NCBI GenBank assembly: GCA_963930775.1
Contig: OZ005689.1
Coordinates: 18,189,775 to 18,253,774, forward strand
Direction: 5' to 3'
DNA from: Cliona cf. orientalis
Taxonomy: Eukaryota; Porifera; Demospongiae; Clionaida; Clionaidae
DNA length: 64,000 nucleotides
Below the pieces are notes generated by a model, which saw nothing but the letters and a program-made list of their open reading frames with translations, did not search any database and was not told the origin of the DNA. The position numbers were made by a program, and so were the translations under genes. The first letter of the stretch is position 1, and every line of letters starts with the position of its first letter. Of this stretch, positions 1-64,000 are shown piece after piece.

Positions 1-1768
1 TTTGTGTTTTCTGGGATACCAGCGTTACTCGGAGTTGGTGTAAAGGAAGATTTGTACTCATCTTCTGAGATCCTAATATCTCGCAAGACATTCCTTGCAT
101 CAGCTGATAATCAATCATATGGAGTCTTCCGAAACTTTTTGACCTTCCTCTTAGTTGGTGTGACCAGCTCTACAGTGTCTCCAAAGCCATGTGTATGTGT
201 ATGTGCCACACCAAAACCCTCGAGTGCTTTCTCGACCTTATGCTTTCCTAACGTTGGTGCACTGATGTGTGCCCTGGTTATGCTTGAAGGACTGATGATA
301 CCATCTTGATCCTCAGCAGAGAGGAGTTTCCTCAGGCGTGCAGCATTTGGGATATATACATCACTGTCAACTGGCGTGTATGGCCTTCAGGTACTTCATT
401 TAGATCCATCATAATCAGCTTTTATTGGATGAGGTGATCCATGATAGTGGCAGCAGCTTCGACACGACACACTCAGCAGTGATCTCATTCAACCAAGATT
501 GTGATGCATCATCACCTTCGAATTCATCCAAGTGTGCTATTGCTTGCTTAAGGGTGAAAAGGATCATGCTGAGTCTTGCAGTAAAGCCACGTACCTTAGA
601 GAGAATACCCTGAATGTTCTCATCAGACTGTCGTCCCTGCCTTGTCACTAGGTTGTCGTGGTACTTTTCAAATTCCGTTACAGCTGCCCCCTCTAAGACG
701 TATTCTACAGACTCATTGTGGACATCCCTGATCTTTCCGTATATGATTTCAAGTGAAGGCAAATCAGATGGAATCGGAAGAACCAAATCTCTCAAAAACA
801 CATCTCTTTGTGGTGGGAAAGCAAATAGTTGCCTGTCGTTGAACCCATCAGCATCATCAGAAAGGAGCATCTTTTCCACGAATGCAGGCTGAATGAAACC
901 AGAAATATTGAAGGCAGTCTAGCTCATAGACGCACTGTAATTTCGGTAATTCCTTGACCAGGAACTACCACCGTTAAGTGTAATCAGATTTTTGCAGTCC
1001 ATAACAGATCCCAATTGCTTGTATAGATCGAGCTGTCCATACAGTGTCGACATTTCGTCAAATAGCCCCAATATTTGTGAACCATTACTCTTCATAACAC
1101 GGTGGAGTTCTTCAAAGCTAAAGCTATCAATGATCAGTTGAGGTGGGGTGCCACAGCCCTTTGCGCTTTCCTGGTTTGCCAGCCAAATTTTTACTTCTTT
1201 CTGTTCGATATCAAGAAGAGGTTTCTTCAATAATCTCAGTGCTGCCGTCTTTTTTTGGCCTTTGTTGGCAGCAATTATGAACCAAAGCATTGCTGGCTCA
1301 TACCAAATTGGGTTCACCTTCACGCAGGGGCGGATCCAGAGGGGGTTCGATGGGCTCGGACGAACCCCCCTTTCTGACTAGCTGTCTAGTACTTAGCCTG
1401 TATAGTAGTGTAAAATCTAGGCTTCATAGAACCCCCCATGCCTTTAGCTAGCTACAGTACTAAAGCCTCTGTCTTTAGCTCACCTACTTGGACGTTTCTT
1501 AGTGAATATTTGGTCAATTTAAAATCTTGGAGCGCATGAGAACACACAATCTAGCGAGAAATGGGCGTGGTCAACGAGCGTGGCTTAAAATTCGCGCGCA
1601 TACTATTACACTAAGAACCCCCCTCTGATAAATCCTGGATCCGCCCCTGTTCACGTGAGCATTGATGCCCATGCATGCTGCAACAATGGTAAGCAGTGGG
1701 AAGAAGATGAACTCAACTGGATATCCAATGGCATCAGAGAGAGCAGTGCACATACCAACCAGTGGCAC
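1..1768 (-). pseudogene. Broken DUF3987-like gene (transposon-associated), partial at window edge
   Basis: Three blocks on the minus strand read as one protein: about 1768-1650, 1323-415 and 385-1. The first two join exactly across the inserted element at 1325-1649, giving ...GINAHV then KVNPIWYEPAMLWF. The next part has AANKGQKKTAALRLL and IIDSFSFEELHRVM, LGLFDEMSTLYGQ, LITLNGGSSWSRN and DADGFNDRQLFAFPPQRDV. From memory these match the DUF3987 proteins found in animal mobile elements, an ATPase/primase-like group of uncertain biochemical role. Lesions seen: a MITE insertion, an in-frame TAG at 919-921, a frame change between 415 and about 385, and a TGA at 111-113. The C-terminal part (YIPNAARLRKLLS...) continues off the left edge. 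Family call is moderate; pseudogene status is strong. Confidence 0.72.
1325..1649. mobile_element. 325-bp MITE inserted in the DUF3987-like gene
   Basis: The ends are inverted repeats, CAGGGGCGGATCCAG at the left and its complement CTGGATCCGCCCCTG at the right. A 6-bp direct repeat TTCACG flanks it (1319-1324 and 1650-1655). Removing the element plus one repeat restores the host reading frame, so the boundaries are secure. CAG-starting termini with 5-6 bp duplications are typical of hAT5/hAT6-type elements; that assignment is an inference. There is no coding capacity. A motif TTCG...CGGACGAACCCCCC near the left end recurs in the element at 27497-27900. Confidence 0.9.
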
Positions 1769-1769
1769 T

Positions 1770-2860
1770 GATGCTATTTGTCAAACTCAATGCAAGAAGA
1801 CTGAGCCTTCTGTAGCTTGACCTTGAAAGGACTAGCCATCACTGTATAATTAATATTAATGATTGCGTAATTATTCTATCAGTTTGGCTTCTTAGTGGAG
1901 TAAATATACAAGACCTCATAAGTGCTTAAGTGTAGTAGGTCACTTACGGGTCAGAGCAGACGAGATAAATCCAAGAGGGAGTGGTGAAACCGTTTATGAA
2001 ACGTACCAGGATCAAGAACAGGTCAGAATTTCAGCTAGGAGTGCTCACTACGTATGTACATACCATCCAGAATGTTACTATGTAACGGAATGCGGCGCGC
2101 GCACAATCTGGCAGGCCGAAATAGGCTAAGCTAAACTTACTATTTATGATGAACTTATCAAATAAAGCCTAGCTATTGCGTAAATGCCCTGCATTGGTGC
2201 ATGCATGCATGTTTTTAATTAATTTAATTAGGTTAGTAAGTGGGCGCAGTTATTAATAAACTAGTTAATATCCCCTATAATATGTCAAGAATGTCTGAGA
2301 GACCGTAGCTTGTTCACTGTAGCTTCTGTAGCCTGAAATGTGTGTACCTGTCTGTACATTGTGGACACGGGCCTAACTGTAGAGTAACACTAGTGACTAA
2401 CACGTGCTCAATTTCTTAGCACGGTGCCAAAGTGACAATGGGGAAGTACCTAGCTGTTTTTACGGCTCTTGTGTTCTTGACGGCTTTGATGGAGAGAGAG
2501 TCCATGTTATGATCCTACATCTGCCTGCCTACCTACCTACCTTACCGTCGTTATTGCCAAGCGAGTGCATATTAAAGCTGGTAGTCATTTATAGAGTCAT
2601 TGCGCATGTAGATGGACGATCTGATGCCAGGGTAGTACAAATTATACGTGTACTGTTACAGCAAAGGGGGATGGAGGGGAAAGCTGAATAGCTAGCTACA
2701 CATAGGGATTGTAAATCTGAGGGCACTCTGTATGGAATGCTGACCTGTATTACTTAGTACACTAGAATTAATGTTATTCATCGTGTTTTATATAGCTGCC
2801 TACTGTATGACAGTACTGGTGATGACGTTCAGAACCCTGATGAGAGGATTGTTAGAATGT
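1770..2860. other. No recognised gene
   Basis: AT-rich sequence with short open frames that have no recognisable motif. A short palindromic run of TGCATGCATGCATG lies near 2200. Nothing else could be supported. Confidence 0.5.
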
Positions 2861-3025
2861 CAATCGACCAACTGAATAAAGCATTCAAGTGTAGTCTCCA
2901 GGTTGGCATCATTATTGATCAATCGAGTTGTCCACGATAAAAAATGCAGGTGGTAGACAGCGTGACAGCTTTCTATCATTAAACTGGACACTTACAGCTC
3001 TGCACAACGGTGCTACTACGTCAAC

Positions 3026-5470
3026 ATCAACCCTTCACACCAGTTGAAGATGTCCCTGCAAAATCAGTTACAGACTTCTACACAAGTTATTGGAGAGATT
3101 CAATCCACTTCCATATGTCATATACACTCAGCAAAGCACTATTCTAAAAGACATACAAGACGGCTTAAGAAACGTGTCGAAGAATGTGCTGCTGCTCTCT
3201 CATGGTTAGAAAATGATGGTTTGACACCTGTTAGTGTGACAGTTAACACAGAAACTGAGAAGCTATAAAACAGTCAGAAAAGATCTAGAAACTGCTTTGA
3301 TACTAAATGGAGAAGAGCTCGGAGAACAGGAGGCTGATTTAGTATCCATGACATTATATGTAAAGGATGAGTATAACTTTTCTGGAAGCGCCTACCATGA
3401 ACTTGCATCCTTGTGTTGTGAAATGCCCTACCATTATCGACTGAAGCAACGAATCATTGAACTACATTCGAAATGAAATATACCGTAGGACGGGTTTTAA
3501 TTGCGTAGTTAAATACTGGTGTTCTAGTCAAGTCAGGCCAAATTTTGAATCCAATAATTGCGATGGATGACCCCGTACCGTACTGTAGTATACGTGCATG
3601 CATGTTTGTTTGTGAATCTATTAATTGCGAAACGTAGAAAAACTCGCAATTCGCAATTAAAGCCCAACCTATGGTAGTCCCAACTCCAGAAGGAACAGCA
3701 AAAGTTCTGCAACGATTGCAAGTGTCTAATAGCATGTCTTAAGCGACTCGTGAGTTAAGTGATTAACACTATTGTACATTTTTATTCGGGGATACGTTTA
3801 GGATGTAGAGCGGCAATCCCCCCTCTTACTGGATGTTTGTCCCCCTTTAAAATAATAGCGTGGCAGAAAAGCCCCCCTTCTCGCCAGAAATCCTAGATGC
3901 AACCCTATTCGACCATGCTTGTCTATATGTACACGTGTACCATGCATGTGTTTGTTTGCTGTTGCCTAGCAACCAAAGTTTTGTATAGGCAAATTGCTGG
4001 CTACAGAGGGGTATGGGTAACCATAGGGTAGCCCAATGATGGGGATCATGGGCCAACAAAATAGTTATACAATAGCATGGGTGCTTCTGAGTACAAACAC
4101 AGCATTATAGTACATGTCACAGTACATTGCATGCATTGGATCATATGTGATATGCAAGTGTATCACTAACATGTTCTCTTATACACACATGTAGGTTAAT
4201 GTATCTCTGCTGATGCTCCTTGCAGAATCAAACAGTGCAGATTAAACTAACTGGCGATGGCACAAACATTGGTAAACATTTACACGTGAATTTTGCCTTC
4301 ACCCTCCTCGATGAAGGCGACCTTGCTTAGAGTGCAGCCGGCAATCACTGTATTGCTATATTTAAGGAAACAGAAAGCTACGAGTCAATGAAACTGTCTT
4401 CAGGACATTATTCAAGATGTAAAAGATTTGAACAAGATAAGTGTATGCGGTGTTGCATTCGGTATCACTTACTACCTCGGTGGTGACTGGAAAATTTGAG
4501 CAATGATTACGGGTATTGACTCTGCCACTGCAACACGTGCATGCATCTGGTATAAGTGTCCAGCTATTGAACGATGTGATTCTGCGCAAGTGTGACGAAC
4601 GTTTTGGAGCAAGGACAATGGAAGAAAACACCAGGCTAGCCTTATCGAGAGTGAAGAAATATAATGTATCACAGCCTCCACTAATTACAGTTCCACTTAC
4701 ACGGGATAATGTTGACAATCTGCATATGTCCTTAAGGGTTGAAGATACATTGATCTATTTGCTAATATTGGAACTTTGATGGCTAGATAAAATTGAAAAG
4801 GCGACAAAAGCTAAAAAGCGTAGACCAGCTCCATTACATCAAGAAATACGAAAGTACCCTTAAAAATGCTTGGAATATTACGATTTTCATTCTGGATTGG
4901 TAAAGACTCAAAGCACCTCAAGTGGTGCTTGCTCACTGGGCCAGAAAAATTGTTTTCAAAAAGTTTAACATTCTGAAACTTTTCAGAAATTCCAGATTCA
5001 ACTAGTGTTCATGCACTGTGGAAAATATTAGACGTTAATAACCTACTTTCCATCGGTTCAGAAAACTTAACAGTTGTAGAGTTTTATTCAGAGTCAAAGA
5101 ATTTGTCCATATTAGGACCATAATAATTATGTTCACTGAAATCTACCCTGCAAACCACGTGACACCATACATGCACATGCACAGCATGATGCAACATGTC
5201 CGTCAGTTCATGATGCTAAGTGGTGCTATTCTGCCTTTTACGCAGCAGGCACTTGAAAAATACAATGACCTAGTCACAAAGGATTATTATCGTTCATCAT
5301 CACACAGGGGTCAGGAGTGTTTGACTCAGATCTTGCAGAAACAAAATCAAATCGAGGACCTTGAAAGTTCAGGAGCCAAATGAAAGAAGAGATTTTAAGT
5401 CACATGTAGCAAGTGTGGCAGTAATGGACATAACAAGACATCTTGTAGTAAACAAAAGAAAACTTAACAG
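3026..5470 (+). pseudogene. Decayed transposon-type gene ending in a zinc knuckle
   Basis: Coding fragments in the same order, but in changing frames, cover the interval. They include KDEYNFSGSAYHELASLC near 3370, IKLTGDGTNIGKHLHV and FTLLDEGDLA (stop) SAAGNHCIAIFKE near 4235-4370, YYLGGDWKI near 4475, GIDSATATRACIWYKCPA near 4510, TVPLTRDNVDNLHMSLRVED near 4690, and a block at 5129-5383 with TPYMHMHSMMQHV and EKYNDLVTKDYYRSSSHRGQ. It ends near 5400-5450 with CSKCGSNGHNKTSC, a CX2CX4HX4C zinc knuckle. I recognise this series of motifs as a multicopy gene family of sponges, cnidarians and other animals that behaves like a transposon gene, but I know no name for it. At least six frame changes or stops show it is dead. 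Confidence 0.6.
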
Positions 5471-5589
5471 TTCATACAATGTCATGCACACTGTACAGCA
5501 TAAAAATAGGCCTACACAGTATCCTATTGTTATTCCCTATTATAAAAGTCAGCAAGTTTTTGTTCGTTTCCATCTCAACATACAAACTT

Positions 5590-6590
5590 GAATACTGTAA
5601 AGTCTGGTTAATAAGCGCATGCGCTTATCACTCTCGGTGGTAAGGAAATATGAGAAGGCAGCAGCTCCCTTTTGATGGCGTGAGCAAGTTCAGTTAGTGG
5701 CGAGAAATCGTCATCGTCTTGGTCGAAACATGGTTTGATGTACTGACTGAATTTCACTCTTGAGTTTCCATTCATCGTATTTGCTGTATCAAGTGTAGTG
5801 TACCTTCACTTTTGAGCCTTCTTCATCGACAATCTCAATTCCATAAAGTTGGTTATTCTTGCTACTTGCTTTTCTTAATTAAGCTGTATGAAGCTTGTCA
5901 GCTCACATCAAAAGTACATTGTAACAAAGGTCGTATTGGTTGCCAAGGGAAAATAGGCGGGGCTAGGCTTGATGGACAAATGCTAAATGCTCAGGCGACA
6001 GATTGGAGAGCTAGATTATCTTTGGCCATAGATTGGCTATACGTGACCGTCTATGGGAAAACCTGCCGTATGGGATTTTTTTGTGGAAGTTGAGTTTGAT
6101 GCATGGTTGATAAGCTCTACCATAGAGCTAATCAGCGTTCAAGTCTTAGGCCGATTGCGCACTTTGTTGTGGAGATACAGCGCTTTGTTTGCGATTGCGC
6201 CACACCCCCAATAATTGAAAAATTACGGTCTAAAGGCGTTGCTATGCACGCGTATGGCGTTTCTGCATACTACACGTGACCCGGAAATCAATTAAATGGA
6301 CCTGGGCGGAGCCGTTTGAAATGAACGTAAAGATCGAGCAAGAGTTAAGGTACCATTAAATTGCGTGGGCGTGAGCGTGAGGATTGGCTAATTCAATTAG
6401 CGAATCGTGAAGGGCGTGGCCAAAGAGGCCACACGAGTGCTTTTGGTCGAAGGTGGGCGTGTCCAGAATCGGCCAGGGATGATTATGCGCGTGTAATTAG
6501 CGACCGGAAGTGGCCCCTGAAGAAAAGACCGGTAATTGCCCACATCAAAGCAAGATCAAAGCATTCTTTCTTAACTATTAAGGCATGCAT
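5590..6590. other. No recognised gene
   Basis: Several short open frames lack motifs. The palindrome AAGCGCATGCGCTT lies near 5615. The stretch 6190-6590 is richer in GC and has GGGCGTGGCC-type words, as in many dispersed repeats of this window. Confidence 0.4.
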
Positions 6591-6593
6591 TAA

Positions 6594-6890
6594 TTGCGTG
6601 GGTGGATGTATCCCAAATTGCCCCAGAAGCGTTCATATAATTCTCTTTTAGCCGCTTACCCTTTGCTGAGCATTTTTAGCGTTGTAGGAGACATGAATGA
6701 CTCCGTTTGGTATCCGCTGTCGGTCGTCAATTTTAAGGTCAAAGGTCGTGCTTTCAGCCCCACCCCTTCCAAATGCGCATGCATCAGCCCCGCCCCTGTC
6801 CATCTGCGCACGCGCATATCGTCCATCATGCCACGTGAACTTTGTCTGCACGTGCACTGCCGAGATAATTGGTAAGTTTTGTGTCTGTGT
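6594..6890 (+). repeat. Dispersed repeat family R1, copy 1
   Basis: Related copies lie at about 45880-46110 (plus), 53800-54150 (minus) and 61190-61570 (minus). Shared features, in order, are an AATTGCCCCA start, a TTTGCTGAGCATTTTTAGCG block, the word TTTTAAGGTCAAAGGTC, a pyrimidine-rich CAGCCCCACCCC segment and a GCGCATGC-rich end. No open frame is conserved among copies. Class not determined. Confidence 0.7.
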
Positions 6891-6950
6891 CTGTGTCTGT
6901 CGTGTGTGGCACGATTCGCGCAGCTATCTATGGTGTGAGCATAATATTAT

Positions 6951-7329
6951 AAGTATAAAAAACAATTGAATAAAATTGAAGGATGAAGTAGGGATGGCAG
7001 GGTCAAAAAGTACACAAACAAGATTTGTAAGGCATAAGCATCAGCTATACATCCCTTCGCTTGCTTTTCTCGATTATTATATGCACCTAGTTATTAATGT
7101 TGATGTATTTGTCAAGTGTGGCATGTGGGAGACATTCAGGTTGTTCTCTGATTGTCACAATGGTTCAGGATAGTCAGTTTTGATTCAGTTGCATTATTTT
7201 TGCACCCCTCAAAAAGCAAGCGTAGGGATGTATAGCAGATGCTTATGCCTTACAAATCTTGTTTGTGTACTTTTTGACCCTGCCATCCCTACTTCATCCT
7301 TCAATTTTATTCAATTGTTTTTTATACTT
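6951..7329. repeat. Foldback element with 120-bp inverted arms
   Basis: The left arm 6951-7070 and right arm 7211-7329 are inverted copies with only a few mismatches, separated by about 140 bp. The arms begin AAGTATAAAAAACAATTG. A single-stranded copy would form a very long hairpin. This looks like a foldback or MITE-type element; the flanks show no clear target duplication. Confidence 0.88.
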
Positions 7330-7359
7330 GTTACTGTTCTTTTTTTAGTGCCCTCAGGG

Positions 7360-8600
7360 TAGTTCATGTATAATAGTCATTAATTTTCATCAATGCGACC
7401 TAGCTGACTAATATTGTGGGGACAGAGGCTGAGCATGAGACTGTACATAGACCATGGTGACCTGATATTATGGCTTGCCTATTCATTGTTATAAAATGCA
7501 TGGGATTAGCTACAACTACAAAATTTTTCTAGATCTAGCTACATCCAATCGTGCTCCAACAATAATACAATATAATAGGAAAGCAGGTACATTACTGATT
7601 CAGCATATTTAGCTATGCGATCCTAGCCTTTGAGTCGGGCAGCTATGGTACCCCAAACACACCGGAGTTCAAACTTGAATACTCTTGTATGTGCAAATCC
7701 CAGGTAGTCTTCGATAGTTAGCTAGGACGTCTTCTTTCACTATTGCACACTATTGAACACGCATCAGTGGGATTCTCGAGATAGCAAGTGACCTGTGATT
7801 GAAGCCACACCTCTCGTTATCTCGATCCTGAAGCTGGCTGATCGGCAAACTTGAAAGATTAGAAGGCTATTTAGAACCAAGTAGCGACGAAAATCTTCCG
7901 TTTCGGGAGCGTATTTTATAGGCCAGTAAGTTTACTCTTGGTAGTAGCCACCATAATCGACAGTCCACTGAGCTGAGCGCTTGTCCTGGATCAATCGAGG
8001 ATGCGCCGGCGCATGCGCACCACTGACGTCGGTCACATGACTTCACCACGGCAACACCGTACGAGCATGCGCATTATATGACAAAATGGCTAATTGGACA
8101 CACCCACTCGCAAAATGCGTTGTACACACCCACAATTAAATCGCTGTGCTGATAACGCAAAATGAGCGTGCCACAGACGTGCGCGCTCCAAATTGGAGTG
8201 GATTTATACTCTAAGGTGAGCGGTCATGGTAGTCTTGAGTTAGCCCAGGAAAACAGAAAGAAAGAAAGAAAGAAAGAATGAGAAATGGCTGTTTTTTTGA
8301 ACATCTGGTTCTGGTATATACAATTGAGTTGATGAATGATCTTGGTCTTGCTAGATCGATAATTTGCTGTAGATTCTGATTTTGACACTTAGAAATCTCA
8401 CAAAGTTACCTGTTTTGAGATATTTGGATGTTTGTAATGTATTATATATATGGAGTATCCGTGCCATCCCTACTTATAGAGTCTACCGACTCTATGATAA
8501 TATGGCGTACTGATACTTCTCTCGTCTTTCCTGACTATCGAACTGTATGCATGTCACCTGATTTACTGGGCTTGGAACGCTAGGTTTGTATTGTTATGAC
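7360..8600. other. No recognised gene; (AAAG)n microsatellite
   Basis: No exon-like sequence was found. A short AAAG tandem tract runs from about 8253 to 8279. A pair of inverted AGGAGGAAGG/CCTTCCTCCT blocks near 8605 and 8785 hints at another small foldback sequence. Confidence 0.4.
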
Positions 8601-8836
8601 TGGGGAGGAGGAAGGTTCTGGTGTTATGCCTATGTATACGAGACTAGTACCTGCTGCAGCCAGGAGTGGAGCCCAATCACGTCATCACCAATTTTTACAG
8701 GGCTTGCTAGGTACATCTCACAAGTGAGGTTTTGCACACAGGCATAACAGCTAAGCACTGGTACAACTCTGGTATGGACACAATACCAGACCCTTCCTCC
8801 TCCATTGTGAAGTGGCTGGCCCACCAGACTATAGAC

Positions 8837-9157
8837 GGATTCTGTAAATCGATTATCCCGCGGTGCTAATTAGCTAAGCGGCCGAAGTCGACGTTTTACG
8901 CCTACTGCCGTTCTCTTGTAAGGATTGTCTTAGATACCAAGACCAACTTCTTGGAGCTTCTCTTTGTATCGATGCTTCGCTTTATTGCTCAGACCTTCGA
9001 AATAGTCACTCATTTTCGAAAAAAACTTGACACGTTTCAATACAACAACATGCAGCAGTTGGCCTTTTTGCCCACAAAGGGTGTGGCAGTAGGCGTGGTA
9101 TGTCGACTCCTGCCGCTTACCTAATTAGCGCCGCGGTATAATCGGTTTGCGGAATCC
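8837..9157. mobile_element. MITE with 45-bp terminal inverted repeats and a retained first exon
   Basis: The arms 8837-8881 and 9113-9157 are imperfect inverted repeats; both contain CCGCGG followed by GCTAATTAG. Inside, on the minus strand, an ATG at 9013 opens a 27-codon frame beginning MSDYFEGLSNKAKHRYKEK. From memory this resembles the first exon of multicopy genes of sponges and cnidarians. A possible weak donor (GTATCT) follows GlyLeu. The element therefore looks like an internal deletion product that kept both ends and the 5-prime exon of its parent. Confidence 0.7.
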
Positions 9158-9319
9158 CTCTATGTCAGACTATGATACGTTACGAACGGAACGGAAGTTT
9201 TCCCAAAGTACCTGATTACATAGTCTCGTACCCACACACGGATCGGACAAAGAGTGTAGTTATTCAATTTTGGTTCCAGATGTACACGACATAATATTAT
9301 TATGACACGCAAACAAATA

Positions 9320-9614
9320 CAGTGGAAACCCTCTACAGTGGACACCGTTGGGACCAAAATTTTTGTCCGCTATAGCGAGGTGTCCTTAGCTCAGGGGTAG
9401 TGGTTGACCACGCCCCTCCTACAATCGAGGCCAGCTATGATAAAGCATCACCATGGGACCAAAATAAGTGTCCGTTATACGGAATAGCGGGGTGTCCGCT
9501 ATTGAGGGGGTTTGAATATTGAAGTCTATGGAAATACGATCCGGACATTCAGAATTGTCCGTTATATCGCAGGTGTCCGCCGTTGAGGGATGTCTGTTAT
9601 GCAGGGTTCCACTG
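9320..9614. mobile_element. MITE with CAGTGGAA termini and TA duplication (Tc1/pogo type)
   Basis: The element begins CAGTGGAAACCCT and ends with the complement AGGGTTCCACTG, flanked by TA at 9318-9319 and 9615-9616. The interior repeats the word GTCCGCTAT or GTCCGTTAT several times. Such CAGT...ACTG ends with TA duplication are typical of pogo/Tigger-type non-autonomous elements. No coding capacity. Confidence 0.85.
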
Positions 9615-9940
9615 TATTATCAGTGATAGTGTGATCACGATGTTTTGCTTATATGCACAATTCACGCAGCCTTACACCCAGCCGGAGCCTTGAAAGCACA
9701 ATCTTGGCAAATTATGGAGTCCGAATGCTCGTCTCAGTGCCTGATTCTCAACCCGACGATCAAACGGCAGCTGTATAAATGAAAAATGGGAGATTTTCCT
9801 GTCCCAGTAGGTAGGCATGGATCATCCACATCCTCACCAGCTACATTTGAGCTTATCGCCCTCGTCTGAACTTTACAGACACTATTCTGAAAGGACGCAA
9901 TGAGATATTGCCGGAATCATGCGCATTTCACCATACTTTT

Positions 9941-11430
9941 ATTTTCTGCATGCAATAAAGAGGCTGGGCACGAGACTACTTATTACAGGGATAGTAGTCT
10001 CAATGTGGCTTGTACTTGCACCATGCATTGTAGCGAGATCAAAATTGCCATCATAGATTGATGTACAGTGCTATATAACTCAAACAGAAACAATTGAAAA
10101 AAGTCTCTGTAGAAACTAAAACTAGGCTATAACTAGCCATACATTGTGCCCGTGTATGAGCAAGAACTGATGAAAATGTACCTGACAATGCCTACTTTTT
10201 GCACTTGACAATGTGATGAACATTGTTTACGCTTTGCCCAACTGAGTAAATTATGGAACAAGGGAGTCACTGCCATATGCCCCTGGAGCAGCTAGATCTC
10301 TTCAACATGCAGACAAGCTAGCTAGCATTGGTCTATACCTTGAGCTACAAACTCGAGTGCTCTATTGTTTTACACAGCAAATGCTTCCGCTACTTGCTAG
10401 TTAGTTGGCGAGGCTATGGGAAATTGTACATACAGCACCACTTACTTGTGTAAATCCAGCAGAGCCTATAGACACCTGTAGCCCAGAAGTGAATGGCTGA
10501 CTGGGTTATGAATAGCAATGAGCTTCCTTTGGACCAGCAACTTCAAGGCCTATAATCTTAGTCTCAGAGCTGTGCAACATCATTCATTCCATGATGACAC
10601 TCCTGCATATTGTGGCACCCTGCTTTGCATCAGTGCTATAATCAATAATATTGCCTAATACCAGCATGAAGCCTTTCAAATCAAAGGCAGGAATAATCTT
10701 GCTCACCATATTATTATACCTAAGCTGACGTGGCCTAATAATATTGCCTAATACCAGCATGAAGCCTTCAAGTCAAAGGCAGGAATATTCTTGCTACCAC
10801 ACATACCTAAGTAGAAAAAAAGAAAAAAGGAATAGGGAAGAAGAAAACGAGCACATTCATGCCACAATTTGCACGCAGGAATGGGTCGAAACTAAGGATT
10901 TGACCTTGGGGAATTTTGATTCACACCTTAGAATTAAATTATGGCCCTTTGAAGTTATCCCGTATGTTTGAATAGGAAGCCATGCATTTGCAATGTTTTC
11001 CGCCCATGCGCTACGTGATGGCGAGGTCACACATAATCTTGCCCATACCCAGTGCACTACGAAACAATTTGAGCTCTATAGAGCACATACCCCGTTGCAC
11101 ATTGCATCTGCATCCACATCTGCATAGAAATGAGAGCTGCAGCAATAGTGTGCGTATGTAGCTGACGTATGCACATGGCCTGCAGTGGATGGGTAGAGTC
11201 GATAGGTGTCGCCAACAAAGACGCAGTGTTTGCGATGCTCGTGGGCCTTGCCAAACAATTTGAAGCATAATGAAGACAAATTTTCGACGACTTGTATGGA
11301 TTTGTTGTATTTACTAGTGCTCAGATGCCTAGATGTCCAGATCTGTGGTGACAGGCAGACAGATGGACAAAACCAATTACTTTATCCCTTGTGCATGTGC
11401 GGCGGGTAATGTGTTCCAGGTGTTGTTCAC
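9941..11430. repeat. Left arm of a 1.4-kb inverted duplication
   Basis: This block matches the complement of 62634-64000 along nearly its whole length, at high but not perfect identity. The right copy lacks several short segments present here. Within this arm about 90 bp are duplicated in tandem (10643-10690 and 10735-10790, both with GCCTAATACCAGCATGAAGC). Copy (a) of repeat family R2 forms the inner end (11067-11410). No gene is seen. Because the partner reaches the window edge, the true length is unknown. Diverged partial copies occur at 43571-43720 and, inverted, at 51830-51945. Confidence 0.85.
11067..11410 (+). repeat. Dispersed repeat family R2, copy a
   Basis: Family R2 copies begin with GAGCTCTATAGAGCACATA and CCCCG, and finish with TTACTTTA(T/C)CCC then GGGGTAAT. 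The full copies have ends that are inverted repeats of TACCCCGCGCGCA. Other copies are at 39519-40001 (minus), 52807-53541 (plus), 59331-59919 (plus) and 62650-63003 (minus). Confidence 0.7.
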
Positions 11431-14400
11431 TTGTTCTCATGATTGCATTGTCTGTAGAGCAATACTGGGTTACTATCAAATGTGGGTGTATCCATAATAA
11501 TAATAATATTATTATTATTGCTACAGTTTTCTGAAACTCAAGGTACATGTACAGGTGTATGGTCTGTTATGTGTTGTGCTGATTTCTACAGAGATTTGTG
11601 TTGGAAATTTCAGCAATTCATCCAAGTTTTGTTATTCAACATATTAACGTGAGTATACGTACCATAGTGTGATTGTGACCATAATGGAGTGCTTGCATGG
11701 TAATACTGTATCTATTCATCTTCTGCAGTGATATGGAGTCAGTTGAGAGTGCTGATGCACAAAAAGTGAGTACTTGAAAAAAATATTAGCCTCGGACCTG
11801 AGCTATTAACTTTAATTATTATTGTTTTTACACAGGATGTGTGTGTTACACAGGATATGTATATTATGGTGTCTGGTGATACACCAGAAAGGCCAGTGAT
11901 AGGCAGTATTATCAAGGTAAGGTGACAAACGCATGTTATAAGAGTTTATTTGTGGGGGGGGGGGGGGGGGTATTTTTGCAATAACGAGGTTGGGTCCTAT
12001 CTCCAAGTTAATTTCCACCAATGTTTCTGGTCCATAGGCGGATTATTACATGTATATCACCTGATGGTTCGGAGGGGAGGGGGTGTCTACTTAATTACAA
12101 TCGCCCATTGACAGTTGAATGAGCAAACCATGTAAGATAGAATTACGCTGAGAGCATGTCCGGCTTTTCCTTCCATTTCTTGATGGTTGAGGCATACACA
12201 AAAAGATTGAAACTATGTATGGAAAATGACTGTTATAAGAGTCGAAATCTGTACCAGAATATCGGATGAGAGGCAAGATCAGCACAAAGATTGTCCAGTG
12301 ATACTCTTTCTTTCTGGACTGAAGATCATAGCGATCACAGTCATCACCATAAGATTCAGCTCCTCCAAGTCAGTGGTTACACAAATTCCATGCTTGATAC
12401 GGTGGAGTGCCACCAGTGACAGACAAGAAACGCAAATTGCGTAAAAAAATACAATGTATGTTCAAGGCTGGAACAATCTTCCATCCTTTGGGAACAAGTC
12501 AGCCTTATCTTAGTGGCGAGATGGAATATTAAACTCGGCCCCTTAATTTGGATCAACCTCATAATAAATACATGTACTATACTGGGGAACTTTCTAATAA
12601 GCCGCCACAACAATGTATATAGAAAGTCACGTAACACATGCCTTCGGGCACAAATATAACCATATAGTAGGGAAAAACAACACAAAATTCTCAGTGTTGT
12701 AAGAATGTTAAAAAAGCCCCAATAATATGAGGAATCCTGGGTAGGATAAGAAGAACTGGAGAGATGTAGTTATGCATAATAATTATATACTATAAGCAGA
12801 CACACAGTGGGCGGGAATGAGACTTCCAAAGCATATACTTTACATACTACAAGACCAAGAAGTGATGACGCTTTACCATTTTGCTAAGTCTGGCTAGTGG
12901 GGAGGCCTGGTGGGTGTACACTAGACTGGGAGGCTGATACATTTCGCTTACATGACATTGTACACGTTGAAAGAAGTCTGTATGCATGCACATCACCGTA
13001 AGTTTTCTTTGCTATTTAGGATACCCCCACGTCAAATAATGATAGTCTCAATGTGACAGTGGAGGGTGATGAAGAGACTGACAGTCTCAACGTGACAGTG
13101 GAGAGTAATGATGGCTCCCTGTACATTCCAACCCCTCAAAGAAAGGTTAGAGAGAGCATACAAAATACGTCAATTATTCCATCAAATATTTGCTTCATGG
13201 ACTTGAAACAGTTGAACAAGTTCATCAAGCAAGTGAATCAAATACGTTGTTGTGCCACACCTGGTTGTAAAGGTGCATTGTGTCCCATTCATGTGAAAAG
13301 CCTTGGGCTGGGTGGTGCTCTTTCTATCACCTATGCTTGTAACGGTTGTGCTAGTCAGTGGGCATTGTTTGAAACATCGTCTAAATACGAACTTGGCTGT
13401 GCTACCGAAATTAGTATTGCTGTGCAGGTGGCTTTTATCATAGCTGGTTGCACGCATGTGACTTATTACAAGGTATTGAAGCATGCACTTGGGATTGAAG
13501 GAGTTAGTTGGCCAATGTTTGATTCGACCATCAAGAGAATGTACCCTATTGTCAAAGAGATGGTCGATATGATGTGTAGTGATGCAAAGGATGACATGCA
13601 ACGCATGGACCAACATGAACTGGGTTCATGGAGTCGTGCTATCACGTCCGCTGATGGCACGCGGATGACGCGTGGCTTTCACAGCAAAAATGCTACTTTC
13701 AGCATTCGAAACTACTACAATGGAGCTCTTTACCGCAAGCATCTCTGTCAGAAAGGCAGAGATGACATAATTGAAGAAGAGCTCTACCAGGGGACCTCCA
13801 AAGGTGCCGAAGGCTATGCCGCACGCCTTACGTTCAAAAAAGCCAAAGAAGAAGGGATGAACATTGCCATTCAGTGGCAAGATGCCGACTCGTCCTCTGC
13901 TAAGGCAGTGACAGACCACTTTCCCAATGCCAAGATCATGATCTGTGGTGGACATGCCGGTAGGGCCCACAAGAAGCAGCTGGAAAAGCTGCAGAAAATT
14001 AAATCCTTCACTGTTGATTTAATAAGAAAGTATAAAGGCACTTTTCCCTCTGTTGGCGATGTGGTCTGTCATTGCTCAAGGCATAAACAGGGATGTGGTT
14101 GTTTCTCCAAGGCATTCATTGAAAAGGCTAGAATCTACTTTTCGCTAATTTTGTCAATGAGTGAATCTGCTGAAGAGTTTGCAACCAAGATGAAAGGATT
14201 GGCCAGACATGCCCGCGACGAACACGACTGGGGGTTTGGTAGGTGTGACTTTCACCAACTTCGAGTATGCAGCTGTGGTGAGTGTGAGGATGGAGAGGAT
14301 CTGAAGTGCGAAGGAACAGACTATCACACAAGGCATGCACTGACATGTCCTTTCCACTCTCTGGCTTACGAAATTGAATGCCACGAGAGAGCAGAAATGG

Positions 14401-14468
14401 CCGAACAACTGGTTCACCCCATTCTTAAGAGGGGGCATTCCAATTGGTTGGAGGCCTCCCACAGTGTA

Positions 14469-14496
14469 TTCATTTGCTTCAGTTCATTCGCTTCAG
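14469..14496 (+). repeat. 14-bp tandem duplication that frameshifts the transposase
   Basis: Two adjacent copies, TTCATTTGCTTCAG (14469-14482) and TTCATTCGCTTCAG (14483-14496), differ at one base. Ignoring one copy joins the Glu-bearing transposase end to the downstream frame, giving FRPKHIFLERLHYVV without a gap. Confidence 0.9.
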
Positions 14497-14566
14497 ACCA
14501 AAGCACATCTTCCTCGAGAGGCTACACTATGTGGTTTCAACCGAGCTGGCTCTGCTGTAATCCAAC

Positions 14567-15733
14567 ATGACATACATGTATGAGAAGCGTGAGCCACAAT
14601 ATCCTCGGGTGGTTGAGCTGTTTGAGCGTCTGAAGCTACCTGTGTTTGATGGTGTTCAGGCTGCTCTGGAGACATTCAATCGACAGAGAAAGATGTACTT
14701 AGATCAGGAAAAGACCGATTCCTCCAAGCGGAGGCGAATACAGTTAAAAAATGAGCGAACAGTGGATGCACAGTGTCGCAAGCTGTGGTCAAAGAAGCAT
14801 GGCCATGATACCTACGGCAGTGACGACAGTGACATAGACGAAGATGAACTCAAACGAAGAGGACAGAAGAAGCGTACAACTGGAGGGACGTGCAAGTGTG
14901 GGTCCACCACTCACCTACGTACCAACCATGATGAATGTCCTTTGAACGTAAAGAATCAGAGAAGTGATGTTTCTGTGAATGACAGAGCATCTGACAATAA
15001 TGTCATTTCCTATTCTGAGGATACCCTGTCAGACGCAGAAAGCATTTCTTTGGAAAAAAGTGTGCCTACCCCAACTGGTGACACTAGTTGGTGTTTTGAA
15101 GATGACGTTATAAGTGGTATCTGCGTGTGCGGAGCGCTCGGACGAGCACACAAGAGGGATTGCCCCTCAAACTCACGAAATCGTTACGTTGGGTGCACAT
15201 TGTTTCCCAAGGCCTCTTCTGCTGACTCTGAAAAGAATGGCAAGAATGATGATTGTGTGAAATCCAAACCTCCTAAAGCAAGCAAGCCAGTCGATACGAG
15301 GTCCACTCGTCGAGAAAAGAGAGAAAAGCCAGGTGGTGAGAAGCCTCCCCCAGCGAAAAGGCCTAGGTCCAACTTCAAGATGGGTGACTGCGTGAATTTG
15401 CATGATAGCAAATTGGGAAAATGTCACCTTCCTTGCTGCGTTGTGCAAGTGTTTGGTGATCGATGCCTACTATGTTGTCACAAGGGAGTTCTCACTACTG
15501 GCTATGCAAAGGGGCAGTTGACAGCTATCAGCGGTGATCCATCCATTTCAGTAGACAACTGGCGAACTGCAGGAAGGACCTCACTACGAGATGTAGCAAA
15601 TGATTCTGTAAATCTCAAATTGTGTAACTGTGGCCTAGCCAAGACTGTTGTTGAGCATGTTGTTGACCTGACTGACGATCCCACAGCCGTGTCTTCAGCC
15701 GATGGTTCTGCAGTTGTAAGCAACACCTGGGTG
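14567..15733 (+). pseudogene. Central zinc-cluster part of the transposase polyprotein
   Basis: This open stretch follows the in-frame TAA at 14558-14560, which lies three codons before the first Met, so it is not an independent gene. The start (MTYMYEKREPQYPRVVELFE) continues the transposase C-terminal helix region. Two similar zinc-binding motifs follow: CKCGSTTHLRTNHDECPLN and CVCGALGRAHKRDCPSN. A basic segment (RREKREKPGGEKPPPAKRPR) is a likely nuclear localisation signal. The block GDCVNLHDSKLGKCHLPC, followed by a Cys-rich stretch, resembles a small beta-barrel found in the same place in related sponge proteins as I recall them. Acidic and Ser-rich linkers separate the parts. Confidence 0.65.
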
Positions 15734-15744
15734 TCCACTCCACC

Positions 15745-16460
15745 TTGCACATAGATAAGAAACGGGAAATTCTTTCATCTGATGGTTGGCTCTCAGATAC
15801 AGTCATTAGGGCCGGTCAGTTGCTCATCTTGCAGGAATTCCCAAACATAGCCGGCCTGCAAGATCCAGCAGTTCACAGGAGTCTGTCATTCCAAATCCTC
15901 AGAGAATTTGTGCAGATCATCTTTGTTGGAGGCTGTCACTGGTGTACCGTTTCCAACATTGGATGTGACGATGGAGTGGTCAATGTGTACGACAGCATGT
16001 ACTCCAGTGCTTCCAGTGGGACAGTCAAATTGATTGCCAGCCTTGTGTTTAGTCCTGCTAAACAGCTTGTAGTGAGAATGATGGATGTTGGAAGGCAGTC
16101 AAATGGTTCCGATTGTGGAGTCCTTGCCTTAGCATTTGCGTATGACATTTGCAGTGGTAATGACCCATGCAAGATCAAGTACAATCACAGGTCTATGAGG
16201 CAGCACATGGCAGAGTGCTTGGAGAAATGTCGCCTCTCTCGCTTCCCAGCGGTTGGTGAGCGCAGGACTGTTGGTGTCAGGCACACCCAGTCAGTGGACC
16301 TTTACTGCTCCTGCCGCTTGCCCGAGGAAATGGGTGATAAAATGGCTGAGTGTGATGTATGTAAAACCTGGTACCACAAACACTGCATGGACGTTCCTAA
16401 CTATGTTTTTGAAAAAAAAAAGATGTCCCCTGGAAGTGTAAATCATGTGCCGCAGTGTGA
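15745..16460 (+). pseudogene. Ulp1-like (C48) protease domain followed by a PHD finger
   Basis: The open frame at 15745 starts at TTG, so it is a continuation and not a real start; the 5-bp duplication TCCAC at 15734-15743 separates it from the upstream part. Counting from 15745, the protease has His65 in GGCHWCTVS, Asp83 in VYDSMYS, Gln118 and Cys124 in GRQSNGSDCGV: a complete SUMO-protease-type catalytic set. A PHD finger begins at Cys188 (LYCSCRLPEEMGDKMAECD, then CKTWYHKHC). Its last two Cys lie in another frame after A10 at 16412-16421 (WKCKSC, stop TGA 16458-16460). Ulp1 domains fused to Mutator-like transposases are known in other eukaryotes. The PHD finger suggests a histone-tail reader for targeting; that is inference. 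Confidence 0.8.
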
Positions 16461-16604
16461 AACTCTACCTAGTATTTTGGTATACCCAGGTGTGGCCACA
16501 TGTATTGATTACCAATCCATCCTCTCTCTCTTATATTTCTCTCTCTGGGATATGATATCACCTCTCTCTATTATATACATGTACATGCATAACTGTATAT
16601 ATCT

Positions 16605-16608
<4 letters not shown>

Positions 16609-16636
<28 letters not shown>
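16609..16636. repeat. (TC)n microsatellite
   Basis: An uninterrupted TC dinucleotide tract lies just downstream of the transposase gene. Confidence 0.95.
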
Positions 16637-16639
<3 letters not shown>

Positions 16640-17009
16640 CTCGTCTCAATGCTAGTACATGTATGTGTACATGTCTATTACCATAATAATATTATTTCTT
16701 CTCAGTGTTATTTCTCTTCATACCTGTGTTTTCTCGAGTGTTAAGGCACGTCAACTCAATAAGCCTGACGCAGGGAAGGTTTATGCAGTTGTAGGCTCTA
16801 CCTTTCTTGAATTTTGTTTTGGGGTTCCTGAATGTCAGGTCATAGGGTACAGGTACTGGTTATCAATCTTATCTGTATGCTTGTAGTGACACTGCCAAAC
16901 CAGCTGACTGATTTTTTTGCACTACCTTATAAGGAAGTACACAAATACCATGTCAGCAAACAGGGTTGTTCTCTGCTCTGCCATAATATCTAGATGTACA
17001 TGAATCTCT

Positions 17010-17533
17010 CCTCGTTGAAGTCAGTTGCCTGAAGCTCCCACCTTCAGGTGGCGTGATGAGTTGTTGATGGCTTCTGGTTTTCATATTGGAGATATGTTTC
17101 TCTCTTGTGTTCTCTATCCCAGTCTATACTACATGTATGTGATCTCAATACTTGTTTGTATTGGGCACTTGGTACAGTTGTTTGTTGCCTGTTTAAAGCT
17201 GATTATAATATTATTACAGAGTAGTATGTACAGGTATAGGTTACCGAGCAAAATTTTTTATGAGTGAAAACGTAATATCAAGTTGTATCATGTTGCTCTA
17301 AATATGATCTGGTCTACAGTACATGTACTCTATCAGTATAATATTATTATAGTGTCATGGGCACTTGCCTGGGACACTATGGTATTACCCCCGTGTGTAT
17401 AGTAAAGTAATCGGGTGGCTTGGCATTTTCTCTCTTTCTCCTCGTTGAAGTCAGCTGCCTGAAGCTCGGGTGGCATGATGAGTCGCTGATGGCTTCTAGT
17501 TTTCCCATCGGACTTATGTTTCTCTCTCTGTTC
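17010..17533 (+). repeat. Direct repeat pair of about 95 bp
   Basis: Copies at about 17010-17105 and 17441-17533 share CTCGTTGAAGTCAG, TGCCTGAAGCTC, TGATGGCTTCT and TATGTTTCTCTC in order. The surrounding 16650-18380 holds no gene I can support. Confidence 0.65.
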
Positions 17534-18397
17534 TAAAAAAATTACCAGATATCAGCATAGAGGCAATCTTAGCGATGTTGACAAACTGTACAAATCACAT
17601 CAGGTGTGCCATATGCTGTTTCAACCGTGTACTGCACATCTACATGTATATGACACGTACATGTAAGTGAATGCAAGAGCACACACTAGGCTACTAATTG
17701 TGCACACGGGGTATGTGCTTTACAGAGCTCTCATTCTCTCTTTCTCGAAAACTGGCAGTCATGTTGATGTGCTCATTGTAACATGGTGCTTGTAGTCACA
17801 CTGTCTAGGTGTAAGGGTCAAGGAATCTCCTACTAGTGTCAGCTGCTATTATGTTTAGGCCATTATCTTTACATCAATATGTATGTGCATTGTACACATT
17901 TAGCTTCCTCCATAAACCAATGCAGTGTGGCCCGGGCTCTTTATATAGTGTGTGTTTATGTCAAGCTCCTCCAGTTACAGCATGATTGAGCTGTCCATGA
18001 TAGAGCACTTGTTGCTCCTGTCAGTGGAGATATATGGCATGTACTGATACAGACTTGGTTTTCTGTGGCGTTGTTGTGTTAGTGAATGGTCTGTATTGTG
18101 CTATATCTTTCCTCTCTTCTTAGAGCTCAGTCGGGACGAATGTGAAGGCTTGTTGTGTATGTATGTAATGGCTGATTCTTGGCTGGTCAACTTTGGATGA
18201 TTCGCTAGAGAATGTTTTCCAAAGCAGCTACGAGTACACATCTGATTTGTAATGAGAGTAGGGTGGGGAGATATTTAATTTGTGTGCTTACAGTTCGATC
18301 CAGGAATCAGCCATTCCTTCTTTCTCTCCCTTGAATTTGAGCCGGGGCATTGTGTAGTAGACATAATGCCTCGAGGGTCACCTCCCTATACGAAATC

Positions 18398-18990
18398 TTA
18401 TGCATGTAACATGCATGTTACTAGCACTTACATGCATGTTGACCCAAACATGCTTGTAACATGAATGTTATATTCATATGTAGTGCATGTCAAGACAACA
18501 TGCATGTTACACTAGGGGCAAAATGTATGTTGTATGCATATCAAAATAAGGGTAGCATGCACAGCGCATGTAGCAGGAGTAACAGGCAAGTGGCATGCAT
18601 GTTTCATGTGAGTGACATGACATGTCTGATGCATGTTGAAAAAAGTATATGTGCTAAGTATATCATATAGGTATTTGTTCTGAATCTCTCGACATTTAAA
18701 TGTATGCTGACCCCATCCACATATGCGTACATGTACGTGTACACAGATGAGGAAAGCGATTTTTAACTTCTCAGTGGCCTGTTTTAATCCTTAGTTGTTT
18801 TACGCATGTTACATGCATGTCATGTAACATGCATGTAGCATGCATGGAAAACGTCCCAAATCCATGCATGTTACATGAAACATGCGTGCTACATGCATGT
18901 AGATGCAAATGGAACCTGCGTATAACATGCGCCAAGGTGAGTGCATGCCATCACCTGAAATATGCATGTAACATGCATGTTACATGTACA
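18398..18990. repeat. Array of ACATGCATGT palindromes, relic of the 1.85-kb element family
   Basis: Two clusters (18398-18650 and 18800-18990) consist of irregularly spaced palindromes such as ACATGCATGTTACATGCATG. The phrase AAACGTCCCAAATCC, next to these palindromes near 18846, also occurs in both copies of the 1.85-kb element (near 37510 inverted, and 48770). This region therefore looks like an old, diverged member. Confidence 0.6.
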
Positions 18991-19439
18991 TGCACAAGAT
19001 TTCATGTAGGGCTGTGCATCTGCCTCCGCGTGGCGTGACCTGGTTATATGTGCATAGAAATGTCTCCATAATCAGGTCCTAGTAGCTACTATATCATCCC
19101 TTCACTATAGTTCGTGGTTCTGTTATATATACATGTAACTCTGAAGCCAAAGGATGCACACCATCGCTGTCTTTTTGAGAGAGAGAGGAATATTTTGTTC
19201 ATGGGGAGCTGTTAGGTAAGGCTTTGCAAAGAGTGTAGACAGCCTTCTCTCTCCGTCTCCCTCCCCATTGACTGATGTATGTTGTTGAATTCTGACCCTA
19301 ACATCTTTTACATGTCCCCATCCTCATAGCTGACGTACCTGACATTGTACTTAGATGTAAATGTTATCCCCATGGCCAGTAGCAATTTATTTTTCTGTGG
19401 TTGTGAGGTAATTATGGTGTAATCTATGATAATGTATGA

Positions 19440-19850
19440 TGTAACCTATGGTGTAAGTACATCCCGATTCCCAATCAAAAACTTTGGCTCTTGCTATGAC
19501 GAAATTATGATGAAACCTGTGATGTAATTGCTGTGTAGACTGTTTCAGAATGTTTAGCATGCATGAAGGCTTATTGGGGCCCAGAATTCGAACCTAGCAC
19601 TAGCACTAGCATACAAAAAGATCATGGACTATCGATGATATATGGCAATTTTCTCAGTTGGGGTGAGCTCGCACTATGGGGGATTTACCTATTCAGTCTA
19701 GCATATGGCAGGTGGAAGTCATGTCCAGGTCAACCGGCTCAAGCCGCGCACCCCAATATACGCATATACGGAGCATGCGCTGTTTGTTGAGGTGTCCTAG
19801 TTCAAATTATGGCAGCATATTCATGAGGGACGAGGGATGTAGTGTATATC
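19440..19850 (+). repeat. Dispersed repeat family R3, copy 1
   Basis: The block matches 62020-62390 in the same orientation. Shared words in order include GAAATTATGATGAAACCT, CCCAGAATTCGAACCTA, GAGCTCGCACT, GGTCAACCGGCT, ACGGAGCATGCGC and ATTCATGAGGGAC. No conserved open frame. The flanking AT-rich segment with GGTTATGAGGTAATTATGG is repeated near 19390, 19870 and 45655. Confidence 0.75.
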
Positions 19851-20896
19851 CCCAATATAAATTTACTTTTCTGTGGTTATGAGGTAATTATGGTATAATT
19901 ATGAGGTAATCTATGAGGTAATTATGAGAAAAATTAGGGCCTCTATGGAGCCTTTCTGAGATTTAAAAATCAGTAAGTATATAGAGTATCTAACGAATGT
20001 ATCAAGCAAAGAATATCTTACAAGCAGACTCCATCTCTGCACATCGATACGGACAGTGTACCCACAATACTGACAACTTCTTACCACATGCACCACTACA
20101 ACTATGCAGCTACTGAGAATATGGTGAAGTATTTCATATGTACTACTATTAATTTTATGACAGAGTGTAACAGCCAAGCAGTTCGACAGAGTGCTCTTAT
20201 CCCCTTCAATTAGAAATCATCCTTCAAGTAGTCACACAACAGCTGCTCCTAGTCACAGGTACGTGGAGAGAGGGTAGCCATACTCCAATATAATTATTGC
20301 TTCACTACTTGCTTGTTCAATTATAACCGCATACAATTACACAGATAAGCAAGACATTCCACGAGCAGCCACGTGAAATTTATTTCAAGGAATATAATAT
20401 GGAATGTACACCAAATTATGGTGGCCACAGCCTACACACATACGTAACCGTGTGGCTTGAAACTCGTGAGCAAAATTGAGCATGTGCATTGATTACATCA
20501 TCATTTGTGTAGTGCCACGCCCCTAGATATACTAGATTGGGTTGCCGTTATGAATAAAAATAATGCTGTGTCTACAGTGCCGGTACCGGCACCGCAATTT
20601 AAGCGTTATAGTGCCAGTAAGTCCATATAAAATACTGTACTCTTACGTAGCCCTAGTCCCCGCCCCCTCCTGCATATGGCAATATATCCTAAGATTCTTG
20701 AGTAACAGAGCGACAGTGTGTACCAGGCCCTTTCTCCTCCCCTCAAAGGGCCTACGTACAAATCGATATGTGCTCTAGTACTGCTGCGCTCTCAACTCTC
20801 TAAGACATAGGGCTTGGTGGTGAGGCTCACCCAAAGTTTGTGTGATGAAGTAATTTCTGTTTACAAATTTGACTTTAAGCATTGATGTTAGCAGGA

Positions 20897-21010
20897 TCAG
20901 CCATGCTCCCAGATCTCATCCAGCCGGGAGGTGAGTAGCGCCACCTGCTCCAAGGCTGAGGATAGCTCTTCTCTCAGAAAAGATAGCTCCACATCCATCT
21001 CTTGAACTTG
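20897..21010 (-). CDS. Last exon of an unidentified coiled-coil protein
   Basis: On the minus strand a canonical acceptor (TTTTTTAG) is followed by 37 in-frame codons and TGA. The peptide runs QVQEMDVELSFLREELSS and ends LLTSRLDEIWEHG; Leu at heptad-like spacing suggests a coiled coil. The reading frame fits the splice acceptor in phase 0. Upstream exons, which should lie at higher coordinates, were not found. It could be a fragment of a host gene or of a mobile element. Confidence 0.4.
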   Translation of the reverse strand, partial: QVQEMDVELSFLREELSSALEQVALLTSRLDEIWEHG

Positions 21011-21059
21011 CTAAAAAATTTACGTGATTTTTCGTGGCTTGAGTAAGCATACGTGTAGT

Positions 21060-22080
21060 CTAGTTAGTACATTAGATGCATATTATTGTACCTCCCCCCC
21101 CTCTCTCTCTCTCTCTCTTTCTCTTACCCATGCATTTTCTATGTGTTGGCTGTAATATTTTCACTACAGCTATGTAGTTATGGTCACAAGGTGTGTGTGT
21201 GTGTGTATACACACCCACCCACAGCACAGTGGCCTGCCTTGTGTGCATTCTCCAACTGGTGTTTCTATGTTAGGATTTTCCCTAAGGTGAAAGAAGTGTT
21301 AGTATGTGAATATTTATGAATATTATGTATGTGCTTTTGCCCTGAGGATGACCAGAGTATCTAGTTGAAACGTCAGTTTACCGAACAGTGTTGTCCCCAA
21401 AGAATCTTCGTTTTGTTTCATGCAGATAGCAACTGAGAACGATGTCACTTCATTATGTATGTATTCCCAAAGCATGTTTGAAAGATACATGTATGACCTT
21501 TCTAATTGAATGTTGATGTTTGTTCACCCTTGCACTGTTCCAGACTAAAAGGCTATTTGCAGGCTAGTGCTTGCAAGAATGGGGATTATATTTACTTCTC
21601 TGTCTCTCAATAGGTCTCAATCCCTTTTCCTGCTGCACACATGGAATTATTGAAGTATAGAGAGAAATGGCCTGTGTGTGTGTGTATGTGAGAGCGGGGG
21701 GAGGGAGAAAGAGTTTGTGTGTGTGAATTTTATATCATTTGCTGGTATCAGTACTACCATCAAAAATATGCGTCCTTGATAAGGAGGGTGCTAAGCCAGA
21801 GAAACCCAGGCCCTCCCAGCTGTTCAGTATCTTACATCACCACCTACATAAATATATGGAGTACATTCTCACTCTCTCTCTCACAAAATACACATGCATT
21901 TTCTAGTATCTTTTCACTATAAGCTGTGTAGTTATGGTCATCCAGACAGAAACAGGTAGGTGTACGTGTGTGTGTGTGTGTGTGTGTGTGTGCCTGCCCA
22001 CTCATGAAGGTGATCCAGGTTGTGAAGATAAACCTTCTGATCCAGGGCAAAGTAATTGAATGATGCATTCGTGTACCATT
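21060..22080. other. No recognised gene; several microsatellites
   Basis: CT tracts lie near 21100 and 21870, and TG tracts near 21195 and 21966-21993. A segment CTGAGGATGACC...GAAACGTCAG at 21349-21384 recalls ribozyme-like retroelement tails but could not be folded convincingly. Confidence 0.45.
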
Positions 22081-22092
22081 TTTTTGCACACA

Positions 22093-22461
22093 CATACTTA
22101 CCAACTCTCCCAATTTGTCTGGATTATCCAGATTTTTGGCTTCCAATCCCAGGCTCCCGATTTCCACACCAAAAATCCCGAGAAATCCTCATTTGCAGTT
22201 CAGTACCCTCTTTTATTAGAGAAGCAATAAACAAATGATGTCATCTGTCATGTGACCTCCTGTTTAATACTGATTTTAGTGTGTTGGAAGCCTAGTCTTC
22301 CAAGAATAAATCAGTGGACAATAATGCATTCAAGTAACTAGATTATATTCATAGTGTTCATTTTTTGGTGATATTCGATTTGAAGTACATGGCTATCGTT
22401 GATCCAGGTAAAACACTAGTGTGAGATCCAGATATCTATAGTTGACGGGTTGGTAAGTATG
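22093..22461. mobile_element. MITE with CATACTTACCAAC termini
   Basis: The ends are inverted repeats (CATACTTACCAAC and GTTGGTAAGTATG). The flanks CACACA and CTCACA differ at one position and could be a 6-bp duplication. The termini resemble those of the element at 52066-52387 (CATAGTTGCCAAG), so the two belong to related families. Confidence 0.7.
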
Positions 22462-22729
22462 CTCACAACACTCTAACACACACATACACACAGCAGCTGC
22501 AAATATTTGCTAGGTTTTAGTAGTTAAAATGATAGGTGCATAATATAATGATTGTGTGTTCACACTACATAATAATAATATAGAGAGAGTCTATGCTATG
22601 ACTGTTATGAATTTGGGTGGAAGTGAGTGTTTGGTGTAGTCATACCTTTCTCTCATATGTGAACACATACACACACACACTTATCCCTACTATCCATGGC
22701 ACTTGTGCAATTTTTTGTGACATGTAATT

Positions 22730-22802
22730 ACAGCCAGTGCTGCTGATGAGGCCTGGTATTGGCCGAAACCTGAGGAATTACCTCAGGTCCAGCACATGCT
22801 GT
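22730..22802 (+). ncRNA. Type I hammerhead ribozyme, copy 1
   Basis: All conserved parts are present in order. Stem I outer ACAGC (22730-22734) pairs with GCTGT (22798-22802), and stem I inner GTGCTG (22737-22742) pairs with CAGCAC (22790-22795), leaving a CA/AT internal loop. The core CTGATGA is at 22743-22749. Stem II is GGCC, loop TGGTATT, GGCC (22750-22764). GAAA is at 22765-22768. Stem III is CCTGAGG, loop AATTA, CCTCAGG (22769-22787). The cleavage triplet GTC ends at 22789. Stem I is open, so it is type I. The internal loop in stem I and the stem II loop are where tertiary contacts form in active ribozymes. Self-cleavage after 22789 is predicted. No host gene or retroelement was identified around it. 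Confidence 0.93.
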
Positions 22803-23299
22803 ACTCTCTTGTAGGACCTCAAAGAGGTACAGATATGGAATCAAGCATCATGGCAATGGTATTTAGCTATAAGGCAGGCCTTTATTCTGGGGGGAGGTAT
22901 TTTCCCTCCCTATCATCAAGGACACTGTAATTATATTACGCTTTGTATTAGTTTCCCCCTCTGTGGTATTGGGTTCACTATAGACTAAAGATTCTGTACG
23001 GAATACTGCAAGGCGACTTTGAGAGCAACCATGAGTATGAGAAATCTCCAAATTGGAAGAGTCAGGTGAGAAATTGGTCAGCCTCACGCATCAACTTGGA
23101 CTCGGGGATATGTCAACTCTTGGATCACTCTCAGTTGAAAAAACACTGTTGCAGAAATAAACCCAGCCATTCCCCGGTACTATAACAATATATTGTGTTG
23201 GTGATTTATGTTTCCTGCCACATTCCGTGGGGGCAACCCACCACACTAGCTACATGTACAATTTCGACTTGACGTGCGCGCGCATGATGATAATTGATT

Positions 23300-23440
23300 G
23301 TCACTGCGCTGAGCTGACGTCGCACAGTACAGTGGTTTGGCCGCGCCGCACCGCGCCGGGCCGGTTACCGGTACGGTACGGTTTGACTGGTTTGACTGGT
23401 TTGCGCTGACCGGTTTGTGCCGGATGTTTGCTACAGCTAT
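23300..23440 (+). promoter_or_regulatory. CpG-rich stretch upstream of the RS-rich gene
   Basis: GC-rich sequence with many CpG, including GCGCCGCACCGCGCCGGGCC, followed by short tandem TTTGACTGG units, ends about 70 bp before the ATG at 23514. This may be a promoter-proximal CpG segment. No TATA box was identified. Confidence 0.3.
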
Positions 23441-23513
23441 TATAATAATAGCTAGCCAACTTCGCGAAATCGTTCACTTCTGAGTTCACTGCTCGACAGG
23501 GATAATTCTCTCT

Positions 23514-24619
23514 ATGGCGTTCTCGTTGTCACCACCACCACCACCACCACCACTATCGCAGGATTTGAGCCCCGTTGTCCGCTCGAGGTCACCTCGTAGG
23601 CCACCACGGACCACTAGGTCTAGGAGAAGTGATTCCACACGTACATCGTCTTACTCGCCTCCAAGAACCCGAGCTCGCTCCCGGGGCCGTGCTGAAGCTG
23701 TGCGTGACGCTTGTGACAACGTGGTGTACTTAATTGATAATGGAGCTACTGGTGTGGCTGCAGCTGGCGACCGTTCAAACCAGGTCAAATTTATGCAGAA
23801 TTTATGCAGATCATGGGATTGGTGGGCGAGGATGCTACCGTTTCGGAAGGGCAAGAGTATGCCCCACCATTCCCTGTGGATGATGAGCAGCTCAAACTGT
23901 TGCAAACAGCGATGGACCATGATCTACACCCACGTTACCAAGTGAGAGGGACCTGTGACGGGTACTATACCCCAGATCAATTGGACGAGTGCATCAGTGG
24001 AAGTGAGCCACAGCAGTGCCAGTGCAGTGCACATGCAGCTCTCTTTTCTGGCACCTTAACAGATGATCAAATGGAGGACTTCAAGGATCTCATAAGAAGC
24101 CCGTCAAGGATCAAGAACTTGGAAGAGGGTAACTCCTTCGTTTTGGCTCTGTTGAGGAGGTTGGTGTATCTTTTCAGAATGCCCGGTGTGCGAGTGTCTG
24201 CTGCTGGTCGGAGCAATGGTGTCAATTATATTTTGGTACACCAAAATAAAAGCTACTCCTTCCGTGGGTATCCTGACTTTGTAGCTTTACGAGACGACTA
24301 TGGAGCACAGAGGATACTAGTAGCAGTGGGAGAAGTCCAAAGCCCCTCTGACCCCGACACACAGAACTCAATCTATGGAGTTGGGTTGCTTTCTTCTTGT
24401 CCAGCCGACACAAGTGCAGTAATATGCATCACGATCTTTAAAAGAAAGTATGCCACCTTAGCTATTGCCAGGCTTAAGAGAGACCCACAGGAAATGTCAT
24501 ACGGTAAAGCAGTAGGAACAGTGTCATTGAAGTATGTTGTCAGTCCCTCCCCAATAGATTTGATCATGGATTTGAAGACATTTGCTATACGTCTGTACTC
24601 ACTGTTGTCAAGTATTTAA
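23514..24619 (+). pseudogene. RS-rich protein with PD-(D/E)XK-like motif, frameshifted by an 11-bp duplication
   Basis: ATG at 23514 opens a single-exon frame starting MAFSLSPPPPPPPLSQD, then an Arg/Ser-rich segment (SRSPRRPPRTTRSRRSD) typical of nuclear or RNA-binding linkers. At 23789-23810 the 11-mer ATTTATGCAGA is duplicated in tandem; without one copy the frame runs straight into 23804-24619, giving 364 residues in total. The C-terminal part has RGYPDFVALRDD followed after about ten residues by LVAVGEVQSPSD and a helix with SIYGVGLL. That pattern (PD...E-x-Q) resembles PD-(D/E)XK nucleases with Gln in place of the usual Lys. The nuclease reading is inference. I do not recognise the family by name. 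It may be a host gene with a recent null allele, a multicopy element gene, or an assembly artefact. Confidence 0.6.
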
Positions 24620-24864
24620 ATAATCTTTGATCTTGAAGACAGTAATTAACGCTTATGAAGGTGCATGAAGATATGCAAATACCAAGTTTTAGCTAGGTGT
24701 TGGTACCTATCATGACCATAGTGGTGACCTCGAATCCAGAAATGGAAGTGTACAATGTACTCTCGTATACATGTATATACATGTAGAGTGTACAATGTAG
24801 GATAATGGCACAGTTGTCACGATGGTGATGCATCCAATTCCAGTTAAAGCTACTCCAAATCTAT

Positions 24865-25164
24865 GTTCTCGTCCCTAGACCCCACCCCTAAGAGGGAGAA
24901 GGGTCTGGTATACATCAAGCGCTTTTTGGGGCTTGTTTCTGAATTCTGACGCACCCAATCAGATTTGCCATATGACTTGCATGTGATTGTCATATGACAC
25001 CGCGCTATAGCCAACCATTGCTACGCGTGAGAGTGGTAGATGTGTTGCCATAACCGAATTAATGATGAGTTGTCATGACATGCTATATCCTGTGCGTCCC
25101 AAAAAGCACTCGATGTATATATACCAGACCCTTCTCCTCCTTTGGGGCGGGGTCTGGGAACAAG
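24865..25164. repeat. Foldback element with about 65-bp imperfect arms
   Basis: The left arm 24865-24934 and right arm 25095-25164 are inverted, both carrying GGAGAAGGGTCTGGTAT (or its complement) and a GCTTTTTGGG inner part. The sequence AGACCC(C/T) with CTCCTCC also appears near 20735 and 8783, suggesting a family. Confidence 0.75.
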
Positions 25165-25169
25165 TCTAA

Positions 25170-26780
25170 CTTAATTAGGCACCTTACTGTCAGGTAACCG
25201 CAACTATACAAACAATGGTCTGGACTAGTCTCCCATTCTGTAGAGCTGCATGGTGCTGGTCTCAACTATCACCTATGTCATACCCTTGAACACCACATAC
25301 ATTTTGTGTACCCTAATGTGAATAATTATACCCTAATCATAACTCATATGCATAGCTACTCAAATAACATAACACTCTCAGACTACTATTTGGGTGGGGT
25401 GTGTATAATGCATAGGGTTGATTTGTACTTTGTAAGGGAGTGATTGGGGTGTGGTGTGAGTTGTTGAAGATTGGAGTATATATGTTGCTTTAAAGTGTGA
25501 TGTGATGCATATACAAAGGCCTTTTTGGGTTGTTAACCCCTCCGCCAAACCTTGTACTTACAACACATAGTAGTGTGTGTGTGGAGGGGGGGGGAGCACC
25601 ACTGATTGTACATAATATTATTGATGATCTGTTCTTGTCAAATGTTTGGGGGCTGTGATGGCCTGCTAACTGGTATCGTGCAGGGCATGCTTGGGGCGAG
25701 CCCGAGCTTGGATACTCTGAACTGCTATGTATATCGTGCCATGATTTGAATTGGAGTTCAGTGTTGGAATCCCACTTGTATAAAAGCACATTATAAATTG
25801 GTGTGCCCCCTAGCACCACTGCTGATCAGCAGTATCAGTACTGTTGTGTAGGCACACCATGTAGTAAGATTTGCATGCTGCAGGCAGTTGTGTGTGTGTG
25901 AGCATGTGGGGGGGGGGGGGGGGCACCAATCCATCCGCATCAAAGTAAGCTCTGCAGTGGGGACTCCTCTGCCAAAAGTATGCCTTGCTTGGGAATGTTT
26001 TCATTAAGTGTATGTATGTGTACAAATGCATATATAGGTTATAGTACAACCACAAGTGGTATTAGCAATTTATACCACTAGTGCAACTAGTGCAAAGCAC
26101 GAGTAGTATAAACCGCTAATGCCACGAGTGGGCATACTATAACCAATGGAAATTGCTGAAGCAGCACCCCAGCCAGGAATGCATGCTATAACATGTTATA
26201 GCAGGCTACTTATAGCACAGTCTGAGGGTCACTAATTTATAGTCACCTCATCCATGCTATGTTTGCAACTGTCTGAACCTTTGATCTGTATGGCTTCCAT
26301 AGTACAAGTGTACATGTACATTAATTTCAGCAGTGCAGTTCAGAAGCTAATAGATTCCTCTATATTAGCCACAAGTTGACCCCTTCAGTATTATCCCAAC
26401 TGCTTAATGAAACCCTAGCTGCATGTGCACATTGTATGCAGGGTCCACAGGAGGGTAACACATTGACATTAGTACTTGGCCATGGGGGCATGTGATTGCT
26501 AGCGTAGTTTGGTAGTTTACTGGATTGTTAGATGGTGTGATCAGATTGGCAGTATTGCTTGAGTGCTGGGTTGTGGTAATATTTCTCTCTCTCTCACAGG
26601 TGTCGATAATTGGTACAGCTAATAGCTTGGTAAGTGTATGGAATTTCACATGCGCACTTAGAACGGCTACATTGTATCGTGTCATAAGTTACTATACCTA
26701 TCTTTGGAGCTCCACCATTTGCACACACACACACACAGACACACAAAATTAATACATACATGTATGTACATACGTATACA
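25170..26780. other. No recognised gene
   Basis: Contains G runs (near 25585 and 25905-25922) and repeated TATAGCA and ACTAGTGC words. No exon-like frames with motifs. Nothing further could be supported. Confidence 0.4.
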
Positions 26781-26791
26781 CACATACATTA

Positions 26792-27050
26792 CAGGGTTTC
26801 ATCTAGCGACAAAAATTTGGGGTGGAAGCGCATTAAGCGAGTGGGCGTATTTAGCACACCAAGTTCCTTGGGACGTATTTTTAGGATAATTTCTTTAATT
26901 CCTCCAGATTGTTTCGTGCAATTTTTGATCAAAAAACAAATGCAAGTGGTTTGATTTGGTGACTTATTGAGATACTGTGATACTTAATTTAATTAAAATC
27001 AAATTCTTAGTGGGGGAAGCTAGGGAGTTTGGAGGGGAAGCTTCCCCCCA

Positions 27051-27083
<33 letters not shown>

Positions 27084-27099
27084 ACTGGATGAAACCCTG
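26792..27099. mobile_element. 308-bp MITE, CAGGGTTTCATC termini, 5-bp duplication CATTA
   Basis: The ends CAGGGTTTCATCTAG and CTGGATGAAACCCTG are inverted repeats, flanked by CATTA at 26787-26791 and 27100-27104. The interior holds a GGGGAAGCTTCCCC hairpin and a C run of more than 30 bases ending at 27083. The 5-bp duplication with CAG ends fits hAT5-type elements. Confidence 0.88.
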
Positions 27100-27496
27100 C
27101 ATTACAGCAGATTGCAGTGCATCTTTGTTTGACAGGCAGACAGCAATCATGAATGTGAGCAACTGTACATTTGTACACATGTGTACAGGTGCACTTAGAA
27201 ATCACTATTACGTATTTAAGTGGGCTTTGTGTGTTCACTCAAAGAATTACATGCACTGCATGACCAAGGGCTGAAACGTAAAACACATGACATTGTGATG
27301 AGGTTAGTGAAAATAGTTCTAGTGTAGTTCGTTCTAAATTCTACCACGAGCTAGTAGAAGGATCATCTTAATATGATTCAAAGTCAAATGTTTACAATTT
27401 ACTGTTAAAGTGTTCACAATAGACGGGCAATCCCTGTTAGACTAAAGTAAGAATACATGAGGGGTATATAGAGAGATGTAGATAGCGTTCTCTCTC

Positions 27497-27900
27497 CAGG
27501 CCCGTATGCAGACATTCTCAAAGGGGGGTTACATGGGGGCGTGGCTCAGACAGGTATGCTGTGGGCATTAGCCCACAGCCTACCTAGGGGTCTGGGGGCA
27601 TGCTCCCCCAGAAACTTTTGGAAATTTAGACTCTTTGAGGGTGATTCTGAGGCTTTCTGACAGTGATTTACAATAATAATGGGCTGATGCTGCTAGCTAC
27701 TATACTATAGACTAGCACTATAATATAATTATGTACATGTACACTGGCTATGCAATCTATTGCACATCCGGTGTGCGTTATTTGGAAAACAACACTTCGT
27801 TTTGTAAAGAAGCATGTAAGTTACACCTGGATTATTTCTAGTGCTATGCTAGGTGGCCAAAAAAGGGGGGTTCGTCCGAACCCCCCTGTGTACGGGCCTG
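27497..27900. mobile_element. 404-bp MITE, CAGGCCCGTA termini
   Basis: It begins CAGGCCCGTA and ends TACGGGCCTG, flanked by CTCTC on both sides, which is ambiguous because the site is a CT tract. It has the subterminal motif TTCGTCCGAACCCCCC, shared with the element at 1325-1649. It also has the module CTGGGGGCATGCTCCCCCAG followed by AAA, shared with the MITEs at 37783-38144 and 47993-48362. Confidence 0.82.
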
Positions 27901-28081
27901 CTCTCTCTCGTGAAACAGGCAAATGAGCCATCAGTGTGTCTACAGCTCCCTTTTATGCAATTTCAGGACATGTTGGCCAATTACATAATTGCATGCAGTA
28001 CATGAAGTGATTCATAGCTGCAGCTACCATCTCGTGTTGACATCTTGCAACTGTTCTTTTGCCCCTGTATTATTGTGTGTG

Positions 28082-28297
28082 CTATTTGGTCATGAGGCCT
28101 TTTGTGTTCACAGTTTGCAGGGTGGCTTCAATCTTCAGTGTATCAATTATGTCAGGTAACACATGATGGACCATGCAGTAATCAGGACCGTCCCCAATGC
28201 GTACAAAACCAGGGATCGATAACGTATACCAAGGGCTTATAGACCCCAATTTTCTGTATGCCTCTGCATGTTGTTTTGTAATAGCAATTATCTCCAT
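28082..28297 (-). CDS. Small open frame, 71 residues, unknown
   Basis: ATG at 28297 opens a frame ending TAG, starting MEIIAITKQHAEAYRKLG and containing IPGFVRIGDGPDYCMVHHVL. Its amino-acid mix looks protein-like, without low complexity. It lies outside the adjacent P-like element. No family recognised. It could be a terminal exon or chance. Confidence 0.3.
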   Translation of the reverse strand: MEIIAITKQHAEAYRKLGSISPWYTLSIPGFVRIGDGPDYCMVHHVLPDIIDTLKIEATLQTVNTKGLMTK

Positions 28298-28773
28298 CAC
28301 GATCTTTGCTGTAGTGTGCTAGCTATAATTCCTTGCTGTAGGTAAGTTATGGCGGGTGCAGCATAATAAATCTTGGCACTGATCCTTGAGGCGCTATTGC
28401 GGTATGGGTGTATAGTGCGTGTGATCCTTGATCCTTGAGGCACTTCTCATGTATAATCGATTAAGGAATACCTATATATAAGTCCCCCCTCTCCGGAATT
28501 ATGGATTATAACACATGTAGTATAGGTGTTATAAAGGTGGTACCATATACCATAGATATTATAGACTTACGTACACGGGATTGGAAACTGCTCACGTGAG
28601 CAATATATACGCGCGGGCAATCCGTGTCCCATTATCATGCCCAAGTAGTATTGCATGCGCATATGCAGCTGCACTTTACCAGGCGAATTGCAGATAAGCA
28701 CTCAAGTACGTACCCACTTAGCGGTTTGCTACAGCGTGGCTAGCGGTGGTTTTGTGGTCAACACACTTTTAGG

Positions 28774-29841
28774 ATGTCCAGGGAAGCTCATGGTAAGTGT
28801 GTTGACATAGTGTTATCAATACTATACTAGACAGTTAAGATTTATTACTCACTCATAGGTGTCCTTATCAAAGCATTTCAGTCAGTTCTGAAGGATGAGG
28901 AATTTGACCTACCCACACCACCAGCTGTTACAGCAAGAAAGGGTGCAGAGTGTGTGCTGACTTGGTGCACTAAAAATGAAGATAGTGTGGAAGCATTTGC
29001 TGGGCAACTAGTGGCTACTTTGGAGGGGTGCTTCACAGAGTGTAAAAAGATTTCTACCCAAAAAGAGAAACTTTGGGAGCGCTATTACACACTGAGAGCC
29101 ACTAAAGAGTTTGCCGATAACTGGGCCTCCTTTTTGAAAAGTAGTGGTGCAGCACCTTCACGGACCCTATACCAGCACATAACCGACGTCGTATTTAACC
29201 ACCTTATCAAAGAACATTATACCACAATATCAGAGCCTACCCCAGACCCATGTACATCAACACTAGAGTATAACGAAAAAAATGCACTTCGCTACATATC
29301 AGGCTACATTAGTCGACAAGTTTATCGCAACTTAAAGGATTCAAAACATATTTTAAAAGATGAATTATGTTTATGTTTGAGTGAAATGAACGATGTGGAT
29401 CCGGACGAAATGGAAGACGAGTCGAGTGAATGGATAAGTGTAATTGATAGAGGAGGCCTGAAACATGTAACAAATACGACGTACAGTATGTTTGCTAGTA
29501 TGGAAATTGAATTACGGAAGCACATTCAAAGTACCACTGGACTCAGCGAACTCAACATTCTTGGGGCGAAGAAGCAAATCATGGAGAGTGATGACGTGAT
29601 TTTTTATTGGTCGATGGTATCATCCAACTGGGAAGAGGAGGTGGCTTCAATACTGCTGGAGATGGTCATCAGTAGCTATGTTACAATCAGGGGCCACTCC
29701 ACTGCCTCAGCTTGGCTTGAGAAGTTCAAGAGGGAGTCCAAAAAATCAGTTCAGAAATCGAAAGGAGTGCGTAAACAACTCATTTCCAAATCCACACCGT
29801 CCTGCAAAGAGTCTACATCAGGGAATACTACCGAAGACTAA
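28774..29841 (+). CDS. Accessory gene of the P-like transposon, 333 residues, YISGY/RGGL module
   Basis: ATG at 28774 starts exon 1 (28774-28792, MSREAH plus one base); a 66-bp GT-AG intron follows, then exon 2 (28859-29841). The protein continues GVLIKAFQSVLKDEEF. It has a central block NALRYISGYISRQVYRNL (residues about 125-142) and, later, EWISVIDRGGLKHVTN before an amphipathic segment SMFASMEIELRKHI. A basic C-terminal tail (KRESKKSVQKSKGVRKQ) follows. The Y-x-S-G-Y...R-G-G-L order recalls the C-terminal domain of THAP9-like transposases, which the neighbouring transposase gene seems to lack. So it may supply that part in trans; this is inference. The frame is intact. A plus-strand AATAAA lies at 29935-29940. 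Confidence 0.7.
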
Positions 29842-29910
29842 CTAGATTATTTCACTGTCTTTTTTATGTTTGTATTGTATTCCATATAATGCTCACTTCA
29901 GTGGTGGTCT

Positions 29911-29940
29911 TTTATTAGAAACCGAGCACATGAAAATAAA
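29911..29940. terminator. Opposed polyadenylation signals of the two convergent genes
   Basis: AATAAA on the plus strand is at 29935-29940, 94 bp after the accessory-gene stop. AATAAA on the minus strand is at 29911-29916, 46 bp after the transposase stop. The two signals cross over, so the 3-prime ends of both transcripts should overlap. Confidence 0.6.
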
Positions 29941-29961
29941 AATAATGGTGAGTGCACACTA

Positions 29962-32900
29962 CTACTTCTTGCGTTGTCGCTTATATAATGGAATTAAACT
30001 ATTATTATTCTCCTTGAGCCCATCGTTGGACTTGCGGCAGTTTCCCCGAACTGGAGCTCTGCAGAATGAATCAATCACTCGTAGTGCTTGTGTGTTTTGG
30101 CAGAACACGAGAACGTTAGGGTTGTCGCTGGTTCCTCCCCTCTGCCGCTGGCACCCGAAGAATTGTTCCAGTGGGTCCTGGCAGAGGTTGTTGCTCAAAA
30201 ATGCCAACTTCTTATCGCTTACTTGAGGTAGGGAGAACAGGAATTCAAGCAATCCAGTGAATGATAGAGCTGCAAATATTATTGTGAGTAATGTGAGTTT
30301 CATTACAATGTAAATACTATGTACTTACCAGTCATTCGTAGCCCCAAGAGTGTTTGATCACTAAGAAGCATTCGCTTCCTTTGAGATTCTGTAAATCCCT
30401 CACGTTCTCTCACACTCTTTTCCCAGTCTTGGAGATAAGGGAGAAACTCCGTCTTTAGCCACTACATGCACATGATTTTACAATATCACTGACTCACATC
30501 ATATATTTACTTACCGCCAATCTAAAATCATCTGCCGATCTATAGGGATTCTGAAATGGCTTTCTCTTCCTTTTGCCACTTGTGAAGTTAGAGACATTCA
30601 GAGCATCAAAAAATTTGTCAATCATAGCTACAAATTTTGCCGTCTCACTGACTCTGTCACCTCCAACCAGTTTGAGTGCTTTGCTCACTGATTCGCTTAA
30701 AACCTGTAATTATGTTCATGTTAGGTATACACGTGTATGTATATACGTATGTGAAAAATATTACTTGTGCAGCAAGGTCAACTCTCATCTTAGAGAAGGA
30801 GGTGAGCTGGATATGCTCATACTTGAGCTTTGGCAACAGAGCGAGACCAGATGACCTTCCTGAATCTCCTTCATAAAGATCAATCAAATGTTGCCAAGTG
30901 ATTTCTTGTCCGTTGCACTAATATGATTATCAAAATTTAAATGTACATGTTTAGTTGATTTGGATCTTTCTTTACTCACCCATAGGAATCGACACTTAGA
31001 TGCCCAGCAGTTTCTGGTCGTCTTCAGTAGATGAGGAGGGTCAGAAAAAAGAATAGGTCTCGTTCACTATCATTGGCGTGGATGTTATTGACTTTGTAAG
31101 TCAGTGCTGACTTGCTGCTATGCAACTTAATCATTCGCCTGTTGTTAGACGCTCCATCCATGGTTGCTCCTAGTGCCTATTTTTTTTTACATTATAATAT
31201 TATTAGCTTGCATTCTGTTACATGTATCTTGGTTAGTATAATTATGTACCTTGAGACCTATTCTCTCCACCCTCTTAACCACCTCCCAAAAGAGTTGAAA
31301 CAGGGAGTCGCCTGTCAACTTTGTGCTTGAAAATTGCACATATGGGAATTGGAGGTTTGTGAATAGCCCTTTAACCATGAACGTCAACATCGACTTTGCA
31401 GGTGCTGGACTACTGCTGTCAATGGACCGCTCAAAACCAAGGAGATGATTGTTGACCTCTCCAAGGTCAGTGTACCCAATCAGTGCGCCTGTATGCTTAT
31501 CATACACAAGATCTTCCCTGTATAGAAATTAGAGGTTACTAGAAGAAATACAATGTTTATGTAGAATAACATACCGTATGTACATCTCGTCTACTAGAAT
31601 GACAACATACTTCTGCCATTCTTCACAAGTAAGAATTCTAGAGGCGAGAAGCAGCTGCTGATCCACTGCATTGGAGAAGCCAGTCTTGGCTTTGCAGGAA
31701 TGGGTGTAGTCCCTCAAGGTGCGTTGAGACGGTAGGGCTATCCCTCCCTCCCGAAGGGTGTCGTATGCCTTGGAGGATTGGTGTCTCAAATACAAGCACC
31801 ATCTGTGGTACGGATAGTTGAAGTTATCTATAAATATTCTGTGGGGTACCAGTATTAAGCCTGACCTTATCATAAGAGGATGCCACCTCATTCCATTTGG
31901 ATGTTTAGTTAGCGCCTGTTTCTGATGATCCCAGAAAATGCGCATGAAAGAGCCGTCTGGGTGTTTGTCCCTGATACCTTCAATGTTTCATCCATAATTG
32001 ATTGGGAGGGGCGGATTTGATTTAAATAATATGACAGCGGTTAATAATGTACAATGTAAGATCAAGTGGGGAAGAGGCCCACTTCACCATGCTCAAAATG
32101 AAATACTGACCTTTGTCCTCCTGTTTCATTATCTCCTTCAGGTCACCGTTCATGTCTTCATCCAAGCACACCCCACTTATTGCTGTTAGCTCTTCCAGTT
32201 TCTTCAACAATCGGTCCATCTTTTTCTGCGACACTCGGTTTTTGTGCTGGAGCTCTTTGATTCTAGCAACCTTCTGAGGTGAGCTGAGGTATCTGTGATT
32301 GGTGTGGCTATGTGCTGGTGTTTCTGTGTCAGCCTTCCGATTTGCTGCCTTAGCCAGAGTTCTCCGATAGATTGTACACCTTTCACACTGATTACTATGG
32401 GAAGATTGCGGTAGCAGTAGGGAACAATCCACATGCCGGATTACTGGCCTTGGAAGTGCTCTACTGTCCAAACGAGCAATGACCTTTGTTCCTAATAATA
32501 ATTAGTTTTATTAAACTAATTAAAGTGATAGTTCTTTGTTCCTAATAATAATTAGTTTTATTAAACTAATTAAAGTGATAGTTTCATGGGTGGTGTTATT
32601 ATGGTTAATATTGTATTTACCCGATTGATCGTACAGGTTCCCCTCCCTGGTGGTGGAGAAGACAGGAGTACTGCTCATCAGGATTTCCTATGCAAAGTTT
32701 ACTCCTATCTACAGTGGCGAGCAAATCAATCACTTCCTGGAGGCATTTGAAAGCTATAGGGGCTGTAGGGATCTTTGCTGGTGTGATGATGGTAGAACCC
32801 ATGGTGAGTGTCCAGGTAAGATCAGTGTGTATGACGAGTGAGTTCGTGAAGGCTGCACCATCAGCACCATATTGCACTTTGTACACTGTTGTATATGCCG

Positions 32901-33120
32901 TGTCAATATCATCTGCCACTGACCAAGCCCTGGGAAGTAGTGTAGTGTTCACTCTCAGCCTGTCACCTAAGTGTTTCCCATTGGAAACTGGTGCATTTGC
33001 ATACACTGATATTGGCAGGGACATGTGCAGTGGTAGCACCTTCAACGTGGCCAACGGTATAGAAAATTTAAGTGCTCTCTCATAATTTTTCCTTAGGTCA
33101 AATTTGAGCTTCCTCCCCAT
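29962..33120 (-). pseudogene. THAP9/P-element-like transposase, ten exons, probably frameshifted
   Basis: Exons with GT-AG borders: about 33120-32621, 32491-32111, 31977-31866, 31802-31575, 31517-31250, 31176-30980, 30917-30765, 30703-30515, 30461-30329, 30269-29962. Motifs in order: a Cys-rich block (SNQCERCTIYRRTL), a coiled coil (KVARIKELQHKNRVSQKKMD), NGMRWHPLMIR/WCLYLRHQ, the first catalytic Asp in VVILVDEMYIR, the second in LGATMDGASNNRR, NVSNFTSGKRKRKPFQ, and the final Glu in QDPLEQFFGCQRQRGG. This is the P/THAP9 RNase H-like core. No THAP zinc finger is seen at the N-terminus. Lesions: an A6 run (31045-31050, plus strand) shifts the frame before SDPPHLLKTTRNCW, and a one-base shift near 32650-32656 is needed to read REGNLYDQSGTKV across the first intron. 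The start is uncertain; the ATG at 33120 is the first in-frame Met. Confidence 0.85.
32484..32583. repeat. Perfect 50-bp tandem duplication covering a splice acceptor
   Basis: Two identical 50-bp units (32484-32533, 32534-32583) lie in the first intron of the transposase. Each has the hairpin ATTAGTTT-TATT-AAACTAAT. The acceptor used by exon 2 is in the first unit; the second unit duplicates it 50 bp upstream on the minus strand. Confidence 0.93.
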
Positions 33121-33848
33121 TGGTGGAATTATTGATGTTTCTAAAATGATAGTAGCATCCAATGAATAGCTTGTGTGTCAGTACTAACCCTCTATCCCGG
33201 TGGTCACACTACCAATGTATGTATATATGTTATTCTAATCTGACCCCACTTAGTTTCTAGGAAGTTCCAGGTCCGACAAGTATGGCATCCCAGAGGTGAG
33301 TTTTTTGTCTTTCTACCTCAAAAACTCTGTATGTATAAACATGCTTTTCACATTTACCATTTCCCCCGGTATCCCAGGTGGTGGTCTAACTGTTGCAAGA
33401 GTCAAGAAGCTGAAATATTACTTTACTACCCAGCTACAAGTCCACAAAGTCTCTCAACTAGCTACTTGAAAGTTTATCTGTTATGAAACACAATTTTGCT
33501 CAGTAATGCTGCTACTGCATGCATGCACAGAGCTGCAGATAGTTAGAGTAATTATGTGTGGTAGCTATTAGTATGTATTCATACCTATTGCAACTTCCTC
33601 TTTGGAGATATGATAGAATTCCTGTGGTTGATGGCGGTCAGAGGTCGCGTTCGTTGGTGCGTGACAAGCGCTTTCCGTGCTACACGGATTGCCCCAGCGC
33701 GTTACTACGCGACCATATTGCTCACGTGAGCAGTTTCCAATCCCGTGTACGTAAGTCTATAATATCTATGCATATACGCAGAGGTAGAGGACATCGAAGT
33801 GGGGTGCATATTGTCTAACCATACTCATCTAATTATCCACATCACATT

Positions 33849-34014
33849 CAGTGTTTCCCCCAGCATACCTGAATCAGGGTGGGCCACCCAGTTTGATGTT
33901 GGGCTAATTAGATAAACATCAAAGAAATGGGTGGAGTTTAAAGGTATAATTTAATCAAAAGCCTATGAATATCATTAAGCACCCGGTTTGGATTCTGTTC
34001 CGGGGGAATCCCTG
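33849..34014. mobile_element. Possible small MITE with CAGTGTTTCCCCC end
   Basis: The left end CAGTGTTTCCCCC and right end GGGGGAATCCCTG are imperfect inverted repeats. No convincing target duplication. The remaining 34015-34570 holds two related GGTCGACTTCCCAAA segments but no gene. Confidence 0.4.
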
Positions 34015-34570
34015 CACATGGGTATGGCCGGAAGTGTATATTTAATACTCTCAATGCCGGAAGCTAGGGAGGGACCAGGCCACAGCATCACGGACGGACG
34101 TATACAATATGTTATTACATTTACTTGCATAATACATACATGCATGCACACAATCATATTATGTTAAGTAGACATCATTTCCTTTTTGCCATTAAAATTG
34201 TAGGTCTTAGCATACACTGGATCCCACAAACTGTCTGAGCTGATCTGACAAGCTGTGTAACATTTCGAATGTGACGCTGAACTAATTCAAAATCTCGCTC
34301 GATCAAAGACACTGGCAATAGAGGCATAGGAAAAAATCAACAAGCAAAGCTCTCTTTCGAGAAAACATCCAAACGGTAGGTCTACTTCCCAAATTTCGCT
34401 CAAAGATGCTGGCAATAGAGGCACAAAGGAAAAATTTTACAAGCAAAGCTCTCTTTCAATGTTAGACCAAACAGTAGGTCGACTTCCCAAAAATATCACC
34501 ATTCATCAGCTGTACGCAGGTAAAACTTTAGCATGATTTTATCATATTTTCCTTGAGTCTGATTGGCCAG

Positions 34571-35406
34571 TCAAAATCTTGAATATTGTCTGGCTGGATC
34601 CTAACAGAACTAAATACTGCGGAGTGTGAGCACCCTACTTAATGTCTTGCAACTATTTTGTTGGCCCATGACCCCTTTCCATCATTGGCCTACCCTCTGA
34701 TCACCCACACCCCTCCGGTTGGTTGCTAGGTGATGGCCCACAAATGTTGAAGATCAACATTTGTAGATGCATTGGCTACCACACATCTTGTGCCTGCTTT
34801 AGAGAGAGAGGACTATAGTAAGTGGCATAATATCATACACACACACACACACATGGCAGTCATAGGTAGAAAACATATTACTTTTTGACCACATTTTTTT
34901 GTCTTATTTCCTGGGCCATTGGGCATTAGAAGCTAGAAATAGGAACTGTCTGTGATCACCATGCAGTCAGGGCAGTAGCTATATACTCAAAATCTTGAAT
35001 ATTGTCTGGCTGGATCCTAACAGAACTAAATACTGCGGAGTGTGAGCACCCTAATTAATGTCTTGCAACTATTTTGTTGGCCCATGACCCCCTTCCATCA
35101 TTGGCCTACCCTCTGATCACCCACACCCCTCCGGTTGGTTGCTAGGTGATGGCCCACAAATGTTGAAGATCAACATTTGTAGATGCATTGGCTACCACAC
35201 ATCTTGTGCCTGCTTTAGAGAGAGAGGACTATAGTAAGTGGCATAATATCATACACACACACACACACACACATGGCAGTCATAGGTAGAAAACATATTA
35301 CTTTTTGACCACATTTTTTTGTCTTATTTCCTGGGCCATTGGGCATTAGAAGCTAGAAATAGGAACTGTCTGTGAACACCATGCAGTCAGGGCAGTAGCT
35401 ATATAC
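34571..35406 (+). repeat. Tandem duplication, 416- and 420-bp units
   Basis: Unit 1 (34571-34986) and unit 2 (34987-35406) are nearly identical; differences include a longer AC microsatellite in unit 2 and a few substitutions. Both start TCAAAATCTTGAATATTG. Each unit contains a copy of the MITE-like family also seen at 3958-4075 (minus) and 58347-58466 (CTATTTTGTTGGCCCATGA, GGTTGCTAGG). Recent local duplication. Confidence 0.93.
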
Positions 35407-35409
35407 TCA

Positions 35410-35990
35410 AACACTAGCTAGCTTCTTGCACAATAATCAGGCAACAGTAGCAGTCTGAAGTTAGCAGCTTGCTTCTTGAGAAGATTTTGCCTGAGCCATT
35501 GCTAAGGGGAATGCAGGAGATGCTCTTTCTGGCTTCTTGCTTTTGCATATATCTTGGATTCTTCAATTAATCTGGCAGCAGCCACAGTTGAGTGAAAGGG
35601 AGCACCAGCATGCCATATATTCCCTGTAGCTATATGTTAGTACAGGTAAACTTTTTTCACATAAAAAAATGTTTGCAAAATTTATGGTATTGATCTCAAG
35701 CCGCCAATTCATGTAAGGATCCTGTAGACAGAATAATTATGGTAGCTGTACTCACTATATATAATGGTACATTGTGACCTCATGATGAGATAACATACAT
35801 TAAATTTGTAGTTTACAAAGCATCAATACTGGCAATAATAATATTAATTTTATGGTACGAGTCCACCCTGGCAGCCATGGGTACACAGGTGCACAGGTAG
35901 TGAGGCTATCACCACTCGCACCCTGTGTACTCACAACTAAACAGGGCCAGTGGGCGGGGAGGAGGTATGTTATGGAACCAGATTTGGTAC
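35410..35990. other. No recognised gene
   Basis: Short repeats of TTGCTTCTTG and a GTACACAGG...CCTGTGTAC inverted pair near 35880-35930. No coding signal. Confidence 0.4.
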
Positions 35991-37346
35991 ATTTCAGGCC
36001 ATATAAAATCTACCAAAAGTGGTAGACAGATGCATTGATAGAAAGCAACCATATTTAAAAGACAAAATATTCCAGTATTGGCAGATATCAGTGAAATAAT
36101 CTAAGGTAGAGATCTTCCTTATTGTGGTTAATTAGGTGATTAAAAAGGAGAAATATGCCATATCTGTTTCTACCCATGTTGGTAGATGTAGTACATGCCA
36201 TATCTGGATGTAGCAACACAGAGTCACACTAAATCGACATCCATTGCTACTCTGAGAGCTTCATGGAATGCTTTTTCACGTCTGCTTGACATCAACTTCC
36301 ATACCAGCTTTCTCTGTCCGGTATGTGGAGCTCAACCATCAACAATGATTTGTGATGGTACAATGCTCGGGTTTCACAAAGATCTAATATCATGTGTATC
36401 ACCACACTCCCACCCTCAACAGTCTGCTAGTCCTCCACTAGCTGGCAGTAATCACCAGGATAGGGTTCTACTGAAATCTCCACGATCACGTGAGCTACTT
36501 CTGAAATACGCTGGCATTACCAGAGGTAGAAAAAAAGTCCGAAATCCTAAGCAACTAACTCAGAGTGAAATGAAGACGTGTAGCAGCATCAGCAGGGATG
36601 GCTTTGTTAGCTTGGTGGAGCTTATCAATCGTCTCACTACGCAAACAGGCGAACGTACCTGTCCTGAGCCTTACAGAGAATTTCTCTCAGAAATTTCCAG
36701 AAATAGTCCTGCTTGTGGTCTTCTCCAACTTGGTGATAATAGGGAAGTTATCAGATCTCTTCAAAAGCTTGTGCAAAATTCAATCAACATCCTGGACACT
36801 TCATCACATCATGAACTGTCAGCACTTCAAGCTCATGCTCCGCTCATAGCAGATTTTGTGTGCAAATGCCCAAAGTCACCACTAGGCAAACTACCACAAG
36901 ATGTGTGTGATATTGTGGCACACATCGAGAAAGTACAGCAAACATATGCACATCCACTCCCTCAATCGAGATGTTATCCTTCAGTAACTAGTGATTGTGA
37001 CAAATGGAGCTTCTTTCCCAGTCTTCCGATAGTGCGTGGAAGGGGTACTTACGCCGCAGACCATGGTAATGCACCACAGAGCATAATAGAAGATGCTTGC
37101 CGTAAAGCTTCATATGGCCACCTGACCCTAACACCTGGGATATTTACAGTTTACTGCCCGCATGGAGTATGCTATGGTTTTCAAGCCATGAGAAGTTGCG
37201 AGTCACCACAGTACCCTTTTGACATTTTCACTTTTCGATTTCACGCGCCTCCAAGGATCATCATATACGACAATACATGCAAATTACACATCTACTGCCT
37301 AAACCGAGAGCCAGCACGATGCAGCAACACCCGATTCTTTGTAGAC

Positions 37347-39200
37347 AGCTCCCTACTCAAAATGGAGAGCCTGAAATATGCATATTTCAGCACATTTCAT
37401 GCGCCCAAATCCAGAAAGTTCCATGCATGAAATTTCCAATGACAATATTGAATAATTCGAAATTTCATGCATGTTACATGCATGATTCCTAAAACATGCA
37501 TGTAACATGCAGGGATTTGGGACGTTTTTCGGGTATGGGACATGCATATTACATGCATGGATTGGTGCCTAAATTTCATGCATGTTCCATGCATGAAAAA
37601 TATGGATATTTCATGCATGAAACCTGCATGTTCCAGGTGTATTCCATGCGTCGTACAAGCGTATTCCAAGCATGATACAGGCGTATTCCATATGTGGTAC
37701 AGGCGTATTCCATGCGTAGTACAGGCGCATTCCATGATACTGGGAAATTCCATTCATGTGTGCATACACAGTACAGCTACAGCAAGGGCGGAGAATAGGT
37801 AGCAAAAGTGGGGGGGGGGGGGGCTCAAACCTTTGATTGTGTACTGTGACAATGGTTAGGCTATGTGCATATGCCTATAGCCCACCTAGGGGGGTCTGGG
37901 GGCATGCTCCCCCAGAAATTTTTGGAAACTTTGACTCTCTGAGAGTGTTCCTGATGCATTCTGGCAGCAGTTGTTGGACTGATTTAGTAGCTATTTTTAC
38001 CCGAGCACTCTTTTGCAAACACCCAGAACTATGTTGCTGTAATTTTATAGCATGGGCATGTGATAAAATGGGGGGGCTCAGCCCCCCTTGTTTCCAAAGT
38101 GGGGGGGCTGAAGCCCCCCCTGCCCCCCCATTTCTCCGCCCCTGTACAGGCATATTTTAATAACCCTTGGACAGAGTACTTGTACTATACTTGCTGTAAG
38201 CATAAGGCACTGTGCTCCTGCATAGGCAAGTGTGCTCTTCATAGATATGTAGATACTGGCTTTAAGAAAATAGGTAAAGCTTGTTGGCACCTATAGACAT
38301 GCATATTATGCTGTAAGATATGAGATTTAGAGCAGCTCTTACATAATTTTATAGCAGAGGTATACACATTCTGTCCCCCAAAAAATTACAGGTATATGAA
38401 TATCTCAGCAGTATGTTACTACCCACTGATTAGCAGCTAAACCATATTCAGTGTTCACATACATGTAGCTACATGGCACTGTATACGTACTGGCCCTCCC
38501 TCCCCCCTCCCCCCAATTTGGTCTTTTACATATTGTAGGATACTTCAGTAACTAGCACTGAGACCCCAAGGTGAGTTTGAGGACTGAAATAAGGGACCAC
38601 ATTCTTATCTGTAACCTTGATATCTGTAATGCTAGTTGGGGACAACTTTCAAACTAAAGAAGCTCTTTTTATTTACACTCATCCAGCCAAATAAACTTAC
38701 AACCACACTATAATTATGGAAATTAATTTTACATGGGGTATACTAAACAATGTGTTAATTTAGTATGGCTCTCCAAGTTAGGCTATATAGTAGCTACTTA
38801 CCTTGGAGCACTAAAGGTTTCACAAAGTCTCACACTTTCAAATCTACAAAGCAGCTGCTTCTAATCAGTATGATGTAATGTGGAACTTTATGCATGTAAC
38901 ATGCATGGTTCAGGAGTGATAAAATCTCACACATGTTTCGTTTCATGCATGTTTCATGCATGGTATATCTGTCACACGTATTTTATACTTTCATGCATGT
39001 TTCATGCGTAACATACACTTTCATGTATGTTTCATGCATGAAAAATGCATGGAAGTAACTTCCATGCATGAAACATGCATGAAAGTATATTCCATGCATA
39101 AACTATCCTGAAACATGCATGGCAAACGCATGAAAGTCGCTTCCATGCATGAAATGTGCTGAAACATGCATGTTTCAGGCGCTCCATTTTGAGTAGGGCT
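37347..39200. mobile_element. 1.85-kb non-autonomous element N1, copy 1, inserted in the KDZ gene
   Basis: The termini are inverted repeats with CCCTACTCAAAATGGAG followed by (A/C)GCCTGAAA, a palindrome ATGCAT, and GCACATTTCATGC. The first several hundred bases at each end are palindromic CATGCATG-type repeats. The coding sequence of the host resumes exactly at 39201. At most a 2-bp (AG) duplication is visible. Copy 2, in opposite orientation, is at 47079-48955. No protein is encoded. Confidence 0.9.
37783..38144. mobile_element. 362-bp MITE nested in N1 copy 1, duplication TACAG
   Basis: Ends CAAGGGCGGAGAA and TTTCTCCGCCCCTG, flanked by TACAG at 37778-37782 and 38145-38149. N1 copy 2 lacks an insertion at this point, which confirms the boundaries. 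The interior has G runs and the hairpin GGGGGGCTCAGCCCCCC. Confidence 0.93.
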
Positions 39201-39518
39201 AGGTTCCATTGGAGAGGACATGTGGGTTGTACTAAAGGCTATTGTATGGATTCGTACAAGACCCTGGATACAAGAAGTATAAACTACCAAATAAATGAGC
39301 AGGCTAATTCTGGACTCCAGAAGGATAAAGGGACAGTTAGCATGCATGAGACCATCCAATTTTGTTTACGTTATCTCTGTTCCTAGCCATAACTAATCAG
39401 GACAAAATATGTAAGCTAGACATATCTACACTTAGTATTTGATGTGCTCACATATGACATACTTTTTTTTTATAATTATATCTGATTTTGGTTATAATTT
39501 TGTGCATGGATATCTTGT

Positions 39519-40001
39519 AATTACCCCGCGTGCGCGCATGCGCAGCAGGGGGTAAAGCAATCGGTTTGTCTGTCGTCTGTCGTCTGTCGTCTGTCAGCAT
39601 AAAAATTGGCAAATCTCAACATTTAGGCGAAAGTAGGGTCAATAAATGGGATAAAATGGAGTAAGACAGCGAAAAAACACCTTCTGTCTCGTTCTTAACC
39701 CTAGGCAATACCCAGGGAAGCTACAAATTGTGCAAGTATGTCGGACACGCCCACCTAGTACATTATGAAGTCTATTGCGCATGCTCGAGCTTCTCTACTA
39801 TATAGGGAGTCTACTGCGCATGCTCGAGCTTCTCGACAGCATGCTTCTAGCAATGTCATTTGTGATCATGGATCTCAGAAAGAACGACAAAGTTCGTGAG
39901 TAGCAAGAGAATAAACTTCAAAGAATTCAGGCCTCTAAGAAGAGGCATGGCCATGGGCGATATTGCCATGGCACGCGGGGTATGTGCTCTATGAGCTCTA
40001 G
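39519..40001 (-). repeat. Dispersed repeat family R2, copy b
   Basis: Reversed relative to copy a: starts ATTACCCCGCGTGCGCGCA and ends CGCGGGGTATGTGCTCTATG. It lies within the KDZ element, between the coding end and the right repeat array. Tandem GTCTGTC units lie at about 39565-39597. Confidence 0.75.
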
Positions 40002-40044
40002 TTTTTATTATCTACTAAGTGTACTTTACCACTTCAATTGCTAG

Positions 40045-40820
40045 GATATGCGATATAAATCTACCGTATATGTTGGGCAGTTACTATATCTATCACAATT
40101 GGCAGAAATACATCTACCAGATATGGCACAAATAGATCTACCAGGATTGGCAAAAATACCATGGCATATGACTATTACAAAATCTACCAGAAGTGGCAGA
40201 AACAGAGCTACCAGATATGGCATGTTAGCTACCACGTCTACCAACAATGGTAGAGATAAATCTACCTGATATGGCATAATACTACGTCTACCAACATTGG
40301 TAGGAATAAATCTACCAGATATGGCACGTTACTATGTCTACCAACAGTGGTAGAAATAAATCTACCAGATACGGCACGTTACTACATGATAAAAATGTTT
40401 CTACCATCCATGGTATATACCCTCATTGTTCAGTCACCTAATAGGCCATGAAAAAGGAACATTTCTACCATCTATGGTAGATATAGCTACCCTCCTCACA
40501 TAATAGGCCACGAAAAATCTACCATCTATGGTAGATACCCTCCCCCCTACCTTTTCAGTCACCAAATAGGCCATGAAAGGAATATTTCTACCATCTATGG
40601 TAGATACCCTCCTTTTTCAGTCACCTAATAGGCCATGAAAGGACCATCTATGGTCCTTTTTCAGTCACCTAATAGGCCATGAAAAGGAACATTTCTACCA
40701 CAGATGGTAGATATCATAAACCTTAAATACTGAGTAGGCCATAAAATAGGACAACACAAGTCTACCATTAATTTTTTGGAAGAAATTGTATGGCTAGAAG
40801 TCTACCACATTTGGCTACCA
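40045..40820. repeat. Array of TCTACC...GGTAGA units
   Basis: About thirteen imperfect units of 45-70 bp each centre on a small inverted repeat such as CTACCATCTATGGTAG, spaced by TCAGTCACCTAATAGGCC. Each unit can form a short hairpin. Interpreted as the right subterminal region of the KDZ element. Confidence 0.8.
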
Positions 40821-41189
40821 TATATACCTGGCGGGGAGACCACACCTCCTTTTCTTCCTTTCTTCACTGTAGCCACCCATCCATAGATGGTAGGATATGA
40901 GCTGCAAAGTGGGTCTTCAACATCATAGTGGACGTACAGTATGTAGAGGCCACCACAGTGGAGAGAAATCTCTGTGTGACAGTATTGACACATGTAGGGA
41001 TAATATACGCATGTGGAGTAGATTACTCCTGATTGTACACAAGCCCTTGAGTATACACAAACTCTATAATAATAATTATGATAGTTAGATGTTAGTTGCA
41101 TATTACCGGTTTTTTTCAAAACCACCAAATAAACAAAAGATTACCACCAAGCGAGCAACATTATCAACAGAAATAAAAAAAAAAACTAG

Positions 41190-43017
41190 CTACGTATTGA
41201 TACTAAACACTCTTCTATGAGATTTATAAGTCTTAACAGCCTCATCTACATCTTTACATGTGTGTCCTTCAGCATAAGCTTTTAAAAAATCCCTGCATGT
41301 TGCAAAAAACTTGCTAGTTAAGTCCGGTTTACAGGTATCCAGAGTTTGAGGTACTATAGTTCGTAATCTAGTGATAGTTCCATTTGCATATGATCGAGAG
41401 TATTTTTTGGCATGACACCAACATCTTTCTATAGCATTTAGTTCGCAATGAAACTTGGGAAAGAACATGCATAAATGTCCACGACTTTCAACTTTTTCCT
41501 CCACCAGTGTTTTAGCATTTTTAAAATTGTCAAATTTTGATAATTCCTCTCTTAATTTGTCTGCATTCATACCTCTGATATCTATACCTCTCTCCTGCGG
41601 GACTATTTTTAATCCTTTTGGACGTCCATCAGGGAGAACCATTGTCTGCTGAATTCCATTGTACACTGTATTCCTCATTACTGGTTGCTTTCCTCCTGGT
41701 CGAACATTCATATTCTCTACTCTGAGTGCATCATCAGGACATTTTTTTGTGTGATGGTGCATTATCAAAGACAAATAATCCTTGATATGTAGGGTATTTG
41801 GCCTCAAATATGTCAATTGCTTCATCAACTTGAAGAAGGAATTTATCGCTGTCAAAATAGCCGTCGGTTTGTGTTTCAAGAAGAAGACGTGCCTGTTTAT
41901 CTTCGTGCCGAAGATAGTCACCACTTGCTTCCTCAATAAAATCAGATACCATTATTGCCTGACCCAAAGATTTCTGTTTTAAAATAGTCATTCTACCATC
42001 GCTCCAATAATTGGATTGGTCAGCATTAGAATAAAAAGTGGATTCATCGTGGTGTACGACAATTATTGGCATTTGGCCTTCCCTCGAGACAGGTGTATAA
42101 CCAGGACGTGAACAGAACGGCTCAAGCTCCATTACCTTCGAAACAAACTCACTTCTGTACGCAACTACATCACTACGCTCATGTCCATCAAAGTACACGC
42201 CTTTGTGGTGATTTTTTTGTGAGAATCCAAGATTATGAAGCCAAGAACGGGCTGTTTCACAACAAATGGTCACACCATACTTTTCAAATATCCATTCACA
42301 AAAAGCTTGGCTGGTCATGTTAGGCTGTCCACGAATACAAGAATTTTGTCGTATGTACTCCCTAGCTGCTAAGCGAAAATCTTCATCATTTAAGAGACTT
42401 CCAGTTAACTTGCTGGTTCGGCCTCTCTCCGATGATAGTAAGTCTACCATAACATCATGATCAATGGACTCAGGGGAGATATCTACCAGTGACATGTAGT
42501 ACTGTGATGCCCACTTTCGAACAGTGTATGCTGAAGCTCCAGTGACGTCAGCAGCCCGACTTGCAGCTTCAACAATGCCAAGTCCCCAGAGTGTTACGCC
42601 AGCTGTGAAGACTTGAATAGCAAGTGCTCTGTGCATTTCAGTAGATACATTTCTCTCCACATACTTGTCTATCTTTTGTTTGCCAATATCAATCACCAAT
42701 TTGTTTTTCTTTAATAGATTTTGCAGTGTTTTACAGGGCTCATGATCGTTGTCCACATCTTCATGCTCTTCCCACCTAACTACATTTGCAGCTACACTGT
42801 CCCCACGGGGCTCATATCCATCATGGTTCTGTTGCACCATTCTAGCTACTGCAACTTCTTTGCATGCCCTCTTACCTCTAGGCTGGTCGTTGGTGATCTC
42901 ACTCAGGAGCTGATTGACTCCCCTGCACCTCTTCTTGCGAGGCTTCACCAATGAGGAAGCTGTGGTTTGGTTCTCAAAAGAACCGGTTGGGTCGGCGGTG
43001 GCATTAGCACAGAGCAT
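41190..43017 (-). pseudogene. IS630/Tc1-superfamily DDE_3 transposase with one frameshift
   Basis: A genuine ATG at 43017 opens 427 codons. A basic segment (VKPRKKRCRG) and a helix-turn-helix-like region (LWGLGIVEAASRAADVTGAS) precede the catalytic core: Asp324 in VVHHDESTFY and Asp418 in LFVFDNAPSH. The frame then shifts at T7 (41742-41748) and continues with DALRVENMNVRPGGKQPV and the last catalytic residue in HCELNAIERCW, ending at 41190. Six T instead of seven would give one protein of about 608 residues, the usual size for this family, which is best known from fungi and some invertebrates. All three catalytic acids are present. Terminal repeats were not identified. The single homopolymer lesion might be a sequencing error, in which case the gene is intact. 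Confidence 0.88.
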
Positions 43018-43570
43018 AGCGAACAGCTGTTCAGTCGATCGATCTTGAATTCAATACATTTCCATATATGGCGCGCATGCATGTAGCGTAATTAGTACAA
43101 ATTGAATTCACGTGAGCACGCGTGACGTAAGAAGTTTTCAGTGATGTCACACCGTAATACAAACATATGGGAGTAAATAAATCCATCGTTTTTGCAGCTA
43201 CTTTAAGGTAATTCATAATATAGACACTATATACAATCATTTGGTATATTTTCAAGTGAAAAAAGTAAAAAATAAAAAGTTTTGCTCTCTTGCTCTGTAG
43301 CACCGTATACACACATGAATACATGAATGCATCCACACATGCATGTTTGTGGAAATGAGAGAAGATACATCTTAGTGGTGCATATTGCAGTTCTCTGCAC
43401 TGCTTCTACCTACGTAGCATGGTTGACCACACCCACCCACCCCTCTCCACCTTTTAGACACCTCCACAGTGTACGAGAATGGGTGCTTGTTCTATGAATT
43501 TCTATATAGAAACTCGGAATAGAAAGATAGAGATTACTAGCACTATAGCTGAAATGGATTTTTAAATTAC

Positions 43571-43720
43571 GTCTCCTAGCTCAGAATGGGTCGAAACTAA
43601 TGAAAGAATTTTGATTCATACCTTAGAATTTAAATAAGTTATGGCACTTTGAAGTTTTCCCATACATTTGTATAGGTAAGCCATGCATTTTCAGCCCACA
43701 CACTAGGTGAGGGGTGAAAT
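43571..43720 (+). repeat. Partial copy of the 9941-11430 / 62634-64000 repeat
   Basis: Shares GAATGGGTCGAAACTA, TTTTGATTCA, CCTTAGAATT and AAGCCATGCATTT in order with 10879-11030. It overlaps the 3-prime side of the HIRAN-like gene region. Confidence 0.75.
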
Positions 43721-43735
43721 TGGGGCGGGCGTGAA

Positions 43736-44892
43736 TTAGGTTCTCTTGGAGTTGGTACGTGGAGTAGAGGATTGTAAGAGAGGGCAGGGGATAGCTGTGG
43801 TTTGAGGCAGGAGAGGCGGGTCAAACAGTTCGTCTATCATTTTGTTCATGTCCTTTGAAGAGAGAGAGCTCACATCATAGTCAGTTTTAGAGGTTTTAGA
43901 GGAATAGTGTGAATGGAGAGGTACAGGATCAAATAGTGTGTCGATCATCTTGGTCATGTCAGTAGAAGAGAGAGAGCTAACACTAGAGAAAGAGAGAGAG
44001 CTATCACAAGAGGAGAGAGAACACATACTAGAAGAGCGAGAGGACACACTGGAGGTGGAGGTATTAGTCAAACATTTAGAACTAGGGTCAAGCAGTTCAT
44101 TCTTCAGTTTGTCCGTGTCAGCAGATGATGGTGAGAAAAAAGTGGTACAATGGGAGGGGGTTGTAGAAACAGATGTAGAAGATAAGGGTACGGGTAAGGT
44201 GGTAGCGTTAGACGTTAGTGGAGGTCCGTTGTTAGCACGAGTGGTGGAATGATTTGGAGACTTCTGAAAACAAACCAGCCCCTTCAATCTTGGAAGAGCT
44301 CCCTCCAGAGTTGTCTTCAGCTCACGCAGCATATCTGGATGTCCATGGATGGTAACAGAGAGATCAACTGCACGATACCTCCAGTTTCTGTTACCATCAG
44401 GAGCCCTGGAGTACGGCTCAGAAGTGACGACACCGTAAGATAACATACCATATGTCGGTACCACTGTGGTATCAACCGTACATACACGTACATGTAGTTA
44501 AAACTAAAGTTAATGAGCATCATGCAGCTACATGTACCCAACATGTGAAATACATGTATCTATAGCTACCATTTTACAGCTCAAAAGTACATAATTTGTA
44601 CATGCTACAAGATCATAACCGCCATAAATACTTACCCAGATATGCGAAGACGTCTCAGCAACAATGGAGAGAGCGTCTTTGCAACTTCGGCGGCCATGTG
44701 TCCCAACATCATCCCACTCTTGCCAGCCAAGCGAACCTCCACACAGTTTTTGTCCTTGATATGGTAGGGATAACGTCTGAATAGGACCCTGCTGCCTACC
44801 TCCACGCCAACTTCAGCTAGATCATAAAACTTAATCCCCCTGCACTGCGCCGTAAAACGCGCGAGACTTACTTCTTCCATTTCGAGCGCCAT
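43736..44892 (-). CDS. HIRAN-like domain protein with Ser-rich repeated tail
   Basis: Exon 1 (44892-44636) starts MALEMEEVSLARF. Its GIKFYDLAEVGVEVGSRVL, then KDKNCVEVRLAGKSG, LGHMAAEVAKTLSPLL fits a HIRAN domain, a DNA-end or damage-related module. A donor CTGG/GTAAGT follows. Exon 2 begins at the CAG acceptor 44464 and has YGVVTSEPYSRAPDGNRNWR and LSVTIHGHPDMLRELKTTL. Next comes a long Ser/Thr-rich tail with three related units: DTDKLKNELLDPS, STDMTKMIDTLFDPV and SKDMNKMIDELFDPP. The stop is at 43736. The donor leaves two bases but exon 2 needs one, so there is a one-base error, a one-base mutation, or a splice site I missed. Such HIRAN proteins are multicopy in many marine invertebrates. 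Confidence 0.55.
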
Positions 44893-44999
44893 CTTCTCAG
44901 CTGTACAGGGAAGCAATGTAATGAATAGTTGAGGTGGGTGACATCACGAGCTTGACCGCAACGTTTGCTACGTCATCAAAACTGCAAGATCGAGCTGCG

Positions 45000-45880
45000 A
45001 GTGCACTCTCGCGCACTTTCATCGCTAAAAATCGCCTCATAGCTCGAGCTGCACGCACGGCGAATGGTTTGATAGTCATATCAGCCTCTCTGCAAAGCAA
45101 GTATCAAGCGCTAACTCTTAACTAAAAGTGGAAGTTGCATTTTCGATCCCAAACGGTTTGCCACCATTTTTGCACAATTTTTTGGCGCATTTTCGGCCGT
45201 TTCTCCGTAGCTGTGCAAAGTTAACGGCTCTCGAACGAGATAAACAATGATCCATGCAGTGCCTACAATGGCCCAGAGTCGGTGTTCTTAACGGGCAGTA
45301 GTTCATCCAAACCGATCCCAAACGTTTTTTGCTTACCTGCTGCAAAGAATCAGCCACGCCTCCTTACCGGAGTGACCGCAGAGCCACGCCCACCACCTGA
45401 AGCACCACAAGTGCATACTCTACTCATACATATCAACAATAATCACTCAAATTGTATGTATTAGAAGTTATACAGAAAATAGTAAAAAATCAAAAGTTTT
45501 GCTCTTTTGCTCTGTAGCACTGTACATAATTATGTGTGTGCATGTGTGTGTGTCACTGCGTGCTATGGTCCCACTGTTTCAGCTACATTTCTGCTTTATG
45601 TGCAGTCCTGATGTGTTCTTATGTACGTATCTCCAGCAGCAATTTACTTTCTGTGGTTATAATATGTGGGGTAATTATGGTGTTATTTATGAGATAATTA
45701 GAATTAGCCTTTTTGAGTAAACAGGTAGAGTATTGTACACGTGTATCCAGCGAGGGCAGGTGTTTGCAAGCATCTGAATACTAATATTATTTTTAACTAG
45801 CTAACAGCTTTTCTGTACTGCTATTGCAAATTACCAGATACACCTTATCAGCCATTGATGTTATTTGGTATGTAGGTTAA
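45000..45880. other. No recognised gene
   Basis: GC-richer sequence at 44930-45420 has several CpG and may be the upstream region of the HIRAN-like gene. No protein motif found. Confidence 0.35.
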
Positions 45881-46110
45881 CCTTTACCGAACACTTTCAG
45901 CCTTCTAGGCGACCAGGGTAGGTGTATTTTTATCTACCAATGGTCGCCAGTTTTAAGGTCAAAGATTATGCTTTCAGCCTCACCCCTGTCAATTGCACAT
46001 GCATATTCCAACCCAGCCCCTCCCCTGTACATGTCTATCTGTGCATGCACATATTAATTATCATCCACTCTTCACGTAAACCTTGCAAATTAAATAAGCC
46101 TTTTGTTTGT
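45880..46110 (+). repeat. Dispersed repeat family R1, copy 2
   Basis: Partial copy sharing GTCGCCAGTTTTAAGGTCAA, CTTTCAGCCTCACCCCTG and CCCCTCCCCTGT with the other R1 copies. Confidence 0.7.
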
Positions 46111-46259
46111 GTGTAGAACAGCCACAGAGCACAAGATGGGGATTCACGCATCCCATTTCCATAGTGGTAATAGCACGTTAGTAATCTCAGCCGATACTTG
46201 TAACCCAAATTTTAATTTATCAGCTAAGACGTACAGAGGACTGATCTAACATACAAGAC

Positions 46260-46460
46260 TGTTCAGTAGGTTTTCTAGGCTCAAGAGCAGATGGTGGAGG
46301 AATGGGAGCTGACAGGCCAGGCGAAGGAGGAGGGGAACTCTGAGCTGACGGAGTAGCTGACGAAGGAGCCGACAGAGGATGAGCAGGCCAAGGAGGGGGA
46401 ATCTGAGCTGGAAGTGGAGCAGGAGCCACGTGCATCAGCAGAGGAGGAATTTTTTCTGTG
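46260..46460 (+). other. Purine-rich, Glu-coding low-complexity stretch
   Basis: A plus-strand frame would read repeated Glu-rich words (EEWELTGQAKEEG, EPTEDEQAKEGESELEVEQE) ending in FFLCRCVVC, with one internal stop. On the minus strand it is Pro/Ser-rich. It may be an acidic exon of a mobile-element gene. Not recognised. Confidence 0.25.
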
Positions 46461-47078
46461 TAGGTGTGTGGTGTGCAATGATAGCTAGTGGCCATATTCT
46501 CAGGTACAACCCAAGTGAATTAGAGGGAATTAAGCAGAAGCAAGTTGGGCTCCTGCTTTATGCCATTGATTTTTTTACTGTGTACATACTTGAGACTTTC
46601 TTCTGTACGGGTGATGTCCTTGGTTTTCTCTGCCTGAATGATATCACAGCTGAGTGACTGCACCATGTGTGTGTACATGTATGTACCTCTCAATCCAAGG
46701 TGTCTCTTGTAACTGAACCAAAATCCGTGACAGCAGACAACCGAATAGGAAAATATTAGCAGTATAATTATTTAGCAGTTACCATAGCAACATAGTTCTG
46801 CTACCAAAATCATTAGATATTGGTTTCACAATTCTACTCGTGGCTTTGCCACTTCATAGAATCGGGGCCACGCACGCACATAAATGTGATAACGTTTGTT
46901 TCAACTTATAGTATGGGGCCTGCTTGCATTGTATGGCTCTACAATGCAGTCTAGCTGTACTATGTGGTTTTTCCGGGCACTTTTTCTGCTTATAGTGTGT
47001 CGGCTTGCTTGAACAAAAAAAAGCATAGTTGATAGCCTACTGTGACAAGTGATGACAGTCGAGTTACATGTACAAGAA

Positions 47079-48955
47079 TTACTCAAAATGGAGCGCCTGA
47101 AACATGCATGTTTCAGCACATTTCATGCATGGAAGCGACTTTCATGCGTTTTCCATGCATGTTTCAGGATAGTTTATGCATGGAATATACTTTCATGCAT
47201 GTTTCATGCATGGAAGCTACTTCCATGCATTTTTTATGCATGAAATATGCATGAAAGTGTATTTTATGTATGAAACATGCATGGAACATGCATGAAAGTA
47301 TAAAACACGTGTGACAGATATACCATGCATGAAACGAAACATGCGTGAGATTTTATCACTCCTGAACCATGCATGTTACATGCATGAAGTTCCACATTAC
47401 ATCATACTGATTAGAAGCAGCTGCTTTGCAGATTTGAAAGTGTGAGACTTTGTGAAACCTTTAGTGCTCCAAGGTAAGTAGCTACTATATATATAGCCTA
47501 ACTTGGAGAGCCATACTAAATTAACACATTGTTTTGTATACCCCATGTAAAATTAATTTCCATAATTATAGTGTGGGTGTAAGTTTACTGGCTGAAAGAG
47601 TGTAAATAAAGAGAGCTTCTTTAGTTTGAAAGTTGTCCCCAACTAGCATTACAGATATCAAGGTTACAGATAAGAATGTGGTCCCTTATTTCAGTCTTCA
47701 AATTCACCTTGGGGTCTCAGTGCTAGTTACTGAAGTATCCTACAATATGTAAAAGACTTAAATGGGGGGGGGGGGGGGGGGGGGGGGGAGAGGGCCAGTA
47801 CGTATACAATGCCATGTAGCTATGTGAACACTGAATATGGTTTAGCTGCTAATCAGTGGGTAGTAAAATACTGCTGAGATATTGATATACCTGTAGTTTT
47901 TTGGGGGACAGAATGTGTGTACCTTTGCTATAAAAATTATGCAATAGCTGCTCTAAATCTCATATCTTACAGCATAATAGGCATGTCTATAGCAGGGGCG
48001 GAGAAATAGGGGGGGGGCAGGGGGGGCTTCAGCCCCCCCACTTTGGAAACAAGGGGGGCTGAGCCCCCCCATTTTATCATAATATTATGCCCATACTACA
48101 AAATTACAGCAACATAGTTCTGTCATAATTCTAGGTGTTTGCAAAGAGTGCTAAAGTAAAAATTGCTACTAAAATCAGTCCAAAAATTGGTGCCAGATTG
48201 CATCAGAAACGCTCTCAGGGAGTCGAAATTTCCAAAATTTTCTGGGGGAGCATGCCCCCTAGGTGGGCTGTGGGCACATGCCCACAGCCTAACGGTTAAT
48301 TGTCACAGTACACAGTCAAAGGTCTGAGCCCCCCCACGTTTGCTACCTGTTCTCCGCCCTTGTATAGGTGCCAACAAGCTTTGTCTATTTTCCTTAAAGC
48401 CAGTATCTACACATCTATAAAGAGCATACTTGCCTATGCAGGAGCACAGTGCCTTATGCTTACAGCAAGTATAGTACAAGTACTCTCTCCAAGGGTTATT
48501 AAAATAATATGCCTGTAGCTGTACTGTGTATGCACACATGAATGGAATATCCCAGTATCATGGAATGCGCCTGTATCACGCATGGAATACGCCTGTATCA
48601 TGCTTGGAATACGCTTGTACGACGCATGGAATACACCTGGAATATGCAGGTTTCATGCATGAAATATCCATATTTTTCTTGCATGGAACATGCATGAAAC
48701 ATGCATGAAACATGCATGAAATTTAGGCACCAATCCATGCATGTAACATGCATGTCCCACACCTGAAAAACGTCCCAAATCCCTGCATGTTACATGCATG
48801 TTTCAGGAATCATGCATGTAACATGCATGAAATTTCGAATTATTCAATATCGTCACTGGAAATTTCATGCATGGCACTTTCTGGATTTGGGCGCATGAAA
48901 TGTGCTGAAACATGCATGAAACATGCATGTTTCAGGCGCTCCATTTTGAGTAGGG
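47079..48955. mobile_element. 1.85-kb non-autonomous element N1, copy 2
   Basis: Opposite in orientation to copy 1. The left end is TACTCAAAATGGAGCGCC and the right end is its complement followed by GGG. The internal order of palindromic blocks, a TTGGGGACAACTTT-type segment (complement in copy 1) and AGTATAGTACAAGTACTCT matches copy 1 throughout. A G run of about 26 bases at 47763-47788 replaces a short C-rich stretch in copy 1. No gene. Confidence 0.9.
47993..48362. mobile_element. 370-bp MITE nested in N1 copy 2, duplication TATAG
   Basis: Ends CAGGGGCGGAGAAATA and TTCTCCGCCCTTG, flanked by TATAG at 47988-47992 and 48363-48367. Copy 1 is uninterrupted at this site. It is the same MITE family as 37783-38144 but at a different place in N1, so the two insertions were independent. 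Confidence 0.93.
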
Positions 48956-48989
48956 ATATATATCGCTACTAGACTTCTTAAAATGAAGT

Positions 48990-51090
48990 GATCACTGTCT
49001 CATTGAGAGCTAGTCAAGAAGCGAAGAAGGCAGTGGCAGTCAGCAAATGTCGTCAGAACTAAAGGAAATCCACACAACGTGTATCCTGAAATGCCACAAA
49101 AAGCCTAATGGCACCTTGTTTTCAATGTATAAACCAGGCACGTAGATGTAGTAGCTAGCTAGCTCGGTAACTCAGCCCCAACCACCGCACAACAACTTCC
49201 CAGACACCTGGTTTAACGGTGTGCCATGATTTTTTCTTAGACCATACTCTTCATGTAACACTGCATGCATATAGTACTCCATAGCAGCCAGGGCATGAAA
49301 ACAGTGTGCACAACACCCTTAACTTCCTACAGGACATATTTTGTAGTGAAATTTCGGTATAATTGGATATAACTGGGGAGTGAGTGTGCCCATTCCCCTC
49401 ATGGCCTGCCTCGGCCACATTAATTAGCCCATGCAACTTCACACGGTCATACTTTGACCTGCAAGCAAGCAGGCACTAGATCAATGGTCCTGCCAGAACT
49501 TCAACAATGATTACCATATCTCTACTGAATTAATCAGTGGTAGTAGGCACAACTATTATGTTTAAGACCAGCACACACTCCTTGCCACTAGTCTTTTACA
49601 CATCTCTCCCTCCCCCCCCCCCCCCCCACCCCACACCTTTCCACTTGATTTTAGGATTTGAGATCTACTGCCCCTGTTGATTAGAAAGTGCTCACTCAAA
49701 AAGTTATATTACTGCTCGAGGCACTTGATGTACATTCCAAAGCTGAGCCGGAGCCAGCGATGTAAGTGCTATGTGGACCACTATAGGTGTCATCACCCAG
49801 TGCTTGGAGGCATGAATACAGAGACTGTGTTAAAATTATCATAATATGTATGATTTGGTTAGCGGTGACTATACACACACCGAGCCGATATCAACATCAA
49901 GATATCATGAAGCATTATAGTGCAAATTCCTTGGCGCAAGTGCACTGAGCAGTATTGCATGTCCAATATACATATATTACTGCAAGTTGCTTATATGCAT
50001 TCCAACACTATGCTAAAATTGTTATAGTCAAAGGAGAGCCAAGAGGCTTATTTACCAGGATGCTAGATCAGTGATGAGCTAGTTGTGTTGTTGGATCTAT
50101 GGCTAACCCATACATGTACATACCATAGTTGAAAAGAAGCCATTACTTGTCTCTTTTGTAAATCAAAAGTTCCCCAGACCAACAAATAATGCTAGAACTC
50201 TAGAGAATGAACAGTTTTCAGTAAAAGCCATACAATGAAAATACCATAAAGAACGTTACGACACCTTGTTTTGACGTACAAATAAGGTAGGCAGCAGATT
50301 TCATGGTAATAGTCAGCAGAACGATTACCGTAACTCTATGGTCCATGCGCCGATGGTTAATCAATGCTATCCCTCACCATTCATTAGGTGTAGAGGGGAT
50401 ACAGGGAGACATACATTGTACCTGAGCAACTTACATACAAATTGTTGAGATGGTCATCCTCCATCTTCTAGATTACTCCTGTAAAAATGTAACGACAATG
50501 AACCTTAGGACAAGTCAACAGAATGAAGTGGGGATGGCAGTGCCCAACTAGCACTAACAAGTGCACTGAGCAGTATTGCATGTCCAATATACATGTATTA
50601 CTGCATGCACTCATGAATTTTTGCTATTACAACGCAATAAAATTAATAATAAGCAGAAAAATCCAATTATGTGCAAATGAGATATCTTTGCTTGTGTTAT
50701 AATTATTAGGAACCTACAAACTAGCATAGTAGCTATAGGGAGGCACTAAAAGAGATTGATGGTGGCTCAATTACAAGTATACAACGGGTGCACATAGCAC
50801 TGCGAGACGTCACACACGCTCCCTCAGTGAGTACATTATACAACCGTTAACACATAATCCCGATCCCAGTGTTTCTTAATTCTTTTATCCAGCGCATCCA
50901 TGACAGCCACACGATCAATATTGGGCACTAGGAATACATGGCACTTTATACTGTACTCAACCGAAAGCAAAAGAATACAAAATCTTGTAGACATTTCCCA
51001 AAAATAATACTGACTAGGGCTGATCTCATAAGCTGTTTATAAAATTGATCCAGGAACTAGTAGCCAAAGTAAAGCCACATGCAGTAGCAA
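48990..51090. other. No recognised gene; diverged local duplications
   Basis: The phrase AAGTGCACTGAGCAGTATTG, followed by CATGTCCAATATACAT, occurs at 49937 and 50559, and ACACCTTGTTTT-like context near 49110 and 50260 suggests an old duplication of part of this block. A C run lies near 49612-49627. No exon was recognised. Confidence 0.4.
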
Positions 51091-51288
51091 ATGGCTGTGT
51101 GTAGGGAACCCCTGCTCTGTAGTAATGGATGTAAAAAGTGGACAGCAATATTTAGGGACACTAATTGTGAAACTTGGGTGTTCTATCAGATTGAAATTTC
51201 ACTCACGAAGGGAAAAACTCTGAAAGTTGAAGAGAGAGTGAACAAACTTGAATTGTCAGATAATGAAGTAGATACTGTAGTGGAATAG
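51091..51288 (+). CDS. Small open frame, 65 residues, unknown
   Basis: ATG at 51091 to TAG. The peptide has CREPLLCSNGCKKW near its start and a charged end (KVEERVNKLELSDNEVD). Composition is protein-like, but no family is recognised and no splice context is clear. It may be an exon fragment. Confidence 0.25.
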   Translation: MAVCREPLLCSNGCKKWTAIFRDTNCETWVFYQIEISLTKGKTLKVEERVNKLELSDNEVDTVVE

Positions 51289-51829
51289 GCAAATTCATAT
51301 TGCACTAACAGCAAGCGTGCTTCAGGAGCTAAGGATCAAAGAACTAGCCAATCCATCAGTTACTCAATAACACATCTATCAACGTATTACCCCAGGTACC
51401 CTCCACGGGATAAGTATTGCATAACTCTACTGCGTTCACAATAAGTACTGCATTGCGCAACTGAGTTAAACTATACACCAACTAGAGCTCTCTAGAGCAC
51501 ACAAAATATTGGCTTATGTAGCTATAGCATATCAGAGACAGGGTGATGTTGGAGCTTCAGAAGGCAATTAATGCTGCTCAGTAGAGTTGTGTAAGGATTT
51601 GTAAGGCTGTCATGGGTGGCACCAAATTGCATACTCAGCAATATTATCTAGTATTTGGGGGGGAGGGGGGTGGGGTCCAGCAGTTTCAGCATATCAATTT
51701 TCAACTGGTGGAATTTCTGCCCCTTGTTGCTATAATAGTTAGTTGGTGAAGCTATGAGGATCAGTACAGTGACGACTGGCTGTCTGCCATGGAATGTCTA
51801 AGAAACTACCAGTGTCCACTAATCTAGTG

Positions 51830-51945
51830 CAGCTCTGAAACTAATGTTGGTGGTCTAAAGGAAGCTCCCTTACTATTGCTGTCAGTTGTTCCAGTCTTAA
51901 CAAGTGAGTGGTGCTGTATGATACAATTCCCCTTGGTAGCAGTTA
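51830..51945 (-). repeat. Diverged inverted copy of part of the 9941-11430 repeat
   Basis: The complement matches 10440-10560 in order: AATTGTA(T)CATACAGCACCACT, then GAGCTTCCTTT, then AGTTTCAGAGCTG. It is clearly more diverged than the other copies. Confidence 0.6.
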
Positions 51946-52027
51946 ACATCATTTTTAACCCTGAATTGTGGGATAGTTAGAGATGATAGAGGGTCATTTA
52001 GTATAATTAATCACACACTTCCGAGTA

Positions 52028-52460
52028 CAATTAGGTAGTAATCGGTACTTTTGCTCGTATGAGTACATAGTTGCCAAGTGTCCCGGTTTGGCCGGGACAG
52101 TCCCGGAATTTGGCCCTGTGTCCCGATTGTGTCCCGGTTTGCCTGATTTTGCAGCATTATCCCGGAATCCAGCTCGATTGCACAAATGGAGGTGTGGCAC
52201 AAGCATAAACTCAGTATATTATCGAATTTCAGACCGTATATCTCGATGTTTAGTGGGCGTGGCAGTACATAATCGCCCGAAAATGGGTGTGGCCGCTACA
52301 AAAGTGGGCGTGGTCCATAAATTTTTGCGCGCGTTAATTCTAATTTCTACTCTGTCCCGGTCTCTCCTCATAAACTTGGCAACTATGTGAGTATGAGTAA
52401 TAGCACGAGTGCCAGCGAGTGCTATTAGGCTGGACGAGTACCGATTACTACCTAATTGTA
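52028..52460. repeat. Inverted-repeat element carrying a nested MITE
   Basis: ACAATTAGGTAGTAATCGGT (52027-52046) and its complement near 52441-52461 form the outer arms. The MITE at 52066-52387 sits between them, so the outer hairpin was originally only about 110 bp long. Confidence 0.75.
52066..52387. mobile_element. 322-bp MITE, CATAGTTGCCAAG termini, duplication TGAGTA
   Basis: CATAGTTGCCAAG at the left and its complement CTTGGCAACTATG at the right, flanked by TGAGTA at 52060-52065 and 52388-52393. The interior repeats TCCCGG and GGGCGTGG words. No gene. Confidence 0.9.
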
Positions 52461-52806
52461 TGAGGGATAATAATAAACTAACTAGCAAGTGTCACCCCAG
52501 TTTGGCACTGGCTACCACAGAGACCAATACTTAGCTACATGTAGTACTACCAGGCTGTATGCATGATAAACAGACCTACATGTAGCTGCTAAAATGACAA
52601 TATTCCATTTAATGAAGGTACACCCCTACTGAGGAAGATAATTGCATCTTTGGGGGTCTTTTGAACCTATTTTAATGGCGTCTGTGGGGTAAAAACATCA
52701 AAAATTGATTGGTCCTGAGGGTAAAATGTGATTTGTCTAAGGGGTATCATGCTTGTTATTAGGCGTCTGAGGGGGTAGTTCAACCAGGTACAAGGGTACC
52801 GAGGAA

Positions 52807-53541
52807 AACTAGAGCTCTATAGAGCACATACCCCGCGCGCACATTGCGCAATCTATAGATCTGCTTTTGTTGCTGCTTGGTTGTATCAAAGGCTTATAGA
52901 CCCTGAGAGCCCTCGGTTTTAATAGCTATAGGGCTCTTGGTGATATCAGCCAAAACACCACTGACTCTCACTCTGCACCAGGTGTAGACTAGGTACATAT
53001 AGATAATACTAAAAGGCACTATTTGTGACGTCCGTGGACCGTGTCCATCGATTTGATGCACACTGAAGCTTTTTCGCCGAAGCACTCTCTCTGCACCAGA
53101 TTGACTTCCAATATTATTTTTGTTGAAAATTTATAGTATAGCCGCCTTACATTATATTTTGGTTCCATAGGGCTGCAGATTTCAGCTCCGTCAGCGGATG
53201 TGGATAGACTGACTAGAATTTTATTAATTTTGACGATCTTTACCAGTCATATTCTTGGCTACTTAGTTGTGCGCATGGGCACAATGGGCATGCATTATGC
53301 ACTGAGTGAGCACTGTCGATAGGCGTGGCTACGTTAGCCAACAAAAAGGCACTATTTGTCACGCCCGTGGACCGTGTCTATCGATTTGATGCACACTGAC
53401 GCTAGTTTTTCGCCGAATTCTATTGATTCGTTGTGCTTACGATGCGCTTAGATGCCTACATCTCGAGATATGGCGATTTTTGTGCTCACAACAACGACAC
53501 AACCGATTACTTTACCCCTTGCGCATGCGCGCGGGGTAATT
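52807..53541 (+). repeat. Dispersed repeat family R2, copy c
   Basis: Near-complete copy. It starts ACTAGAGCTCTATAGAGCAC, then ATACCCCGCGCGCACATTGC, and ends GCGCATGCGCGCGGGGTAAT. It carries a duplicated internal module (GGCACTATTTGT(G/C)ACG, then GTGGACCGTGTC and CGATTTGATGCACACTGA) at about 53012 and 53347. Copy d has one such module. Confidence 0.8.
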
Positions 53542-53799
53542 AAATTTGTCCTATGGATGCAGGATTACTTTTCATTAGGGTGTCCCAGGGTATCTTTTTA
53601 TGTTTTAATTGGTCCATAGGGGGATTATCACCTAATTTAATTGCGTCCAAGGGGATAATGGGCTTGATAATGATGTCTTGGGGGTCAAATCCTCAAAATG
53701 TTCCTCAGTAGGGGTGTACTTTTAATAAATGGAATAGCCCAATGTCAGCAGCGTTCGATTTGTAATTTTATATTTCTGTATGCTATTATACCACTAAGG

Positions 53800-54150
53800 T
53801 AATGGCACGCGTAGCCGCGCGAATCCCCATCTCGCGCTCACTGTCTTCACACACACACACGGAGACTTACTTATCTAGATCTGCACTCTTCAACTTTGAC
53901 CTCGTTCACGTGGACGTGGAAAAGCGGACGATATGGGCATGCACAGATGGACAGGGGAGGGGCTGGGCAGTAATACGCATGTGCATTTGGCAGGGGTGGG
54001 GCTGAAACCATGACCTTTGGCCTTAAAATGTGAAACAGAGAAGTATAGAACGCTAAAAATGCTCAGCAAAGGGTAAGTGGCTAAAGTAGAATTATGAGTG
54101 CTTTTGGGGCAATTTGGTGATATGTCCAGCCACGCACTTCCACCCACTTT
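53800..54150 (-). repeat. Dispersed repeat family R1, copy 3
   Basis: Minus-strand copy, with CATGACCTTTGGCCTTAAAA, AATGCTCAGCAAAGGGTAAG and TTTTGGGGCAATTTGGTGA as complements of the copy-1 blocks. Confidence 0.75.
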
Positions 54151-54444
54151 GAGTAGGAAGTAATTACGCGTTTGAGGTTTGTATAGAATTATGTGTCCAC
54201 ATGTAACTTCCACAAAGTCAGGTGCCATTAATTTGTATGGATTGCTGCATGAAAAATTTGGGAACAAGACTGAGTGATGTGCGCGATATGCACTAGGCTT
54301 GCGTTACCACTAATTGTACAGGAACTGCCACAACTTTATGGTACTGGCGGGAATTATTCACCTCCAGCACATGCTATGAAAAAATCAGCAGATAGGGCAT
54401 AAAATTTACACATTCCAGAATTTTCTATTCCACTTTCATTGTTA

Positions 54445-54887
54445 CCGTAGTGCTAGAAATAAATACGTGCTATTAATTAAGGCGAAAAATGCGAGTTGCT
54501 GAGTGATCGCATTATTTAATATCGCAATGATTTCAACAACGCATTTTATTCCAATTGGTGCCCGCCGACGTTAGTATGCAAGAGCATTCAACACAAGGCG
54601 AGTGTACTTCAGAAAAAAACTGGATCTGAACAGGAAGAATAGTTTGCCGGTGAGTCAGATGACTTTAGATTCTGAAAATCATGTCTATGCATGGCGAACT
54701 TAGGAGCACTAGACTGGCAAGGCAGGCTGAAAGCTTCATGTGCATGTCACCGTTGTCAGCGATGCTAGCATGTTTATACCTGGACTCAGGAGAAACTCGC
54801 ATTATTAAAATTCGCATTGCTAAGAAAAATACTGAAAATTTAAAGAATCGCAATGTTTTATACACGCAAAAATTTCTAGCACTACGG
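54445..54887. mobile_element. 443-bp MITE, CCGTAGTGCTAGAAAT termini, TA duplication
   Basis: CCGTAGTGCTAGAAAT and its complement ATTTCTAGCACTACGG, flanked by TA at 54443-54444 and 54888-54889. TA duplication and this end structure suit a Tc1/mariner-type non-autonomous element. The inner part repeats GCGA(G/A) and TCGCA(A/T)T words in both orientations. Confidence 0.88.
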
Positions 54888-55087
54888 TATCACTGACAGT
54901 GATGCTGTATATTGAGGTAGGATAAAACCACACATTACAGTGCAGTTACTGACTCGGTCTACCCTCGTCTCCTGGCCACTGCCAGGTTTTCAATGTTACA
55001 CTCGCGTTGCGGTGAAAAAGATCAGGGAGGCTGGGGACAAGACTAGACTCAGTCTAAGTTGTTACTGAGCTGGATGAAATGAAGAAG

Positions 55088-55151
55088 CCCACAGTGCTGC
55101 TGATGAGGCCTGGCATTGGCCGAAACCTAGGTCCAGGTCCAGTACATTGGG
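55088..55151 (+). ncRNA. Type I hammerhead ribozyme, copy 2
   Basis: Stem I outer CCCA (55088-55091) pairs with TGGG (55148-55151). After a CA/AT internal loop identical to copy 1, GTGCTG (55094-55099) pairs with CAGTAC (55140-55145) with one G-U pair. The core CTGATGA is at 55100-55106. Stem II is GGCC, loop TGGCATT, GGCC (55107-55121). GAAA is at 55122-55125. Stem III is reduced to CCT/AGG with loop AGGTCC (55126-55137). The cleavage triplet GTC ends at 55139. Short stem III is common in metazoan type I hammerheads. Flanks outside the ribozyme show no similarity to copy 1. Confidence 0.9.
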
Positions 55152-55269
55152 AAAGACAGACAGAGCTAATGTAGGTGCATCCAGGATCTAAATGAATTTT
55201 AATTAATGTTCCATAAATTTGGGGAAGGGGACAGACACACCCTACAATGTCGTGTCATTTGTACAAGTG

Positions 55270-55537
55270 CAGGGTTGCATACAGGATTTTTTTCTGGAAA
55301 AGGGGGGGGGGGAGGGGCGATCTCACGGACGACTTACGTATGTATATGCGCCACTGCCATGCGTATCTACTAGTAAATAAATCACACAATAATGCTGCAT
55401 GTAATAACAAAATTTTTCTTTTTGCTTGTGTATGTAATCATATTATTTGTGCTGTATATATTACATGTATATTATTATGGAATTCTTGGGGGGGGGGAGA
55501 TCCCAGTGCACCCCCCCCCCCTCTGTATGCAAGCCTG
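55270..55537. mobile_element. 268-bp MITE, CAGGGTTGCATACAG termini, duplication AAGTG
   Basis: CAGGGTTGCATACAG and CTGTATGCAAGCCTG are inverted ends; AAGTG lies on each side (55265-55269 and 55538-55542). The interior has G and C runs near both ends. Same CAG-end, 5-bp class as 26792-27099 and the nested MITEs. Confidence 0.9.
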
Positions 55538-56269
55538 AAGTGTGTGGGTGTATGTGTTGTTAGACACAGAAGGGATCCAGATTGAAGCAAGTGAGGATTC
55601 TACTGAGCTCTGAGGCCTTTCTAAATCATGTAGAAACCAACTAGAGTTTATAATATGTTTAGAGATCCTAGCAACAATGGCCAAAATCAAACTGCTGTGT
55701 AGCAACAACCCTAACCTAGGAGGCTGGGTACGAGACTAACCCTAACCATAGCTTACTTGATTTCTATGAAGGATACATACTTCAGTCTAACCAACCAGAT
55801 CACAGAATGTTACAAGTAGTATCTAAACATTCCCAACTATTCTTGCACCAGAGAGCTAGACATCCACCCTCCCCACCCCCCCCCCCCCCCCAAAAACAGT
55901 AGTGCATTTCCATGCCATAATGATAGTCAAAGTGCAATGTACATATTTTTTTTCTTTTTGTAAACAGCAAGTGAGCATATACATTAGTGCACAAAAATAA
56001 AAGTTTATGTAATATCCAATGACCTGAACGCGGAACGCGGTGTACAATCGGTTTGCAAAAATCTTCAGATTGGTTTTCAAATTGACAGGCGAAGGGGATC
56101 AAGCCACAGTATTTAATTTTTCTGTGAAGATATGTGCAATTATCGCAGGAGTCAACCATATTTGCGCATATAACCACTTGCTCAGGAAATTTCTGCAATT
56201 GCATATGGAATATGGAAAATTCAAATGCAATTAACTGAAATTGCTCCTCCAACTATCTCTCTCACTCTC

Positions 56270-56560
56270 TCTCAAAGCACCATAAAAAGTTCCTCAAACT
56301 TGATCTCTCTCTCAATACTACTACACACTACTACACAAGCACCACACAAGAGACATCCAACTCTCTTCCTCTCCCACACAATATGACTGTGCCAAGCACC
56401 ACAAAAGGCTCCTCTAATCCCCCCCCCCCCCCACACACACACTATAATAACATAAGCCAACCCAGAAGAATCCTCCAATTCTCTCTCTCCATATATATAA
56501 CTACTACACATACATGTATATAGTACCACAAAAGGCTCCATCAATTCTCTCCATCTCGCA
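56270..56560. repeat. Imperfect array of CACCA(C/T)AAAAGGCTCCTC-like units
   Basis: Three or four pyrimidine-rich units share CACCA(T/C)AAAA(G/A)G, TCTCTCTC and ACTACTACACA words at irregular 80-130 bp spacing. Confidence 0.6.
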
Positions 56561-56599
56561 CGTGCAGTGGTCAGCCAATCTTCACCCTCCACTCTACCA

Positions 56600-57780
56600 C
56601 AGCTAATCCCACCAATGATGAGGCACGTACTCTACCTCTACAAGGTGATGGTGCCCGGGCTACGGATGACATACATCCAAGATGTGGCAAGGTGTCTGGC
56701 AAGATAGAATCAAGCAAGAATCTTGTTGCCAGACCTTGTTTGATACAGTGAAATGTGCATGTTAGATTAACAAGATCTATAGAGAGGCGAACTGGCATTT
56801 TGAGAGCTGGCAAGATTTCACATGTATGCAAGACTAATGTAAGGACTCTGCTGCTGATTGCAGAGAGGATTTGCGCTCAACGCAAGTCAGGCCAACAATT
56901 GAATGGCTGCCAAACATTGCCATACTGGACCAGCCAGTAAATAAATAGTGCATTTACAAGGACCTTGCCTTGGGCAGCTGCAAAGCAGTAGTGGGTACAC
57001 ACACAACCATGCATATAGTTCACCCTGATGAAATTCACAGTGTACATTAATGCAGCACTAGAACTGGCCAAGGTTTATTTAATCCTCACTTGCTTCAATC
57101 TGGATCCTTATTAATGAATATTTGGTTATCAAGTCAATAACCTATTTAAACTCCTTTATCAGTGTGTATTAATCTTGATCATAGCTGTAACATACTGCGA
57201 TTCGATTGGTCAGGAGGAGGTGTTCATTTCCCAAAGATATGTGTACCTATAAAATTCATAGCTTGAAGCTTGACACCAAGCTTGGTTCTTATACTATAAT
57301 ATCTTGCCTGTTAATAATCTGGTGGTAGATTAGTGGCAGCTGCTGTTGGTCAGCTGCAGTGAGGGGTGTGGTTTAAAGTTTGTGCCGTACCTGCACATGC
57401 ACAATGTACTGATGGGAACATGTGGTTAGGGAGATAATACGGTTTACATTCTATCTGAGCATTTATTCTTGGTATCAGCCACATTATCCCATACTTGTGA
57501 CTCGTATCCATGGATATAAGAAAAAGACAGCCTAGTTGAGCACCATGCAATATCCAAGTACCTATGGTTGAGTACACACAACCACAAACCACTCACAGTA
57601 CGCAACCAATTCGGACAGATTGAGTCCGTTTGGAGCTTGCTGTAGAGCTACTATGTATAGCAAGTTTGCCTAAGAAGTGAAGGTAACAGTGACTTACCAG
57701 CATTGCCTTGTCTGTTAATTAACTAAACTATATTCGTAGTATTACTAACAGCAAAATTTCTCTTAGGTAAATCATAGGCA
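56600..57780. other. No recognised gene
   Basis: No repeat end, conserved motif or exon with both splice sites could be supported. Confidence 0.4.
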
Positions 57781-58090
57781 TATCATGACAATATTATACC
57801 ATGAAGACTCCATGAAAGTCCTAGCATTTTCATTGGTAAATATGCTATGAAAACCCCATCAAATTATCCATGGTTTCATAGGTTGGAGTTTCATGGGGTT
57901 TTCATGGCTTTTGGTAGGTCAAAATTTTCATGGGTATTTCATTGGTCTGTGTTTCATGGTAAAATCATATGAGTAAGTGACCCCATGAAATGTTAACGTT
58001 TCCTAGGGTTGATGGTCATGAAAATATCATGTTATATGCATGATATGAAACTGAAATTATTCATGTGGATTTCATACAAATACGTCTACT
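57780..58090. repeat. ATGAAA/TTTCAT-rich inverted repeat region
   Basis: Many copies of CATGAAA and TTTCATGG alternate in both orientations, for example CTATGAAAACCCCAT near 57845 against ATGGGGTTTTCATGG near 57893. It could form an extended imperfect hairpin. Possibly a decayed MITE. Confidence 0.6.
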
Positions 58091-58275
58091 AGCTAGTGAG
58101 AAGAAAGTAGAATAAAAATGAATGGCAGTAGCCTAGTCAACTATTGGCCCTAGTCTACTATTGCGCATGTGTGTAGGCACATAGAGTTTACACCGTATGT
58201 GCATACACCAGTATAATAATATTATATGACAAGCATGCTCACACACACAAACAGATACCAGCATATATATGCACA

Positions 58276-58466
58276 CAGTTACATGACATTAATCGGGGTG
58301 CACGAGATGCATGGTCGACTGCACCCCAATTAATGTCATGTAACTGATTTGTTGGTAGTTGCATGACCTCTGTTCATCATTGGCCTACTTTATGATGATC
58401 CAACCCCTTCCCATAGCTGACAAATTGCCTATAAAAACTTTGGTTGTTAGGCAACTACCAACAAAT
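58276..58466. repeat. Two adjacent hairpins
   Basis: Hairpin 1: 58276-58302 pairs with 58320-58346 (26 of 27 bp, arms start CAGTTACATGACATTAAT) with a 17-base loop. Hairpin 2: ATTTGTTGGTAGTTGC (58347-58362) pairs with GCAACTACCAACAAAT (58451-58466). The interior of hairpin 2 is related to segments at 3958-4075 and inside the 34571-35406 duplication. An AC microsatellite follows at about 58496-58520. Confidence 0.85.
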
Positions 58467-58489
58467 ACACACATGCACACGCACGCATG

Positions 58490-58522
<33 letters not shown>

Positions 58523-58773
58523 CACTATGACACCAGCTGGGATGTGAACAAAGTGGAACCTTTAGTGAATGGGGTAGCTTTGAAAAAAGCTGGTTGGTGA
58601 GAGAATATAAAGTATAGAAAATGAAGTATAGTGTACAAAGTCAAGGTGGTGAGGTTGTATAGTCTCCTCTGGAATGCTTTCTGACCTCCTGAATATCATC
58701 TCCTGTCCATGGAGTAGTCTACATCATGTTTACTGTATATACTCCTCTTTTTGCATACACAATCAACACTCAC

Positions 58774-59120
58774 TTCTGATGATTTCTCCTGGTGCATAGT
58801 GTGAATAGTGGCACTTGGATTCTTTTTGACACCTGTAAATCGTACAATAATACAAGTGAACAATGTATGACTAGTGCACATACACATGTACATGTATTAT
58901 GTGTACGTTACACACAATAGTTGATAAAAAGGTAACTCACTCTGTTGCTGAGCTGTTTGCCAGCTCTGTCAGCTGCTTCACATTTTCCTTGACTCTCTCC
59001 AGCACTTCCTGTTTAGGTGTGGCCGCATATTTGGTCTGCCACTTGGTCACCTGGCCCTCCACCTTCAGCATGAACGTTGAAGGAGTTGGAGTCTTCACAG
59101 ATGAGACCTGGACTTCTATT
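58774..59120 (-). CDS. Two linked exons of an unidentified gene
   Basis: On the minus strand exon 59120-58941 (acceptor CTAG, donor GTGAGT) and exon 58832-58774 (acceptor ACAG, donor GTGAGT) join in phase. The peptide reads IEVQVSSVKTPTPSTFMLKV, then QEVLERVKENVKQLTELANS and, across the junction, ATECQKESKCHYSHYAPGE. The last part has a C-x5-C-x3-H spacing like a damaged or atypical CCCH zinc finger. Codon-like composition and matched splice phases support a real, non-repetitive gene, possibly the only host gene here. Further exons were not found, and I do not recognise the family. Confidence 0.45.
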
Positions 59121-59330
59121 CTAGCATAGGGGAGGGAAATATAAAATCTATGATTCTAGCCTACACATACACTGCATGTATCATCTAGAACATTACAGTG
59201 GTATGTGTACGTGTACTCCTGTACCCTACAATCATGCATGCACTCTTGTACAGTAGCTACATATTATATTTAAACAGGGATATATACACAAATGAACACA
59301 TGTAGCTACAAGCCTATAAATCAATGTAAA

Positions 59331-59919
59331 TACTAGAGCTCTGTAGAGCACATACCCCGCGCGCACATTGCAATCTATAGATTTATTTTCGGTGCATGGC
59401 TATACTTTTGTGAACTTGAGAGAAATAATGGAAATGCTGCTGAATTGTTCTGGTGACACTTGAAACAGCCCTCTCTGCACCCAGACTAGGAAGACATGAA
59501 CTTGTACCTATATTTTGTTGTATAGTATAGCTATCTTACATACTGATTGATTCCATGGGGCTTCAGATTTCAGTCACTTCACGAGAATTACATGTATTTA
59601 GAACATCGACGACCTTTACCAGTCATACACTTGTTAGTTGTGCGCATGAGCAGAAAGCATAATGGAATGTATTATGCATTGATGGGCACTGTCGATAGGC
59701 GTGGCTACGGTGGCCAACAAACATGCACTATTTGTGACGCTTGTGGACCGTATCCCTCGATTTGACGCACACTGAAGCCATTTTTTCGCCGAATTCGATT
59801 GATTCGTTGTGCTTACGAGTCGCTTAGACGCCTACATCTCGAAATATGGCGATTTTTGTGCTAACGACGACGATGACACAACCGATTACTTTACCCCTTG
59901 CACATGCGCGCGGGGTAAT
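59331..59919 (+). repeat. Dispersed repeat family R2, copy d
   Basis: Starts ACTAGAGCTCTGTAGAGCAC, then ATACCCCGCGCGCA; ends CACATGCGCGCGGGGTAAT. The internal words GACCTTTACCAGTCATA, GATAGGCGTGGCTACG and CGATTTGACGCACACTGAAG match copy c. Confidence 0.8.
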
Positions 59920-60359
59920 AAGCATACTCTGTGCTTGTCTAGTCTTTGGAATTAGTTCAGTAGTACACTGAAAATTGATCATGTATATGTACATATACAC
60001 AATGTACACAAAAAGCAGTGTTTTATCCAGAAACTTGGTTGGGAGGACACATGGAGGGGAAGCTAATATTGTTTAATGGGGGGAGTTATGTTACCATACT
60101 CACGCTATATTATGCCCCCTTCAAAAATAACCCCCACCATATAGTATATATGGGAATCGTGTTTTATCGTTGCACCCGCCTTATTTTGCTTCTGATTACA
60201 CTGTAGTTCTCGTGCCCCAGACCCCATTTTGGCTACACATTTGGCTGACCTTTGTGATCATCAACAACCAGTTGAGCTAAACAAACAATAGACCAAATTG
60301 GACGCCACGAAAATTTCCCGCTATACTGTAAACAGAGAAGGGGCATGTGTGATCACTAG

Positions 60360-60890
60360 CATTGCACTAAAGTGTAGGTGCTTCCTAGCTCAGCTTGCAC
60401 AGTGGTCACCATGTGCTTGCGGGGAATCCCGATGCCTTGTGTTGTCCAACGCCTATGCTGCAGCATTTGCAACCAAAAGAGGTCCAGCACGTCGTCAATC
60501 TTGGAACAATGAAGCCAAGAGTAGGCCAATTGGCAGGCCACATCTTGATGTGGGCTCCCCGTGCAAGGCCTACAAACTCTACAATTCCGGTAGACTGAGC
60601 ACAGTACTGTAGCATAGGCATTGGGGGAGTTCCCCACGAGCATATGTTCGCTAGAGCGAGGAAATCCCTACACAGTGTATCGCTAGTAGATTGATTAGCA
60701 AACAGACTAATTCTGAGGTCTCTACTTGGGCAAAGAGAGTCATCGTGTGGCTTCTAGGCATGCCTCTAGATTTAGCTAGTGTGCTTCTGTTTCTTCTCCC
60801 TGACTTAGGGCATGTCGCAACGGTATCAAAAGACATGGGCTCCCTCATGCAAGGCCTACAAACTCTCAGCTGGACTTTGCTCACCGGGTG
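60360..60890. repeat. Diverged tandem pair ending in GCAAGGCCTACAAACTCT
   Basis: ATGTGGGCTCCC, then GTGCAAGGCCTACAAACTCT (about 60550-60581) recurs as ATGGGCTCCC, then ATGCAAGGCCTACAAACTCT (about 60834-60866). The preceding 150 bp are only weakly alike. No gene. Confidence 0.5.
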
Positions 60891-61189
60891 AATCAATATT
60901 GGTGCAACCAAAAATGATCGCATTTTGGCCTCAAGTTGTTTGTCCCATCGCTGACGGTGATGATGTTATAATTATTTGATGTTGCATCAAGCGATATGGA
61001 CCGAGTAGCTAAAGAGTAAGAACGAATATATAGACGCACGCGAGATACGCCCAGAAGTCTTACTATGACTCTGCAGCCTGAGTAGAAACCTGGCTTCGAA
61101 TCAAGCCTTCTAGATCTCTTCGTCTTGATTGCGGTCACAGATGCCAGCTACGTGTCCCATTATCGTACTGCCAGAAGGCCTATAGCAAA

Positions 61190-61570
61190 CCAGAACCCAT
61201 CCCCCTTCCCTGTCCATTTGAACATGCGAACCACTCTGCACGCATGCACACACACACACACACGCACACAAGACTTACTTGCTCCAGCAGTTTTGAACTT
61301 TTGACCACTTGACATCCTTCACGTGGAAAAAGGCCATTGTGCGCATACACAGTTGGACAGGGGAGGGGCTGAGTAGTTCTACGCATGCGCATTTGGCAGG
61401 GGGTGGGGCTGAAAGCATGACCTTCGACCTTAAAACTGGCGACCGGCGGGTGATATGAAACACTATTCTGGTCGTCCAGAACGCTGAAATGCTCAGCGAA
61501 GGGTAAGTGGCTAAAATAGAATTATGTAAGTGTTTTTGGGGCAATTTGGTGACATACCCACCCACGCAAT
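61190..61570 (-). repeat. Dispersed repeat family R1, copy 4
   Basis: Minus-strand copy, the fullest with 6594-6890. It contains GGGGTGGGGCTGAAAGCATG, GACCTTAAAACTGGCGACC and GAAATGCTCAGCGAAGGGTA. An AC microsatellite abuts it near 61250. Confidence 0.78.
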
Positions 61571-62019
61571 TAGTGTGTACCAATACTAACAGTACGTTCC
61601 TAACATGCATGATAGCAACTGGCGCCACGGCATTGATCAGATGGCTCTCACAATCCAAGATGTGAACATTTATAAGCTTTCTTCAATAAGACGTTTATAA
61701 CCATCAAATACATTAGCGTACGGATGCACAGCGATAAAAGAAAGGTTTCGATCCATTTAAAGCACAGTATCATTGACCTTTGACCTTGTTACAGGACAAT
61801 AACTGATCACGTGACCTTTGCTATCTAGCTAGCTCTGTGCATGTAGGGGCGTGGCTGGTACTTACCCCCGGTATCCCAAGAAATGGCCCACCCCTCCAGC
61901 AATAAAGACACCCCCTCCCCCCCCCCCAAAAATGAAATGAACACCCCTCCCAAAACAATAGTACTAGCTGTTATTATTATACATCTTTCACTAATAAATA
62001 TTACGTCCAGAGTCCCAAT

Positions 62020-62390
62020 TAGACAAAAAGAATTCGGCTCTCGCTATGATGAAATTATGATGAAACCTATGATATAATTGCTATGAAACTTTCAAAATGT
62101 TTAGCACGCATGAAAGGTTGTTGAGACCCAGAATTCGAACCTATCGTAGAAGAGATCGTGGACTATCAATGAGATATGGCGATTCTCTCAGTTCGCTTTC
62201 TTTGGCGAGCTCGCACTTCGGGGGATTTCCCTATTCAGTCTAGCACATGGCAGGTGGAGGTCACGTCCTGGTCAACCGGCTGAAGCCGCGCGCCCCAATA
62301 TTCGTGTATACGGAGCATGCGCAGTTTGTCAAAGTGTCCTGTAGTTTGAATTATGGCGGCGTATTCATGAGGGACTCTGGACGTAGTCTC
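62020..62390 (+). repeat. Dispersed repeat family R3, copy 2
   Basis: Same orientation as 19440-19850 and similar along its length. It has an intact GGCGAGCTCGCACTTCGGGG segment where copy 1 reads GGTGAGCTCGCACTATGGGG. Confidence 0.75.
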
Positions 62391-62633
62391 TAAGTTTTTC
62401 ATACGATCCCAATATGAAAAGTAGCCATACCCCTACTGATATATACCCCACCAAATTTTACCCTCCCCCCCCCCCCATGTAGAATACTATACCCCCAAGG
62501 AAATATACACCACAGCAAGAAGAAATTTCTACCTCTAAATGACCACCCCCAAATAAGATGGATACCCCTCTCACAAAATGACTACACCCTCCATAATTAT
62601 GACACTAATATAGCCCCATACACATGCTGAGCT

Positions 62634-64000
62634 AGTGAATAACACCAGGAACACATTACCAGCTCACAAGGGATAAGTAATTGGTTTTGTCTGTCTGTCT
62701 GCCTATCACCACAAAATCGCCACATCTGGACATCTAGGCATCTGAGCAAGTAGTAAATACAACAAATCCATACAAGTCGTCTAAAGTTTGTCTTCATTAT
62801 GCTTCAAATTGTTTGGCAAGGCCCACGAGCATCGCAAACACTGCGTCTTTGTTGGCGACACCTATCGACTCTACCCATCCACTGCAGGCCATGTGCATAC
62901 GTCAGCTACATACGCACACTACTGCTGCAGCTCTCATTTCTATGCAAACAGATGTGGATGCAGATGCAATGTGCAACGGGGTATGTGCTCTATAGAGCTC
63001 TAACTGTTTCGTAGTGCACTGGGTATGGGCAAGATTATGCGTGACCCCGCCCCTCACGTAGTGTATGCATTGTAAATGCATGGCTTCCTATTCAAACATA
63101 CGGGATAACTTTAAAGGGCCATAATTTAATTCTAAGGTGTGAATCAAAATTCCCCAAGGTCAAATCCCTAGTTTCCACCTATTCTGCGTGCCCATGTAAA
63201 AATAATTGTGGCATGAATACATTGTATGCTTTATAGAGGCCTAAGACTTTTCTGCTTCCCTATTCTACTTAGGTATGTGTGGTAGCACCTGCCTTTGACT
63301 TGAAAGGCTTCATGCTGGTATTATTAGGCCATGTCAGCAGATCTGATCAACTATAGATAAATTTCACTGATGCAATGGGCAAAGCAGGGATGCAGGGGTG
63401 TCATCATGGAATGAATGATATTGCACAGCTCTGAGACTAAGATTATAAGCCTTGAAGTTGCTGGTCCAAAGAAAGCTTATTGCTATTCATAACCCAGTCA
63501 GCCGTTCACTTCTGGGCTACAAGTGTCTATAGGCTCTGCTGCATTTATACAAGTAAGTGATGCTGTACGTACAATTTCCCATAGCCTCGCCAACTAACTA
63601 GCAAGTAGCGGAAGCGTTTGCTGTGTAAAACAATAGAGCACTCGAGTTTGTAGCTCAAGGTATAGACCAATGCTAGCTAGCTAGTCTGCATAATGAAGAG
63701 ATCTAGCTGCTCTGGGCGTATGGCAGTGACTCCCTTGTTGAGCACATAATTTACTCAGTGTTCATCACATTGTCAAGCGCAAAAAGTAGGCATTGTCACG
63801 TACGTACATTTTCATGCCTAGTTTTAGTTTCTGCAAAGATTTTTTTCAATTGTTGCTGTTTGAAAGTTAGCACTGTACATCAATCTGTGATGGTAATTTT
63901 GATCTCGCTACAATGCATGGTGCAAGGACAAGCCACATTGAGACTACTATCCCTGTAATAAGTAGTCTCGTGCCCAGCCTCTTTATTGCATGCAGAAAAT
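62634..64000. repeat. Right arm of the 1.4-kb inverted duplication, cut by the window edge
   Basis: Complement of 9941-11430. Similarity persists to the last base: the final ATTTTCTGCATGCAATAAAG (complement) matches 9941-9960. R2 copy e forms the inner end (62650-63003). This arm lacks some short segments of the left arm, including one of its tandem units. Confidence 0.85.

Follow-up and report, generated by a model that had tools for sequence, protein, structure and literature searches.

A solitary type I hammerhead ribozyme in the genome of the sponge Cliona cf. orientalis and a covarying family of its relatives

The window analysed here, a stretch of 64,000 nucleotides from the Cliona cf. 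orientalis genome (contig C1, 18189775–18253774, of a 216.8 Mb assembly), carries a genuine type I hammerhead, a motif of the self-cleaving type whose catalysis is predicted from its sequence. This hammerhead, which we call copy A, is a new, additional copy of an already known kind of motif. Our preferred reading, to which we assign a probability of about 0.7, is that copy A is a real solitary member of a hammerhead family that forms the conserved component of non-autonomous elements of the animal retrozyme kind, which are old and diverge rapidly; copy A would then itself descend from a mobile element.

The type I hallmarks found in copy A are the CTGATGA and GAA core segments, the A15.1–U16.1 pair and an NUH cleavage triplet (GTC), arranged around three helices of which, by fold and covariation, helix I is open-ended (Table 1). 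The minimum-energy fold is exactly the hammerhead, with an energy of −36.6 kcal/mol compared to −21.0 ± 2.9 kcal/mol for shuffled sequences (z −5.3), and none of 200 shuffles matches it. The internal loop of helix I and loop II are both present, and 6 of the 7 loop II positions are invariant in an alignment of 26 rows described below. An earlier, sequence-only reading of this DNA had proposed a complete type I hammerhead with every named element in correct spacing. All of these elements are indeed present at 22729–22803, and completeness holds in sequence and fold, with stems that covary across sub-families of the same genome. Its stem III of 7 bp stands on its own way of counting and becomes 8 bp when A15.1–U16.1 is included. 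That a chance origin is very unlikely is borne out by a descriptor of core and stems (CTGANGA, GAA, A15.1–U16.1, a cleavage site that is not G, and minimum lengths of 4/3/4 bp for stems I/II/III); applied to both strands of the 64-kb window, it finds two sites, at 22743 and 55100, and none in 200 dinucleotide shuffles. The second of these sites belongs to another hammerhead, at 55085–55153, that the sequence-only reading had missed.

Table 1 Hammerhead features of the window (positions are those of the window).
Feature	Position	Strand	Basis
Complete type I hammerhead ribozyme, copy A	22729..22803	+	Fold; covariance model from other loci
Outer stem I 5' strand TACAGC, partner 22798–22803 (GCTGTA)	22729..22734	+	Fold; inter-family covariation
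CA/AT internal loop between outer and inner stem I of copy A		+	Sequence, fold
Inner stem I 5' strand GTGCTG, partner 22790–22795 (CAGCAC)	22737..22742	+	Sequence, fold
Core CTGATGA, copy A	22743..22749	+	Sequence
Stem II GGCC/GGCC, loop TGGTATT, copy A	22750..22764	+	Fold
Core GAA, copy A	22765..22767	+	Sequence, fold
Stem III ACCTGAGG/CCTCAGGT, loop AATTA	22768..22788	+	Fold; covariation
Cleavage triplet GTC; predicted cleavage 3' of 22789	22787..22789	+	Sequence
Second hammerhead, group 2, stem III 4 bp	55085..55153	+	Descriptor (site 55100); 77.1 bits, E 4.8e-21
Stretch (about 110 bp) common to group-2 loci elsewhere on C1, 75–84% identity	55046..55156	+	

Scores from Rfam and from a model of the relatives diverge. 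With relaxed thresholds on 351 bases, Rfam returned for copy A Hammerhead_HH9 at 22.9 bits (gathering cut-off 52, E 0.0018) and RAGATH-1-hammerhead at 25.6 bits (gathering cut-off 56.3), and no Rfam match to copy A reached a gathering score; Hammerhead_1 is missing from this result because, where members of a clan overlap, the top one alone is shown. The sequence-only reading had named a low covariance-model score as grounds for refutation. Formally, the Rfam scores are low in just this sense. An out-of-sample test used a covariance model built from 18 rows of other loci, none of them from the window. This model gives copy A 91.1 bits (E 2.6e-25) and recovers the second copy as well, while the next site in the window scores 12.9 bits. 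We think that the Rfam shortfall is overridden by this relatives-built model and by covariation. Rfam alone was set aside as arbiter, its scores for copy A lying below the cut-offs and not being decisive. Four other hammerheads of the genome pass RF00163 (Hammerhead_1, cut-off 34), two on C16 at 40.4 bits each, one on C14 at 38.2 bits and one on C2 at 36.5 bits, among the 73 of 21693 candidates that were scored. Both window copies are missed by the Rfam models at their cut-offs; thus, annotation may overlook copies of this sort.

When up to 3 mismatches are allowed, the pattern GTGCTGCTGATGANGCCTGGNATTGGCNGAAACC matches the genome 90 times, both window copies included, while a reversed-pattern control gives no match. 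At least 8 sub-families can be told apart. In sub-families A (window 22743), B, C, F and G, stem I starts with AGCCAGTGCTG, and in D, D' and H (with window 55100), it starts with CCCACAGTGCTG or TCCACAGTGCTG. From the window and the retrieved loci, 26 distinct rows, with one truncated and one ill-fitting site left out, were aligned without gaps and scored on the hammerhead structure, and 94.4% of 568 cells are paired. The covariation score is 0.335 compared to 0.122 ± 0.013 for shuffles that ignore the relatedness of the rows (0 of 500 as high), and slid partners reach at most 0.093. Ten of the 22 pairs have changed on both sides, a count reached by 9 of 500 shuffles, with the 3' register of outer stem I selected to favour pairing; stem III, which is placed by the core motifs alone, holds five of these ten. 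An example of compensated changes in stem III is CCTGAGG/CCTCAGG in copy A versus CCAGAGG/CCTCTGG in family B. Opposite to these measures, the number of further pair types (19) is equalled by 448 of 500 shuffles and is not outstanding. The exact core pattern occurs in no viral contig and in no prokaryote genome searched, and no description of this family was seen in the paper listings and consulted passages on hammerheads of sponges, metazoan retrozymes, Penelope-like elements and terminal inverted repeats. The 26 distinct, strongly covarying rows provide a usable model for searches of other genomes.

In genome searches that passed over simple repeats and very frequent words, the 695 bp on the downstream side of copy A hit nothing but their own locus. 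The 477 bp on its upstream side had no full second place; besides their own locus, they hit five short stretches of ~50–60 bp, on about 70 bases some 250–330 bp upstream of copy A. Matches between copy A and its relatives start at the edge of outer stem I and end at +42 to +64, and in another comparison they cover 22722–22797; beyond the ribozyme, nothing in common was detectable. Within about 600 bp, no tandem partner was found (best score 21, shuffle maximum 27). The description of the carrier as unknown in the sequence-only reading is therefore right for copy A, whose downstream flank yielded no second place and whose upstream flank yielded only the short matches. With neither a tandem partner nor a flank repeat found at copy A, the locus itself gives no sign of a mobile element. 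Little but the ribozyme is common between the families, as in animal retrozymes (PMC7229834), and we take copy A to be a solitary survivor of such elements.

By analogy with known hammerheads, a transcript of copy A from the plus strand would cleave itself after 22789. The 5' product would carry the catalytic core, and the 3' product would start with CAGCAC and bear a 5'-OH end. As no second copy lies nearby, no monomer circle would be released, and copy A would at most cut its own transcript.

Several features of the window were weighed as carriers or recorded alongside. Three consecutive ORFs on the plus strand (13053–16686) were rejected as the carrier because they end 6 kb upstream of copy A. 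For the first, 183 relatives were found, and PF20700, which we take to be a Mutator-like transposase, is present in many of them; the third matches Ulp1 protease above the cut-off and PHD narrowly below it. On the minus strand, 41190–43017 shows winged-helix and DDE_3 matches, both under the cut-off, and is presumably Tc1/mariner-like. The histone 3' stem-loop is matched narrowly below its cut-off at 41103–41146 (+) and more weakly at 42943–42989 (−) and 58552–58596 (−), and arrays rich in CATGCATG-like units occupy 39033–39172, 47103–47248 and 48680–48929. The few named hits of the protein searches include a Branchiostoma protein at 40% identity, a coral protein with 13% query coverage and vertebrate proteins.

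An ORF of an uncharacterised family (23741–24616, +) lies 0.9 kb downstream of copy A on the same strand, and it bears on a different explanation, namely that a former mobile copy was kept at this locus as a domesticated ribozyme that processes the transcript of the neighbouring gene. Such domestication has been proposed for the intronic hammerheads of amniotes (PMC6155905). It would fit the position of this ORF, the intact state of every stem, the flanks of copy A, for which no second copy was found, and the amniote HH9 being the best Rfam match by E-value, albeit below the cut-off. A homologue of the ORF with 32% identity, at locus L016 (3228–4496), likewise lies downstream of a hammerhead, its frame starting 1.3 kb downstream of one from family B. 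However, the protein family has 14 genome matches, and among the retrieved loci only L016 and the window contain it; the same 14 matches led us to reject the ORF as the carrier. Moreover, this gene, which occupies 23484–24616 (+) of the window in two frames, changes frame near 23800. By eye we take this family to resemble Crinkler-type nucleases. On balance, we consider domestication unlikely.

The distribution of the relatives is strongly skewed. Contig C1 makes up 37.5 of the 216.8 Mb (17.3%), yet it holds 81 of the 90 copies matched by the first pattern. The same is seen for an unrelated family, E, for which CCTGATGAGCTGNNATAACAGCGAAACAGAAC with up to 3 mismatches gives 91 matches (control 0), 82 of them on C1. 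Many family E copies have CTGAAGA. Members of family E occur 1.3–2.1 kb upstream of a family-B hammerhead at L005 (= L020), L006 (= L021), L011 and L016, and are also found in L022 and L057–L059. At L057–L059 two hammerheads lie 322–331 bp apart, but a tandem repeat was rejected for family E because the flanks differ by eye. Among the best candidates scored, the genome gives 157 Ras-domain matches, and two of the matches listed are on C1. C1 thus looks gene-poor and may be a special chromosome, or else an assembly pool.

A Penelope-like element offered another candidate carrier. Locus L033 contains an open frame of 1009 aa (2404–5430, +) with GIY-YIG, over its cut-off, N-terminal to a reverse transcriptase (RVT_1, under its cut-off), which we assume to belong to the Naiad clade. 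The element has at least 47 genome matches, many near 99% identity, of which 6 are on C1 and 41 off it; therefore, C1 is no simple collector of all repeats. Of the 47 places, only L033 lies within 40 kb of listed hammerhead copies, and element and hammerhead lie there on opposite strands. In the window and in the other loci compared, nothing matches the L033 protein, and none of its listed genome matches is near copy A. We thus rejected this element as the carrier, L033 being an isolated neighbour and 41 of 47 matches lying off C1 compared to 81 of 90 hammerheads on it.

A few of the relatives are tandem or otherwise repeated. Twice on C16 (at 5.18 and 5.20 Mb), family F copies are paired in tandem with a unit of 154 bp. 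Family H at L044 has a 517 bp unit (C1:32.49 Mb) plus an inverted copy, and in L041 a flank recurs at a shift of 203–212 bp. Only 5 of the 90 copies listed are accompanied by a same-strand partner within 600 bp. Four of the five D-type tandem-pair loci have 10–15 kb in common at 97–99% identity, the fifth (C1:8.1 Mb) not. Given these large duplications and the 81 of 90 copies on C1, the copy number reflects duplication besides any transposition.

In three families, homology between copies begins at or just before the 5' edge of the ribozyme. Copies of families C and G with differing upstream sequence (two upstream contexts each) turn homologous 4–5 bases ahead of GCCAGTG, which marks the edge of outer stem I, and in family B (five upstream contexts) homology starts in a pyrimidine tract 14–31 bases before GCCAGTG. 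It continues downstream for about 170–395 bp, often to the end of the retrieved sequence. The break is seen at L012, L019, L037, L038, L060–L067 and L070, and its neighbouring sequence is (TC)n in most B copies and CA/TA-rich in L037 and L038 (G). For the end motif TGTAGCCAGTGCTG there are 45 occurrences (control 1). Of these, C1 carries 35, and there nine neighbouring pairs within 15 kb are convergent and none divergent, a limit that was set afterwards and beyond which two divergent pairs lie at 15.3–15.4 kb; near-matches of the core pattern add one convergent and one divergent pair.

These edges and pairs raise two further explanations. One, which we regard as rather improbable, is that the hammerheads are the defined end of a new kind of multi-kilobase element, read inward from its edge, often in convergent pairs and bred mostly on one gene-poor chromosome, with copy A an end fixed upstream of a gene; none of the elements known to us ends in a hammerhead. 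The other, which we likewise consider improbable, makes the hammerhead the terminal sequence of a multi-kilobase transposon or retroelement and copy A its truncated end. Homology that begins at or just before the 5' edge in B, C and G and persists downstream agrees with such a terminal position, as does the convergence on C1, but the latter is weakened by the post hoc limit with its two divergent pairs and by the even split of the near-matches. Moreover, the flanks of the two ends vary separately: L011 and L012 have a common C-side but not B-side flank, and L012 and L019 a common B-side but not C-side flank. It is because of this independence that a DNA transposon with inverted termini is kept merely as a rival. 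In addition, inspection of five pairs by eye revealed no target-site duplication, a number of the pairs are copies of a single duplicated segment, and no repeat was found downstream of copy A.

That copy A is a protein-coding exon resembling a hammerhead by coincidence is highly improbable. In favour of this idea, copy A is open for 69 codons (22721–22927) with AG before and GT after, and in L012 and L014 the frame of family C also stays open across the motif. Against it, a hand count over the 35 condensed columns between stem I and the point where stem III begins puts 7 variable columns at codon positions 1/2 and 4 at position 3, which is what a lack of codon constraint would give; in addition, a stop codon interrupts that frame in family H, the length of loop III varies and the stems covary. 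Coding is thus unlikely since the inter-family changes follow no codon pattern, include the H stop and preserve pairing.

Our preferred reading, a solitary survivor of retrozyme-kind elements, can be set against the known systems. In the consulted part of PMC7229834, animal type I hammerheads sit in short tandem repeats of 150–450 bp, and similar hammerheads occur in further, more divergent animal repeats. As far as that part of the source describes them, the animal non-LTR retrozymes of coral, mussel and axolotl resemble the present family in type I topology, in a ribozyme that is conserved while the remainder differs between families and, for the few tandem relatives with their 154 and 517 bp units, in arrangement. 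A unit of 150–450 bp is found on C16 (154 bp), nearly so at L044 (517 bp) and not at copy A. Unlike those retrozymes, again as that part of PMC7229834 presents them, copy A and most of its relatives have no tandem partner, the copies are concentrated on one contig and partly inside large duplications, and three families have the ribozyme at the border of a longer repeat. The homology break at the ribozyme edge and the concentration on one contig provide leads on how animal hammerheads spread.

Two other systems invite comparison. The amniote intronic hammerhead HH9 (RF02275) is like copy A in its stem order and in being solitary, but its model scores copy A at only 22.9 bits. Penelope-like elements, which also occur in this genome, carry hammerheads that are described in PMC11167929 and PMC7761336 as type I, like copy A, and as minimal, without helix III or loop–loop contacts. 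Copy A, by contrast with the hammerheads described there, has a helix III of 8 bp. As a fully paired solitary hammerhead, it constitutes a clean test case for distinguishing activity at a single locus from a relic.
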